Part shown: piece by piece, positions 1 to 64,000 of the stretch
Position numbering within the stretch: position 1 is the first letter of the stretch
How the letters are laid out: each line of letters opens with the position of its first letter
From: Dasypus novemcinctus
Taxonomy: Eukaryota; Chordata; Mammalia; Cingulata; Dasypodidae
Reading direction: 5' to 3'
Assembly (NCBI RefSeq): GCF_030445035.2
Contig: NC_080676.1
Span: 10,330,940 to 10,394,939 of the forward strand
DNA: 64,000 bases
The notes under the pieces: generated by a model
What the model was told of the DNA's origin: nothing
The model's database searches: none
The model's input: only the letters and a program-made list of their open reading frames with translations
Position numbers and translations under genes: made by a program

Positions 1-108
1 CTAAAAAAATATGAGGTCCCCATATACCCCCCACCCCCCTCACCCCACTCCTCCCACATCAACAACCTCTTTCATCGTCATGGGATATTCATTGCAAATT
101 TCATTGGT
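1..108 (-). mobile_element. L1 3' end fragment
   Basis: Read on the minus strand it is a G-rich tract followed by TATGGGGACCTCATATTTTTTT. The same 3' terminus occurs at 53021-53174. The element continues off the left edge or is only this end. Confidence 0.65.
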
Positions 109-815
109 TACTTCTTTATACTTAGCCTTTATATCTTATATCATCTATAGATATTATCTTCCCGCTTTGTGTACTATCAATCGAGGTGTTCTCATGATTC
201 CCTTTTTCTGGATAATTCCTTGCTAGAGCTCTTCCTGTCCTAATACAAGCCACACTGGTTACTGTTTAAGCCTTCAGCATAACATTTTGGGACTTCGTTT
301 AGGTCATCCACTGTTCCTTGGCTCCTCTGCCTTCTTTTTTTCTTCATTTACTCCTTAGTTTTGATGTTGTACATCTTCAGTTAACCATTGAAGAAAAGAT
401 GTGTGGAAAGTAAATTTTGAGACCTTCACTTTCTTAAAATGTTTTTATTCTGCTTTTAGAGTTGATAGTTTAGCTAGATACAGAATTTTGGTTCCTTTGT
501 GTTTGCCTTTTTTTCCTCTGCAAGTTTTATACAATTTTCTTTATCTCTTTAGGGTTCTGAAATTTCCATGTCTGGAATTCAGTCTCTGAAATATTTTGCT
601 GGGAACTTGATGAAGCCTTTCAGGATAAAAACAGATTCCTCAGGGAAATTATCTTCTGTTATTTCTTTGATAATTTTTCAAGTCAGTATTCTGGCTCTCT
701 GTAGAATTCTCCGTTTAGTTGAGTGTTGGATATCCTGTTTCTCTTATTTTCTGCTTTTGTACTTTCTGAGGGATTTGCTTTAACTTTGAAATCTTTTACT
801 GAATTGTTGATTCTT

Positions 816-1223
816 TTTTTTTTAAAAGATTTATTTTTTATTTATTTCTCTCCCCCCCCCATTGGCTGCTGTCCATTCTCTGTGTGTTCTTCTGTGACTG
901 CTTCTATCCTTATCAGCGGCACCTGGAATCTGTGTTTCTTTTTGTTGCATCATCCTGTTGATGTCAGCTCTCCGTGTGTGCAGCGCCATTCCTGGGCTGG
1001 CTGCACTTTTCTTTCGTGCTGGGCGGCTCTCCTTACGGGGCGCACTCCTTGTGCGTGGGGCTCCCTTACGCGGGGGACACCCCTGCATGGCACAGTGCTC
1101 CTTGCGCGCATCAGCACTGCACGGGGGCCAGCTCCACACGGGTCAAGGAGGCCCAGGGTTTGAAATGCGCATTTCCCATGTGGTCTGCTGACGCTCTATC
1201 CATTGGACCAAGTTGGCTTCCCT
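816..1223 (-). mobile_element. DAS SINE, full length, reverse orientation
   Basis: It has a poly(T)/TTTTAAAAGATTTA end on the left and a tRNA-like head on the right. It is bounded by a near-perfect 15-bp TSD, GAATTGTTGATTCTT (801-815) and GAGTTGTTGATTCTT (1224-1238). All open frames here are SINE shadows. Confidence 0.9.
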
Positions 1224-1527
1224 GAGTTGTTGATTCTTAGGACCTCATTTTTTATGGATAGAAGGTACATTATCTGGTTAAAAGAAACAATGTCTTCTCT
1301 TTTTCTGTAAATACTAATTAGAATTTCTTGTAAAGTTTTATTCTGTTTGAACTCTTTCCTTTAGGGTCATTTTTTTCTGTTTATCTTACTTTTTTTCTTC
1401 TTTCAGGCTTTCCTTAGATGTGTGGTACTCTTTGGTTACTTTGTCACATTTAAGAACAACATGGTAGAAAGCTCGTTGAGCTGTGTACATAGAAGCAAAT
1501 AGAGGACCTGTGAGCTTTGCCATAGAG

Positions 1528-1718
1528 CAGAGAGTCTTATCCTTTTTGTTCCACAGACCTCTTTGCCAGTCTGTGAAAACCATGGACCTCTTACTAAGTC
1601 CACACTATTCCCCTAATAAGTATATCACACCTGCACCAACATATCCCCACAAGGATAATGTGGTGTGTTTTTTTTTTATCTCAATTCAAGCTCATAAACC
1701 CCTTGTTAAGAGCCCCTG
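1528..1718 (-). mobile_element. hAT-type MITE, copy 1
   Basis: 191 bp with imperfect terminal inverted repeats (TIRs): CAGAGAGTCTTATC on the left, and CAGGGGCTCTTAAC read inward on the minus strand from the right. It is flanked by 8-bp near-duplicates, CCATAGAG (1520-1527) and CCTTAGAG (1719-1726). Two more copies are at 17255 and 57364. Confidence 0.75.
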
Positions 1719-1939
1719 CCTTAGAGTGAATTTGCTAAGAGCCAGCCACTGCACTTTGGAACTCTTTGGTAGTAGAATGTAGGTAGTTTTACCCTGCAGT
1801 GCCACCTTCTCCTGTACAAGCTGTGGAGGTTTTTTCACTAACAATGCTTTCATTTATTTTAGGAAAACTTTTCCCTAACCCCTTTCGCCTCTCCCATGGG
1901 ATGGAGATGGTAAATGTTTATCTGATGGGTATTCTGTGC

Positions 1940-2082
1940 TGTGTGGGGAGAGGGCTTACAGTGTACAGTTCAGTGGTTTTTAGTATATTCCTAAGGTTGT
2001 TGTGCAGCTGTCACCATTGTTTTAATTCTAGAACATGCTCATTGCCCCAAAAGAAACCCCAGACCCATTTGCAATTACTTCC
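1940..2082 (-). mobile_element. L1 3' UTR fragment
   Basis: The tract reads as the mammalian L1 tail in reverse, with GTTCAGTGGTTTTTAGTATA and a CCCCAAAAGAAACCCC block. It is interrupted on the right by a SINE. Confidence 0.6.
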
Positions 2083-2478
2083 TTTTTTTTTTTTTTTTCA
2101 TTTTTATTTATTCCCCCCCACCCCAGTCTGTTCTCTGTGTCCTTTTGCTATGTGTTCTTCTATGTCTGCTTGCATTCTTGTCAGGTGGCGCTGGGAATCT
2201 GTGTCTCTCTTTTATTGCCTCATCTTGTTGCGTCATCTTGCTGCATCAGCTCTCCGTGTGTGCAGCACCACTCCTGGGCAGGCTGCACTTTTTTGGTGTA
2301 GGGCACATTCCTTGCAAGTGAGGCACCCCTACACGGCACAGCACAGCACTCCTTGCTCACAAGCAGCACTGTGTGTGGGCCAGCTCACCACACAGGCCAG
2401 GAGGCCTTGGGTACCGAACCCTGGACCTCCTATATGGTAGGCAGACACTCTTCATCAGTTGAGCCACTTCTGCTTCCC
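2083..2478 (-). mobile_element. DAS SINE, reverse orientation
   Basis: Poly(T) on the left and a tRNA-like head ending GCTTCCC on the right. It is more diverged than the copy at 816. No clear TSD was found. Confidence 0.85.
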
Positions 2479-2827
2479 TCTAATCATTCTTTATATCTCC
2501 TTCTCCTTTAATCTTTGTATCCAGTCTATTATCAAGTCATGTTGGTTTTTACCTGCTGCCAAAGACCTGTTTCATTCTTTGCTCTTAAATGAGTACACAG
2601 TTCCCTTGAATAACCTGAATTTTGATAGATATATATAAGATAAAAATAGATTTGTTGACAATGAATATTTATTTTAACGGTAAAGATCCAAACTTTTCTT
2701 TTAAAAGCATTTACTTTGAAAGTTTGGTTCCTGCTGTAGTTGAATTCACTTAGTTGCATTTTTCTGTTATACATACCTGCATAGCAGTGGTCTTTATGGA
2801 GGCACCGTAGATCTCTATCATTAATGT

Positions 2828-2925
2828 ATTTCCCACTAGACTAAGCTCGTTGAGGGCGGGGACCACATCAGGCTTGTTCTCCGTTGTGCCACCCAAGCCT
2901 AACACTTGCCACGTGCAGGGCACAC
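2828..2925 (+). repeat. L2 LINE 3' end fragment
   Basis: It has the L2 tail signature: CACTAGACTAAGCTCGTTGAGGGC, then GGGGACCACATC, then a TGCC..GGCAC-like block. Confidence 0.6.
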
Positions 2926-2989
2926 AACTCAAAACCCATGGCATGCTTCTCCTTTCCTCCACTCCTCCCCATCTCCAGGTTCTAACTAC

Positions 2990-3570
2990 TTTACTCCTTC
3001 AGAGCTTTTGAACCCATCTGATTGCTTTCATCTCTACTAAGAGCACCTATTTCTAGGCTACCATCCTCTCACCTGGGCTGTATTAATAGTCTCAACTAGT
3101 TTTCTAGTCTCCTTTCTTTCCCCGTTCTGGAGTGTTCTGCACATTACAGTCAAAATTAACTTTTCATAACATAAGTGTGATCTTACCCCACTTGACATCC
3201 CCCTTGGTTCAAAACATTTTAGTAGATAGTCATTGTTCTTTGGATAAAAACACCCACACCCATCCACTCCTCCCAGAATTCTTGAGCACAGCCTGTAAGA
3301 CTCTGGTCTGGCTTCTGCTTTCCTTAAGTGCTTCCTTCCAGCCTCGTTAACTCACACTTACTCTTAGCCCTCAGTTGCGGCCTTCTTAGTTATATGCTGT
3401 CATAGGACTATATATCTTAATATCCTTGCACTTATGACTTTATATTTACTTAAGGTCTTCTTTGCCACTAGACTATAAGCTCCGTGAGGGCAGCAGCAAT
3501 GCTTTTTTATGTCCTCACTATTGCATCTTTTGGGCCTAGCACACGGAATAAGGCATTCAGAAGATGAGTG
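2990..3570 (+). repeat. L2 LINE, 3' portion
   Basis: Degenerate L2 with the tail ACTAGACTATAAGCTCCG followed by TGAGGGCAGCAG and ending in CTAGCACACGGAATAAGGC. The upstream part fits the L2 ORF2 C-terminus by eye. Confidence 0.6.
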
Positions 3571-3836
3571 CTGTAGTCATGGCTGCAGCCCCCTGATGGT
3601 GGCAGAAGAGATTGATCTATGATGCAGTTTGTATGCCATTTGAAATGAAGTAAACTCTAGGAGCACTAGACAGGTGTTGAAAGTTAAATGAGCAAACTTA
3701 ACAGTCTTTTCCTAAAGTTAACTGGTAATTAGCATTGCTGTTTTTGCCTTTGAAGAACTTTATCCAAAGGATATATTCTTGGTTGTTTTCATTATCTTGT
3801 TTTGGTTGATCTGTGCACACATGTGTTTCCTTGTAG
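3571..3836. other. unassigned intronic sequence before exon 4
   Basis: It includes the T-rich polypyrimidine tract of the exon 4 acceptor. Nothing else was recognised. Confidence 0.5.
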
Positions 3837-4021
3837 CATATGATCTTGAAGAACAGAAGAATCTCACCACCTGTCCTGATGGAATGCTTTTTGAACAGAA
3901 GGGCCCAGATTATCGTGCATGTCAGTTTCCTCTTCAGTTACTTGAAGAATGCAGTGGTATGACAGATCCTGATTTTGGCTATACCAAAGGAAAACCTTGT
4001 ATTCTTGTGAAAATGAACAGA
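3837..4021 (+). CDS. ATP1B3: ATP1B3 coding exon (4th of 7 by family structure), Na+/K+-ATPase beta-3
   Basis: This exon encodes part of the extracellular domain of the beta-3 subunit, the single-pass type II membrane glycoprotein that helps the Na+/K+-ATPase alpha subunit fold and reach the plasma membrane. The translation begins [15 protein letters not shown] and ends CILVKMNR, which I recognise as ATP1B3 rather than beta-1 or beta-2. It contains four cysteines (in TTCPDG, RACQFP, EECSGM and KPCILV), the pairs that form the first two beta-subunit disulfides. NLT is an N-glycosylation sequon. The acceptor is a T-rich tract ending TTGTAG and the donor is AGA|GTACGT. The first two bases complete a proline codon (phase 1 entry) and the exon ends in phase 0. 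It is 185 nt long. The reading frame runs open upstream into the intron, but that part does not resemble the protein. Confidence 0.95.
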
Positions 4022-5116
4022 GTACGTACATATTTTACTGCTCTTGCTGCTTTTTAAAATATCCTCTAAGAAACTGGCAGCCTTTTGTAGATTGTTTTGG
4101 TTGAGTCAGCGCCTTCCTTATTGTTATCTTATTTGGGTTTAGCTTGCTTAAAAAGAGAAGCAGTGTTATTTAGTGAGCTTTGAAAAAGTTATTGCATGGT
4201 AAGAAAGATTGATTCATAAATTATTGCTGGATTAGGGAGCTAAAGACCTTACGCTTTTTCCTTTTGGAAAATAGCTACATGCATTTAGGCAAAGATTGAT
4301 GCTTGAAGGGGCTGGGGTTGTGGTTGTACCTGAAGCATGGTTTTGTTCATTTGCAGTGCTCATCTTTGAATCTTGTGTTGTAAAAAAATTTTAATTCAAT
4401 TGAATCTATAGTTTTGGCTTAACATTTTTGGAACTGTTTAGTAGTAATACACAGTTTCATAGTGGTAAGTGTGTGTATATATATGTAAATAGTAGAAATA
4501 CAAATAAAATCCCATTTTAATGAGCTCAGTGGGGTGCTGCAATTGTATCCAAAATACCAGCCTTTTGCTATATTATACAGAAGGGGTGCCTGAGTTGTGT
4601 AGCAATTAGCAAATTAAAAAGCTTATGTTCTGTATGTGTAGGTAATAACAAATTAGAGCTATTATGAAAAAGAAGATGCTTTCCGTGTACAAGGAAATTA
4701 TCTCTAACCGTGTCTTGCTTTCCTATGACTGTTGTGCTACAGGGTGGTATTCTGACAGTTATGCTATTGACTACTTTGAAGAATAAAGACATTCCCAGTC
4801 ACTCACTCAGAAGACAAAGCAATTTCTTAAACAGGTGTAGACCTGTTAAATAGAATTGATCAGTGCCGTGAAAGCCATAAAATGGGATTCTTCCCAAATG
4901 ACATTTTGAAGAACTGTTAGATATGAAATCTCGTGAATCTCTGTTGAGGATATGGAGAAGTTGGGGATGTGACCTAATAACATATGGCTATGTTAGGGAT
5001 GTGACCTAATAGATTTTCATAAAGAACAGTTCATTAAACTGTTTCTGAAACACTTATTAAATGATTTGTTCATAAAAATAATAAAATTTGATAGGTTTTG
5101 TTTGTTTCTTGTTTTT

Positions 5117-5362
5117 TTTTTTTTTTATTTTGTTTTTTTTTTAGGTACAAAGGCCGGGGTTTGAACCCTGGACCTCATATGTGGGAAGCCGTCACTCAAC
5201 CACTGAGCTGTATCAGCTTCCCTGAGTTGGTTTCTTCCTTTGCTTGCTTGTTAGTTGTTTTCCTTTTTGTTTTGCTTTCTTTTTAGGAGGCACCGGGAAC
5301 CAAACCCGGGACCTCCCATGTGGGGGAAGCAGACACTCATCTGCTTGAGCCACATCCGCTCC
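5117..5362 (-). mobile_element. dimeric tRNA-related SINE, reverse orientation
   Basis: Two tRNA-like units, ending near 5223 and 5362, are each preceded by T-rich sequence and carry a GGTTTGAACC- or AACCAAACCC-type box. The whole dimer is bounded by a perfect 14-bp TSD, TGTTTCTTGTTTTT (5103-5116 and 5363-5376), so it inserted as one unit. Confidence 0.8.
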
Positions 5363-5466
5363 TGTTTCTTGTTTTTAACGGTACAAAATGCATTCCTGTG
5401 TTTTGATCATTTCTTTGGTAACTGGTTTATTTTCTAAATTGCTCTAAGACAGTAATAAGATTAGAT

Positions 5467-5511
5467 ACGTATGTATGTGTGCATATGTGTGTGTGTCCAT
5501 ATATATATAAA
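5467..5511. repeat. TG/TA microsatellite
   Basis: Alternating TATGTATGTGTG, then GTGTGTGTCC, then ATATATATATA. Confidence 0.85.
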
Positions 5512-5670
5512 GTCAGAAATAATCCCCTAAAAAAAAAAGCCAGGCATAATAGGGTAAATGTGGTGTTAGAGTTCATCTCAGTCCCTCCAGCCCTGTATCT
5601 CAACAACAGAGGAAGAGGTCTACTATATTTGTATGTGATGTTTAAATTAATCATTATTTCTTAACCGTAG

Positions 5671-5721
5671 ATAATTGGATTAAAGCCTGAAGGAAAACCA
5701 AGGATAATGTGTGTTCCCAAG
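5671..5721 (+). CDS. ATP1B3: ATP1B3 coding exon (5th of 7), 17 codons
   Basis: This small in-phase exon of 51 nt encodes IIGLKPEGKPRIMCVPK, matching the ATP1B3 segment that directly follows KMNR. Its single cysteine is the first partner of the third extracellular disulfide; the second partner is in the last exon. The acceptor is TTAACCGTAG and the donor is AAG|GTTAGT. It is too short to show as a free-standing ORF and was placed by protein similarity plus splice sites. Confidence 0.93.
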
Positions 5722-6398
5722 GTTAGTAATATTTTTAAGTCTTCTGTAGTGCCATTGTTAGAAGAATAAAATTTCTACAAACTTTTTTGGGGTAGACTTT
5801 CTCTCTTTGCTAATGATTTTTCTTAAGTGTTTTTCATGTCTTCTTTAATTTCACATGCATTGCCTTTACATATTATCAATTCTAAGAAATACCGTTTTTT
5901 TTGTTTTGTTTTGTTCTGGGGGTTTTTGGATTTGCTTTTTATAGTTTAATACCTCTGAAATTGGGATTGGCCTTATAGTCTTAATAGTGTTTCATAAGAT
6001 TTTTTCTTTCTTAATAGTACATAAATTGGTGTGCTAACCATCAATGGCATCTGAGAGTCAGTGAAATTTGGTACATTTTCCTTGAGTTAGAGGCATTATT
6101 TTTCTCCCCTAATTTTTTTCCAGGGCACTGTGCAGTTTTCATCTCGTAACTTGTCTTGTTTTCTCTCCATGCTGCAAATGCAACTAAGACAAATAAGTAA
6201 ATGATGGGTAAGAGTTTTGAGGAGAAATTAAGTCATAAACTTAATTTTATCATTGTTTTAAATATTAAATTCCAATTCCAGTTGTATGTCAGAAGTATTT
6301 TACTTGAAATGTTATGTCAAAATTACTTTTACAGTTGGCTGCAAAAAATATTGTAATTGCTTTTAGCCACAATTGGATTTATTTGGACAGAACTTCCT

Positions 6399-6583
6399 CA
6401 GTGGTTCTCAAACTTGATCATGTATCAGAATCACCGAAAGGCGTTGTTGAAATACAGGTTACTGGGTCTCATTCCCTCAGTTTCTGACTCAGTCCATCTG
6501 GGCTGGGGCCCAAAATACTCATTTCTAACAAATTGCCAGGTAATGCTGATGTTGCTGGTCTGGGACCCACACTTTGACACCTG
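6399..6583 (+). mobile_element. MER5A (hAT-Charlie MITE)
   Basis: Starts CAGTGGTTCTCAAACTTGA, contains CATGTATCAGAATCACC and TTTCTGACTCAGTCC, and ends GACCCACACTTTGACACCTG. This follows the MER5A consensus over its whole length. Confidence 0.85.
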
Positions 6584-8084
6584 CTTCTTGTAGTATCTGT
6601 ATTTCTTTAGAGTATTTATTCATTATTTAGATGAAAAGAGCCAGGGGTATATATGTGTGACCATAAGAAATTTGCTTTATCTCCTTGTACTCCAACCAGG
6701 TTCTCACTTAAAACTGGGTGCTGCATCTAAGCTAAGCCTACCTTAATAAATCCGTTTAAAAATCTTAGTGAGTACATACTGCCTGCTCTTAAAACAAAAG
6801 AATTTATGACTACATGGTACATATAGAAAATGTATTTTGTAACTCTTTATGATGCTCGGGACTTGCAAGGCTTTCTGTAGAAAATTCCTGAAGTTTGGAT
6901 GCTGGGCTTCAGCCAGGTAGAAGTGTAATTTCATACTAGCATACCTCTCTGCAGGAGCATTTGCCTTGTGAGTGGGCTACATAGATAACCTTGAATGGTG
7001 GGGTCTCAGTTTTGTAAGCCTTTGCCCACTATAAACAACTCTATAGAACTCTTCCCTTAAGGTATTACATGGAGTTTTCTCTTTAAATTTTTCTATATGT
7101 ATCCTTTGTTTCTAGAATGGTTTGGAAAATGTTTATGAAATATAGTTCTGATGGTTAAGATTTCAGCTTTCTGTCCCTTTTGTCTTGAAGAGTTTGTGTG
7201 TAAAGTACATAGACTAATCAAAATAGATGGGTTATTTTGTTTATTTAGTTGTGGATTATTTTTTAGGAAACACAAAATTTGAAGAAATGTGTATAAAATT
7301 TCACCTTTTATTCCTTGGCTATACTCAAAACGGGAGTAAGCACGTGAATTCTATAAATTTTAGAGGCTTGGCCCTGTAAAACAGATGGCAGTGTTTACTA
7401 CATGTAATCATAATTGCTCTTTCCCAATAGAGTAGTTTGCATCAGGTGTTCTTTTGTTTAAACTCCTTCATTGACTTAATCTTTTATATAATGTCTATTA
7501 TTTCATCTTGTATCCTTAGCAGTTTGAGCCGCCTTAAATTTTATTCAGGTTAGAGACCTGAAAATATAGAATCACAGGTAACAGAACATGCTCTTAGAGG
7601 TGGTCTTTTAGTTCATATTGAATTAAAGAATGATTCTATGAAAAATGTAATCATTTGTCATTAGTTTTTTCAAAGGTTTTTGTATTCTTACAAAAATGAG
7701 TCATGCTCATTTTAGAAAATTTAGAAGAATACAGAAGAGAATTTAGAAAATTGTTACAGGTGATGATCATAGAAACAAAATACATTAATTTTTAAGCTTT
7801 GTTTTCACTGGAGTTTAGTGATGGTTAATAGACTTTTGGAGTTACTTGTTCATAATTTCCAATATAATACCATTCATCTACTTAGAAAATGATGTATGCC
7901 TCATCCAAAAGCATCTCATTATTATTCAGATATGCATTTCAGTATTTTACAATTTCAGAATGTTTATTTTCACAGAAGGTGTAAAATACAATATTAATAA
8001 AAAGCCCTCCATGTTTATGGTTTAGGCACAAACGAAAATAGCAGTTTAAGAGTTTGTCATGCCTGGGTGATCTTGATCACTTGA

Positions 8085-8220
8085 CCTTAATTAACTCTGG
8101 GCCTCAGTTCAGTTTTCTGTCATTGATCCTGTCCACCTAAGATTGTTAGGCCTTAAGTGGAATATAACTTAAGTTCCACACTTAACTGGCATGAAGTAAA
8201 TGCAGAAGTGCTCAGTAAAT
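8085..8220 (-). repeat. MIR SINE fragment
   Basis: It contains CTCTGGGCCTCAGTTCAGTT and, further on, GAAGTGCTCAGTAAAT, in the order expected for a reversed MIR. Confidence 0.55.
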
Positions 8221-9832
8221 TGTAAATCTTATTTTTACATTGCAAAGGAGACTAGATTGGGATTTTGCTTTTGAAAGTTGTTTGTTTCTATAAAAATGAT
8301 AAATGGATTATTTTTAAAAATCAAACGGTACAGAAAGTTAAAAGAAATTAATAGTTATCTCCAATTCTATTATCCAAAGGAAACTTTTTTTTTACTTTGT
8401 AGAATATCTTCCTGTGTTTCTATAAATTAAGCTTCAATATTAGGAAAAAATAGGTTAAACAAGTGCATACAAGTAATTTTTCTCTTGTATAAATTTGATA
8501 TTAGATTAAAATTTTTAAGGAGCACAAATGTAAAATGGTGTTAGTGGTTGAAAAATGGATTCTGCAATCTCTCTCAGCTTTGTTATCTCCTGTTTTTTCC
8601 ATATACTCTTGATTTGGATCATTAGAACTTGTCTCTCTTAGTGAGAGTATCATTGCTCTGTGCTTTTTTGCTGTCCTGTCCATGCTTCTTGCCCAGTATA
8701 TTTCTTACTCCAGTCCCATGCACATGTGCTGCTTCATGATAGTGAAATTAAATAACCAGTGAGTAGGCCTTCTCCTTATACTTAATTCTTATTTTTGCTA
8801 TACTGTTTCATATGTGCTTTTGAAAATAGAAATTAGTTTATCCAGATCTACAACTCAGGTGTTTAGTAATGTTTTATTTTAATTAATACTTCATTAACCT
8901 GCCACTGATTTTAATACATTGTAGTCTATTTGCTATCTCTTTATCATATGTTACATTGCAGTGATTAGAATTAGGCCTATTTGGAATGTGTTGAATGGGA
9001 GTTTTCATAAATTTGTTTATTTTTGTTGAGAAGAATCCTAGAGATAAATAGCATTGATGGAATTGGATTTTAGATGCTGATTACATTGTGAATTTATAAT
9101 GTTTATCAGTTTTGTAAATACTTGGTATATAAATTCCAGTAGATGTACAGTACTTATTTATTTACATATGTTTATACATTTATTCATGGAAAATGAGGTA
9201 CTGGAATTAAGAAATTTTGGCTTCATTTACCCTAAATCTTCATTAATAGAAGAAGCTCTGTCGGCATTATAGTTTCCCAAAACCCCCTGGGTACAGTTAC
9301 CATGGTTTATTAATCACAGGAAACCCTCCTACCTGCTACCCCCATGGCCCCCATGCGACATTCTAGACTGGCAACTGTGGTAGCTGCTGCTCTCCAGTCT
9401 GGAAGGACAGTAATTCTAATTAGGAAAACATCAGCCCTAAACACGCTGGTGCATGCCTGCTGTCAGTGGCCAGGGTGGATGTCAATGGAGGGTAGATAGT
9501 ATTTTACAGGCAGTGTGTGAGTGGGTGTGGCTGTGTATTAGAAGAGACTCACGGCAAAAGGCTCAGGGAATATCAGGAAATGTGAGATGAATCACGGTTT
9601 TTTGGTATCAAAGGGCTGAATTATATAATACTTAAAATCAAGATGAGCAAGTCTCTTCTGAAAAATACATTTGTAATTAATATAGTTGCAGCAGCACTGT
9701 AATTTTTCCATACTGTTGATAATTGATACTGCTTTCATATATATACCTTTTTTTATTCCCTCTCTTCTCTTACCCCTCCCCCCCTATTTTTTTTTTTTTA
9801 CTTAAAAGGGTTTCTTTTGCTTTCAATTTTAG

Positions 9833-9919
9833 GGTGAAAACGTGGCAGTTTTATCAACTTATCCTCGCAATGGAACTGTAGACTTAAAATATTTTCCATA
9901 TTATGGGAAAAAACTGCAT
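9833..9919 (+). CDS. ATP1B3: ATP1B3 coding exon (6th of 7), 29 codons
   Basis: This 87-nt in-phase exon begins [17 protein letters not shown] and ends in the highly conserved block [12 protein letters not shown], a hallmark of Na,K-ATPase beta subunits. The acceptor is TTTCAATTTTAG and the donor is CAT|GTAAGT. The first nine residues differ clearly from the human sequence I remember, while the second half is nearly identical. The segment PRNGTVD creates an N-glycosylation sequon where human beta-3 has NGM. Confidence 0.93.
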
Positions 9920-10329
9920 GTAAGTATTTAGAAGTTCTTAAAAAGTAATGCATCTTTTAGGAAATTAGCACATCTGTATTAAAATGTATGACACGTTGGG
10001 ATAGATGGACATGCCCTGTATAACGTGTATCATCTTCTGATTTTTAAAAATAAATGATTGATGGCAAATGGAAATCCCACTTCCACAATTCAGATCACAA
10101 AAACCCCAGCAGATAAATTAAAGGTTGATTATTTTTAAAATGCCTTTTTTTTTTCTTTCATTATAAAAGTAGTGTGTGCTTATTTAGAGAATGTAGAAAG
10201 GGACTAAAAAATTTTAGACTCATGATAATGATATTTCATTAAATTAGGGTTATATTGTAGATACTTTAAAAACTTTATTTAGAACTGATTTTAGAATTAA
10301 GAATAAAGTGGCAAAGAATAGTACCAAGA

Positions 10330-11215
10330 ATTCTTTTAGACCTTTTATCCAGGTTTCCCAAATGTTAATATTTTTACCTCGTTAGGTTTATTATCAGTTT
10401 GTCGTTCTCCATATACATGCGTGTGTATTTTTTTTTACCATTTGAGAAGTTACAAACGTGGTACAAATCTTTACATAAATGCTTGAGTATGTATTTCTTA
10501 AAAATAGGGATATTATCTTATATAACTATAGTATGGTTATCAAAGGAAATTAGAAGTGATACTATACTATTTTCCAACCTGCAGACCTTGTTCAAATTTC
10601 ACCACTTGTTACAGTTATTGACCTTTGTGGCAAAAAAATAAAGTTTCTTCCTGGACGAGAATATCAACATATTACAAATTATTACATATTTAGCCGCTTT
10701 TATTCTGTACCAGCTCCTCAGTCTGTCTTTGTTTCATGCCCTTGGGTTCTTCAAACATGAGTTCAGGACTTCTTTGTTTGTTTTGCTTACATCTCTCAAT
10801 TTGAGTTTGATGTTTTTTCATGATTAAATTTAGGTTATGCATTTTTTTCCAGGAATGTCTCAGAAGAAATGTGTCTTCAGAATATCATATCAGGAGGCAC
10901 ATGATATTGATTTGTATCATTAATGGTGACTTTGAGGGTATATAAATATCCTATTTCAGGCTTTCTCCTAAAGCTTTAGTACAATCATTTTTTATTTTGA
11001 TGTCCAAATTGTCCCAGATTTGGCCAGGGGCGACCTTCAGGGTGACTCCTATGTCCTGTTAACAGGCTCTTATAATTCTGTGAGCACTTCCTTACTTTCT
11101 GACATCGCAAGATACCAAATTATTCCTGTCTCATGTTGCATTCTCCTTGCCTCGGTCCTGGAATTATCTCACCCTTGGTTCCTTTTAGTAAAGAATTGTA
11201 TTTGGAAATCACAAT
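10330..11215 (-). mobile_element. old LINE (L1M/HAL1-type) 3' region
   Basis: Recognised by eye from blocks such as ATCATATCAGGAGGCACATG, TTATGCATTTTTTTCCAGGA and CAACCTGCAGACC..TTCAAATTTCACCA, in the order of an old LINE tail read in reverse. Subfamily uncertain. Confidence 0.55.
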
Positions 11216-11605
11216 GAAGATAAAACAATTATGAATATATATGCACCAAGTTACATAGAGACCTAAAGTAATTAATAAGATAGATCTTATGGATATTTAT
11301 CAAACATTACACCCTGATAATAGAGAATACATATCTTTCTCAAGCACCCATGAAGCAGTCACAAGCATGTTTCATATTTTAGGTCACAGAGAATAGTAGT
11401 TCAATGGAAGCACCCTTAAGTTCTACAAAGTAGAAATATATTGAAAGACCCCTCCATTTGGAAATTTTTTTTTAGAACTCTTTGCACAGCTCGTGGATGA
11501 AAGCAGAAATTCAAACCAAGATTAAAGACTATCTAGAAAATAATGAAAACACAACATAATTACAATGTATGAGATACATTTAAAGCAATTAGGGAAAATT
11601 CACAG
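11216..11605 (+). mobile_element. L1 ORF2 fragment (endonuclease region)
   Basis: A degenerate L1 frame starting near ATGAATATATATGCACCAAG (the NIYAPN region of ORF2), with many stops. It resumes at 12021-12058 after the SINE insertion. Confidence 0.65.
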
Positions 11606-11618
11606 CCATAAAGCACTT

Positions 11619-12007
11619 TTTTTTTTCTCTCTCTCTTTCCCCTTCCCTGCCCCCTCCCCCATTGTCTGCTTTCTGTACATTTGCTGAAGCACTTATTTTT
11701 TTAAGATTTATTTTTTAATTTATTTCTCCCTACCCCCTTTTTGTTTGCATTTGCTGTGTTTGTTTGCTGTGTGCTGATGTTTTTTTAGGAGTCACCAGGA
11801 ACTCAACCCAGGACCTCCCATGTGGGATAGAGGCTCCCAGTTGCTTGCACCACCTCCATTCTCTGCTTTGTTTTATCTCTCATTATGTTTTCCTCCTTGT
11901 TCCATCATCCTGCCAGCACTAGCTCACTGTCCTCCTTTTCTGGGAACTGAATCTGGGACCTCCCATGTGGTAGGCAGGCGCTCAGTCATTTGAGCCACAT
12001 CTACTTC
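11619..12007 (-). mobile_element. dimeric tRNA-related SINE, reverse orientation
   Basis: Bounded by a perfect 13-bp TSD, CCATAAAGCACTT (11606-11618 and 12008-12020). Two tRNA-like heads are present, one around 11790-11880 and one around 11935-12007. A CT-rich leader and an inner ATTTTTTTAAGATTTATTT suggest a composite. Confidence 0.8.
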
Positions 12008-12060
12008 CCATAAAGCACTTATAACAATAAAAATGAACGTATAAAAAATAATGAATTACT

Positions 12061-12149
12061 GGAATGGGTGTAGCTCAGTGGTTTAGCACTTGCTCAATGT
12101 ATGAGGTCCTGGGTTCAATCCTCAGTACCTCCCTAAAAAAAAAAAAAAA
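12061..12149 (+). mobile_element. short tRNA-Ala-like SINE (monomer)
   Basis: The head GTGTAGCTCAGTGGTTTAGC and the B-box-like GGGTTCAATCC match a tRNA-Ala-type gene, followed directly by A15. It is the simplest SINE unit in the window and resembles the founder of the longer DAS elements. Confidence 0.8.
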
Positions 12150-12339
12150 GGAATTAAATTTTCTATTTCAAAAAACAACAAAAAAGCAAATGCAACAGAA
12201 CGATCTGGGCTTTTCCCAGATTGTTCTAAGTATGAACTGGCCTATTCTGTGAAAAAGTGCTTTGTAATTCTTGTCTACCTCAGAACTGCTGGAGCATTTG
12301 AGATATAGCAGGAGCTAATAAATATTTACAAAGTGAAAA

Positions 12340-12500
12340 AAATAGAACAATATGGCACATGTGGCAGAATGTTAAATGTTGGCAGTATGGCTATCTGAGG
12401 GGACGGAAGGGTGGTATATTGGAGTTTCTATACGGGTTCTCTATTATTTTTGCAACCATCCCATAAATTTGAAAATATTTCAAAATTAAAAGGTATGTTT
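12340..12500 (+). mobile_element. L1 3' end-like fragment
   Basis: Ends GAAAATATTTCAAAATTAAAAGG after a GGTGGTATATTGGAGTTTC block. Assignment by eye. Confidence 0.4.
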
Positions 12501-12660
12501 AAAAAGTAAATGATAGTGAATAGAACATAAAAGATCTGATGAATAAGTTAAAATTTGGGGGCTTTTTGTTTTTCATTTTTTTATAAAATAGACTATCCCT
12601 GAGAGAAAAGTACAAATGAAGTTGCTATAGAATTTGTATTTATTTTCCTTTATTTTCCAG

Positions 12661-12831
12661 GTGGGATATTTACAGCCAGTAGTTGCTGTCCAGGCAGTCT
12701 TTAACTCTAACAGTACCAAGAAAGAGACAACAGTCGAGTGCAAGATTGATGGGTCACCCAACCTTAAAAACCAGGATGATCGCGACAAGTTTTTGGGACG
12801 AATTGTGTTCAAAATCACACTGATTGCATAG
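12661..12831 (+). CDS. ATP1B3: ATP1B3 terminal coding exon with stop codon
   Basis: This exon encodes 56 residues and a TAG stop. It starts [11 protein letters not shown], contains [22 protein letters not shown], and ends FKITLIA. It carries the sixth conserved cysteine (VECKID), which closes the third disulfide with the cysteine of the 17-codon exon, and the immunoglobulin-like C-terminal fold of the beta subunit. NST at residues 17-19 of the exon is a sequon at the position of the human NNT site. The acceptor is TTTATTTTCCAG. With the other three exons the window holds about 164 of an expected roughly 279 residues, with no frameshift or internal stop, so the gene appears intact here. Confidence 0.95.
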
Positions 12832-13237
12832 TATGAGTAGGATATTTCCAGAGTAAATTTCGTGTTGTCGTGTCTTCATTTTGTATCAGCTGGACCTGCC
12901 ATTCTAGAATGATGAGACCACCTTGGAGAAAGGTGGGGTGGTACATGACACTGGGTAACATCATAATGTGCTTCCAGATCATAATGTTCAGTGTCCTCCG
13001 AAGTAACTGCCTGTTGCCTCTGCTGCCCTTTGAACCAGTGTAAAGATGACACGTTAGGGACTGGTAAATACCTGATTCGCAACATGTGTAAAGGGGGTCT
13101 TGTCCTGTTTTCATGGGGTTTAATTGCCAGGTGTCTAAAGCTTAATGTGCTGTGCTTTGTAAATATTTTATGGATTTAACACTGGTTAACTGTTGTATTT
13201 TGATGCCAACACAGTTTTAGGGATAAAATGATAAAAG

Positions 13238-13243
13238 AATAAA
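13238..13243 (+). promoter_or_regulatory. ATP1B3: candidate proximal poly(A) signal of ATP1B3
   Basis: AATAAA about 400 nt after the stop. The sequence after it is only weakly GT-rich. Confidence 0.45.
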
Positions 13244-13279
13244 TGGTACCTGACCAACATCAAGTGACTTTATAGCTGC

Positions 13280-13285
13280 AATAAA
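13280..13285 (+). promoter_or_regulatory. ATP1B3: best poly(A) signal of ATP1B3
   Basis: AATAAA followed immediately by the GT-rich stretch TGTGGTGTGTGG, a good downstream element. A third AATAAA lies at 13335-13340. Confidence 0.65.
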
Positions 13286-13502
13286 TGTGGTGTGTGGAGA
13301 CTCCTGAGGTTCTCTGTATGTTGAGGAGGAAAAAAATAAAAATGGATTTGAAAGTGTTTTCTTGGACTTTTAAAATTATTTTTTACATGCTGAGTTAGTC
13401 TTTTTTGACTAAAAGCACAATTTTTTTTTTTTTCATGTAAAATGGAAAAGAGCTGATGAGGTTATTTTTAATGCTGGAGCTAAATAACTTAGATTTCTTT
13501 TG

Positions 13503-13915
13503 TTTTGTTTTTAAAGATTTATTTATTTATTTCTCTCCTCTTCTCCCCCACTCCAGTTGTCTGTTTTCTGTGTCTATTTGCTGTGTCTTCTTTGTCCACT
13601 TCTTTTGTTGTCAGCGGCACGGGAATCTGTGTTTCTTTTTGTTGTGTCATCTTGCTGTGTCAGCTCTCCATGTGTGCGGCACCATTCCTGGGCAGGCTGC
13701 ACTTTCTTGTGCGCTGGGCAGCTCTCCTTACGGGGCACACTCCTTGCACGTGGGACTCCCCTACACCGGAACACCCCTGCATGGTGCGGCACTCCTTGAG
13801 CACATCAGCACTGCGCATGGGCCAGCTCCACACGGGTCAGGGAGGCCCAGGGTTTGAACCGCAGACCTCCCATGTGGTAGGCAGATGCCCTAACCACTGG
13901 GCCAAGTCCGCCACC
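13503..13915 (-). mobile_element. DAS SINE, full length, reverse orientation
   Basis: Bounded by a perfect 13-bp TSD, TAGATTTCTTTTG (13490-13502 and 13916-13928). It sits just outside the ATP1B3 3' UTR. Confidence 0.93.
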
Positions 13916-13928
13916 TAGATTTCTTTTG

Positions 13929-15394
13929 AGTATTCTAAACAATAGATAAAACAGCATTTTTAGTTTAGCTGGTATGAATATGCATCTAATTTTATGAAAT
14001 TAAATAAAATTTAAATCAGGTTAGTTTGTGAAATATTTCCTGCTTTATTCTAGCAGACTGAACTCTTTAAATATAAATGATGAAATATAAAAACTTGACA
14101 TTTATTCAAAGCTTCAATCTAAATAATAGTTTTATTTAAATAGTCTTTGGGTATTGTCATGAAATATTTCTTTTAGTCTTAGGTATATTCTTGATATGCT
14201 TTTTGTCATAATATGTGCTATATTCTGTATTCAGACAGGTGTGCTTCCCTAATTGCCTTTGTTTTTTTTTAAAGCCTATGTTTTGTTGGTTTTCTCATTT
14301 CTTAAAAAAAGAGAAGGCAGATACACTTGACATTATCTTGTGTGCCGATGCAAGCTTGGACAGGTGGGACCCAACCCTGCTGGCCCAGGAGCGGTTGGAG
14401 AAAGCGTGAGTGCTCTGGGTGGCCTTGAGTGGCCGGTTGAGCCTCACCAGCTCACTTGTCCAGACGAGACTTCAGAGAAGGAGTGCCTTTGGAGTGTGGG
14501 AACTCCCAGCCCTAGTTCTGAGATAATCTAACAGGTTTTCATAAGTCTTATTTGCAGCTGATGAGAACGATACCTCAACAAGCAAATCCTTTTCTGGATG
14601 TTAAAAATTATCTCTACACTTTGCCTTTAAGAGTGCAACAAAGGTAAGTGCCATGCTGCTAGAGAAGTTACATGAATTGCTGCTAAACGTCACTTTGTCA
14701 GTCCCGTGTGCAGAGGCTCTCAGCAGCTGTGGATTTTGGCTTGTGTTAAATTCATATTATTTGATTAAATGTGTATTTTTGTGTCTCTTGAAATATGTGG
14801 ATAGAATTTTGGCTTTAATGAGCTTAATTACAAGCAGTCTAGTTATTATTTATAAAACAAAAATTGATATATCCAAAATGAAGGTGGAGAGAGGAAATCG
14901 TGACATAAGTCACTAATTCATCTTATTTGTGCCTCCTGGTTCAGGAACTTGGAGTTGGCTCAGCCCCTGACTGTTGTGTGAGTTAGTTGACCTACCCAGC
15001 AATTCCTGGCTCTGTCTTGAAACTCTTGAAATTAGGGAATTTAACAGGTTTTTATCCCAGTCCTACTTTGTGCTAGAATTATTTGCCAGACTCAGCATAT
15101 AGAGAAGAAAAGATACGATTTCTTAAAGGTTATAAACCGGTAGGTAGCAGGAACAAAGAAAGTGGTATGTTATTTACAGTAATGTCATGGAAGTGGGGGA
15201 GGACTAGATTATTCCAAATGTACTGCCCTTGAAAATCTGTTTTTTGAAAACATCCCAAGAGACAGGCAGTGTTTTATGGAGTGCGAAAAGGAACTGGGTC
15301 TGTATGGAAGAGTCTATGTGCCTGACGAGGAATGAAGGGCACCTGGACACAATTTGAGTCTGCAGTTATCCCACATTTCAGATTTTCCTCAGAG
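13929..15394. other. intergenic sequence, mostly unassigned
   Basis: AT-rich on the left. 14340-14520 is GC-richer and not recognised. An exon-like open segment at 14558-14643 is described under findings. Confidence 0.6.
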
Positions 15395-15447
15395 CAGACT
15401 ATTGTGCACACCAGTCACCTGGGCAAGTTGTTAAAATGCAGACTCTG
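15395..15447 (+). repeat. MER5-like left half
   Basis: CACACCAGTCACCTGGGCA followed by GTTGTTAAAATGCAGACTCTG matches the middle-left of MER5A. The remainder may be at 19054-19140. Confidence 0.55.
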
Positions 15448-16470
15448 GTGACATCAGCAAGATGGTAAAGTTCTAAAGTCCCATCACCCCACAGAAACAT
15501 TGGAAAGCAAGCAGAAAAATAGAACCAACTTCATCAGAATTTTGGAAAACAGTCAATGCTTACAGCAACCAAGTGTACACTGAATCAAGAAAAAGACAAA
15601 AACAGTAGGAAACCCGCAGGTGCTTTTGTTAGCCATTCCCCTACTTGCTTCGTGGTTTGGAACAGCAGTAGCTTGTGCTCCCAAAGCAGTTCCCTTATCC
15701 TGTGTCTGGAGGACTCAGAGCCCACCTAATTTGTGGACTGGGTATATGTGTCGTCTGTTACAGCCTGTCTAGTGGCAGCCTGAAGAAGTGGACCAAGCCT
15801 CTCGTCTTGCCTATCACAGAACTCTTGCTGAATGGATAAGCGGCAGGTGTGGCCGCTAAAGTACTGTAACAGGACAATCACACCACAGCCACCTGGGGCA
15901 AAAGTTTGCACAGATGAAACAGTAGAACATATGGGATCAAGGAGGAAAGAGAATTTCCTTAGGAAAATGGGACATTTGGAGTGTCCTTGTATCCGAGCAG
16001 TTAATAAGGCCACACGTGCGCCGAGGATAAGGTGTGTGCCCAGAAAGTCCTGAGAGGACCCGAGGCTTTCACCTCAGGATGTTCCTAGGCTCCTGCAAGA
16101 CTGGCTGGGTGCTGAAGGAGAGCTCCCGCATGAGCTAGTATGCAGAGCTGGGAGAGGTGCATTTCTCTGTGCTTTTGTTAGCATCTGTATTCAAGGAAAT
16201 CTGTCATAACCAGCTGGACATAAGTTAAAGGACAGACTTCAGTGACTACAAAGAACAGTCTTGCATAGTTTGGAAAAATCACTAAATTACAGTTTTCCAC
16301 AATAAGGGGGAACACACCCTCAAACCTTGAGGAAAGGGGAGAGTGTGACTTCCAGAGTTAGCACATCAAAATATTAAAATATTCAGATTTCAGTTGTACA
16401 CTTTAAATAGATGAATTATATGGCTTGTGTATTATACCTCAATAAAGCTGTTATTAAAGAAAATTCAAGT
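15448..16470 (+). mobile_element. probable L1 5' UTR fragment ending in an L1 tail
   Basis: The left part resembles an old L1 5' UTR by eye. The right part, around 16385-16455, has TATGGCTTGTGTATTATACC then TCAATAAAGCTGTT, an L1 3' tail. Nothing of the ORFs lies between, so it is deleted or composite. Recognition is from memory only. Confidence 0.4.
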
Positions 16471-17034
16471 ATATAAAGAATTTTAGATATGTGCCTGCCT
16501 GATTTAAAATTATCCTTTAAAATTTTTAAAACTATAAACAGAACGCTAATTTATTTTCCAAGGGGAAGTAATTTCTAGTCATGAGAATCATCTGAGGCGA
16601 GGCACAGTCTCTAGGACCCAGGTATCTGAGGGTAACTAGAGAGTGTGCAGAAACAGGGTCAGATCCCAGGGCCTCAGAGTCTAGAGAGAACGTCCTTGCA
16701 GATGGCGATGAGGTCTAATGACATCTTCCTGGGTGCAGCTTACGTGTGCTGGACAGGCCAAGTTCTTCAACTAGATGACAAGTGCATTTGGGCCAGATTT
16801 CTTACTGCTTAGTTTCTTACGGAGTACACAAGGACCAAACCTTATTAAAACATTTTTTGAGAGTGAAATCAATTGATTAAGTTAAACTTTAAACCTATGT
16901 TTAATCCGTAATGCCTAGTTACACTATCATTCCAAAAATATTTCCATTTTGTTACTGGCCTCGGTTCCCTTTTGGAGTTTGTTTTTATGTAGTCCTCATG
17001 AGTCTATTTTTCTTTTCTTTAATGTGACTAATTA
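16471..17034. other. unassigned intergenic sequence
   Basis: No homology or structure recognised. Confidence 0.4.
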
Positions 17035-17170
17035 GATAGATAGTATTGTTATCCTTTTTTTCAGATAGGGGTAGAAATTAGGAAACTTACCCAAGGTCAT
17101 AGAGCCTGAAAGTGGTCAGACCAGGATTTGAGCCTAAGTCTTTGAGGATCTAGTATAGTCCATGTGCCTC
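17035..17170 (+). repeat. MIR SINE
   Basis: TTATCC then CAGATAGGGGTAGAAATTAGG, ACTTACCCAAGGTCATAGAG and ATTTGAGCCTAAGTC in MIR core order. Confidence 0.7.
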
Positions 17171-17254
17171 CAGCTGGATTTCTATCTTTATCACCTGCCA
17201 GCTTATCATAAGAAAGGAGAGGAAGTATTTAACAATTGGAAGTAGACTTTAAAA

Positions 17255-17393
17255 CAGGGGTTCTTAACTAGGACTTCTTGAGCTTGAATTGAAATTCAGA
17301 AGAACACTTCTTGTGGGGACATGTTGGTGCAGGTCCGTGGTTTTCACCTGACTGGCAAAGGATCTGTGGAATGAGAAAGGTTAAGAACCCCTG
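17255..17393 (+). mobile_element. hAT-type MITE, copy 2 (internally deleted)
   Basis: 139 bp with near-perfect TIRs (CAGGGGTTCTTAAC and GTTAAGAACCCCTG) and an 8-bp TSD, CTTTAAAA / CTCTAAAA (17247-17254, 17394-17401). It lacks the central part present at 57364. Confidence 0.85.
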
Positions 17394-19053
17394 CTCTAAA
17401 ATAATAAAATATCCAGGAGAGTATTTCACCGAGGATGTGAAAGACTTGTACAGGCACGCCTCAGATATTTGCAAGTTTCCCTGGGCCTATAAAAATTATT
17501 ATTATAATTAGTCTATTAAGTGTGCAATAGTGTTATGTCTAAAGAAAACAATGTACCTACTTTAATTAAAATGTGACACACGAAGTGAATACATTCACAA
17601 CACAGGGTTGCCATAAACCTTCAATTTGTAAGTCAATATCTGCCAAGCACAGTAAAGCAAAGAGCAACAAAATGAGGTACTTTGAAAACTACAGTAAATT
17701 ACTGAAAGAAATTAAAGATGAATGGAAAGGTGTCCTATGCTTATGGATTGGAAAACAATATTGTCGAGGTGTCAGTACTATCCAAAACAAGTTCAAAGAG
17801 ATCTTGATCAAAACTCCCACAGCCTTTTTGCAGAAATGGAAAAGCTCATCCTAATATTCATATGGAATTGCAAGGGTTTTCAGCTGAAATCATCTTGAAA
17901 AAGAACCAAATTGGAGGACTCACTTCCCTATTTCAAGACTTACTACAAAGCTGCACTAAGTAGTACAGGCATAAGGACAGACATGAAACAGTGGAATAGA
18001 ACTGAGAGTGCAAAAATAAACCTTTACATCCGTGACCAGCTGGCTTCTGACAAGGGTGCCAAGGCCACTCGATGGGGGAAGAAGCAGCTCTTCCACAAAT
18101 GGTGCTGGGAAGACAGCATGTCCACGTACAGATGAAGTCGGCCCCTACCTAACCATATAGATAATTAACTCAAATCCCTGGCCTAAATATAAGAGCCAGA
18201 GCCATAAAACTCTTAGAGGAAAACAGGGAAAATCTTTAGGACTTTGTATTGCACAGTAGATTCACAGGTATGACACCGAAAGTACAAGCAATAGAAGAAA
18301 AATGGGATTTTATCAAAGGGCATATATAAAGAACTATAACTCAACAAAAAGATAACCCAATTTAAAAATGAGCTAAGGACTTGAGGTGAGATACCACTTC
18401 ATACCCACTAGGATTACTGCTATTAGAAACATGGAAAATAAGGGCAAGAATGAGGAAAACTGGAATCCTTGTACAATGCCGGTGGTGAATAAAACTATGC
18501 AGCTGCTGTGGAAAACAGTCTCGTGGTTCCTCAGAAATTTGAACATAGACTTTCCATATGACCTGGTGATCCCACTTCCAGATTAAATACTCCAAAGAAT
18601 TGAAAGCAGGGACTCTGATACTTAGCTATCGATGTTCATAGCACCATTATTCACAGTAGCCGAAAGGTGGAAATAACTCATGTCCATCAGCGGATGAGTG
18701 GAAAAACAAATTTTGTATGTATGGTTTAGGCATACAACGGAATACGATTTAGACATAAAAAGGAATGATGTTATCGCACATGCTACAACATGTCTGTATC
18801 TTGAAAACGTACCAAATGAAATAAACTGGAACCAAAAGGACAAATATTTTATGATCCCACTTGGATGAAATACCTAGAAAAAAAATTCGTAAGAGACAAA
18901 GTTGATTAGCGGTTACCAGGGGCTGGAGGGGGAGATGGGGACTTATGCTTAAAGGTATAGCGTTTTTGTGTGGGGCGATGAAGTTTGGGTTACATATAGT
19001 GTTGCTGTAGTGTGACCCTAAATGTAATTTAAAAAGTTGTACACTTGATTGTA
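17394..19053 (+). mobile_element. L1 ORF2 C-terminal part and 3' UTR, degenerate
   Basis: GATGTGAAAGACTTGTA, interrupted by a Tigger element, resumes as GAAAACTACAGTAAATTACTG, the conserved KDLYTENYK region of L1 ORF2. The tail has GGTTACCAGGGGCTGG and a TTGTACACTTGATTGTA end. Many stops; no intact frame. Confidence 0.8.
17451..17677 (+). mobile_element. Tigger1-derived MITE nested in L1
   Basis: Left TIR CAGGCACGCCTCAGATATT follows a TA. The interior TCTATTAAGTGTGCAATAG and TTGCCATAAACCTTCAATTT match Tigger1 as remembered. The right end AAAATGAGGTA is slightly truncated. It is an internally deleted mariner-like element. Confidence 0.8.
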
Positions 19054-19140
19054 GAAATGCAGATTCTGATGCTGTAGGTGTGGGGAGTGGCTAAGATTCT
19101 GTATTTCTAACATCCTGAGTAATGACTGTGCTTCTCAATC
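19054..19140 (+). repeat. MER5-like right half
   Basis: GAAATGCAGATTCTGATGC then AAGATTCTGTATTTCTAACA follows the right part of MER5A. Its first 15 bases repeat those at 15433-15447. Confidence 0.55.
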
Positions 19141-19717
19141 TGAATAACAACCAACAGGACTGGAGACCAGCTTGGCTGGCTAGGGTAATTTACTAAATGG
19201 AGAGAATTAAACATAACTTAGCGATACTTCAAATCAGCAAGTATGTTATATTCCTAGCACAAGGAAAATTGTAATTTAATTTCCTTAAATCTCCAAACTG
19301 GTTTTTACTTGGAACTTTTTTATTCATAAACTCTATTTTATTTTGATTACTTCAGCACATAGGTGACAAATTACAAGCCTCTCCCACTTTGAAGAACCTC
19401 TTCCACTTTGAAGAACATGCTTTCAGCCTCGTACTGTGTTACAATGTATCTAATGGTAGAATTTTCTTTAGAAAATACCTAGAACTTGCATAGTTGATCC
19501 TGTAACTTAAGTCCTCTTTGACTTTCTTAGTGGAGTGGTGAGATAAGAAAGGCTAGTTTGCATTGTCAACAACATTCAAATATGATAGGACTTCTCTGTT
19601 GCTGAAGTTGCAACCTGTGAGGAGGTTATAATTTTTTTTCAGAAGTCTGCTGGAAGAGATCAATTTCAAAAGGAGCCAAGGATCCATTTGAATGTGATCC
19701 TTAGTTTTTGAGGAGAA
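19141..19717. other. unassigned intergenic sequence
   Basis: No features recognised. Confidence 0.4.
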
Positions 19718-19730
19718 AGAATTGGTTTTA

Positions 19731-20125
19731 TTTTATTTTTTAGGTTTCTTCTTTTTAAATTTCTCTCCCCTTCCCACCCCTGCCCCCCAGTTGTCTGCTC
19801 TGTCTCCATTAGCTGTGTGTTCTGTGACTGTTTGTATTCTTGTCAGTAGCACCAGGAATCTGTCTCTTTGTTGCGTCATCTTCCTGCGTCAGCTCTCCGT
19901 GTGTGCGGCATCACTCCTGGGCAAGCTGTGCTTTTTCGCGCTAGGCGGCTCTTCTTACGGGGCGCACTCCTTGCGCGTGGGGCTCCCCTACGCAGGGACA
20001 CCCCTGCATGGCACGGCACTCCTTGTGCGCATCAGCACTGGTAGCTCACCACATGGGTCAGGAGGTGGTGGGTTTGAACATGTGGTAGGTGGAAGCTCTT
20101 ACCATTTGAGCCAAATCCACTTCCA
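19731..20125 (-). mobile_element. DAS SINE, reverse orientation
   Basis: TSD AGAATTGGTTTTA / AGAATTTGTTTTA (19718-19730 and 20126-20138). The head has a deletion around the CGAACC box. Confidence 0.88.
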
Positions 20126-20194
20126 AGAATTTGTTTTAAATCCTGATTTACATTTGACTGCTTAGAAATCCTAGGTCGATTACTTAGGTTCTGA

Positions 20195-20285
20195 GCTCCA
20201 GTTTTCTAATCTGTGAAATGAGGGTAATGCCACTCTCCAGGGTTACATGATGTGACAAAATGTAATAGAATTTGAATAAATGTTT
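20195..20285 (-). repeat. MIR SINE fragment
   Basis: TTTTCTAATCTGTGAAATGA followed by GGGTAATGCC and a GAATTTGAATAAATG end, as in a reversed MIR. Confidence 0.6.
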
Positions 20286-22423
20286 GCATCTCCTCACCCT
20301 CCTTTTGAAGTCTATGAAGTAAGAAGTGTTTCTTTTTTACAGATTTTTCAGGAGCGTTTAGTTCCTGGTAGCTAGAAACTGTACAACTGCAGTTCTGCTG
20401 CAGTGTTAGTGTTGATTGCTTATTCTTTATCACCCACAAAGAGGGGACTGAGTGAAGGAAAAAAAAAAGGGCAGTGTTCAGAAGTCTTTTCTGCCTACAG
20501 CCCTATGTAAATTGGTTTATACAGAAGGAGGTCACAAATATGTGCATTTGAAACAGTCGGTTCATGTGGAATTTTAAATTTCACTTGGCTTTCCTTGCTT
20601 CGGTAATAGTTGCCAACTTGGAATTTAATGAAAGCTGAACAGTGTTTGCTTAACTTTATTTTAGAGTTTTCCAGATCTATTATTTCCCACACTGAAGGAC
20701 TTAGGCTGTCTTTTAAAGTAGTCCATGATTTGGGCCAGCTTTTCTTAGCGTGCTGCTCACAGAGGGGATTGGCCTCCGGGTATGGCATAGTGCTTCTAGA
20801 AGGGAAGGTCGGTGTTCACAGGAGGCATTCATGCTTTGTTTGCAAAGGTAGATTAGGCATGACTCTGAAGTGGTGAGACCGATTTTTGAACAACTTTCTC
20901 GCATCCCAATGACTGTTGTCCTCCAAATAAGCACCTTTGTACCAATTAATGCTACCATGTTTCAACTTCCCAAACATTTGAGGAATTCTTTTTGGATTTG
21001 CTTTCAGGAGCCTGCGGTACACTGTTTTGACCATTATTGGACGTGGCAGGATTTGTCCATTGCTATTTAGAAGCTACCAAAATTCACTTGGGAGTCAAGA
21101 CTGGTAAAGGCTGGTATTTAAGCATGTGTAAACAGAAACAAACAAAATATGAATTGACAAGACATTGTCCCCCTCCCAAGTCAGTCTTTCCAGAAAACAT
21201 GGGTTGCCTTGGGATAACTCTGAATACAACATATTTGGTTACATGCCTTCGTGAAAAGAAATTGGATTTGACGGGACCAACAAGCTAGTGACTGGTGGTC
21301 ATTAGTTCTGGATTCGTGTGAAGACATGACCACTCTACCCACACGAATACGAGTCTCTCTGGAATTGGAAGAGAACGCTGTCCTGCCAATCTGCTCCCAT
21401 CCTGGGCAAGAGAGCCGCAGAGAACAAGACAGCTCTGAGCCCCAGGCCCTCAGGGTGTGTGGAAGGCCTCCTGGAGGCCTCCCGCTGGAGCCTAACGCTC
21501 AGGTGCTCACTCAGGCCCGTAGGCCACAGCCCAGGCCTCCCGGAGCCCAGGCAGGGTGAGGGGTGAAATGGCAGGCACGGAGTCACCAGGTTTTTGTGCT
21601 GTTTTGCTGACATTAGCCTTATTGTGCTCTTTCCTTCCGGGTGCCTGAGAACAGCTGGGTATGGAAAAGAATGGACTCCCTGCAGAATTATGAGCTCCCC
21701 AAATGAGAGCTCTCCTGAGGTGGGAGAAAGGATGGCCTTGAGAGTTCCCCTGTGTGAAAAGGGAAAGGTGGGTAATGGCTAGATGGAACGAAACAAGGTA
21801 AGAGCCAGGAGGACAAACCAAGTGGGTGGTGGCAGGTGGAGAAGCTGGTGGAGAGGACCAGAGAGATTCGGCCCGCAGTCCTTCAGCCCTGCCTTCTGTG
21901 GCGATCACTCCAGCCAGGGACCTGTTCCCGGTGAAGTCTTTGCCCCCGTGACTCTGCCCTCTGTGCCATGCCGCTGGTTATGTTACATTTGTGGGGCAGG
22001 TGAAATCAAGATTACTAATCAGTTGACCTTAAAATAGGGAGGTTGTCCTGAATCGCCCAAGGGAGCCCCATGCAACCACTTGAGCCTTCAGCAGAAGCAG
22101 AAGTCAGAGAGATGGGCCTGCTGTTGCTCCCTGGTCGGTGAAGGGGGATATGCAGAAGACAAGAGAAGGAGATTAATTCTGCCAACATCCAGTGAACTTA
22201 GAAGCAGGATTTTCCTGAGAGCTTCCAGACGAGAGCCCAGACCAACCGCCATCGTTCCCACCTCACGAAGCCCTGCGCAGCCGACCCTGCTGAGCCGCGC
22301 TGTCCCCAGGCCTTTGACCCACAGAGTGAGTGGTGGTATAAGTGGCTAAGTTTGCGGTGATTTGTTACAGCAGCAAATAGCAATCTCCTAGCTGCTTTCT
22401 CAACGAAAGTCATTTATTCCAAC
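20286..22423. other. intergenic sequence with possible old repeats
   Basis: 21.3-21.6 kb is GC-rich without a credible gene. About 21980-22390 resembles a common old eutherian interspersed repeat (TTGACCTTAAAATAGGGAGG near the start, AGTGGCTAAGTTTGCGGTG near the end), but I cannot name the family with confidence. Confidence 0.4.
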
Positions 22424-22560
22424 CCAATGTTTCTCAAACACCGATGTGCTCATGAATCCTGTTTAAAACACAGGTTCTGACTCAGTGTTTCGGTGGGGCC
22501 TGAGTGTCTGCATTCCTTTCGTGCTCCCAGGTGGTGCAGCTGTTCTGAGGAACCCCTGGG
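22424..22560 (+). mobile_element. MER5A fragment
   Basis: AATGTTTCTCAAACACCGATG then GGTTCTGACTCAGTGTTTC and GGGGCCTGAGTGTCTGCATT in MER5A order. Confidence 0.65.
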
Positions 22561-22954
22561 AGCACAAAACTTATATGGTCACGGCTGGCACATTGCCTGG
22601 AATTCAGAGCCAGGATGGAGAGAGGGAAGGAGATGTGAGAGCAGACCTAGGCTAGATAATGCTCATTTGTGGAATACCATTCCTGAGGACTGCAAAGGTG
22701 GAGGAGGCGCCCGTAGCGGTGGGACCACGGCTTCCCCAACCGCGGCTTCCTGGTGGAATTCCCTCCAGCATGCCAGTGTGGACCCTGGCCAGCTGCAAGA
22801 CGAGATGGGGTGTTTTTGTTTCTTTTGCTCTTCTCTATGGCCCTGAGAAGGGATGGGTCTATAGCTCCTGGAGAATGGCTTTGTGTTGACCTGGCCATTA
22901 ACAGAGTCCTTGCCGCTGCCCTCTCTACCCAGCTGAATGTAAGACATGTTTTAG
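22561..22954. other. unassigned intergenic sequence
   Basis: No gene or named repeat recognised. Confidence 0.4.
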
Positions 22955-23391
22955 GGAAATGGGTGTGGCTCAACTGATTGGGCTCCCATCTACCATAAGG
23001 TCCAGGGTTCGATTCCCAGGGCCTTCTGGTGAAGGAGAGCTCGCCCATGTGGAGTGCTGGCCCAAGTGGAGTGGTGGCCCCCGCTGCAAGCTGGTCTGAT
23101 GGCGAGGTGGTCCAAGTGGGGTGCTGGCCTGCGCAGAGAGTGCAGCAAGATGACACAACAAAAACAGACACAGAGGAGGGACAGTAAGAGATGCAGCGGA
23201 CCAGGGAGCTGAGGTGGTGCAAGAGATCGAGTACCTCTCTCCCACTCCAGAAGGTCCCAGGATTGTTTCGGGGTGCTTCCTAAAGAGAAGACAAGCAGAC
23301 ACAGAAGAACACATAGCGAATGGACACGAAGAGCAGATGAGGGGTGGGGAAAATTAAATAAGTAACTAAATAAATAAATTTCTAAAAAGTC
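22955..23391 (+). mobile_element. divergent dimeric DAS-like SINE
   Basis: Head GGGTGTGGCTCAACTGATTG with GGTTCGATTCCCAGGGCC. A second head-like unit around 23210-23285 ends GGGGTGCTTCCTAAAGAG, followed by a TAAATAAATAAAT tail. The middle differs from the standard DAS body. Confidence 0.8.
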
Positions 23392-24027
23392 ATTTTTAAA
23401 AAGGCAAGCTTCTAGAGGCCTCCGGCAGCAGTGTGCTGGACTTGGAGGTGAAGTAACTCATCACTAAGAAGTCTCAGTACAAAGTTGTGGTTAGCTCGGT
23501 GAGAAGATGCACTGAGCACCTGCCATGTGCCAAGCACTGCTAGGAGTTGAAGATGCCCTGCAGAGGAAAACAGGTTCCTGCCTTCCTGGAGCTGGGAGTG
23601 CTGATTGTTCTCTTCTTTGAGGGGGTGGGTGATGGCCTCTAGACGGTAACACCGAGCAGAGCTCACTGCTGCTCCTGCACATCCTGCGATGCTCATCAGG
23701 CTGAGCTGGGCAGCACGAGGCAGTTCTGTGGAGCCTCTGTCCAAAAAGGCCTGTTGAACCACATTCAATGGCCTTCAGAAATCCAGAGCCACCCAGAGGA
23801 CTGGAGGCACCTGCCTACACACATGGCGAGGTAACAAGCCTGTGTGACAAGGAGAATTTAAAAATCCATGTTAGTTGGAAAAGGATATTGTGATGTTCAT
23901 AGGTGTATTGGAAGTGTAAGAAACAAGATATTCAGGTTTAAAAGTAGCAGAAAGGATGGGGGATGGTGGAGGAGGGACATCCAGGACTCAGTCCTTCCAC
24001 CAAAACAATCAACAAACAAGAACGTCT
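23392..24027. other. intergenic sequence, mostly unassigned
   Basis: 23505-23590 (TGAGCACCTGCCATGTGCCA) looks like an old interspersed repeat. The rest was not recognised. Confidence 0.4.
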
Positions 24028-24041
24028 AAAACAGCTCATGT

Positions 24042-24537
24042 CTAGAGTGATTACAACTGAAAATGGGAGGATTGCATCCAGCATCCATGTGGAATCTGAG
24101 CCTCCTCTTGACATAAAGGTGCAATGGACACAACCAATCCAATGTCCACATAGAAGAGGTGGCATTGGATTGGGAAAAGTGGACATGGTGGACGATGGGT
24201 ATGGGGAAAGGCAGGAAGAGATGAGAGGTGGAGGCGTCTTTGGGACATGGAGCTGCCCTGGATGGTGCTTCAGAGGCAATCACTGGACACTGTAAATCCT
24301 CACAGGGCCCACTGGATGGAATGGAGGAGAGTATGGGCCATGATGTGAACCATTGTCTATGAGGTGCAGAGGTGCCCAAAGATGTACTTACCAAATCCAA
24401 TGGATGTGTCATGATGATGGGAACGAGTGTTGTTGGGGGGGGGAGAGGGGGGGTGGGGTTGAATGGGACCTCACATATATATTTTCAATGTAATATTATT
24501 ACAAAGTCAATTAAAAATAAATAAATAAATAAATAAA
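24042..24537 (+). mobile_element. 5'-truncated L1 3' UTR
   Basis: Bounded by a perfect 14-bp TSD, AAAACAGCTCATGT (24028-24041 and 24538-24551). It ends in a G-rich tract (24434-24461), ACCTCACATATATATTTTC and an (AAAT)n tail. The body is nearly identical to 35320-35770 in reverse, so both belong to one young subfamily. Confidence 0.88.
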
Positions 24538-24796
24538 TAAAACAGCTCATGTGACACTCCAGAGGCCAGAGCACTGAACGGAATCCAGGAAAGAGTGGGA
24601 GGAAGATGCTGGTAAATTACAGTAAAGAACAGTAAATTGTTTTCTCTGCACAGCAGCTGCTGGCACTCACACCCCACTTTTATGGCAGGCTGCTTTGGGG
24701 TCCAGTCCCTGGGTAGCTGTTGGTGACAGAAAGGTGGATTGATAAAAATCAATCCACTTCTCCAAGAACAGCTAATCACTGATCGTGGCTTTTTTT

Positions 24797-24863
24797 TTTT
24801 TTAAGAAGTTTTATTGAGATATTGTTAAATACAATATGATCTATCCAAAGTGTATATATACTC
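24797..24863 (-). mobile_element. L1 3' UTR fragment
   Basis: AAGTTTTATTGAGATATTG followed by AATACAATATGATCTATCCA, the L1 tail in reverse. It seems to resume at 25268-25300 after the SINE. Confidence 0.6.
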
Positions 24864-25267
24864 AGGGAAGCAGAGTTGGCTCAACTGATAAAGTGTCCGC
24901 CTACCACATGGAAGGTCCAGGGTTCAAACCCAGGGCCTCCTGACCTGTGTGGTGAGAATGGCCCACAAGCAGTGCTGATGCACACAAGGAGTGCAGTGCC
25001 ATGCAGGGGTGTCACCCGCATAGTGGAGCCCCACATGCAAGGAGAGCATCTCACAAGGAGAGTCACCCTGCGCAAAAAAAGCACAGCCTGCCCAGGAGTG
25101 GTGCCACACATGGAGAGCTGATGCAGCAAGATGATGCAACAAAAAGACGCAGATTCCCGGTGCCACTGAGAAGGATGCAAGTGGACACAGAAGAAGGCAC
25201 AGTGAGTGGACACAACAGACAATGGGGGGCAAGGAAAGGGGAGAGAAAAATAAACCTTTAAAAAAAC
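24864..25267 (+). mobile_element. DAS SINE, full length
   Basis: Head GGGAAGCAGAGTTGGCTCAA, box GGGTTCAAACCC and tail AAAAATAAACCTTTAAAAAAA. It splits an L1 3' UTR. Confidence 0.9.
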
Positions 25268-25289
25268 AGTATAATCAATGGCTTTTAGC

Positions 25290-25540
25290 ATAATCATTGT
25301 ATGATTCCATTTATATAAAATATAAATCAGTTTATAAAAATGAAACTAGATTAGTGGTTATGTAGGACTGAGGAAGGATAGAGGGATTGAGAGGTGACTG
25401 CTAAAGGGTGTAGAGTTTTTCTTTTTGGAGTAATAAATTGCTCTAAATTTTTTTGTGGTGATAAATGTACAAAATTTTTATTATACTAAAAGCCATTGAT
25501 ACCCTTTGAATAGACTATGGTAAGTGAATATATCTCAGGA
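25290..25540 (+). mobile_element. L1 3' UTR, forward
   Basis: ATGATTCCATTTATATAAAAT then TAGATTAGTGGTTATG, ATACTAAAAGCCATTGATAC and GTGAATATATCTC, the usual L1 tail order. It lies head to head with the reverse fragment on its left. Confidence 0.6.
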
Positions 25541-26053
25541 AACTTCATTTTAAAAAAAGAGGGTAAAATGGAAATCAGAAATGAAAAGGGAGACATTACT
25601 ACCAATCCCACTGATATGAAAAGGACTGTAAGAAGATACTATGAACATTATTTATGTACATCAATAAATAAGATAACCTCAATGAGATGGACAAATTGTT
25701 AGAAACACACAAACTACCTACAAGGACTCAAGAAGAAACACAAAATCTCAACAAACCAATTACTAGTAAAGAGATTGAATCAGCTATCAAATATCTCCCA
25801 ACAAAGAAAAACCCAAGGTTTCATAAGGGAATTTTACCAGACATTCCAAGAAGACTTAACCCCAATTCTGCTCAAACTCTTCTAAAAATTGAAGAGGAGA
25901 GAACATTCCATAATTCTTTCTATAAGGCCAACTTCACCCTCTTACCAAAGCCCAATAAAGATACTACAAGAAAACTACAGACCAATATTTCATATGAATA
26001 TAGATGCAAAGCCCTCAACAAAATACGAGCAAACTGAATTCAACAATGTATTA

Positions 26054-26470
26054 AGGCGGCAGACTTAGCCCAGTGGTTAGGGCGTCCGTCTACCACATGG
26101 AGGTCCGCAGTTCAAACCCCAGGCCTCCTTGACCCGTGCGGAGCTGGCCCATGCACTGTGCTGATGCACTCAAGGAGTGCCCTGCCACGCAGGGATGTCC
26201 CCCCGTGTAGGGGAGCCCCACGCGCAAGGAATGTGCCCCGTAAGGAGAGCCGCCCAGCGCGAAAGAAAATGCGACCTGCCCAGGAATGGTGCCACACTCA
26301 CAGAGAGCTGACACAACAAAAGGACGCAACAAAAAAAACACAGATTCCCGTGCCGCTGACAACAGAAGCGGACAAAGAAGACACAGCAAATAGACACAGA
26401 GAACAGACAACCAGGGTGGGGGGAGGGGGAAGGGAAGAGAGAGAAATAAATAAATCTTTTTTTAAAAAAG
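26054..26470 (+). mobile_element. DAS SINE, full length, nested in L1
   Basis: TSD CAATGTATTA(A) at 26044-26053 and 26471-26480. Well-preserved CpG-rich body and an AAATAAATAAATCTTTTTTT tail. Confidence 0.93.
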
Positions 26471-26670
26471 CAATGTATTAAAAGAATTATACACCATGAT
26501 CAAGTGGAATTTATGCCTAGTGTATGAGGTTGGTTCAACAATAAATAATCAATTAAGGTAATGCGCCACATTGATAGAATAAAGGAACGAAACCACATGA
26601 TCATCTCAATGGGTGCAGAAAAGGCATTTGACAAAATCCAGCACCCCTTCATAATAAAAACAACCTAGAG

Positions 26671-26881
26671 GGGAGCAGATGTAGCTCAGATGGTTGAATG
26701 CCTGTTTCCCAAGTACAACATCCTGGGTTAGATCCCCAGTACTTCCTAAAAACAAACAAACAACAAGCAAACAAATGAAGAAACCAACACAGAGAGCTGA
26801 TGTGGCTCAATGGTTGAGCGCCAGCTTTCCACATAAAAGGTCCAGGCTCAATCCCTGGCTCTGGTTCCTGGGAAAAAAAAA
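26671..26881 (+). mobile_element. dimeric short SINE nested in L1
   Basis: Two monomers of the tRNA-Ala-like unit (26671-26750 and about 26790-26881), each with a GTAGCTCAG or GTGGCTCAA A-box and an A-rich end. Confidence 0.8.
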
Positions 26882-29058
26882 TTTTTTTAAACCCACTTAG
26901 AACACTAAGAATCAAAGGAAACCTCCTCAACATGATAAAGGGCATATATAAAAAGCCCACGGCTAACATCCTACTTAATGGTGAAAGACTGAAAGCTTTC
27001 CCACTAAGATCAGGAATAAGACAACGATGGCATCTGTCATCACTGTTATTTAACATTGTACTGGAAGTTCTTGCCTGTCAAGAAAAAGAAATAAAAGTCA
27101 TCCAAGTTGGAAAGAGGGAAGTAAAGTGTTCTCTATTTGTAGATTATATGATCCTATAGACAGAAAATCCTTTTAAAAATCCACAACAAAGCTCCTAAAG
27201 CTAATAAGTGAATTCATTAAAGTGGTCAAGTATAAGAGCAAAACCCCCAAATTAGTAGTGTTTATATACACAAGCAATGAATAATCTGAAGATGAAATCA
27301 AGAAAAGAATTCCACTGACAATAGCAACTAAAATGATCAAATACTGAGAAATAAATCTAACTAAGGATGTAAAGGACTTGTACACAGAAAACTATAAGAC
27401 ATTGCTCAGTGAAATCAAAGATGACCTAAATAAATGGAAAGACATTTCATGTTCCTTAATTGAAAGACTAAATATTAAGGTGTCATTTACTACCCAGGCA
27501 ATTTATAGATTCAATGCAATCCCAATCAAAATTCCAACAATCTTCTTTGCAGGAATACAAAAACTTATCTTCAAATTTATATAGAAAGTAAGGGGTCCCG
27601 AATAGCTAAAGCCACCTTGAAGATGAAGAATGAAGTTGGGGGACTCACACCTCCCAGTCTTAAATCTTATTACAAAGCTACAGTAATCTAAACAGTATGG
27701 TATTGGCACAAGGACAAACTTATAGACCAATGGAATACAATTAAGAGGTCTGAAATCAATGCTCACATTTATGGCCAACTGATTTTTGACAAGGTGGCAA
27801 AGAATCAACTGGGAAACAACAGTCTCTTCAAAAATGGTGCTGGGAAAACTGGATATCCATCTACAAAAAAAATAAAAAGAATCCCTACCTCAAACCATAT
27901 AAAAGAATTAGCTCAAAATGGATCACAGATCTAAATATAAGACCAAGAACTATCAAACTCCTGAAAGAAAACATCGGGAAGCATCTTTAGGACCTTGTGT
28001 TTGGCAATGTTTTCTTAGACTTGATACCCAAAGCACAGCAACAAAAGAAAAAATATGTAAGTGGAATCTCATCAAAATTAAAAACTGTGCCTCAAAGCAC
28101 CTTATCATGAAAGTAAAACTACAACATAGCCAATGGGAAAAATGTTTGGAAACCACATATCCGATAAAGGTTAATATCCAGAATATATAAAGAAATCCTT
28201 CAACTTAACAACAAAAAGACAAACATCCAATTAAAAAATGAGCAAAAGACATCTCTTCAAAGAAGATATACAAATGACCAGAAAAAATATGAAAAGGTGT
28301 TCAACATCATTAGCTATTAGGGAAATGCAAATCAAAACCACAATGTGATACCATTTCACACTCACTAGAATGGTTGCTATTAAAAAATGGAAAAGAACAA
28401 GTGTTGGATTATATGAGGAGAATTAGGAACACTCATTCATTGCTGCTTGGAATGTAAAATGGTGCAGACACTGGAAAACAATTTGATGGTTCCTTAGAAA
28501 GCTAAGTATCGAGCTACCATATGACCATGCAGTCCCACTACTAGATTTATACCCAGAAAAATTGAAAGGAGGGATTTGAACAGATATTTGCACACCAATA
28601 TTTACAACAGCATTATTCACAATTGCCAAAAGAAGAAAGCAGTGAAGTGTCCATCAACTGATGAATGGTTAAATAAAATGTGATATATACACATACAATG
28701 GCATATTATTCCACTGTAAAAAGTAATAAAGTCCCAATACATGTGACAACATGGATGAAACAAGGCAGACACAAAGGACAAATATTCTATGATCTCACTG
28801 ATTTGAAACAATTCGAATAAGCACATTCATAGAAACTGAATCTAGAGTATAGGTTACTGGGGGTCAAGGTGGGATAGGGAATGGGAAGTTAAGGCTTAAA
28901 ATATGCAGTGTTCCTATTTGGAATGGTGGAAATGTTTAGGTAATATCCGGATGGTGATGATGGTAGCACAACATTGTGAACACAACAGCACTGAAATATA
29001 TATCTTAATATGTTTTAAAGGGGAAATGTTAGATTATATATATAGTAGCAGAATTTTT

Positions 29059-29476
29059 TTAAAGATTTATTTTTTATTTATTTCTCTTCCCTTCCCCACC
29101 TCCCCCCCAGTTGTCTGCTCTCTGTGTCCATTCGCTGTGTGTTCTTCTGTGCCTGCTTGTATCCTTGTCATCAGTACCCAAAATCTGTGTCTCTTTTCTG
29201 TTGCATTATCTTGCTGCTTCAGCTCTCCATGTGTGTGGCACCACCCTGGGCAGGCTGCACTTTTTTTGTGCTGGGCAGCTCTCCTTACGGGGCACACTCC
29301 TTGCACATGGGGCTTCCCTACGCAGGGGACGCCCCTGTTTGGCATGGCACTCCTTGCATGCGGCAGCACTGTGCATGGGCCAGCTCATCACACAGATCAG
29401 GAGACCGTGGGTTTGAACCCTAGACCTGCCATATGGTAGGCAGATGCTCTATTTTTTGAGCCAAATCCACTTCCCG
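29059..29476 (-). mobile_element. DAS SINE, reverse orientation, nested in L1 3' UTR
   Basis: TSD AGTAGCAGAATTTTT / AGTAACAGAATTTTT (29044-29058 and 29477-29491). Confidence 0.9.
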
Positions 29477-29699
29477 AGTAACAGAATTTTTTAAAAACTC
29501 ATGGAACTACACTACAAAAATGGGACCCTAAGTTAAACCATGGACTTTAATAGTACAATTATTAAAATATGCTACCGTCAGTTGTAACAAATGTTCCACA
29601 TCAATGCAAAGTGTTAGTGGTGGGGTAGTATATGGGAATCCTGTATTTTAAGCATGGTTGTTCTGTCAACCCATACGTTCTCTTAAAACACACATACAC

Positions 29700-31254
29700 A
29701 CAGCACAAGAGCTTCTTGAAACCATCATATCATAACTTCACTAGAATCTTGATCCCTTGGAGAAGCAGCTGCTAGAAGGGGCCACTGCCTTTATATTAAT
29801 GATAAAACTTCCATTGCTAGATAATAATAATAATGTCTGTAGTAGCATATAATATAGTCCATTGTTCATTCCCCAGTCTTGAGGATTTTGAGATGGTGAT
29901 GCCCACTCTGCTTCTAATTGAGAGAGGGCTTAGATCCCATGGGGCAGATGGATGGAACTATCTTGCTTGCAATTGCAGACACTCTCTGTTCCTTGGTATG
30001 TTGGTTGTATATTATCTCCTTGCTAGTTGTCCTGTGTGAGTCCAATGAACTGGAGAATAAGTTTTACAACTCTGTGGAGATTCAGGGCCCAGCTGGCACA
30101 TGGATGGACCAAAGATTTAAAGTCTCTGGGATATATATTTATCAAGTACAGTGCTAATTATAGGTTCAAATAAAAGGGTCCAAAGAACCATGTGTAGGGA
30201 AACTATAAATGAGTGTAACTCTGTTACACTGGGGAACATAAATTCCAAAGTAAGGCCCACTGACAAGGTGTCGAATTCCTGAGCTGTCTGTTCTGCTTAT
30301 AGTTCTAGAAGTCTCTGGAGCCCTCAGGAGCCCCACTGTTTGAGGCACTGTTTTCTCTGGCAGTCAATGAGATCCTGCTGAGATGTGCATAAGCATAACC
30401 TCTGGAATGACCTCCGGACTCACTTTGAAATCTCTTAGCCATAAAAACTCATTTGTATTTACCATTTCCCCCTTTTGGTCAAAGTCTTTTTCCAAATGAA
30501 TTGCTAGTTGGTGCTTGGTAATAATCCCTTGGTGCCAGGGAGGCTCATCCCCAGGAGTCATGTCCCAATGCTAGCGGGGAAGGTAGTACATTTATATGCT
30601 GAGTTTGGCTTACAGAAAGACCACACTTGAGCAACAAGGAGGCTTTCAAGAGGTAACTCTTAGTCAATATATAATACTAGGTTAAGTTTCAATTTGAAAA
30701 GAAAAGTTCCAGAAGTAGAATCATCAATATCAAGGGCCTGGCATAATTGTCTGTCTTCCTTCACTAGCCACTGCCCTTGTACTCAGGGGATTCTGTGAGA
30801 GAATGTAGCAGAACTCCCCAGGATGGGAATTCAATATTCTTTCAGTTATTGTGTGGATCCCCACCCACCGACAATGCTCCATGAACACTTCAACATATTC
30901 ATATGCACACCAATGTTCATAGTGGCATTATTCACTATTGCCAAAAGTTGGAAGCAACCCAAATATTTATCAAACAAAGAATGGATAAGCAAAATGTGGT
31001 ATACATATACAATGGAATATTACTCAGCTGTAAGAAGGAATGCAATATTAAGCCACAGGATAACATGGATGATTCTTGAAGACCATATGTTGAGTGAAGT
31101 AAGCCACTTAAGGACAAATATTACATGACCCCACTGATATGAATTAAGCAAATTGAGCAGACTCACAAGCTAGAGTCTGAAAGACAGGTGTACAGGAGAC
31201 AGAAAGGGAGTAAAGGGTGGTGAGTCAAAGCCCATGGGGGCAAAATCTAAACAG
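29700..31254 (+). mobile_element. composite LINE-associated repeat
   Basis: The last part, about 30880-31250, is an L1 ORF2 C-terminus and tail (ALFTIAKSWKQPK then YTMEYYSAVRRNAIL). The 1.1 kb before it, 29770-30880, does not look like L1 ORF2 and has no intact frame. The unit may be a non-autonomous LINE, or an old repeat next to an L1 end. Confidence 0.5.
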
Positions 31255-31658
31255 AGGTTTTTTTTTAAAGATTTATTTCTCTCCCCTCCCCCCCGCCAAG
31301 TTATCTGTTCTCTCTGTGTCCATTTTGCTGCGTATTCATCTTCCGCTTCTCTTGTCAGTGGCACGGGAATCTGTGTTTCTTTTCGCTGTGTCATCTTGTG
31401 TCAGCTCTCCGTGTGTGTGCAGCGCCATTCCTGGGCAGGCTGCACTTTCTTTCGCGCTGGGCGGCTCTCCTTACAGGGTGCACTCCTTGTGCGTGGGGCT
31501 CCCTTACGTGGGGGACACCCCTGCGTGGCAGGGCACTCCTTGTGCGCATCAGCACTGTGCATGGGCCAGCTGCACACAGGTCAAGGAGGCCCGGGGTTTG
31601 AACCGGGGACCTCCCATGTGGTAGATGGACGCCCTAACCGCTGGGCCAAGTCCACTTC
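31255..31658 (-). mobile_element. DAS SINE, reverse orientation
   Basis: TSD TCTAAACAG (31246-31254 and 31659-31667). Confidence 0.9.
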
Positions 31659-31667
31659 TCTAAACAG

Positions 31668-32086
31668 CTTTTTAACTGAGTCTCCTCCTCTCTGAAGTAG
31701 CACCAAGGGGTCCACTCATACCACTTGCATTACAGGCTCTGAGAGAGACCATGCCCCGGCCTTGTGGCTTTGTCCCACCACCCACCCCTGGCTGGGGCCC
31801 CTGCCCCAGGAAAATGTGCTCAAAGCTTGCTGCTCTGTTAGGAGGCCTGCCCTGTTCTGTTTAACTGATCGTTTGTGCTGTTTGGTGACTCTGAGATATC
31901 AAAGCTGCTAAGTGTATTTTTTCTCAGCTCTGTATTGCCACTTCCTTAAGGACAGGCCTCCTTCCCTCACAGAAAGAGCCTACTCTACACACAAGGGCAC
32001 TCCAAGATTGTTGCTCGTATTAAAGCTTGTGCACCTGCCCATTTGTATGGATTTTTCTCAGAATTTACTATTCATACATAGAGCTA
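31668..32086. other. unassigned intergenic sequence
   Basis: No gene or repeat recognised. Confidence 0.4.
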
Positions 32087-32095
32087 GGCTCTTTC

Positions 32096-32501
32096 TTTTT
32101 TTTTTTTTTAAGACTTATTTATTTCTCCCCCCTCCCCCGGTTGTCTGTTCTCTGTGTCTATTTGCTGTGTCTTCTTTGTCCGCTTCTGTTGTTGTCAGCG
32201 GCATGGGAATCTGTGTTTCTTTTTGTTGTGTCATCTTGTTGTGGCAGCTCTCCGTGTGTGCGGCGCCATTCCTGGGCAGGCTGCACTTTCTTTCATGCTG
32301 GGTGGCTGTCCTTATGGGGCACACTCCTTGCACGTGGGGCTCCCCTACGTGGGGGACACCCCTGCGTGGCAGGGCACTCCTTGTGTGCATCAGCACTGCG
32401 CATGGGCCAGCTCCACACGGATCAAGGAGGCCTGGGGTTTGAACCGTGGACCTCCCATGTGGTAGACGGATGCCCTAACCACTGGGCCAAGTCCGCTTAC
32501 C
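32096..32501 (-). mobile_element. DAS SINE, reverse orientation
   Basis: TSD GGCTCTTTC (32087-32095 and 32502-32510). Confidence 0.9.
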
Positions 32502-32817
32502 GGCTCTTTCACATTCATATTTTATCCTTAAATGTCTCTGTCAGGCATGGAGGGCAGAGTTGATTCTCCTTTCTTAAGGGTGGAAACTGAGGTCCAGAGA
32601 GATGAGGTAACAATCTGGGGGCCTCTGGCATTTTAGCAGAGCCTGCCCTGGAATCTCAGATCTCCTTTTTCCCAAACATGCCGTCCTTTGGATTCCATCA
32701 TCTCAACTTGCTATTGAGAAGTTAGATATTTTTTGAGTACTCTTCTATGTTCAATTTCTTTATGCCTTGTGCCCTTAACTTCACAGTAGCACTATTAAAG
32801 AAGGCAAATGCTTTTTA

Positions 32818-33235
32818 TTTTACTTTTTTTAAGATTTTTTTTTCATTTCTCTCCCCATCCCACCCCCCCTAGTTGTCTGCTCTCTGTGTCCGTTCTCTGT
32901 GTGTTCTTCTGTGACTGCTTCTATCCTTACCAGCGTCACAGGGAATCTGTGTTTCTTTTTGTTACATCATCTTGTGTCAGCTCTCCGTGTGTGCGGCACC
33001 ATTCCTGGGCAGGCTGCACTTTCTTTTGCACTGGGCGGCTCTCCTTACGGGGCGCACTCCTTGCGCGTGGGGCTCCCCTACGCGGGGGACACCCCTGCGT
33101 GGCACGGCACTCCTTGCGCACATCAGCACTGCGTGTGGACCAGCTCCACACAGGTCAAGGAGGCCCGGGGTTTGAACCGCGGACCTCCCATGTGGTAGGA
33201 GGATGCCCTATCCATTGGGCCAAGTCCACATCCCT
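32818..33235 (-). mobile_element. DAS SINE, reverse orientation
   Basis: Perfect 14-bp TSD GCAAATGCTTTTTA (32804-32817 and 33236-33249). Confidence 0.93.
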
Positions 33236-33249
33236 GCAAATGCTTTTTA

Positions 33250-33911
33250 GAGTGTCTTCTCCAGCAAGACTGCTGCGGTGAGGTGGGGGAGTCCATGGTT
33301 TCTGCCTACCCTGAGTTCATTCCTGCTGGGCCCCATCACAGCACCTTCATTTTCCCATCTCAGTCCATGTGCTTCAGGCAGGGCTGCCGCACTGACCGAT
33401 TTCTGGAGTTGGATGAGTGGGGAGACAGACCTAATTCATTTGCCTATGCTCCTCCCAGCCACAGTGAAAGGTTTAGGGGTGGCCGTGTGACCCAGGATGG
33501 TCTGAGGAGAGCGAATCCCTGGACTGGTGAGAGCTGCTGGGCAGAAGGGCTTTCCCTGGGGTGGAGGACTATTGGGAAGCTGGCGGCTGCTTGTAGTCAT
33601 TTTGCCACCATTTGGAAAGAGCCTGAGAAGGAAGCGCTCTGAGTCAAGAAGCGGGTGAGGAGGCAAACACAGGCGACTTGTTAACATAGCCATGCCTCCT
33701 GCAGGCACCATCTGTTGGGGTGTCCCCATTCCATAAGACCCCACCCAACATGGGAAAGACTGGAGTAGAGAGAGAGGGTGTTTGTCTACACTGAACAGAT
33801 CTTAGGGCTGGACCCTCTCCCCTCCAAACCCAAGAGAACTGACCTTGTTCACCCCTGCTATTAACTGCAAAATGACAGAAGACACATTTGGCCTGGATTT
33901 GGTGATATGAA
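33250..33911. other. unassigned intergenic sequence
   Basis: Moderately GC-rich with open frames up to about 120 codons. None has recognisable domains or splice support. Confidence 0.4.
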
Positions 33912-34236
33912 ACTTTTTTAAGAAACAGTTTTATTGAGGTATATTCACATACCATACAATACCTCCAAATGTACAATGGCTTTTTAGTATAATCACAATG
34001 TTGTGCATTCATCTCCACAAAAAATATTAGAACAATTTCATTACTCCAAAAAACTCCACATCCCTTAGCAGTCACCTCTCAATCTGTCTATCCTTCCCCA
34101 GCCCTAAATAACCACTAATCTAATTCCACCTTTTAAATTGCTTTATATTTACATTTTATATAAATGGAATCATACAAGATGCAGGCCTTAGTGTCTGGTT
34201 TCTTTCACTCAGCATTTTTTTTGTTGCCGGATATTA
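33912..34236 (-). mobile_element. L1 3' UTR, reverse
   Basis: CAGTTTTATTGAGGTATATT, TACAATGGCTTTTTAGTATA and ATAAATGGAATCATACAAG in reverse L1 tail order. Confidence 0.75.
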
Positions 34237-34560
34237 AACTCCTGTAACATTAATATACATTTGTTCATTTTCAAAGAAAAACAGTCTAATATGTGCACTA
34301 TTACCTATATTCATATTTCAGATGAGGTTTCACTGGTGTATGGAACTTAAGCCATATACTTTCCAGATCTAAAGACCACCCTGGAGGGCCTTGGAGTGGC
34401 TATAATTTAGCCTTAAGATCACAGTCTGGAAGTTGACTCCTTGGACTTAAATCCTTTTCTCTGCTGCTTCTAGACTGTTTGACTCTGGGTATAACCTAAC
34501 CTGTGTTTCTCAGGGGCTCGTAAAATCCTAGCTAAATGCTTAGAGTAGTGCCTGGCAGAT

Positions 34561-34604
<44 letters not shown>

Positions 34605-34620
34605 GAAACTGGAACTTCAC

Positions 34621-34626
34621 TTTAAT
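34621..34626 (-). promoter_or_regulatory. ATTAAA poly(A) signal of the transduced segment
   Basis: On the minus strand ATTAAA lies about 19 nt before the long A tail, the usual spacing. Confidence 0.65.
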
Positions 34627-34877
34627 TCTCTTTTAAGTGTAAATTTTGCTATAAAGTAGATGGATGTACCATCTGTACATTAAAGACAGTAAGTTACTGA
34701 ACTACAAAATGACCTTGTTGTGAGGTGATACGACTTCTAAGACAAGGATCCTTGGAAAAAGCATGATAGTGCATATCCAGGACATAATTACAGAGGTTTA
34801 ACCAGAATTCAGCTAAGCAGAACTCCTATATGTAGAATAAAAGGCAATTTACCAAGGAACAAAACCATCACTTATGT

Positions 34878-34982
34878 TTGTGCATATGTATATACACATA
34901 TATACAAATACATATCTACATACATATATTTATATACACATGCATGCATATTTTGATAATGAACATATATATATATATTTAA
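34878..34982. repeat. TA/CA-rich microsatellite inside the transduced segment
   Basis: Imperfect ATATACACATATATACAAAT-type repeats ending in ATATATATATATTT. Confidence 0.8.
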
Positions 34983-36137
34983 ATATCACACTTTGCCAAA
35001 GATAATATTCAGTCCTTTTGAATAGTGTATATTTTTGGAATGGTTATTGTAAGAAACTTGGAAAACAAAATGAAGCAAAAAATTATTTTGTTCTACTGAA
35101 AGCTGATAATTGTTAACATTTTGGTGATGTTCCTTTCCATTTTTTTTCTACATATAATTATTTTGTTTTTACATACTATTATACTATAAGAATAATATTG
35201 TTTCCTGAATTTGATTTTATATGTCATAAACATTTTCTACATTTTTAATCTTTATAAGAATCATTTTTTTTTTAATTTTTTTATTTTTTATTGACTTTGT
35301 AATAATATTACATTAAAAATATATATGTGAGGTCCCATTCAACCCCACCCCCCCCACCCCCCCTCTCCCCCCCCCCCCCCAACAACACTCGTTCCGATCA
35401 TCATGACACATCCATTGGATTTGGTAAGTACATCTTTGGGCACCTCTGCACCTCATATACATTGGTTCACATCATGGCCCATACTCTCCTCTATTCCATC
35501 ATGTAGGCCCTGTGAGGATTTACAATGTCCGGTGATTACCTCTGAAGCACCATCCAGGGCAGCTCCATGTCCCGAAGACGCCTCCACCTCTCATCTCTTC
35601 CTGCCTTTCCCCATACCCTTTGTCCATTATGTCCACTTTTCCCAATCCAATGCCACCTCTTCTATGTGGACACTGGATTGGTTGTGTCCATTGCACCTTT
35701 ATGTCAAGAGGAGGCTCAGATTCCACCTGGATGCTGGATGCAATCCTCCCATTTTCAGTTGTAATCACTCTAGGCTCCATGGTGTGGTGGTTGTCCTTCA
35801 CCTCCATCTTAGCTGAGTGTGGTAAGTCCAATAAATCAGATTGTAGGTGCTGGAGTCTGTTGAGGCTCAGGATCTGGCTATCACATTGTCAGTCCAGAGA
35901 TTCAAATCCCCTAAATATATCTTAAACCCCAACATTAACTGCACCTCCAGCACATTAGCATGAAAGTCTTATGAAGGGAGATCCCATCTGAGTCCAGATT
36001 CATCACACATAAACACCATTTCCAAAGAGGGGCCATCTGCCCTGGTAGTTAACCCCATCGGCCATGACCATAACTCCCATGGGTCTCTTTAGCCCTCAAA
36101 GGAACCAATATCTGGGGGTTGTATGGCAGATAGTTCT

Positions 36138-38204
36138 ATACATCTCTTTGCTGTTCATTATTATTAACGGTTAGCTGTTGGAAACAAATTCTTTCTCACC
36201 CATGCCTCATCCCCTGGTGACAAGAGCCCTCCCCGCCCCAGGCACATTATCTGAGCTCTGCCAGCTTGGGCAGCTGGAGCCAGGGCCAGCTCTCCCAGCT
36301 TGGAGAACTTGCTCAGGGTTTGCGGGCAGTTCCGGGGTGTGGAGAAGCATCTTGCCCAAAGAGAGCTGCTAATTCAACTTGCCAACGAAAGGCATACAGT
36401 TTTGCTCCAAGAGAAGTACGTTCTCGGCCTGTGAGTCACTCTGGGTGCAGAAGATAGCGGGAAGTAGGCTCTGCGCCCGACCCAGGGGGCCTCTTGGCCT
36501 TCTGAACGGATGTCTCTGTGCCTGTTTCGCTTTTTTAAACCAGCCAACTTGAGAATGGGGGTGCAGGGATGAAGAGCTTTCAGGCCCCTCAGAACTCACA
36601 TCTGGAAGCAGCGGGCAGATGCCTTGTTTGGAACCCTCCAGCATTGAAGGGCTTCTCCCTCCCTGAACACAATCGTTGCTGGGAGGAGGATTCTGGCCCA
36701 ACTCAGCTGACAGTTTCTCTTGGCAAGTGCTTTGTTCTCTGCGACCTTGGGGTAGCCACTCACCCCTCCACTGCCCGAGCTTCTCCTGGGGAAATATTAC
36801 AGATATAGTAACATGGGAACGTGGCTGGAAGAATTAAGGACTTCTTAATGTAGTTCTGAAGCGTCCATTTTTGACTGTATATTCTAGATTTCTGGGACCA
36901 AAGAGGTTAAAAGCTCATTTCCCACCCATGCTTGTGGCTTCTCTGGGCAAGTGATTGCTTGTTAACAGCTGCCCACGTTCATGTATGGAAAACCCAGTGG
37001 CTGCCGGTTAGGACGAGGGTGTAGGCTGCAGCGGGCGGACAGGCTTAGCTGGTAGCGGCCTGGAGGTGGAAAGGGAACGAGGCAGTCATCTTGGTGTCTG
37101 AAACACGGAGCATCTGGGCTTGGGGCTTATCAATGATAACTCCCTTATTTTCATGGTTTCCTCTTGGCGGATGGAAAATTAGCTGCTCAGCTTCCTTGAG
37201 GGGGAGAAAGGGTGCAGAAGCCAGGGAGCTGGGCTGGTTGGGACCCTGCAAAAGCACGGCCGGGTGGCTGGGCATGTGCTAGGAAGGGTGACGAAGCCAG
37301 TCTCTAGAAACCGGAGGCAGGAGCTGGCTGGGGTCCTCCGCCCCCTTCCCAGGTGTCTGTCTCCCGCCTCAGGGCAGCTCGTCTTGCGGCTTTCTACCAC
37401 CCGATTCCTTCTGAGGCCGGGCAGCTGCCACGCCGGGCTAGGTTTACTTGTCTCCCCATCTCGCCCCTTCTTGACCCCAGTCTCGCAAAAATGAGCCCAA
37501 GTTTTCCAACTCGCCCAGGCCCTGGCCAGGTCATCTGTGCTAAGGGGGCGAGAAGGAGTTGGTTATTGCCCACTCACCCAAGGGGCAGGCCGCCTGGAGG
37601 CCGCGGCTCTCCCTCCGTCCCTCCCGTGCACACGGAGGTGAAGGACGGCCCCTTCTTAACAGAGAGGTTCCCGGTTAGAGGTTATTTTAAGAGAGTTTTT
37701 CTAATCTCTGAGAAATGAAGCTTTTTTCCCACTGCCTTCCTCACGCTGAAAGTTAAGCTTGAGGGGTCCCCCGGGGGTGCGCGGGTGCCGTGCCTCCGGC
37801 CTCGCCACGGCCAAGCAATGCCGCCACCGCAGAGGTGCAAGCCCTTCAGAAGTCCCAAGGCACCCAGCGTGGGGGGAGGCAGCTACACACACAGGAGTAT
37901 CTGGCCGGAGAGAGGGAGACAGGAAAAGGGGTGCAGAGCACACCCCGCCTTCCCCCCTACGTGAGCAACCAACGGCTGTGTGTTCTAATATTGCTTATTT
38001 GCTGTGACACAACCCTAGAGGCAAAATCGGACTTTATGTCTGGGAATTACACGCAGGAGTTACGTGGAGCGTCTATTGACTGACATAAACCTACTGCGTG
38101 CCTCTGTACAGAGATGGCAACTGAAGCTCCCTGCATGGCAGCTCAGGTCTTCAAAGGAGCTGGATGTCAACGGCTGGTCTGCTGTCGAGTCATTGAGCGA
38201 CTGA
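36138..38204. other. intergenic sequence, repeat-poor
   Basis: No named repeat and no credible gene. 37380-37860 is GC- and CpG-rich (see findings). Confidence 0.5.
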
Positions 38205-38206
38205 AG

Positions 38207-38552
38207 ACATATTTTAAAAATTTATTCCCCCCCACCCTAGTTTGCGTTCGCTGTCTGCTCTCACTCTGTCTGTTCATTGTGTCTTGTCTTCTTTTTAGGA
38301 GGCTCAGGGAACCGAACCCGGGACTCCCACGTGGGAGGGAGGCGCCCAGTGGCTTGAGCCCCCTCCCTCCCACTTGCTGCCTCTCTCCTTGTGCTTCCTC
38401 GTCGTTATTCTCTGTTGCTTCAGCTCGCCGCGCCAGGCTGTCGCATCAGCTCGCGGCCTTGCTCGTCTTCTTTAGGAGGCTCGAGGAACAGGAACCCGGG
38501 ACCTCCCATATGGTAGGTGGGCGCCCAGCCGCCTGAGACACGCCCATTTCCC
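38207..38552 (-). mobile_element. dimeric DAS-like SINE, reverse orientation
   Basis: Two heads are visible, AACCGAACCCGGGACTCCCA near 38308 and GGAACCCGGGACCTCCCA near 38490, with a GAGCGACTGA / AAGCCACTGA-like imperfect TSD. Confidence 0.78.
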
Positions 38553-38553
38553 G

Positions 38554-39470
38554 TCAAGCCACTGATTTAAACCTAGTGGTACTTTAACTCCGTCAGGGAC
38601 TCAGTGCAGCAAGTGCAGTATTTGTTGAGTTTTGCAAACAAAAACCAAAGTCAACACCACAAAAAGGTTGTGCTCCTACTTCCCAGCCGCTGCTAGTTTT
38701 CCATCCCCTCCACATACCTGACTCATCGCTCCCCGGGCACCTGGATGAAGGAACAAAGCTGGCTTCCTGCTGATGGGCCATGGCCTACCCGTGGCCTTCA
38801 CGGCCCTATGGCTGGTGATGTTTGGGTGTTGGATTTTGCCTGTGATATTTCTCCCCCAACTTTTTCTCCCCATCTACCTCTCAGTTTTGTGGTCACAATA
38901 ACTGGGAGTGGCCACAGCCTGTCCCAGCAGGCACTGATTCCTCAGCCAAACCCCAACTCTGCAACTTCTTCATGCTTTGGCCCACCAGGCTCTGAGAAAC
39001 CTCCAGAAGGGATTCAGGGTGGGGAGGAAATAGGCGGGGAAAACCCTTCTTAGCAAACTTATTTTTTTGGCCAGGACTGTCTTTAACGTGAACACACAAG
39101 TCCCCTGGTGCAGGCCTCTGCTCTTGCAGTGGTGACACTTAGGCAAGTCATTGGAGAAATGTTTTTGAGAACAGCTCTGGGGCCTGTGCTGCCTACCGAG
39201 CCTGCCTCCAGGAAGCCAGGGGAGGAGCCGCTGTGAGCGCTGGGACTTTCCCTGCAGGCGGCCTTCCCTGCCCTCAGCCAGGTCTGAGCGGCCACGGCGA
39301 AAACAAGAGGCAGCCCCTAGTGGCTGTGCGCGGCCTATTTGAGGAGGGTAAAGGAGCAGGTGGGACACCAGCCTCCCTATCTGAAATGCATTTAATGACG
39401 TGTGACTTTTATATGCCTTTAATCCAACTTTCAGGAGGGCCCTTAAGTTTGCATTTTGTTCTTAAAAAAT
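38554..39470. other. unassigned intergenic sequence
   Basis: No gene or repeat recognised; several short overlapping frames only. Confidence 0.4.
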
Positions 39471-39479
39471 AAGTTTCCA

Positions 39480-39964
39480 GGGAAGTGGATGTGGCTCAAG
39501 TGATTGAGCTCCCGCCTACCACATGGGAGGACCTGGGTTCAGTTCCCAGTGCCTCCTAAAGAAGACAGCGAGCTGGCACAGTGGGCAGGCGCTGCAAGCG
39601 GACCCAACAAGATGATGCAACAAGAGACACAAGGAGAAAAACATAATGAAAGGCACAACAAAAGCAGGGAGTAGAGGTTCCGGGTGCCTCCTAAAGAGAA
39701 CGAGCAGGGCAGTGAGCCGACCTGACAGGAAGGTGCAGAGAGTTGATGCAACAAGTTGATGCAACAAGAGACACAGGAGGAAAAAAGCATAAGAGACACA
39801 ACAAAGCAGGAGGCAGAGGTGGCTCAAACGATTAGGTACCTCCCTCCCACATCAGAAGTCCGGGGTTCAGGTCCCTGATGCCTCCTGAAGAAACAAGATG
39901 GACAGACAAAACAAAGGCAAACAATGAAGGGGTGGAGAGAAATAAATAAAATAAATCCTAATAA
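39480..39964 (+). mobile_element. trimeric DAS-like SINE
   Basis: Three tRNA-head or body units occur in one insertion: a head near 39480, GGTTCCGGGTGCCTCCTAAAG near 39678 and GGGGTTCAGGTCCCTG near 39861. It ends in AATAAATAAAATAAATCC. TSD AAGTTTCCA (39471-39479 and 39965-39973). Confidence 0.82.
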
Positions 39965-39973
39965 AAGTTTCCA

Positions 39974-41144
39974 AAAGCATGTATTGAAACAAATATCTAT
40001 CATTCTTGTTCCTGCTCCCCTCTTCAACTAATAGTTGCAATTCATAGACTGCATCTGGGTGGAATCTGAGGAGTGCCTGTTCATTTTTGTGGATGGTCCT
40101 GGGATGGGCGGGGGCCCTGCACACAGCAGAGCCCACCTGCCGCAAAAGGTCTGTGGCTCTACTTCAGTGACCTGCAAAAAGCAGAGAATACCTAGGTGTT
40201 CTGAAAACACACCTGTGAAGGCTTTTTTCTTTTTGTATTCAGATTGAGAATCCAGTACAAGCCTTCCCTGGAGGCTTAAAAACAAGGCTATCAGCAAGAC
40301 CCGAAAATAATTCCCATGGAGATGGTACGTTTTAGAGCCACCGTTTCGGGCTTCCACGTGCGTGTGTCTCATGATTTCTAATTGAGCTCTGGCTTTTCCG
40401 GAGCCTCAGCCAAGTTCTAGGGCAGAAAAGAAGAAAGCAAATCTCCTGACTTGAGTACAAAGAACGTCAAAGAACTTTAGGCCCCTTGAATGAGGTAGGA
40501 GATAAAGGCGGAGGGAGGGGAGTGGCTGGGGAGAGTCCCTGTGCGCTAGGCTACATGTCAGGATGGGATTTGCGGGAAGTTAGGAAGTCGGTATGACAAA
40601 TTCTACTTTGCATTAAATGGGATTGGTTTTCCCACCCTGACTGTAGGATTTTCTTTACCACATTTTATACTCTGAGAAGAATGACTTCCTGAAAGCAAGT
40701 TTCAGCAAGAAAGTCCTCTCAGGAAGAATGCAGAGTGGATAGAATCATCAGGGCGCTCCAAGGCATTTGGAAATCACCCACCTCGAGAGCAACTGGAGCC
40801 TTCCTTCCTGGAAGAAAGCTGGGAAGGTGGGTGTTGTCTTTGGGTGCAAGCATGGTGAGAGGAGGCAGCATTAAAGGAAAGCCACAGGAGTGGAAGGTGG
40901 AGCAGCTTGCCTGTCAGAGGGAAAGAGAACAGCTCTGGGAGTAAGAAGAGGAAAAAGGAATTGACTGCCAACTGGATACTGCCCCTTAGAGAAGACTCTT
41001 GGTTGAGGTCATCTTCCATCTGCTGCTTTGTCATCTCAGCTGAGCCTACCTCATCAAGGAAGGTAACGAAGGGTACTGAAGCAAACAAGGGCTCTGCAGA
41101 CATGCTCTCGGATCACCAGGTGTCCAGGGACTGTGTTTAGGGTT
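39974..41144. other. unassigned intergenic sequence
   Basis: No gene or repeat recognised. Confidence 0.4.
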
Positions 41145-41156
41145 AGCAATGACTGT

Positions 41157-41564
41157 TTTTTTTTTAAAGGTTTATTTTTTCCCTCTCCCCCCACCCCCCG
41201 CCAGTTGTCTGCTCTCTGTGTCCATTCACTGTGTGTTCTTCTGTGTCTGCTTGTATTCTTGTCAGCAGCACCAGGAATCTGTCTCTTTTTGTTACGTCAT
41301 CTTGCTGTGTCAGCTCTCCACGTGTGCAATGCCACTCCTGGGCAGGCTGCACGTTTTTTGTGCAAGGAGGCTCTCCTTACGGGGCGCACTCCTTGTGCGT
41401 GGGGCTCCCCTACGCGGGGGACACCCTGCGTGGCACGGCACTCCTTGCGCGCATCAGCACTGCACATGGGCCAGCTCCACACGTGTCAGGAGGCCCGGGG
41501 TTTGAACCCTGGATCTCCCATGTGGTAGGCGGACGCTCTATCCCTTGAGCCAAATTTGCTTCCC
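41157..41564 (-). mobile_element. DAS SINE, reverse orientation
   Basis: Poly(T)/AAAGGTTTATT end on the left and a head ending GCTTCCC on the right; imperfect TSD AGCAATGACT / AACAATGGCT. It is the last SINE before the SINE-free TFDP2 3' block. Confidence 0.88.
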
Positions 41565-41565
41565 A

Positions 41566-42849
41566 ACAATGGCTTTCTAAACAAAGTCGTTCCCTATAGC
41601 ATACCCCACACAGCCTCAAGAGTGAAAGCCCCTTCTTAGGACCAAATGACTCAATGTCTACTCGCATGGGTCCTTGGACACCTTGGCCAAATGGCATAAA
41701 GAAGTGGCTACTGTGGGACAGGAGCAGGGAAGACACAGCTGCGGCTGGCGCCCCCGAGCTCAGGAAGCTCTAGGGTGAATGCGTGGACTCAGCTTCCCAC
41801 TTAACACACCACATACCAGCACCACCTTGCAAAGCTTTTACAGAAAGGCGTCTTCTTCCTTGTCATTAACATTCCATGCGCACATAACCGTTTCCTGATC
41901 TCTTGAAGACCTGGCCCCATTCGATGACCCTCAAATTGTCCCAAACCTTCCCGTGTCTTCTGCCTGTCCAGTGCCCAGCAGGCACCCCGCTCGCATTTAC
42001 TGGAGCATAGACAATAGTTACCCAGGGCTGATGCCTCTAACTGCGGCAGGCAGAGACTGCGTGAGCGGGGGTTGAGGGCTACTGCGGTTCCTGAGGCCAA
42101 ATGAACTTCCCTCGAGGCCTGGGCACGTGGCATTCGGTCACCACTGCCGCTGTTCTCTGATGCCCATTTGGTGTAAACGGACGATCAAGGACCTTTGGCA
42201 AAAGCTGTGTTCAGGTCAATCGATTCTGGAACTGTAAAGACTATTTTTTATGCTCTTCTAAAGTGACCTTTAAAAAAAGACCGCCCAATCATAGGTTTAA
42301 CTTAGAAAAATGCTAAATGCCTGACCCATCCTCTCCATCAAAGGTGGGCAGGTGGGGACGTGCCCGGGTTGTGCGCCCGCGAACGCCTAGAAGGGAGCGA
42401 GGGAAGCAAGATGGGGCCGAGAAGGGGAGCCACTACCCAGCAGCCCCAGGCCCGGCCGAGCCCCCCGGGGAACTCTGAGTTCAGATGCCCCGGACCGAGG
42501 TGGGGGCGCTGGGCCTTCGGGCACGCTCACCTGCACGCAGGCGCCCTGGACAAGGCAGCTCCCTGCGGAGAGCAATTCTTGGAAGGGACATGGGTGGGGG
42601 AACCCACCACCCTCCCTCCACCAGCCTGCGAAGAACGAGAGCAACATTATTTAAAATTATTTATTATTTCTTCTATAGTACATCTCATTGCAATCACAGA
42701 ACAGTCTGGTACATTTCCCCCCTCCTCAAGTACAACTTACAATCATCTCAGATGCTTTGTCTTTCTTTCCTTCTTTTAATCACAAAGGATGGACATAGAT
42801 ACTCATGCCTTAATGGACCAAGAACAAAAAACAAAAACAAAGCAAAACA
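41566..42849. other. intergenic sequence downstream of TFDP2
   Basis: Repeat-free by eye. It includes the CpG-dense patch 42352-42568 discussed under findings. Confidence 0.5.
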
Positions 42850-42863
42850 AAAAAACCACCCAG

Positions 42864-42869
42864 TTTATT
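42864..42869 (-). promoter_or_regulatory. TFDP2: candidate distal poly(A) signal of TFDP2
   Basis: On the minus strand AATAAA is followed by CTGGGTGGTTTTTTTGTTTT, an excellent GT/T-rich downstream element. Confidence 0.5.
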
Positions 42870-43083
42870 AAAAAATACAGCTTCCCAGGCCCCAGCCCCA
42901 GAGCTTGGCTGAGGCCCTGGGGTGGGCCTAGCGAGCTCCCGGGTCAAGTCCAGGGCCGGCGGGCCTGGGACCGCCCCTAAGAGGAACGCTGCCTGGGACT
43001 TGTCCACTACGTCAGGAAATCCAGGAATAATCAAGTGTACAGAAATAGCTCTTCTATAAAATTTCCATATAAAAATAATGGTA

Positions 43084-43089
43084 TTTATT
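43084..43089 (-). promoter_or_regulatory. TFDP2: alternative poly(A) signal of TFDP2
   Basis: On the minus strand ACTTTGTAAATAAATACC contains AATAAA with a T-rich sequence after it. Confidence 0.5.
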
Positions 43090-45404
43090 TACAAAGTTTG
43101 AGATACTACAAAATAATATATCGTATTCGGTTAGGTACTTGAATGTAATAGAGGACAGTCTACAGTTGGCAAGTCAGATCTGGAGTTTACATCCTCCTCT
43201 TTAGCTTGTTTAATCTGCTTAAAGCATGTGAAACCGTGGTGCTTCTTCCTTCATGCAGAAAACAGAACTATATTTTCGGGAAATAAAACCTAACAGCACA
43301 TGATCAGAGTAAAACATCTCCAAATGAAAGGGTGAGCAAACTGGCGGTGTGGGCTTGCGGCTCTTTTTTTGCTAAGTTTGGTGGTACTGAACAAGGGATC
43401 TCAAGGACACAGCACTGGAATGTGGTCCTCCAAGCTCAGGCCTGCTGAGCAGCTAGTGCAGCTAGCTGGCAGGTTCATTTTTCAGGACACTGAAAAGGTT
43501 GGATTCGTCATGGTACTCCTAGGGAATATGGAACTGCAAGGAGCTCAGGAAAGTAGCTGGGCCTTCAGAGACTTCAGTGTGCAACAACTCTCTGACCCCA
43601 GGCATGAACAAGCAACATCATCAGGCTGTCCGCTGCTCGACAGGTGCCTGGCAGGTTGGAGATGAAGGGTTAGTGACAAAGTGGGAGCTGACAGTGAAGC
43701 ATGCCCGTGGCTTTGAGACCCACAGACGATTTGGGTAAGTTTCCTTATGCTGAGACCGGCGTGGACAGAAACAAGGTAATGAGGTACACAGGGGCGACTG
43801 CGTTTCCAAGGCCCCGCTGGACGTGAGTGGCAGTGGGCTTCCCAGGTCTGTGCAGACCTGGGGCTCCTGAGCAGGCAGACGCCTCCAGCTGGCGCTCGGG
43901 CAAGGAGGCCCGTTTCTGCTCCTTGGCTGTTTGGCACTTGGTGTGACAGAGGACTGATGCTAATCCAAAAGCCATCTGCAAGAGCTGTGGAGAGGGCGTA
44001 GTTTTCAGGAGGCCAAAGGCTGGGATTTGGTACAGACTCTGCCCCAGACAGGCTGAGGGATGCGGGGCGAGTCAAGCTCTCGACTTGTTTCCCACTCTAA
44101 ATTAGACGGCTGGACGAGATGTGCTCTCCCATCCTGAGACACCTGGTGGCGAAGGGTGGCCCCGGCCCCTGCGGGTGCTTTGGCTACCTTGGGCTCCAAT
44201 CCAGCTATAAGCAGGAAGACCCAGGTCCAGGCCATTGGAGCAGCACATGGTCAGGCCAGCCCTGGATTCTCCGGGCCTTCTGTAGAGCAAAGGCTGTGTA
44301 AGACGACAAGAGCCACTTGTCTTAGAGAACAGCTGCGAAGAACACACATAAGCGATGCCCGCACAACTATGTGATTACAGCAAATACCATGGATCGTACA
44401 CTTGGGAGGAACGGTATGCTTGGTTGATGTGTATCAATAAAACGAACTTATTAAGAAAATACACATAATAGATGAATCTTTCTCCTATATCGACATGATG
44501 AACGTATGCCTGCCACCATTTAAGCACCTCGCACCTCGCAGGGGCTCCTGAGGTGTAACTGGGGGGGCAGTTCCGTGCGCCGCTCTTCTTCCTTAGTAAG
44601 ATGTGAGTGGAGACGTATGTGGGGAAGGTGGATCCCAACAATTAGCTATGCGCAACTCTCCAGGGACATCTTGGTTATGTAAAGGGACTATTTCCTGAGA
44701 AATGTTTTAATTTTCGTGGGCATTTAGCTCGACAATTTGTTTAAAAAAGCTAAAATCCTCGGCAAAAACATGAGGCTTTTTCCTTTTGAGCAAGTGTTTG
44801 GCTTGAGTGAAAGTTAACCGAACTAATTGGGTGTGTCATTTCAGCATTTCTCTGGCATCTTAGCTGCTTATCGTCAACCAGGCCTTTCTAAGAGTCACTT
44901 GCGTGGCATCATGCAGTCTCCTGGCACACACTGTGAGTCTTTGAGAAACACTGATTCTCAGTGCTTGGGAACATTGCTTTGGGAGTATTAAAATGGTCCT
45001 CAGGCAGTCAGCTCCACCAAAGTCAGAGCAAAATAAAAGATTTTTTAAAAATGTATGCAACATAAAGAGTAGAGACCTTTATGCACCCAACGATTTGGAA
45101 AGCTAAAAGAAAATATAGAAAATTATCCAATTCTAATCACTTTTATACTATGTAGGTTCAACTGGAAGATAAAGCACACAATGAAAAGTTCATGGGCTGC
45201 AATTTTTTCTTGTTGGTTTATGCACGCTGCTGGTAGCCAAGTTTAGTTTTCTTTTAAACCATAAAAAGGTCCTTAACAGAATCCAAAATATATGCTCAGA
45301 ACTGGAACAGTGGGGACTGGGGATTTAGTAGAGATTCCGAGTGCATTTTGTGGGGTAATGTGCTATGTTAGGAAGCTAAAGAGGCGCTGGTCTTTCAATT
45401 GGCT

Positions 45405-45600
45405 GATTCAGGACAAATGTCACTTTCTCAGAGGGGCCTTCCAGGGCCACCCCAGCTAAAGCTGAAGTACTCTTACCCATTGTCCCTCCTGGTGCTTTGT
45501 TTTTCCCGTGGCACTCAACTATCTGAACGTTTTCTTATTTATATCCACTGTCCAACCCTTAGCCCATACACGCCACCAAGAAGCACAGTTCTCAGGTCTC
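45405..45600 (+). repeat. L2 LINE fragment
   Basis: CAAATGTCACTTTCTCAGAG followed by GGGGCCTTCCAGGGCCACCC is the typical L2 ORF2 3' block. It lies inside the proposed TFDP2 3' UTR, antisense to it. Confidence 0.6.
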
Positions 45601-48600
45601 TCAGATTTGAGTAGAACAGTCTGCTTCGCTACTGATTCTATGTGCCTGAGGGGAGCTTGGTCCTATTCAGAGGGCCCCAGAAGTGAATCTTTTATGAGGT
45701 GGAGCAGACTTCTCTCTCGTGGTGTGGTTATGGCAGAAAGAGCTGGGGGCAGCGCCCATCCTCTGCTACCAGGGAACACTAACCTGTCCCTGGCATTCGT
45801 TCCGACTGCCCCCGGGGCCCGGGGCCTATCTCTACTTGGAGCGGCTTTGTTGTTTCTGCCCCCAAAAGTGTAGTTTGACAACTTGAGTGGTGGATGTCTG
45901 CATGGCTAAACCGAGCCACTCCTTTTTGAATTATACCCGTGTGAATGTCTGACAGAGGCTAATCTGTTTTTTTGAGTTCTGACCTTGGCGTTGTTTTCCA
46001 AGTATGGTAGAGTAGTTATAAATGTAAAGTCTGACAGTGGAGAGGGGGTTACCCTCCTTCACCCTGGTACAATGGCAGAAACTACATAGACTATTCACTT
46101 CACCACTTCTCTAAAGAATTGAATTGAAGCAAACAAACCACGGTCATCATTTGTGGAGTTCCCTAGGGACAGTGGGCTCCGCTGAGAGGTGAGGAGTCCC
46201 TGTGGCAGCACCTCCTTTTCTGCCCCCCCCACCCCCGAATGTTCCTCCACCATAAGGCACAGGTTCTATCTGTGCTCACTGAAACGCTTCCATCACGTGG
46301 ACAAGAAAAGATCACAAGGACGCGAGCCAGGTTAACAGCAGGAAGGATGTGGGAAAGCATCGGCAGATTTCTTCTGACTCACCCGAAGAGCAGAAGGCAC
46401 TGGAGGCTGTGGGCAGCACCCCCACCCCAAGGGGTCAATGCTGGCAGGTCTGGGGCCACCTGAGCTACATGGAACAAGAATTTACTGACTGAATGACACC
46501 AGGCACTTGAAAGGGCAACAGCCAAACTGGTTCCCAAGTGGGAAAGGTCTCTCTATCTCCCCTCAAAGCGGAGTGAGACCAGAACCTTCTGGGAGCGGTG
46601 GACTGTGCGTGTGCAAGTCACGCAGGGTGCTTCTCCTATAAAGAAGGCTTGCTGTCCGAACCACAGTTTCCTAGCCTTTTTTTCACTTAATTCCTATGTG
46701 AAATTGTGACTCAGTGCTGGACTTCAGACTCAAGGAAACACGTTTAGGGGGAGATACACAAGAATAACCCATTTTATCTTTCCAAACACCTGAACTTCTT
46801 CTTTTGCTTAGGTAAGGCACCAGCCTTAGGTACTAGGGTGACTTGCGTGGTCTCCGCAGTAGCCCAGACACTTCACTGAGCAAGCGGAGGCCATTTCCCA
46901 GCAGACACCACACGGGTACGGCCGGGATGGCCAACGATGGGCGCCAATAAGAACGCGAGACTTTGGCTGCTTTTTTTCCCTTCTTCTTCTATTTTTTTTT
47001 AAAGCCCGTATTTTCTTGATTGAAAGCACTACACAGCAGCAGCGGCGAGGAGAGCAGAGAAGGGAAGAGTTTCCCAGAACTCTGGCAAGGGTTTTGCTAT
47101 TTGGTAGAGGAAGGGCTATCATTAACGCACCTGCCATGAAGGCTGAACTGTTTCCTGGGAGCTGCAGTACAATATTTTGAAGGCTAAATCCAGCTGTGGC
47201 CCTTGGCCTTGCCGGTCCTGACGGCTCTCCCCTGAAGTACAGGGAGAAGGGCTGAGGTCAGCGCGGAGCGGGCAGCCCCTTCCGGAGGGCTCGGTGGGAA
47301 GCTCGGGGTTACCAGGTCTGTGCGGCTGAGGGCTTCTCAGTCGCAAGTGTTTCCTGCAGGCCCACAGGGACCTACCATGGGCCTGCAGTGTGTCCGTCTG
47401 GGCTGGGAGGGGTGCTCCAGAATCCACACTAAAACAGAATTCTCTAAAAACTGCCCCCGGAACACTCTGAGCCTGCACTAATGGCTGATTCTTGACAGGA
47501 GAGTTTTGTTTCAAAAGAGCCTAAGTGAAAGGTTATGCGCTCTTATCAGTTTTTATGATCTTAACACCAATTTTGGGTCCGCCCAAGCTCACCTCCAGCT
47601 CACTGCATGCAGTGGCAGAGCTTTCAGGAGGCATCATAAGCCAGAGCCTGCACTTCTCCCCAGGACTTCCGAGAGATCCTGAGCTCAGTGCTCAGCTCCT
47701 GGAGGCTGTGTGGATGCACAATCAAGGGACAACCCAAATGAGTCAAGCCAATGTTTTAGAACTAATTTTTCCATTATTGCTTGCTCTTTTTCAAGACTGT
47801 AATGTGAACTTAATAGTAAAACTGATCACCTACTCATGGATGTTATACCCTTAATTATTTTTAAGGGTATAATTTTTTTTTTTTTTAATTCAAAATAATT
47901 TTAACTTTACAAAAAGATGGCTGGGACTCAGGCTCATCCTTTGCCTGTGACTGTTACGTGTGCTTGGTGTCTTTAAGCGCCACGGTCTCACCACTTCCTG
48001 GGAGGAAGACCCAGTTGCACGAGGCAGGGCTTGGCCAGGAGGCGGGCGGCCCCACACCCTCCAACCAGAGGAGCAGGGGATGGAGAACACAGCAGTGCAG
48101 AGCTCCTACGGCATCTTTGGCTATAAAATAACAGACTGTACGCCAAACCACTGTAAACCCCATCATTCCGAGCGGTCAATGTTTTTCAGCGTTTCTGGGA
48201 CACACAGAATACTGGGTTAGTTTGAAATTCCATTTACCCAGGAACAAAGGAAACAGTGTCATTCTGATTATGAAAATGGACAAAAGGGGACATATACAGG
48301 AAAACAATGCTGTTCGTCTTCTCGAAATAGACTTTAAAAGGCAAAAGTATTGACATTTGGTTCAGTTTCACAAATTGCACACTGAATGAAATCATACAGT
48401 CACCGCAGGGAACTGTTGGCAAGCAATTCTGTCACAGGAATTGGTTTCTTTGTTTTGTTTTAAATGAAAAAGCTGTACGAAATGCATGATGAAAATGACA
48501 GATACCGTTTCCTTCCCTGTAAAATTCCAGATAGGATGCTGGCAAAAGGCAGTGCTGGCAACATGTTAAATGCACATGGAAACGCTATCCTATTTTGGCT

Positions 48601-49278
48601 TCCAGAAATAGCCCTAGTAAATTCTATGCACCAATGCCTTGGGCTAATAATAATTTCGGTTTTACTATAAATTATTCTAAATCTCACCTAAGTACTTCAT
48701 CAGCGCCGGCTCCTTTCTAGAAGCTAAGGTTGTGGAGGCGTCAAGCACCTCTGCTGGCCTCTCGTCTAGGTCGGCCGTGCCATCTGTGCTTCTCAGGCCA
48801 CCAGGGTCGTCCAGCTACACCCTTCGCTGTACGACTTGCCCCAGCCCCTAGTGGGAAGTTTCCATGTTGGTGTCTGCCTGTAAAAGGCAGGCCAGGCAAG
48901 GGAGAGAATCTCGAGAAACACGTTCCTTGTAGCAATCTCGATTCCAAGGAGGATTAGGTGGGTGGAGGGAACACAGAGACCCCCCCTCATGGGAGATAAA
49001 GGCGCTTCATCCACGCTGCCAGTTCCTCGGGGCTTATCGCCCCTCCTCGACCTCAGAAAACTCGCTTTGTTTGTGCAGTGACCTATGCTCTGCTGGTCAG
49101 AGCTGCCGCTCGCACTGTTTCAGTCCTCGTGGCATTTGCTTGTTGTGTTTCTCTTGGTTTTCACTGAACACACAGTGCAAACGAAGGCAAAGACTGAAGC
49201 AATCACTGGAGAGACAAGAGCTCACACCAAAGACACACATGAGCGTCAGCTAGGAAAACGTGGATTTTCCTCCGGTCT

Positions 49279-49462
49279 TTATTCCGGGGAGGAGGAATCT
49301 TCCTCCTCATCTTCCTCGTCCTCGTCGTTGAATGAACACGGCGTCTCGCCTCGGGACTCGGAGCAGTGGGAGGCGGCGCTGCTGGACTGGTGGCTGTTGG
49401 GGGCAAGGAACTGCCCGGTTGCTAAGGCCACTTCGGCATCCAAGCACAACCCCTGGTTTACA
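49279..49462 (-). CDS. TFDP2: TFDP2 terminal coding exon, acidic C-terminus
   Basis: It encodes the last 60 residues of the E2F dimer partner DP-2 and a TAA stop. The translation begins VNQGLCLDAEVALATGQF, passes through ASHCSESRGETPCSFND and ends in an acidic run, DEEDEEEDSSSPE, the conserved DP-family tail. The entry base T completes a serine codon split as AG|T. The acceptor is TTAATTGTTTGCCAG. Compared with the human sequence I remember, the tail differs by one D-to-E change. The stop codon TAA lies inside an AATAAA hexamer. Confidence 0.96.
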
Positions 49463-49632
49463 CTGGCAAACAATTAAGAACACACAGGCTCGTTAAAGTG
49501 GCACATGCTTTCAGCTTTGTGAAACCCAGGAAGGAAAACAGACCGAGGGGCTCCTGGCGACGCGGCCAGCCTCCGCGCTCCCCTGGAGAGGCCAGGGCGC
49601 CAGTGGCCTCCTACCCCTGGGCAGACACCTAC
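49463..49632 (-). other. TFDP2: TFDP2 last intron
   Basis: Only 170 bp, bounded by AG|GTAGGT and CAG|T, with no repeats. Confidence 0.92.
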
Positions 49633-49738
49633 CTTGACTGGGGTAAGGTGGCACCAGCGGTCAGGTCTAAACTGGAAACTGACTGGGCGGAGTTCAAAAG
49701 CAGTCCCTGGTTTAACCACGACGGTCCTGTGGAGATAT
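49633..49738 (-). CDS. TFDP2: TFDP2 coding exon (second last)
   Basis: 106 nt encoding ISTGPSWLNQGLLL, then NSAQSVSSLDLTAGATLPQS, a linker between the marked-box domain and the acidic tail that is typical of DP-2. The first two bases complete an aspartate codon and the last two start a serine codon. The acceptor is TTCTTCCCTTAG and the donor is TCAAG|GTAGGT. The open frame beyond the donor is intron. Confidence 0.95.
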
Positions 49739-50409
49739 CTAAGGGAAGAAACAAAGAGGAAGGGGTCAGCTCTGTGGGGTATGCAGCTGCCCTGCTGAGG
49801 AAAGCGCAGGGAAGGAAGGGGACGCGCCTCTCGATTGCAGCTCCACAGGCCTCGCGACGTGGGGAGAGCCAGGCCTCGTCACCTTTTTGGAAGTAAAGAA
49901 TTTCTAGACCTTAAGTTCAGGGGAGGAAAGCAGGCTGCACAGGGAGAAAAAATTCAACTCTAAACTACCATAGACTCATGTTTCTCATAAATAAGACCAT
50001 TGCAGTTCAGCCCTTGGCTCACGAGGCCCGGGGATCAGTGTACTACCCTGGATACCTGGGTCCTCAGCGCAGAGACCCTGACTGTGACGGGAACGGTCAG
50101 AGCCAGGAGTGGCTCCACAGACAGTCCAGATGCCTTCGGTAAGAGGGCAGGCGGACACCCTTTTGCCTAAACCCCTGATGCGCCATCTCCTCAAGTGTTC
50201 CCTGGTAAACTTGATGCTGTTTACTCATCAAAGATTAGTCTTTTTCCCAAGTTTTCTCCTGGTGTCTTTGCTTTATAATTCAAAATAGCCCTTATTTTAA
50301 AAGGTCACATGCAGTCAATGTTTAAACGAGGGTGAGACAGACATTACTGGAAAGTGCTATGCTTTAGGCTAACATAAAAGATTTGGGGTTTATCTTTACC
50401 ATCTTATTT

Positions 50410-50521
50410 TCTATGCATATTATTTACTATAATCACTTATTTAATATTTGTCTCCCCATTTAGTCTAAAAGAAGGCAGTGCCTGTAACGTGCAAGAGCTA
50501 AATAAATGTTACTGAATGAAA
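50410..50521 (+). repeat. L2 LINE 3' end
   Basis: ATTTGTCTCCCCATTTAGTC followed by GAAGGCAGTGCC and the tail AGCTAAATAAATGTTACTGA. Confidence 0.65.
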
Positions 50522-51767
50522 TGAGTAGTCCCTTTCAACAGTCAATTAACAAAATAGGTGGATATAGTCACATTAGAAACAAATTCCTAGAAAGAAAACC
50601 TTTGACTTAAACTGTAAGTCCAAATGTATACTCAGAAAATACAACTTGCCAAAACGAGCTTTCATTTAATAAAAAATATTTCTATACTTTATGTGCCAAA
50701 AATGCAACTACGTGTATAGAGAGTGGAAACTACGACATCCTGGTACTGTCTGACCAAGCGAGAGGCTGTCCCATGTAGGAAAGCAACCTGAAGGACGACA
50801 TACATTTTAGAATGGGCTTGTGAAACTGTTTCTTCACAGGCTAAGCTTCCATTCTGAGAAGAAGAGCCAACTTTAAATACAATATTTAAGAACAAGTCTG
50901 TACATGAAGATGAAATTAAAGCCAAAATCCTACACTGGAGAGTAACAAGGATAGAGGGCTATGGAAACTTTCTGTCACTTCATAGCTATCGACACAGTCG
51001 TTTTTCTTTCTGCAATGGTCTGGAAAACCCTACCTGCCTTTCACATTACTGCAGGAGCCACACAATGGTTCTCACACTCTTAAGAGCCCCAGAGCCAATC
51101 TGCCCCTTTACCCACTGAAGGCACAGGCTTCTTCCTTTGAACTAACCCAAAAGTCTGTACTGCAGTCAGCAAATGAGCTTATGGAGAGATCAAAACCAGA
51201 GCCTGCTAATCACTCAGCCTTTTTTGCTGAGAATAAGCTAAATTAAGGCTCTGGTGATTTACCGAGTAGGCCCTTTCTTCAGACGCTGCTGCACTGACAG
51301 TGCGAGGAGGCTGCCAACGAAACAGCAGGACTGCGCTCCAGGAGTGAGGCGAGGGGAGCAGGATGGAGACGAGGGACAGGCAAGGAGGGGCTGGGGTCTG
51401 ACACGCAGGAGGCGATGCTGCCTACCTAAGAATTAAATCAAACAGAAGCCAAATCTCCATCAACAAACTCTTCTGCTGTGACCACAGGACGAAAGCCATA
51501 AAAACAAACAAACAACAAACTGTCTTTCTGCTTATATTTGATTTAATATACCTTAGAACTAATATTAAAAGGCCTTTCAAAAGTGATGTCAAATTCTAGA
51601 TAGTAATACTCATGAATGAAGAAAACGGGAGAAAGGAAATGCACTGTTTACACATCCAAATTATATTGTTATAGCAGATTATATTCTCAGGAGTTAGGAT
51701 GATTATGAACAAATTCTTTGTTTTCAAGTACACTCAGTAACAAAAATTAGGAATTAAAATGGTCCCA

Positions 51768-51955
51768 AGGGAGCAGACGTGGCTCTGGCTTGCAGTTAAG
51801 CACCCGCCTCCCACATAAGAGGTCCTGAGTTGGGTTTCCAGTGCTCCTGAAGAAGACAAACAAGCAATAAGCAGACAACGAGCAGACAGCAAGCAAAAGC
51901 AACAAGCAAAAGCAACAAACAGAGAGACGAAGGAGCCATCTTGAGGGGCTCATCT
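51768..51955 (+). mobile_element. short DAS-like SINE
   Basis: Head GGGAGCAGACGTGGCTCTGG, box GAGTTGGGTTTCCAG, then an (AAGCAA)-rich stretch. It is a monomer variant with an unusual CAAGCAA-repeat body. Confidence 0.75.
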
Positions 51956-52680
51956 TTTTTAAAAAAAGAGTGATGCGAAGTAACAAGGATTGTATTTCCA
52001 CTAAGGAAATGATGGTTATAATCAACACACGATATGGACTGAGAGAGCTGATGTTTTACATTAAAATTCTGCTTCCTAAGTCTGAGCCTCCACAGTACAG
52101 GGGGAAAAAAAACAAACAACAACAAACAGAAAACCATGCCCAAACTCAAGCCCAGTCCTAACGAATTACTGAATTTCAAATGAGAAGAATCCCAATGATA
52201 AGATAGCATTTTAAAAAGCCCTCCCCCCTCAAGGCAAATAAATAAAACTAAACTGTGGTACAAAGAAAAACTTGGCTGGAATTTGTCTCCAGTTCCTGGA
52301 GAAGCAATCTCTGAATTTCTACCTAGCTGAGAGCGTGCAGGACCCATCTCTCTGGGGGCAGGGGGCAGGCACGGGACCTCACCTAGGGATGAGATGTGTG
52401 CTCAAGCCACGGCAAGGCCAGGGTGGCTGCAGCAAGGCCGAGAAGGAGGGTAGTAGAGGATAAAGGAAAAGAAGTGGGCAGGGTTAGATCATGCGGGAAC
52501 TGGTAGGATTTTATTCTAGTTGAGTTGTGAACCACTCAAAGGTTTTAATGAGGGATGAAAGTGCAAACAGGTGAGGAGATCTCTACAAATTCAGGGAAGA
52601 GCTGACTGATGGGGGTTTGGACGAAGGTAAAAGAACAGGGACGGTTAAAACTAAGAAAGAGGCATTTAAGATGAAGTCAA

Positions 52681-53267
52681 GGGAAGTGGACTTGGCCCAG
52701 TGGTTAGGGCGTCCGTCTACCACATGGGAGGTCCGCGGTTCAAGCCCCGGGCCTCCTTGACCCGTGTGGAGCTGGGCCGTGCGCAGTGCTGATGCGTGCA
52801 AGGAGTGCCCTGCCACACAGGGGTGCCCCCCGAGAAGGGGAACCCCACGTGCAAGGAGTGCACCCCGTAAGGAGAGCTGCCCAGCGTGAAAGAAAGTGCA
52901 GCCTGCCTAAGAATAGCGCCGCACACATGGAGAGCTGACACAGCAAGATGACGCAACAAAAAAAAAACCACACAGATTCCCGTGCCGCTGACAACAAAAG
53001 TGGACAAAGAAGAGCACGCATCACCAAATGCAATGAATGTCTCATGATGATGGAGGAGATTGTTGCTATGGGGGGAGGAGGGGGTTGAGGGGGGTGGGAG
53101 GTATATGGGGACCTCATATTTTTTTAATGTAATATTAAAAAAATAAAGACAAAAAAAATCTGAAAAAAAAAAAAAAAGAAGAGCGCACGCAGTGAACAGA
53201 CACAAAGAACAGACAACCGAGGTGGGAGGGAAGGGGAGAAAAATGAATAATCTTTAAAAAAAAAAAA
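52681..53267 (+). mobile_element. DAS SINE interrupted by an L1 tail
   Basis: Standard head and body to 53020, then an inserted L1 end, then the SINE tail from about 53175. The outer TSD AAGATGAAGTCAA is perfect (52668-52680 and 53268-53280). Confidence 0.92.
53021..53174 (+). mobile_element. very short L1 3' end nested in a SINE
   Basis: 154 bp: TCATGATGATGGAGGAG, a G-rich tract, ATGGGGACCTCATATTTTTTT and an A-rich tail. The host SINE sequence AAAGAAGAGC is duplicated (53006-53015 and 53175-53184), proving insertion into the SINE. Confidence 0.88.
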
Positions 53268-53689
53268 AAGATGAAGTCAAGCTTTTTACCTTGGAGAAGA
53301 GCATGTTGCATTTGAGGAGAAACTAATTCAACGATGGACATATTAAGTTTAAAAGGCCTAGTAGATACCCAAAGCGAGATGTTAAGTAGGAAGCTGAATA
53401 CAAGAGTCCACAGCTCAGAGGAACAGCTGGAACTGGAAGTACAAACTTGGGAGTCATCAACTTTGATATATTTCAAGCCATGTAGCTAGGTAGATGGGGT
53501 CACTGGAGAATAAATATTAAAAAGAGAAGAGGCCCAAGGCGTGAGGCCTGGTGCATAAGAACGTTTAGATACAGGAAAGATGAGGCAGAGCCCACAAAGG
53601 AAACAGCCTCTAATGAAGCCGAAGAGGCATCCTCCACTGGCTCAGCAAGTTCACTCTCTATGCTTGTGCGTGGGCACGGGGACATGTAC

Positions 53690-54175
53690 AGGGATGTTCA
53701 AAGAAACTGGGAACATTTATCAGTAAAATAAGCTGTGATATATTTACAGAATGGAATTCTCTACAGAAGTAAAAAGAAACGATTTGCAGCTACATCCAAT
53801 CACATGGATGAATCTAAAGATTCATGTAGAGTAAAAACACAAATCATCAAATAATACATCACTATGATTCCATTTATATAAAAGGCACACGTAGGCAAAA
53901 CTAAATACTATATTGTTTAAAGTGTACCATATGTGTTTGTGTGTCAGAAGGATAAACCAGCAATTCAAGGCAGTGGTTCCTCGGGAAGGGAAGGGAAGGG
54001 CACAGCCGCGGGCAGGCGGGCACGGGCTTCCCCGGCAGTGCGTTCTCCTCAGCGGAGGGAGGGGGCTCACGGGTGTCCATGGGCTGCGACTCCTCAGACT
54101 TTACACATATAAATATCATTTCGTATCTACTCGTTATTTAATAAAAAACGACTTAAGACCGGGAAGAGAGGAAGA
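53690..54175 (+). mobile_element. L1 3' end, degenerate
   Basis: AATGGAATTCTCTACAGAAGT then AATCACATGGATGAATCTA, ATGATTCCATTTATATAAAA and GTGGTTCCTCGGG, the usual L1 tail order. Confidence 0.65.
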
Positions 54176-54353
54176 AAAGTAAATACAGATAACTCTTGAG
54201 GAAAATTTTACTGTAAAGGGGAGTAATACACACAAATATGAATCCATATTTACCCTACCCTGCCCTTTTTTTCCTGACATTTAAACTTTCACTACATCTC
54301 TCCTCTCTGAATCCAACATTTTAATCCAAAATTATTTTAAAAATCTCATATAG

Positions 54354-54726
54354 GAAAACGGACTTTGGCCCAGTGGTTAGGGCGTCCGTCTACCATATGG
54401 GAGGTCCGCGGTTCAAACCCCGGGCCTCCTTGACCCGTGTGGAGCTGGCCCATGCGCAGTGCTGATGTGTGCAAGGAGTGCCGTGCCACGCAAGGGTGTC
54501 CCCCGCGTGGGGGAGCCCCACGCGCAAGGAGTGCGCCCGTGAGGAAAGCCGCCCAGCACGAAAAGAAAGAGCAGCCTGCCCAGGAATGGCGCCGCCCACA
54601 CTTCCCGTGCCGCTGACGACAACAGAAGCGGACAAAGAAACAAGACGCAGCAAATAGACACCAAGAACAGACAACCAGGGGAGGGGGGGGAATTAAATAA
54701 ATAAATAAATCTTTTAAAAAAAAAAA
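54354..54726 (+). mobile_element. DAS SINE, full length with internal deletion
   Basis: Perfect 13-bp TSD AAATCTCATATAG (54341-54353 and 54727-54739). It lacks the AGAGCTGACACAACAAGATG block of other copies around 54600. Confidence 0.93.
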
Positions 54727-55220
54727 AAATCTCATATAGATAGAAAAGAGATACAACAGAAAGTATCCCACGAGAGTGGAGTGGGGCATTTCTGCTTTCT
54801 CTCACCATCTGCCCTCATTCACCCTTGTAGTATCCAGAGGCCACGAAGAGAGAGGATTTAAAAAAAAAAAACAAAAAATGAAAAAACCAATCTTTTACTA
54901 AAGGCTTACCTTATGCTAGGTGCTGGAAATTAGGGAAGAAGACATTTCTAAAGAACCAAAATGAGCGGTGAGTCAGCCAATTCACAAGCATGTAATGTAT
55001 GTGTATCGATGTAAATACAAAATGTCATAAAAAACAATCCAGTTAATCCGATTTTTTAAAAAAGGTTCTCTATTTGTGCTATAAAGTGTTAAAAGTTTCA
55101 ATTTGGTGACGCAAGTAGAAGGTTTTTAAAAAAATGTTGCAGTTTTCTATGAGAAAGGTTTTGATAAGTTAAGGTTTGGCACTTAATCTGCACAGTATGT
55201 AAAAGCATCAGTTAACATAC

Positions 55221-55387
55221 CTGTGACGTAACCTTCTAAAGCCTTTGGCACCAGTGATTTAGCAAGTTTCAGATCCTCCAGGGAGCACTTGCCTGACTCC
55301 AGGCCAAAGGACATTCCCATCCGCTTGAGTACTTCTATGTCATCATGGATCTCGAAGGTGTTGTCAAAATTAAAAAGATATTCAAAC
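55221..55387 (-). CDS. TFDP2: TFDP2 coding exon, marked-box region
   Basis: 167 nt encoding 55 full codons. The translation starts [20 protein letters not shown] and includes [20 protein letters not shown] and [15 protein letters not shown]. This is the conserved second half of the DP dimerisation domain, which pairs with the E2F marked box to form the DNA-bound heterodimer in the nucleus. The first base completes a lysine codon (AA|G) and the last starts an aspartate codon (G|AT). The acceptor is CCTGATGTAG and the donor is ACAG|GTATGT. Confidence 0.96.
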
Positions 55388-56789
55388 CTACATCAGGAAA
55401 CAAAGTCAGTGTGGGGGTTTTCGGTGGGATGGGGGCGGAGCGGGGAGGGGCTACGAATAATTTTTGTACCTGATATGTCAAATAACAGAATGCGGCCCTA
55501 AGTTCAGTTGCAGTACTGAAACTGTCACCATTCAGAGCGGTGAGACCCACTCTGCCGTGTTCAGAAGAAGGGCATCTCGGGTAAACCAGGCAAATGTCAT
55601 CCCAGTTAAAGCCACTCCCTGTGACAGACAATTGGAGGCCATAAACTTTAGATCTCTATTGCAAACATGAGGCAGACATTTTGTCTGACGAGGCCCTTTC
55701 AAGTTTCTAAACCTGATACTTTTCAAAGTTGTCTGTGGCTTTGTCACAAAAGATAAAATATTAAGGAAGATTTTCACCCTTTCTTTCTAGTTTAAATTAT
55801 GACGTCCCTCCTATGTACTGGCCTGTTAACTTTGAGAGAAAGAAGTCTGGCTGCTTACTTCATTTTCCTAAGACAAATGCTACTTACAGCCTTAGGAGAA
55901 GCAATAAATGGAAGGCCTTTCTCTTGGGGTATCTTGAAATCCTTTCTTGAGAGGCCTAAGGAGCAAACTGACTTAAGAAAAAGTGTCACGTAGAGATGGT
56001 CTTGAAAAGTGCCAGAACCGGACGCCCGGCTGCAGAGCACAGCCTTTCATACAGAGGCAACTGCAGGAAGATGGAGCTCCCGGCGGCTGGGGCCTGGGGC
56101 ACCCTCCCCCACTGGTCACAGTCCTGCAGGGACAGGGTTCAGGCGAAGGTTCCGGAACAATGTGGGTTTACCTTGTTATGAAATTCCCTGTGTTACAGTG
56201 ATGTGAGGGTGAAACTTTTCATGCTAGATTTCAGATCAGGGCAAAAATGATAATCTGACCCAAAATGCCATATTTAAATAATCTGAGGCATATAACGGCA
56301 ATAAACTACATTAAAAACTTTCAGGCAACAATCTGAAGTGCAGGCCTGTCACAGGGATGATTTCAGGCATGTGCTAAAAGCAGATGGTTTGGTACAGTTA
56401 ATCCGCATTGTGGGAAAGCCTCCTTAGAAAAAGAAAAGAATGTATCACCAAAGTGTCTGAAAGCCATGGAAGACAGGGAGTTAGGGCCTATCTTGAATCA
56501 CAGGATTCCACAAGCTGCCGGGGGCCTCTCCTGATCCGAGGGAGGGCCAGGCCTTGAGTCAGCAACCCCCGGGGGACAGAAATCTTAGGAGACGCTGGCC
56601 CTGAGGTGAACAGAATCTGTAATTTCCCTAGTCCAGTGGTTCCTGGGTTTTTCTATTACCCTTTTAAACTTAAATGACTATACTAAGAAGAGAATTTATG
56701 TTTGCCATACTCTCAAATTCTCAGGTTTATTTCCCGAGAAAGTGTTGACAGTCCTCTTAGACACAGATATCACAAAAAACTTAGGCGTG

Positions 56790-56980
56790 TGAGGAATACT
56801 ACTGACGCTTACTGGGCTGGTTCCTGATGAACTTATCTTTAACTTTCACAGACCTGTGAGGCAAATACCACCACTGCAGTTTTTTTAAGGAAGAAACAAG
56901 AGGTCTCAGAGAGCTTAAGGAAGTCTTACAGAGTTAGGGGAAAGACTGGAAAACGGGTCTTCTGATTTTCATAGCCTGCA
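56790..56980 (+). repeat. MIR SINE
   Basis: CACAGACCTGTGAGGCAAAT, GAAGAAACAAGAGGTCTCAG then AGAGCTTAAGG, in MIR order. Confidence 0.6.
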
Positions 56981-57363
56981 TAATAAGTCTCATCTCTCAC
57001 TGTGTCTGTAATCTCAATTATCAAATAATTTTGAAGTTCTTGGTTCACTGTTTCTCTTTCTTTCTTTCTCTTTTTTGCCTTCCTGTTTAAGAAACCCAGA
57101 ATCTCTGTAAGCAATGGAGACAGAAAGGGGAAACCACATTGCCAGCGCAAAGAGGAGGAAAAACAAGGGGTGACAGAAAGCCCAAGGGCAATGCTGGGGG
57201 AGCACAAGTTCCGGCCTCCACAGGCGCAGACCTGGTGTAATTATTAACAGAGCCCTCTTTCGCTTTCCAAGGTATCCTAATTTGGGTAATTACATGCTGA
57301 CTGACCCCTTTTAACAACTGCTAATGTTTGTAAAGCGTTGGCCTGGAGTCAGACCCTTTATAG

Positions 57364-57564
57364 CAGGGATTCTTAACAAGGGGTCCATGAGCTTGAATTT
57401 AAATTAAAAAACAAAACAAAACACATTATTCTTCTGGGGACGTGTTGGTGCGAGTATGATATATTTATTAAATAATACACAGTACAGTGTGGACTTAGTA
57501 AGGGGTCTGTGGTTTCACCTGACTGGCAAGGGAGTTCATGGAACAAAAAAGGTTAAGGACCCCG
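57364..57564 (+). mobile_element. hAT-type MITE, copy 3
   Basis: 201 bp with TIRs CAGGGATTCTTAAC and GTTAAGGACCCCG and an 8-bp TSD, CTTTATAG / CTTTAAAG (57356-57363 and 57565-57572). It appears to be the most complete copy. Confidence 0.85.
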
Positions 57565-58302
57565 CTTTAAAGGCATTATCTTCTTTAATTCCCTCAAGGG
57601 CTGGGGAGCGCTCTAGGCCCTAACGTCATCCCCACTTGTCCTTTGGAGAGGTTACACGGGAGCCACAATCCACACACTTGGCTGTCTCGCTTTGCAGCCT
57701 GTGGGCTTGACGCTCCCGTTACTGGAAAGCCCCTGGTCACAGCCTGAAGGCCGCTGATGTGAACAGTTTTCTCAAAGGGCAACATACATTACAAATTAAT
57801 TCTGTATTTTGGAAACTGTTTCCTCTTACTTGTTATGATAGATGCTACCGTCAATCTTATTAAAAGCAAAAGCAGAAAACACACCCAGCATTTTCGTTTC
57901 TACTCGTTCACTAATAAAACAAAGCCTACTCAAGAATGAATAGAACGAAACAAATCAAGGCTTTGAAGCCACACGATGATCAGAAATATTTCCATGATAA
58001 ATTATGGCCGTGAAGCTACCTTGTCGCCGAACGTTCTGACTTCGTGCGGTCACCTGCCCAGACGGCAGGCTGGACTCAGCTGCACTATGCACATAACGTG
58101 GGCAATGCAGTGCCTGGCCCCAGACCCGGGCCCGAGGGCCAGGGTGCAGCCACCCTAGAATCCAGAAGCCTGCGTGCAGAGGGCGCTTCCCAGGCCCCCA
58201 GGGGCCAGGCCTGGAGGACTGCAGACACAGTGTCCCTTCTTCACTCCGCAGGCAGCGAGGGCGTGTGCCACCTGCAGGCCAGCCCCCTACTCGCCCACTC
58301 AC

Positions 58303-58454
58303 TTGTCACTGGAGATGCTGCAGTCTATGACGGTTCTCCTGCTTGTGTTGATGATTATGAACGGCAGCTGGATGGTGGAGTGCAGGGCCGGAGGGCCCTG
58401 GTTCTGCTGTTCATTTTGCCGATTCCTCTGTACCAGGTTTTTGAAGGCAATTTG
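58303..58454 (-). CDS. TFDP2: TFDP2 coding exon, dimerisation domain
   Basis: 152 nt encoding [20 protein letters not shown], then [20 protein letters not shown] and [11 protein letters not shown]. It spans the end of the DP coiled coil and the first strands of the marked-box fold. The last two bases begin the lysine codon finished in the next exon. The acceptor is ATTGATCATGACAG and the donor is ACAA|GTGAGT. Two conservative differences from the human sequence I remember are H in PPALH and R in TSRRT. Confidence 0.96.
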
Positions 58455-59898
58455 CTGTCATGATCAATAAAAAGGACAAGGCCATTTAATGTGGATAAAT
58501 GCATTGAAATTTAAACGAATTAAGAGAACTACATTTAAAATACTGCTTAAAATGTGAGAGTTTAAAGAGGCATCCCACCTAAATTAATGAATAAAAATTA
58601 AATATTTAAGAAAGAAGATTCGAATGCTCCAACTCAATGAATATATTTCCAGGGGAAAACAAATTATACATGTAACTGTGTCCGACATCATCTTAATGAA
58701 AATAATGGGTGCCGTGGTTTCCATCATCCATAGAAACAGGGGCTCACCAATCTGGGGGAGAGCTCAGCCGCACCTGCAACTCTTCACTTAGTGACACAAC
58801 AAAACGTGCCGCCAAGGGAGCTGAGGTTTTCATTTATCTAACACTGACAGCTGGAGACCTTAGAGCGTAAACGCACCATTGAGGCAGCATGGCCTGGGGC
58901 TGGCAAAGCCGTGAAAGCTACAGGACCTTTTCTTTAAATGAAATCTTATGGGACTCCTATTACATGGAGCAGATACAAGCAGCAGTGGCGCCAGCGGCGC
59001 TGAGCCTTGCCGGCTCTGCCCTCGCGCACCCCAGAGTGGAGTCAGAAGCCCCTCTGCAGACCTTAGCAGCCTGAGGGCAGAGTTCAGAATCCAGCTCACC
59101 CCCCCACACCTGACAACTTCCAGATGAGTAAACTGAGGCTCGGCGTAGCAGTGATTATAAGGCAGATTAAGACCTGAATCTTTGTACTGAATCTTGCTGC
59201 TACCTTTACTTATAACGACTACCCAAAAGTCAAAGTGCCTTCCCTTTTATTAAATAAGGCAAACGTGGCAGAATTCTAGAGCTAGAAAGACCTCACACAA
59301 TTCAAGCCTTTGGCCTGCTCTGGAAACAGGTGCTAGTTTGAGAAAGCTTCAGGAGTCAGAGCCATGCACTCGTTTTCATGAGCTTGTTATATTTTCTCAT
59401 CCAGTACTGATGAATTTAAGCTATTTTCTGTATTTCAGCAACCTTATGCTTAGGATTGCTTATTTCAGGTTTGGGGCCTTAATTAAAGTTTTACTAAGAT
59501 TACTATGAACTTAAAACAGTGGATAGTCTCTCTAGAAAGTAAACATTCACTCTTTTAAATGCACAAAACAGAAAGGACTCCAATTTTTTCTAGCCTTAAC
59601 AGTGTGTCCTATCATTATTTTAAGTCATATTTATTTTCTGCAGCTAAAGAACTAAGGTTTATACTCATTGCTTAATTAAAACTGAGGAAAAATATGCTGA
59701 AACTGTGGAGCTGAGAAAGAGAATTATATGCTTGACTGCATGAACACATCTGTCCAGCTTTCTTCCCTTTTACTAGAATAAGCATCTTGAGGGCTACTCC
59801 AGGACTTTGCCTAGTTTTGTGGCCCTAGTGCTATGGAAGGGCTTCAGTTCATCTATAGTGGTGAGTAATAGGTGATAAGTCCATATATATCTATATTT

Positions 59899-59973
59899 AG
59901 CAGGTACTGGGGAATAAACCTGGCTCCCCGTACATGTGAAGCATGCGCTCAACCGCTAAGCTATACCTGCTCC
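59899..59973 (-). mobile_element. short tRNA-Ala-like SINE, reverse orientation
   Basis: On the minus strand it reads GGAGCAGGTATAGCTTAGCG and continues to a GGTTTATTCCCC box. It is a monomer with hardly any A tail. Confidence 0.7.
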
Positions 59974-61263
59974 ACCTTATATAGTTTTGATTGAATGTTC
60001 AATATCACGTACATTTAATAGCATCAGATATTTTGGGTGAAGAGAGAGTAATAAAACCATATCTAATGTTATTTTGATAGTCGAAAGAAAAATCATGCCC
60101 ATTTATTTTGGACTCATTTCCTTATTTGTTACCCTTTGACTCATTTCCTTCAGACTTCCACTCTTTTCTATGCTCATTAACATTTACTCTAGAGGCTGAA
60201 CAGTTTCAGGTGTGTCCGGACGTCCATTTTGCTATGCAGTAGCTGTGCTGGAATTTTAAGGGCTCGGAGGGACAATTACATAGACAAAAATGGGGGATTT
60301 GCATTATCTCTAGGTAGAAGTGACACAGACCATTCCTCTCCCAAATTACCAAGGCTAAAAGAGAGGTGGTAGCACTGTCATGTGATGTCATTACACTGTG
60401 AGAATCTCAAAATCAAGCTGGCTTGGCCATGGCAAATTATTAATCTTCAGGGACAGCTTGTTTAATTTACTTTCTGTGACAACTTAGTAAATTATGTCAT
60501 GAAAGAAAGAAAAATAAAACACTAGGGAAAAAAATAAGCTCTATGTCTACCAGAGCGCCAGAAGTTGTTCTCAGTTGTATTTTGGGTCTCATTTTAATGT
60601 TCGGAGAAACCCGTTTCTATAGTTGTTGCTAGGTTGTCTCCGGGTTGAAATCTTCTATAAACACTTGGTTTGAGAGACGGCAAAGGTAAAGAAATTCAGG
60701 ACTTAAAAAAATACAAACACACATTGTACAAAAAGCAGAGAAGACAGAGAAGCAGAGGGAAACTATTCAACGTCCTCCTTTGTGCTGGGCATCCTGGGAC
60801 GTGAGCACCCCACACTTAGGAACGCCATCTGGGCTAGTACCATTCTCTCTGGGAAACAGACAGTGACAGATACACTGAGAAAGAGATTTCTAAATAACAT
60901 ATGCTAAAAATCAAGCTCCGAAATGTGCCGTGAAGGTTTTGAGGGAATTCTAGGAAAGCCCCAGGTACAGGGTTCTGAGAACAGGAGCTGGGAGGGAAAT
61001 ACTACAGATACTTGCAGGAACAGGGACAACAGAGCGAGGGGGAAAAGATGACCCAGGGGAATGAAGAGATGAACCCCTGGCAGGCCAGGTGTACCAGAAG
61101 GCTGAATTCTAGGGGGCGGGCACATAAAGAAACCACCACCTTCCAACTTCCATTTGGAAACCTGGCGTGAAAAATACGTGACACGCCTGTTGCAGCGGCA
61201 GTTACTCAGATAGGTGCCACAGGGCCCAGTGTGAAAACCAGACACAGAACAAGAACGAGAGAG

Positions 61264-61351
61264 AGAGAACAGACGTACTCAAGTGGCTGAGCACCTGCTT
61301 CCCACGTACGAGGTCCTGGGTTCAGTCCCTGGTACCTCCTAAAAAAAAAAG
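61264..61351 (+). mobile_element. short tRNA-Ala-like SINE
   Basis: ACGTACTCAAGTGGCTGAGC then GGTCCTGGGTTCAGTCCCTG and an A10 tail; monomer. Confidence 0.75.
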
Positions 61352-62553
61352 GAAGAAGACACGGCCTAATCAGGACCGCGTCGCATCTCTGTGGCTCCCT
61401 GTGTCTGGAAAGTCTCTGCTTTATGGGGCGCTCCTCCTCTGCCCATGCCCTTTCCCCCTCTTACTTCCTACTCTCAGTTTGCCCACAGGTCTTTGAAGGG
61501 ATGAACTGTCTTCTGCTGCTTCTCTGACTTCTATATGGATGTAAAGTAATATAAACAAATAAACATGTAGAAAGTGAAAAACAAAAACCATTTGGAATAT
61601 TTGTAAATAGTTAACATGTTCTGTCCATCAAAGTCCACTCTATCTCAAGGAAGAAGTGAGAACTGAGGAAGCAACACTGTTAGAACATTTGGTAATTTGC
61701 TACTACCTTTATTTCTGAAAAGGGGGTCACACCAGAAGTTAAAAAGGAACTAGAGTTGTTCAAATCAAAAGGAGATTTTATAACGGGTTGTAAAAAGTTT
61801 TTCATATAAAGACATTTTGCTGAGAAAAGCAAAAGCATAAAGGCTCTTTGGCTTACTTTACAAAGTTTATCTGAGTGCACTGAAAATGGCCCCACTGTAC
61901 TGCGCAAAGTGAATTTTTACACCAACTGCAATGACCAAAAATAGAAAAAAAAAGTTAGTCCATTTACCCTGTGATTTTACCTCACATGACTTTATACAAG
62001 AGCTCTATTATATTAAAAATCACTCAAATTCTAGTCAGTTATCCAAAAAAATATAAATATAGGGATCTCTATGAAACCATAAAATGTATTTTTCTTAAAT
62101 AGAAATGCAGTAAATTTTGATATTTCTACAAAACTTACTGAATCATTTCATACATTCTGTCATTTAAAAAAATTTCTTCCACAGGAAACAAGCATTACAG
62201 GTGAATTTAATTATCTTACCCAAAGCACCTAAAATTTAACTAGTCATTTTGATGTATTCCAAATCAGAACTAAAACAAAAAAAGACTCCTGACAGTTTAT
62301 GGTCAGAATAAGGATAAGTGCCAGAAGGGGGCTGTTGCACAGTGTACGTTGCATGCCGGGCCCTGGGGCTGGGGGCTGGTGAAACACGGAACCATCTCAC
62401 AGCAGAGCAGGTAGTGGCGGTGACCCCGGAGGTGAGGGAGGCTGTCCTGGTGTGGGCCCACCGGACACTATTCAAAGGCACCACAAGCAGAAAACAGGTG
62501 CAGAAAGAGATTTCAGGTAGGGAAGGCAACAAAGACCATCTCGGCCTCTTTAC

Positions 62554-62622
62554 CTGCAGGAGAAGTTCTTGCAGTTGAGCCCGCTTCTGCTTTATCCGTT
62601 CTATCCGCCTTTGCTTCTCTAT
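62554..62622 (-). CDS. TFDP2: TFDP2 coding exon, coiled-coil segment
   Basis: 69-nt in-phase exon encoding IEKQRRIERIKQKRAQLQEL followed by LLQ, the heptad-rich coiled coil that pairs DP-2 with its E2F partner. The acceptor is CTATGTTTTAAAG and the donor is CTGCAG|GTAAAG. Splicing to the exon at 58454 gives a continuous frame (..LLLQ-QIAFKN..). The DNA-binding winged-helix exons lie beyond the right edge. Confidence 0.95.
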
Positions 62623-64000
62623 CTTTAAAACATAGGTTACAGAATACCATCAGCATGTCCCGAGTAGAAGGTATGGCTTACCTTTCAGATGTTCTGAGAG
62701 ATCGAGAATTTTCCTGAAGGAACTCAACCCACTTTTTAGTTATCAACACCAACAAACACCGGGGACAGAGGGTGGCTGCCTGTTGGAATCTATTACTGAA
62801 ATTCTAATCAGAATGAAAACTATAGCTCTCAGTCAGAGAATTCCTACTCTGTGTGCCAGCACTCAATTAAGTCCTGTATTTATATCATCTTAATTCATCT
62901 TCACAAAAATCCAAAGGAGAGAAGTACTGTTGGTATCCATTGTGCATGTAGGAAAACGGGGATTAGAGGGTGAAGTATCTGCCTACGGTCACAGAGCTCA
63001 TGAGAGACAGAACCCGGATTTAAACCTAAGGCTTATGGTTCCAGAGATGCTATTATTTGTTCCTTTGCTGAATTATCCCTCCAAGAACGAGGTAGCACCT
63101 GACTTCAGGGTTTAACTAACTTAAATGACCAGAGCTAATAGGGATATCCCAGATATTCAATGTACAATTCTTATAATTTATACAATTCTTACATAAGCTT
63201 GTGGGACAAATCTCCTAGCTTCAAACAACACTATTTTACTCAGTCTTACCTAGAGAACCGAAATTATGGCCTAAATTTTCTTGCATATGAATGTCTCACT
63301 GTCTCAAACAAGTCACAATAGCAAATATGACATTTTTCTTGTCTACTCCAAAAGACTCTTATTAGCTCCCCATTTACTCAAGTTTGCACTAGCAGTTTCC
63401 TCTCGTTGTTCTCTAAGCATTACCACCCTTTAGCCCTAAATTATTCATGATTCACCTAAAATCTGTGTGGTCTTCTAAATTTCCAATGAGGTATGAGTTT
63501 CCCCCTACATTTGAAAAAAACGTACATTTGAAAAAAGTTTCTACCGAAAGCCAGAGGACCCTCCCTCAGCCTGCCCTGCTCCTCGCCCACGTTCAACCAG
63601 GTGGCACTGCCCTGACTCTACCCCTCCACCATGTCCCCAGCTGCCTTAACCCTTGACGCACACCATTCTCCTGTCTCACTCACGACAGGTAAAGGTTTCT
63701 ATCTCCAGGTCTTTCCTACCACCTCCCTCCTCATCTTGGGAATTCCACTTCCAATCCAAGAGCAGAGTGACCCGTGAAGGCACACACTACCCCTCCTCCC
63801 TCTTTAAGTCACCCATCGCTCCCTGTAACTGGCAGGAGGGGTCCCTTCTCCAGGCCTGCGCTCCGGCCACGCCCAGCTGCCTGCGTGCTCTCCCCTGCCC
63901 CTCGCCTCCGCCCCAGCAGCACCGCTGCCCGTGGCCCTTCTTCATGTTCCAAATCAGAACTCCAAGCCCTGCTCCTCCCGTATGACCGAGTTCAGGGATT
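62623..64000 (-). other. TFDP2: TFDP2 intron (partial)
   Basis: No further coding exon was found. It contains a MIR. 63540-63990 is C-rich with no recognised feature. Confidence 0.8.
62840..63055 (+). repeat. MIR SINE
   Basis: TTCATCTTCACAAAAATCC, AGGAAAACGGGGATTAGAGG, GGTCACAGAGCTCATGAGAG and GAACCCGGATTTAAACC in MIR order. Confidence 0.75.

Follow-up and report, generated by a model that had tools for sequence, protein, structure and literature searches.

L1 3′ transduction is in itself a well-known process, and the described cases share a recognisable set of parts, namely an L1, a short inner tail, a unique flank, a downstream poly(A) signal and a new poly(A) tail, all within one enclosing TSD and traceable to a single source locus (PMC4862182; PMC6425141). 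Parentless events, in which the transduced DNA of a young insertion maps to a place without an L1, have been documented in dogs and primates. Among the dimorphic L1s of dogs, such parentless transductions are described as usual, with 3 of 27 lying within 50 bp of an L1 in one comparison (PMC12458276), and one of the parentless cases has been resolved to a dimorphic parent L1 with intact reading frames (PMC13103737). In primates, source loci without an L1 fragment within 5 kb have been counted for macaque (13), orangutan (9) and chimpanzee (1), and those with truncated L1s nearby amount to 22, 30 and 5, respectively (PMC4862182). A polymorphic donor L1 on human chromosome 3 is likewise reported as absent from the reference (PMC6425141). 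A different kind of composite is produced by template switching or RNA ligation, which yields chimeras with L1 fused to non-L1 RNA inside one TSD (PMC13174262), as at the locus described below. For the nine-banded armadillo (Dasypus novemcinctus), one of two L1 clades is reported to have members more than 98% alike (PMC1764860) and 506 full-length L1s have been counted (PMC12424770), and no catalogue of 3′ transductions for this animal was found in the accessible parts of the literature searched.

Here we describe an armadillo insertion of L1 with transduced DNA, which is real and very probably a parentless 3′ transduction whose source site is presumed empty. It has all the parts listed above for L1 3′ transductions, and differs from those cases in that its source locus carries no L1 in this assembly (PMC4862182; PMC6425141). 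The parentless dog insertions come close to it in being young and in mapping to a place without an L1, but the dog parent is dimorphic, whereas here the genome is xenarthran and the parent allele is absent from the one assembly examined (PMC12458276; PMC13103737). The Class 1 source loci of primates resemble the armadillo source (PMC4862182). The locus supplies two exact places, its source and its target, at which recent movement of L1 in the armadillo can be tested, and it also shows that a reference lacking the parent L1 does not refute a transduction.

Structure of the insertion

The insertion lies in a window of 64,000 nucleotides (the whole stretch of DNA analysed, from contig NC_080676.1), and its parts are collected in Table 1. 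As had been noted from the sequence, a perfect 14-bp TSD encloses L1, segment and tail: the 14-mer TGGCAGATAGTTCT is found in the window solely at 34553-34566 and 36124-36137, with 0 copies on the other strand, the two copies match exactly with an extension of 0 bases on either side, and by chance about 5e-6 such 14-mer matches would be expected within ±15 bp of both junctions. On the minus strand, a single insertion runs from 36123 to 34567 between the TSD copies, with single-copy-type DNA between the L1 tail and the outer poly(A). On the plus strand the outer run comprises 36 T (34566-34601), the first of which is part of the TSD. The marks of target-primed reverse transcription are a TSD and a poly(A) tail, both at this insertion and in the one relative examined for them, and truncation points that vary among the relatives. 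Only 4 of the 6 positions of the L1 endonuclease motif TT/AAAA (PMC13174262) are matched by AT/AGAA, the site into which the element went.

The two A-runs, inner and outer, could also have come from two insertions, nested or one after the other, in which an L1 later joined an older retrocopy of 660 bp. However, one 14-bp TSD spans both parts and its 14-mer lies nowhere else in the window, and the L1 is without a TSD of its own, as the AGAACTATCTGCCA that precedes its 5′ end is not repeated after the inner tail (TGATTCTTAT), and we give such a history next to no probability. As for the inner A-rich tail that had been read from the sequence, only the 10 A that border the junction resemble a tail, whereas the interrupting T's belong to the encoded L1 3′ end, the last 43 bp of which recur exactly across the genome (see below), and so the idea that these T's prove an aged genomic tail was dropped. 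The related L1 at 24042 does end after its own tail, as had been noted, and is flanked by direct repeats of 15 bp (24027-24041 and 24538-24552).

Table 1. Parts of the insertion, and a related L1 insertion for comparison (window coordinates).
Feature	Position	Strand	Remarks
TSD, 5′ copy in element orientation	36124..36137	-	minus strand AGAACTATCTGCCA; exact 14-bp match
5′-truncated L1 3′ UTR, 850 bp	35274..36123	-	ends in the encoded 3′ end ...AATAAAAAATAAAAAAATT
Inner tail, 10 A	35264..35273	-	up to 5 A align to A5 at the source
Transduced DNA, 662 bp	34602..35263	-	copied from C3:127226511-127227174, same assembly; 99.4%
ATTAAA poly(A) signal	34621..34626	-	19 nt before the tail; the source has the same signal
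Outer poly(A) tail, 35 A, uninterrupted	34567..34601	-	absent at the source; start ambiguous by one A
TSD, 3′ copy in element orientation	34553..34566	-	exact 14-bp match
Related L1 3′ UTR insertion without transduction (comparison)	24042..24541	+	92.8% over 511 columns; own (AAAT)n tail

The L1 family

The inserted L1 sequence belongs to L1 (LINE-1) with ORF2, and the family is large and young. Its 43-bp 3′ end has 7157 exact occurrences in the genome of 3.61 Gb (3571 + 3586), compared with 0 + 0 for the reversed control. As relatives we retrieved the first 12 of the listed places, which all lie on contig C1, and over the retained part these are 93-99% identical to the insertion. Six of the 12 start inside the L1 stretch that is present in the insertion, and five of the remaining six lose mutual similarity at differing points further upstream; the A-run that follows TT at the L1 3′ end is 0-26 long among the 12. 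When a 450-bp query from the upstream L1 3′ UTR was compared with the genome, 21 of the 40 scored places (out of 1078 candidates) were identical over the full length, own place included, and the L1 family must therefore have been active very recently.

Five long relatives retrieved from among these matches (L037 to L041) are 98.7-99.2% identical to the L1 part of the insertion. By means of a 14-residue motif, the ORF2 C-terminus was found upstream in four of them (L037, L039, L040 and L041), with the stop codon 1.95 kb upstream of the L1 part present in the insertion, and the same search of L038 did not find an ORF2 end. The ORF2 end of L037, the one compared, matches residues 1146-1272 of the LINE-1 ORF2p entry 8uw3_A (E 7.4e-46), which we take to be the human protein; scans of the ORF2 piece against Pfam (2 proteins) and NCBIfam (1 protein) gave no match. 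Between the ORF2 stop and the 3′ end, about 2.8 kb are present in this family (L037:386-3198, and also L039, L040 and L041), and 1950 bp of that 3′ UTR, taken from L037, match L039, L040 and L041 at 98.7-99.5%; such a 3′ UTR is, we assume, very long relative to that of human L1. Directly past the end of the L1 in L037 lies part of a second L1 3′ UTR in inverted orientation (L037:3212-3450).

The source locus and the presumed parent

The extra stretch of about 660 bp had been expected to point to its source locus, and this was found on another contig, C3. A 661-bp query of the segment against the 3.61-Gb genome gave 29 matches, consisting of itself, one full-length match (C3:127226511-127227173, 99%) and 27 short ones, all of them at query 269-385, the AT-rich microsatellite of the segment (29 of the 29 candidates were scored, and very common words were skipped by the search). 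As a whole the segment, which has a single full-length counterpart elsewhere, is not a high-copy repeat, an identity that would have spoken against transduction; within the window and the 80 kb around the source, it has only weak matches besides the source itself. Presumably, a part of it looks like the 3′ end of an ancient L1M. When aligned to C3, the segment shows 2 substitutions and one 2-bp indel over 668 ungapped columns (the junction A's account for 5), and of the 3 kb around the insertion only the transduced segment is common to 20 kb of C3. On both sides of the segment the C3 sequence continues unrelated to the insertion and the outer tail is absent there, which identifies C3 as the origin and the window copy as derived; where the insertion has its outer poly(A) tail, the source DNA runs on as CATTTTAATG, the ATTAAA standing 19 nt upstream of the tail position in both copies. 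The TSD around the segment, its poly(A) tail and a 99.4% match to a different contig contradict the view that it is resident DNA of the window locus. Taking 2.2e-9 substitutions per site per year as an assumed mammalian rate, the split of segment and source falls at 0.68 My (95% range 0.08-2.5), and both the low divergence from the source and the pure tail support the young event that had been proposed.

The reading as a 3′ transduction was right in kind and its source is known, but this assembly lacks the fuller L1 that had been predicted to lie immediately upstream of that source: there is none at C3:127227179, and the site is empty with a perfect endonuclease motif, so that the source is not adjacent to any L1. 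Homology between the window and C3 ends exactly at the inner tail of the L1, and C3 at the junction reads CCATT/AAAAATGATTC, an unduplicated L1 endonuclease site, the minus strand across the junction (GCCACCATTAAAAATGATTC) being without duplication or partial L1. The stop of homology at the L1 tail, together with an unduplicated TT/AAAA, is as expected of an empty L1 target; the motif alone is modest evidence, since 21 of the 99 A5+ runs in 20 kb around the source are preceded by TT. Compared with the 80 kb fetched around the source, the L1 part gave four matches at three places, none of which adjoins the segment: two matches fall on one old copy (69-77%), one on a further copy at 70%, and one on a near-identical but shorter copy at a distance of 55 kb. 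The near-identical copy (C3:127281842-127282422, minus), 55 kb upstream on the same strand, was considered as the parent and rejected, as it has its own TSD (AAGTTAAGTTGGTATC) and is 5′-truncated, starting at base 265 of the 847 bp queried, so that the initial 264 are missing, and it retains 3 bp absent from the insertion. From 7157 places in 3.61 Gb, about 0.1 exact family ends are expected per 55 kb (0.05 on one strand), and more when variant ends like that of this neighbour are counted; we take it as a chance neighbour.

The 828-bp right flank of the source has one full-length place in the genome, and its other matches are restricted to an interspersed repeat (query 188-443); accordingly, this comparison, in which 40 of the 4657 candidates were scored, revealed no further contig bearing an occupied copy. 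With one mismatch allowed, the 29 bp that follow the junction are found at 2 genome places only, source and insertion, and no siblings were seen in this search. As a single assembly was examined, the parent L1 could be supposed to exist in the sequenced animal and to be lost from the assembly, whether collapsed or on the other haplotype, or to have been removed by a rare later deletion. Against this, no N occurs in the 80 kb around the source, and neither a leftover duplication nor a piece of L1 is seen at the site, which leaves such a loss very unlikely. Its heterozygous version is a case of the explanation that we prefer.

That explanation, which we consider very probable, is 3′ transduction from an L1 that once stood at the C3 position, on a haplotype other than the one assembled. 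We infer that a competent, full-length L1 of the young subfamily inserted on the C3 minus strand at about 127227179, at CCATT/AAAAATGATTC, and was formerly present there or still segregates. Its transcript would have run past its own 3′ end (...AATAAA...) and been cleaved about 665 nt downstream, after the flanking ATTAAA, a step for which the signal and the untemplated tail are seen. ORF2p would then have copied this read-through RNA into the window site (34553-36137) by target-primed reverse transcription, and the marks left there are a new poly(A) tail, the 14-bp TSD and a 5′ end truncated within the 3′ UTR. The assembly would carry the unoccupied allele of the parent site, the parent L1 being polymorphic in the species or lost by drift. 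The single TSD around L1, segment and tail argues for transduction, as does the outer tail, which is untemplated and follows a source-encoded ATTAAA; the reading is weakened by a parent L1 not seen in the one assembly, by the lack of visible siblings, and by the position of the junction in an A-run, since two RNAs could also be joined there by template switching.

Template switching is the main rival. Reverse transcription would start from the poly(A) of a C3 cellular RNA ending at the ATTAAA site and jump at A5 to the poly(A) of an L1 RNA, no L1 ever having been at C3, and this would accord with a junction that lies within an A-run on both partners, with the TTAAAAA common to the L1 end and the source at that point, and with a source without L1. 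However, it requires a trans RNA as the first template and a jump into L1, and the U6 and mRNA chimeras are described with the foreign RNA 5′ of L1, whereas here the foreign part is 3′ and carries the poly(A) tail (PMC13174262). A match over the full TTAAAAA would leave 5 A where 10 are found, a weak objection because later growth of the run could explain it, and a TT/AAAA exactly at the junction would have to be fortuitous (about one A5+ run in five has it). Moreover, 3′ transduction is common: in human colorectal tumours it accounts for 349 of 1531 somatic insertions (PMC13009371). The order of the parts speaks against template switching, as does, weakly, the inner run of 10 A instead of 5, and we regard it as improbable; it keeps this share, and transduction stays short of certainty, on account of the imperfect target motif of the insertion and of possible growth in the inner A-run.

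Two further routes were considered. Splicing from a distant L1 was rejected, as it would need a splice acceptor, and no AG precedes the junction; a gene retrocopy with an L1 in its 3′ UTR is less likely, the source being without L1 and colinear with the segment (the search for genes there covered ORF lists of part of the source). Returning to transduction, the C3 site might in some living animals still hold a full-length, mobile L1 with one recognisable offspring in the assembly, insertion and parent both segregating, a prospect that we regard as rather doubtful. If true, an active armadillo L1 would be tagged by a single-copy sequence.

Genomic surroundings

The insertion lies between ATP1B3 (plus strand, last match 12655-12819) and TFDP2 (minus strand, C-terminus to 49282), outside the coding exons found, and no effect on either gene is claimed. 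Four exon matches on the plus strand (3827-4024, 5677-5754, 9836-9922 and 12655-12819) are assigned to ATP1B3 by comparison with a human protein sequence that is presumed correct; the first has PDB and Pfam support, and the second is weak (E 0.003). TFDP2 is represented by five exon matches on the minus strand (62628-49282), 91-97% identical to the human protein, whose sequence is likewise presumed correct. What we take, by eye, to be older L1-like remnants are found beside the insertion (33915-34280) and beside the copy at 24042 (24800-25470). At 53023-53175 of the window, a short, old L1 3′ end (75%) lies inside a tRNA-type SINE of about 52690-53270, the SINE being recognised by eye.
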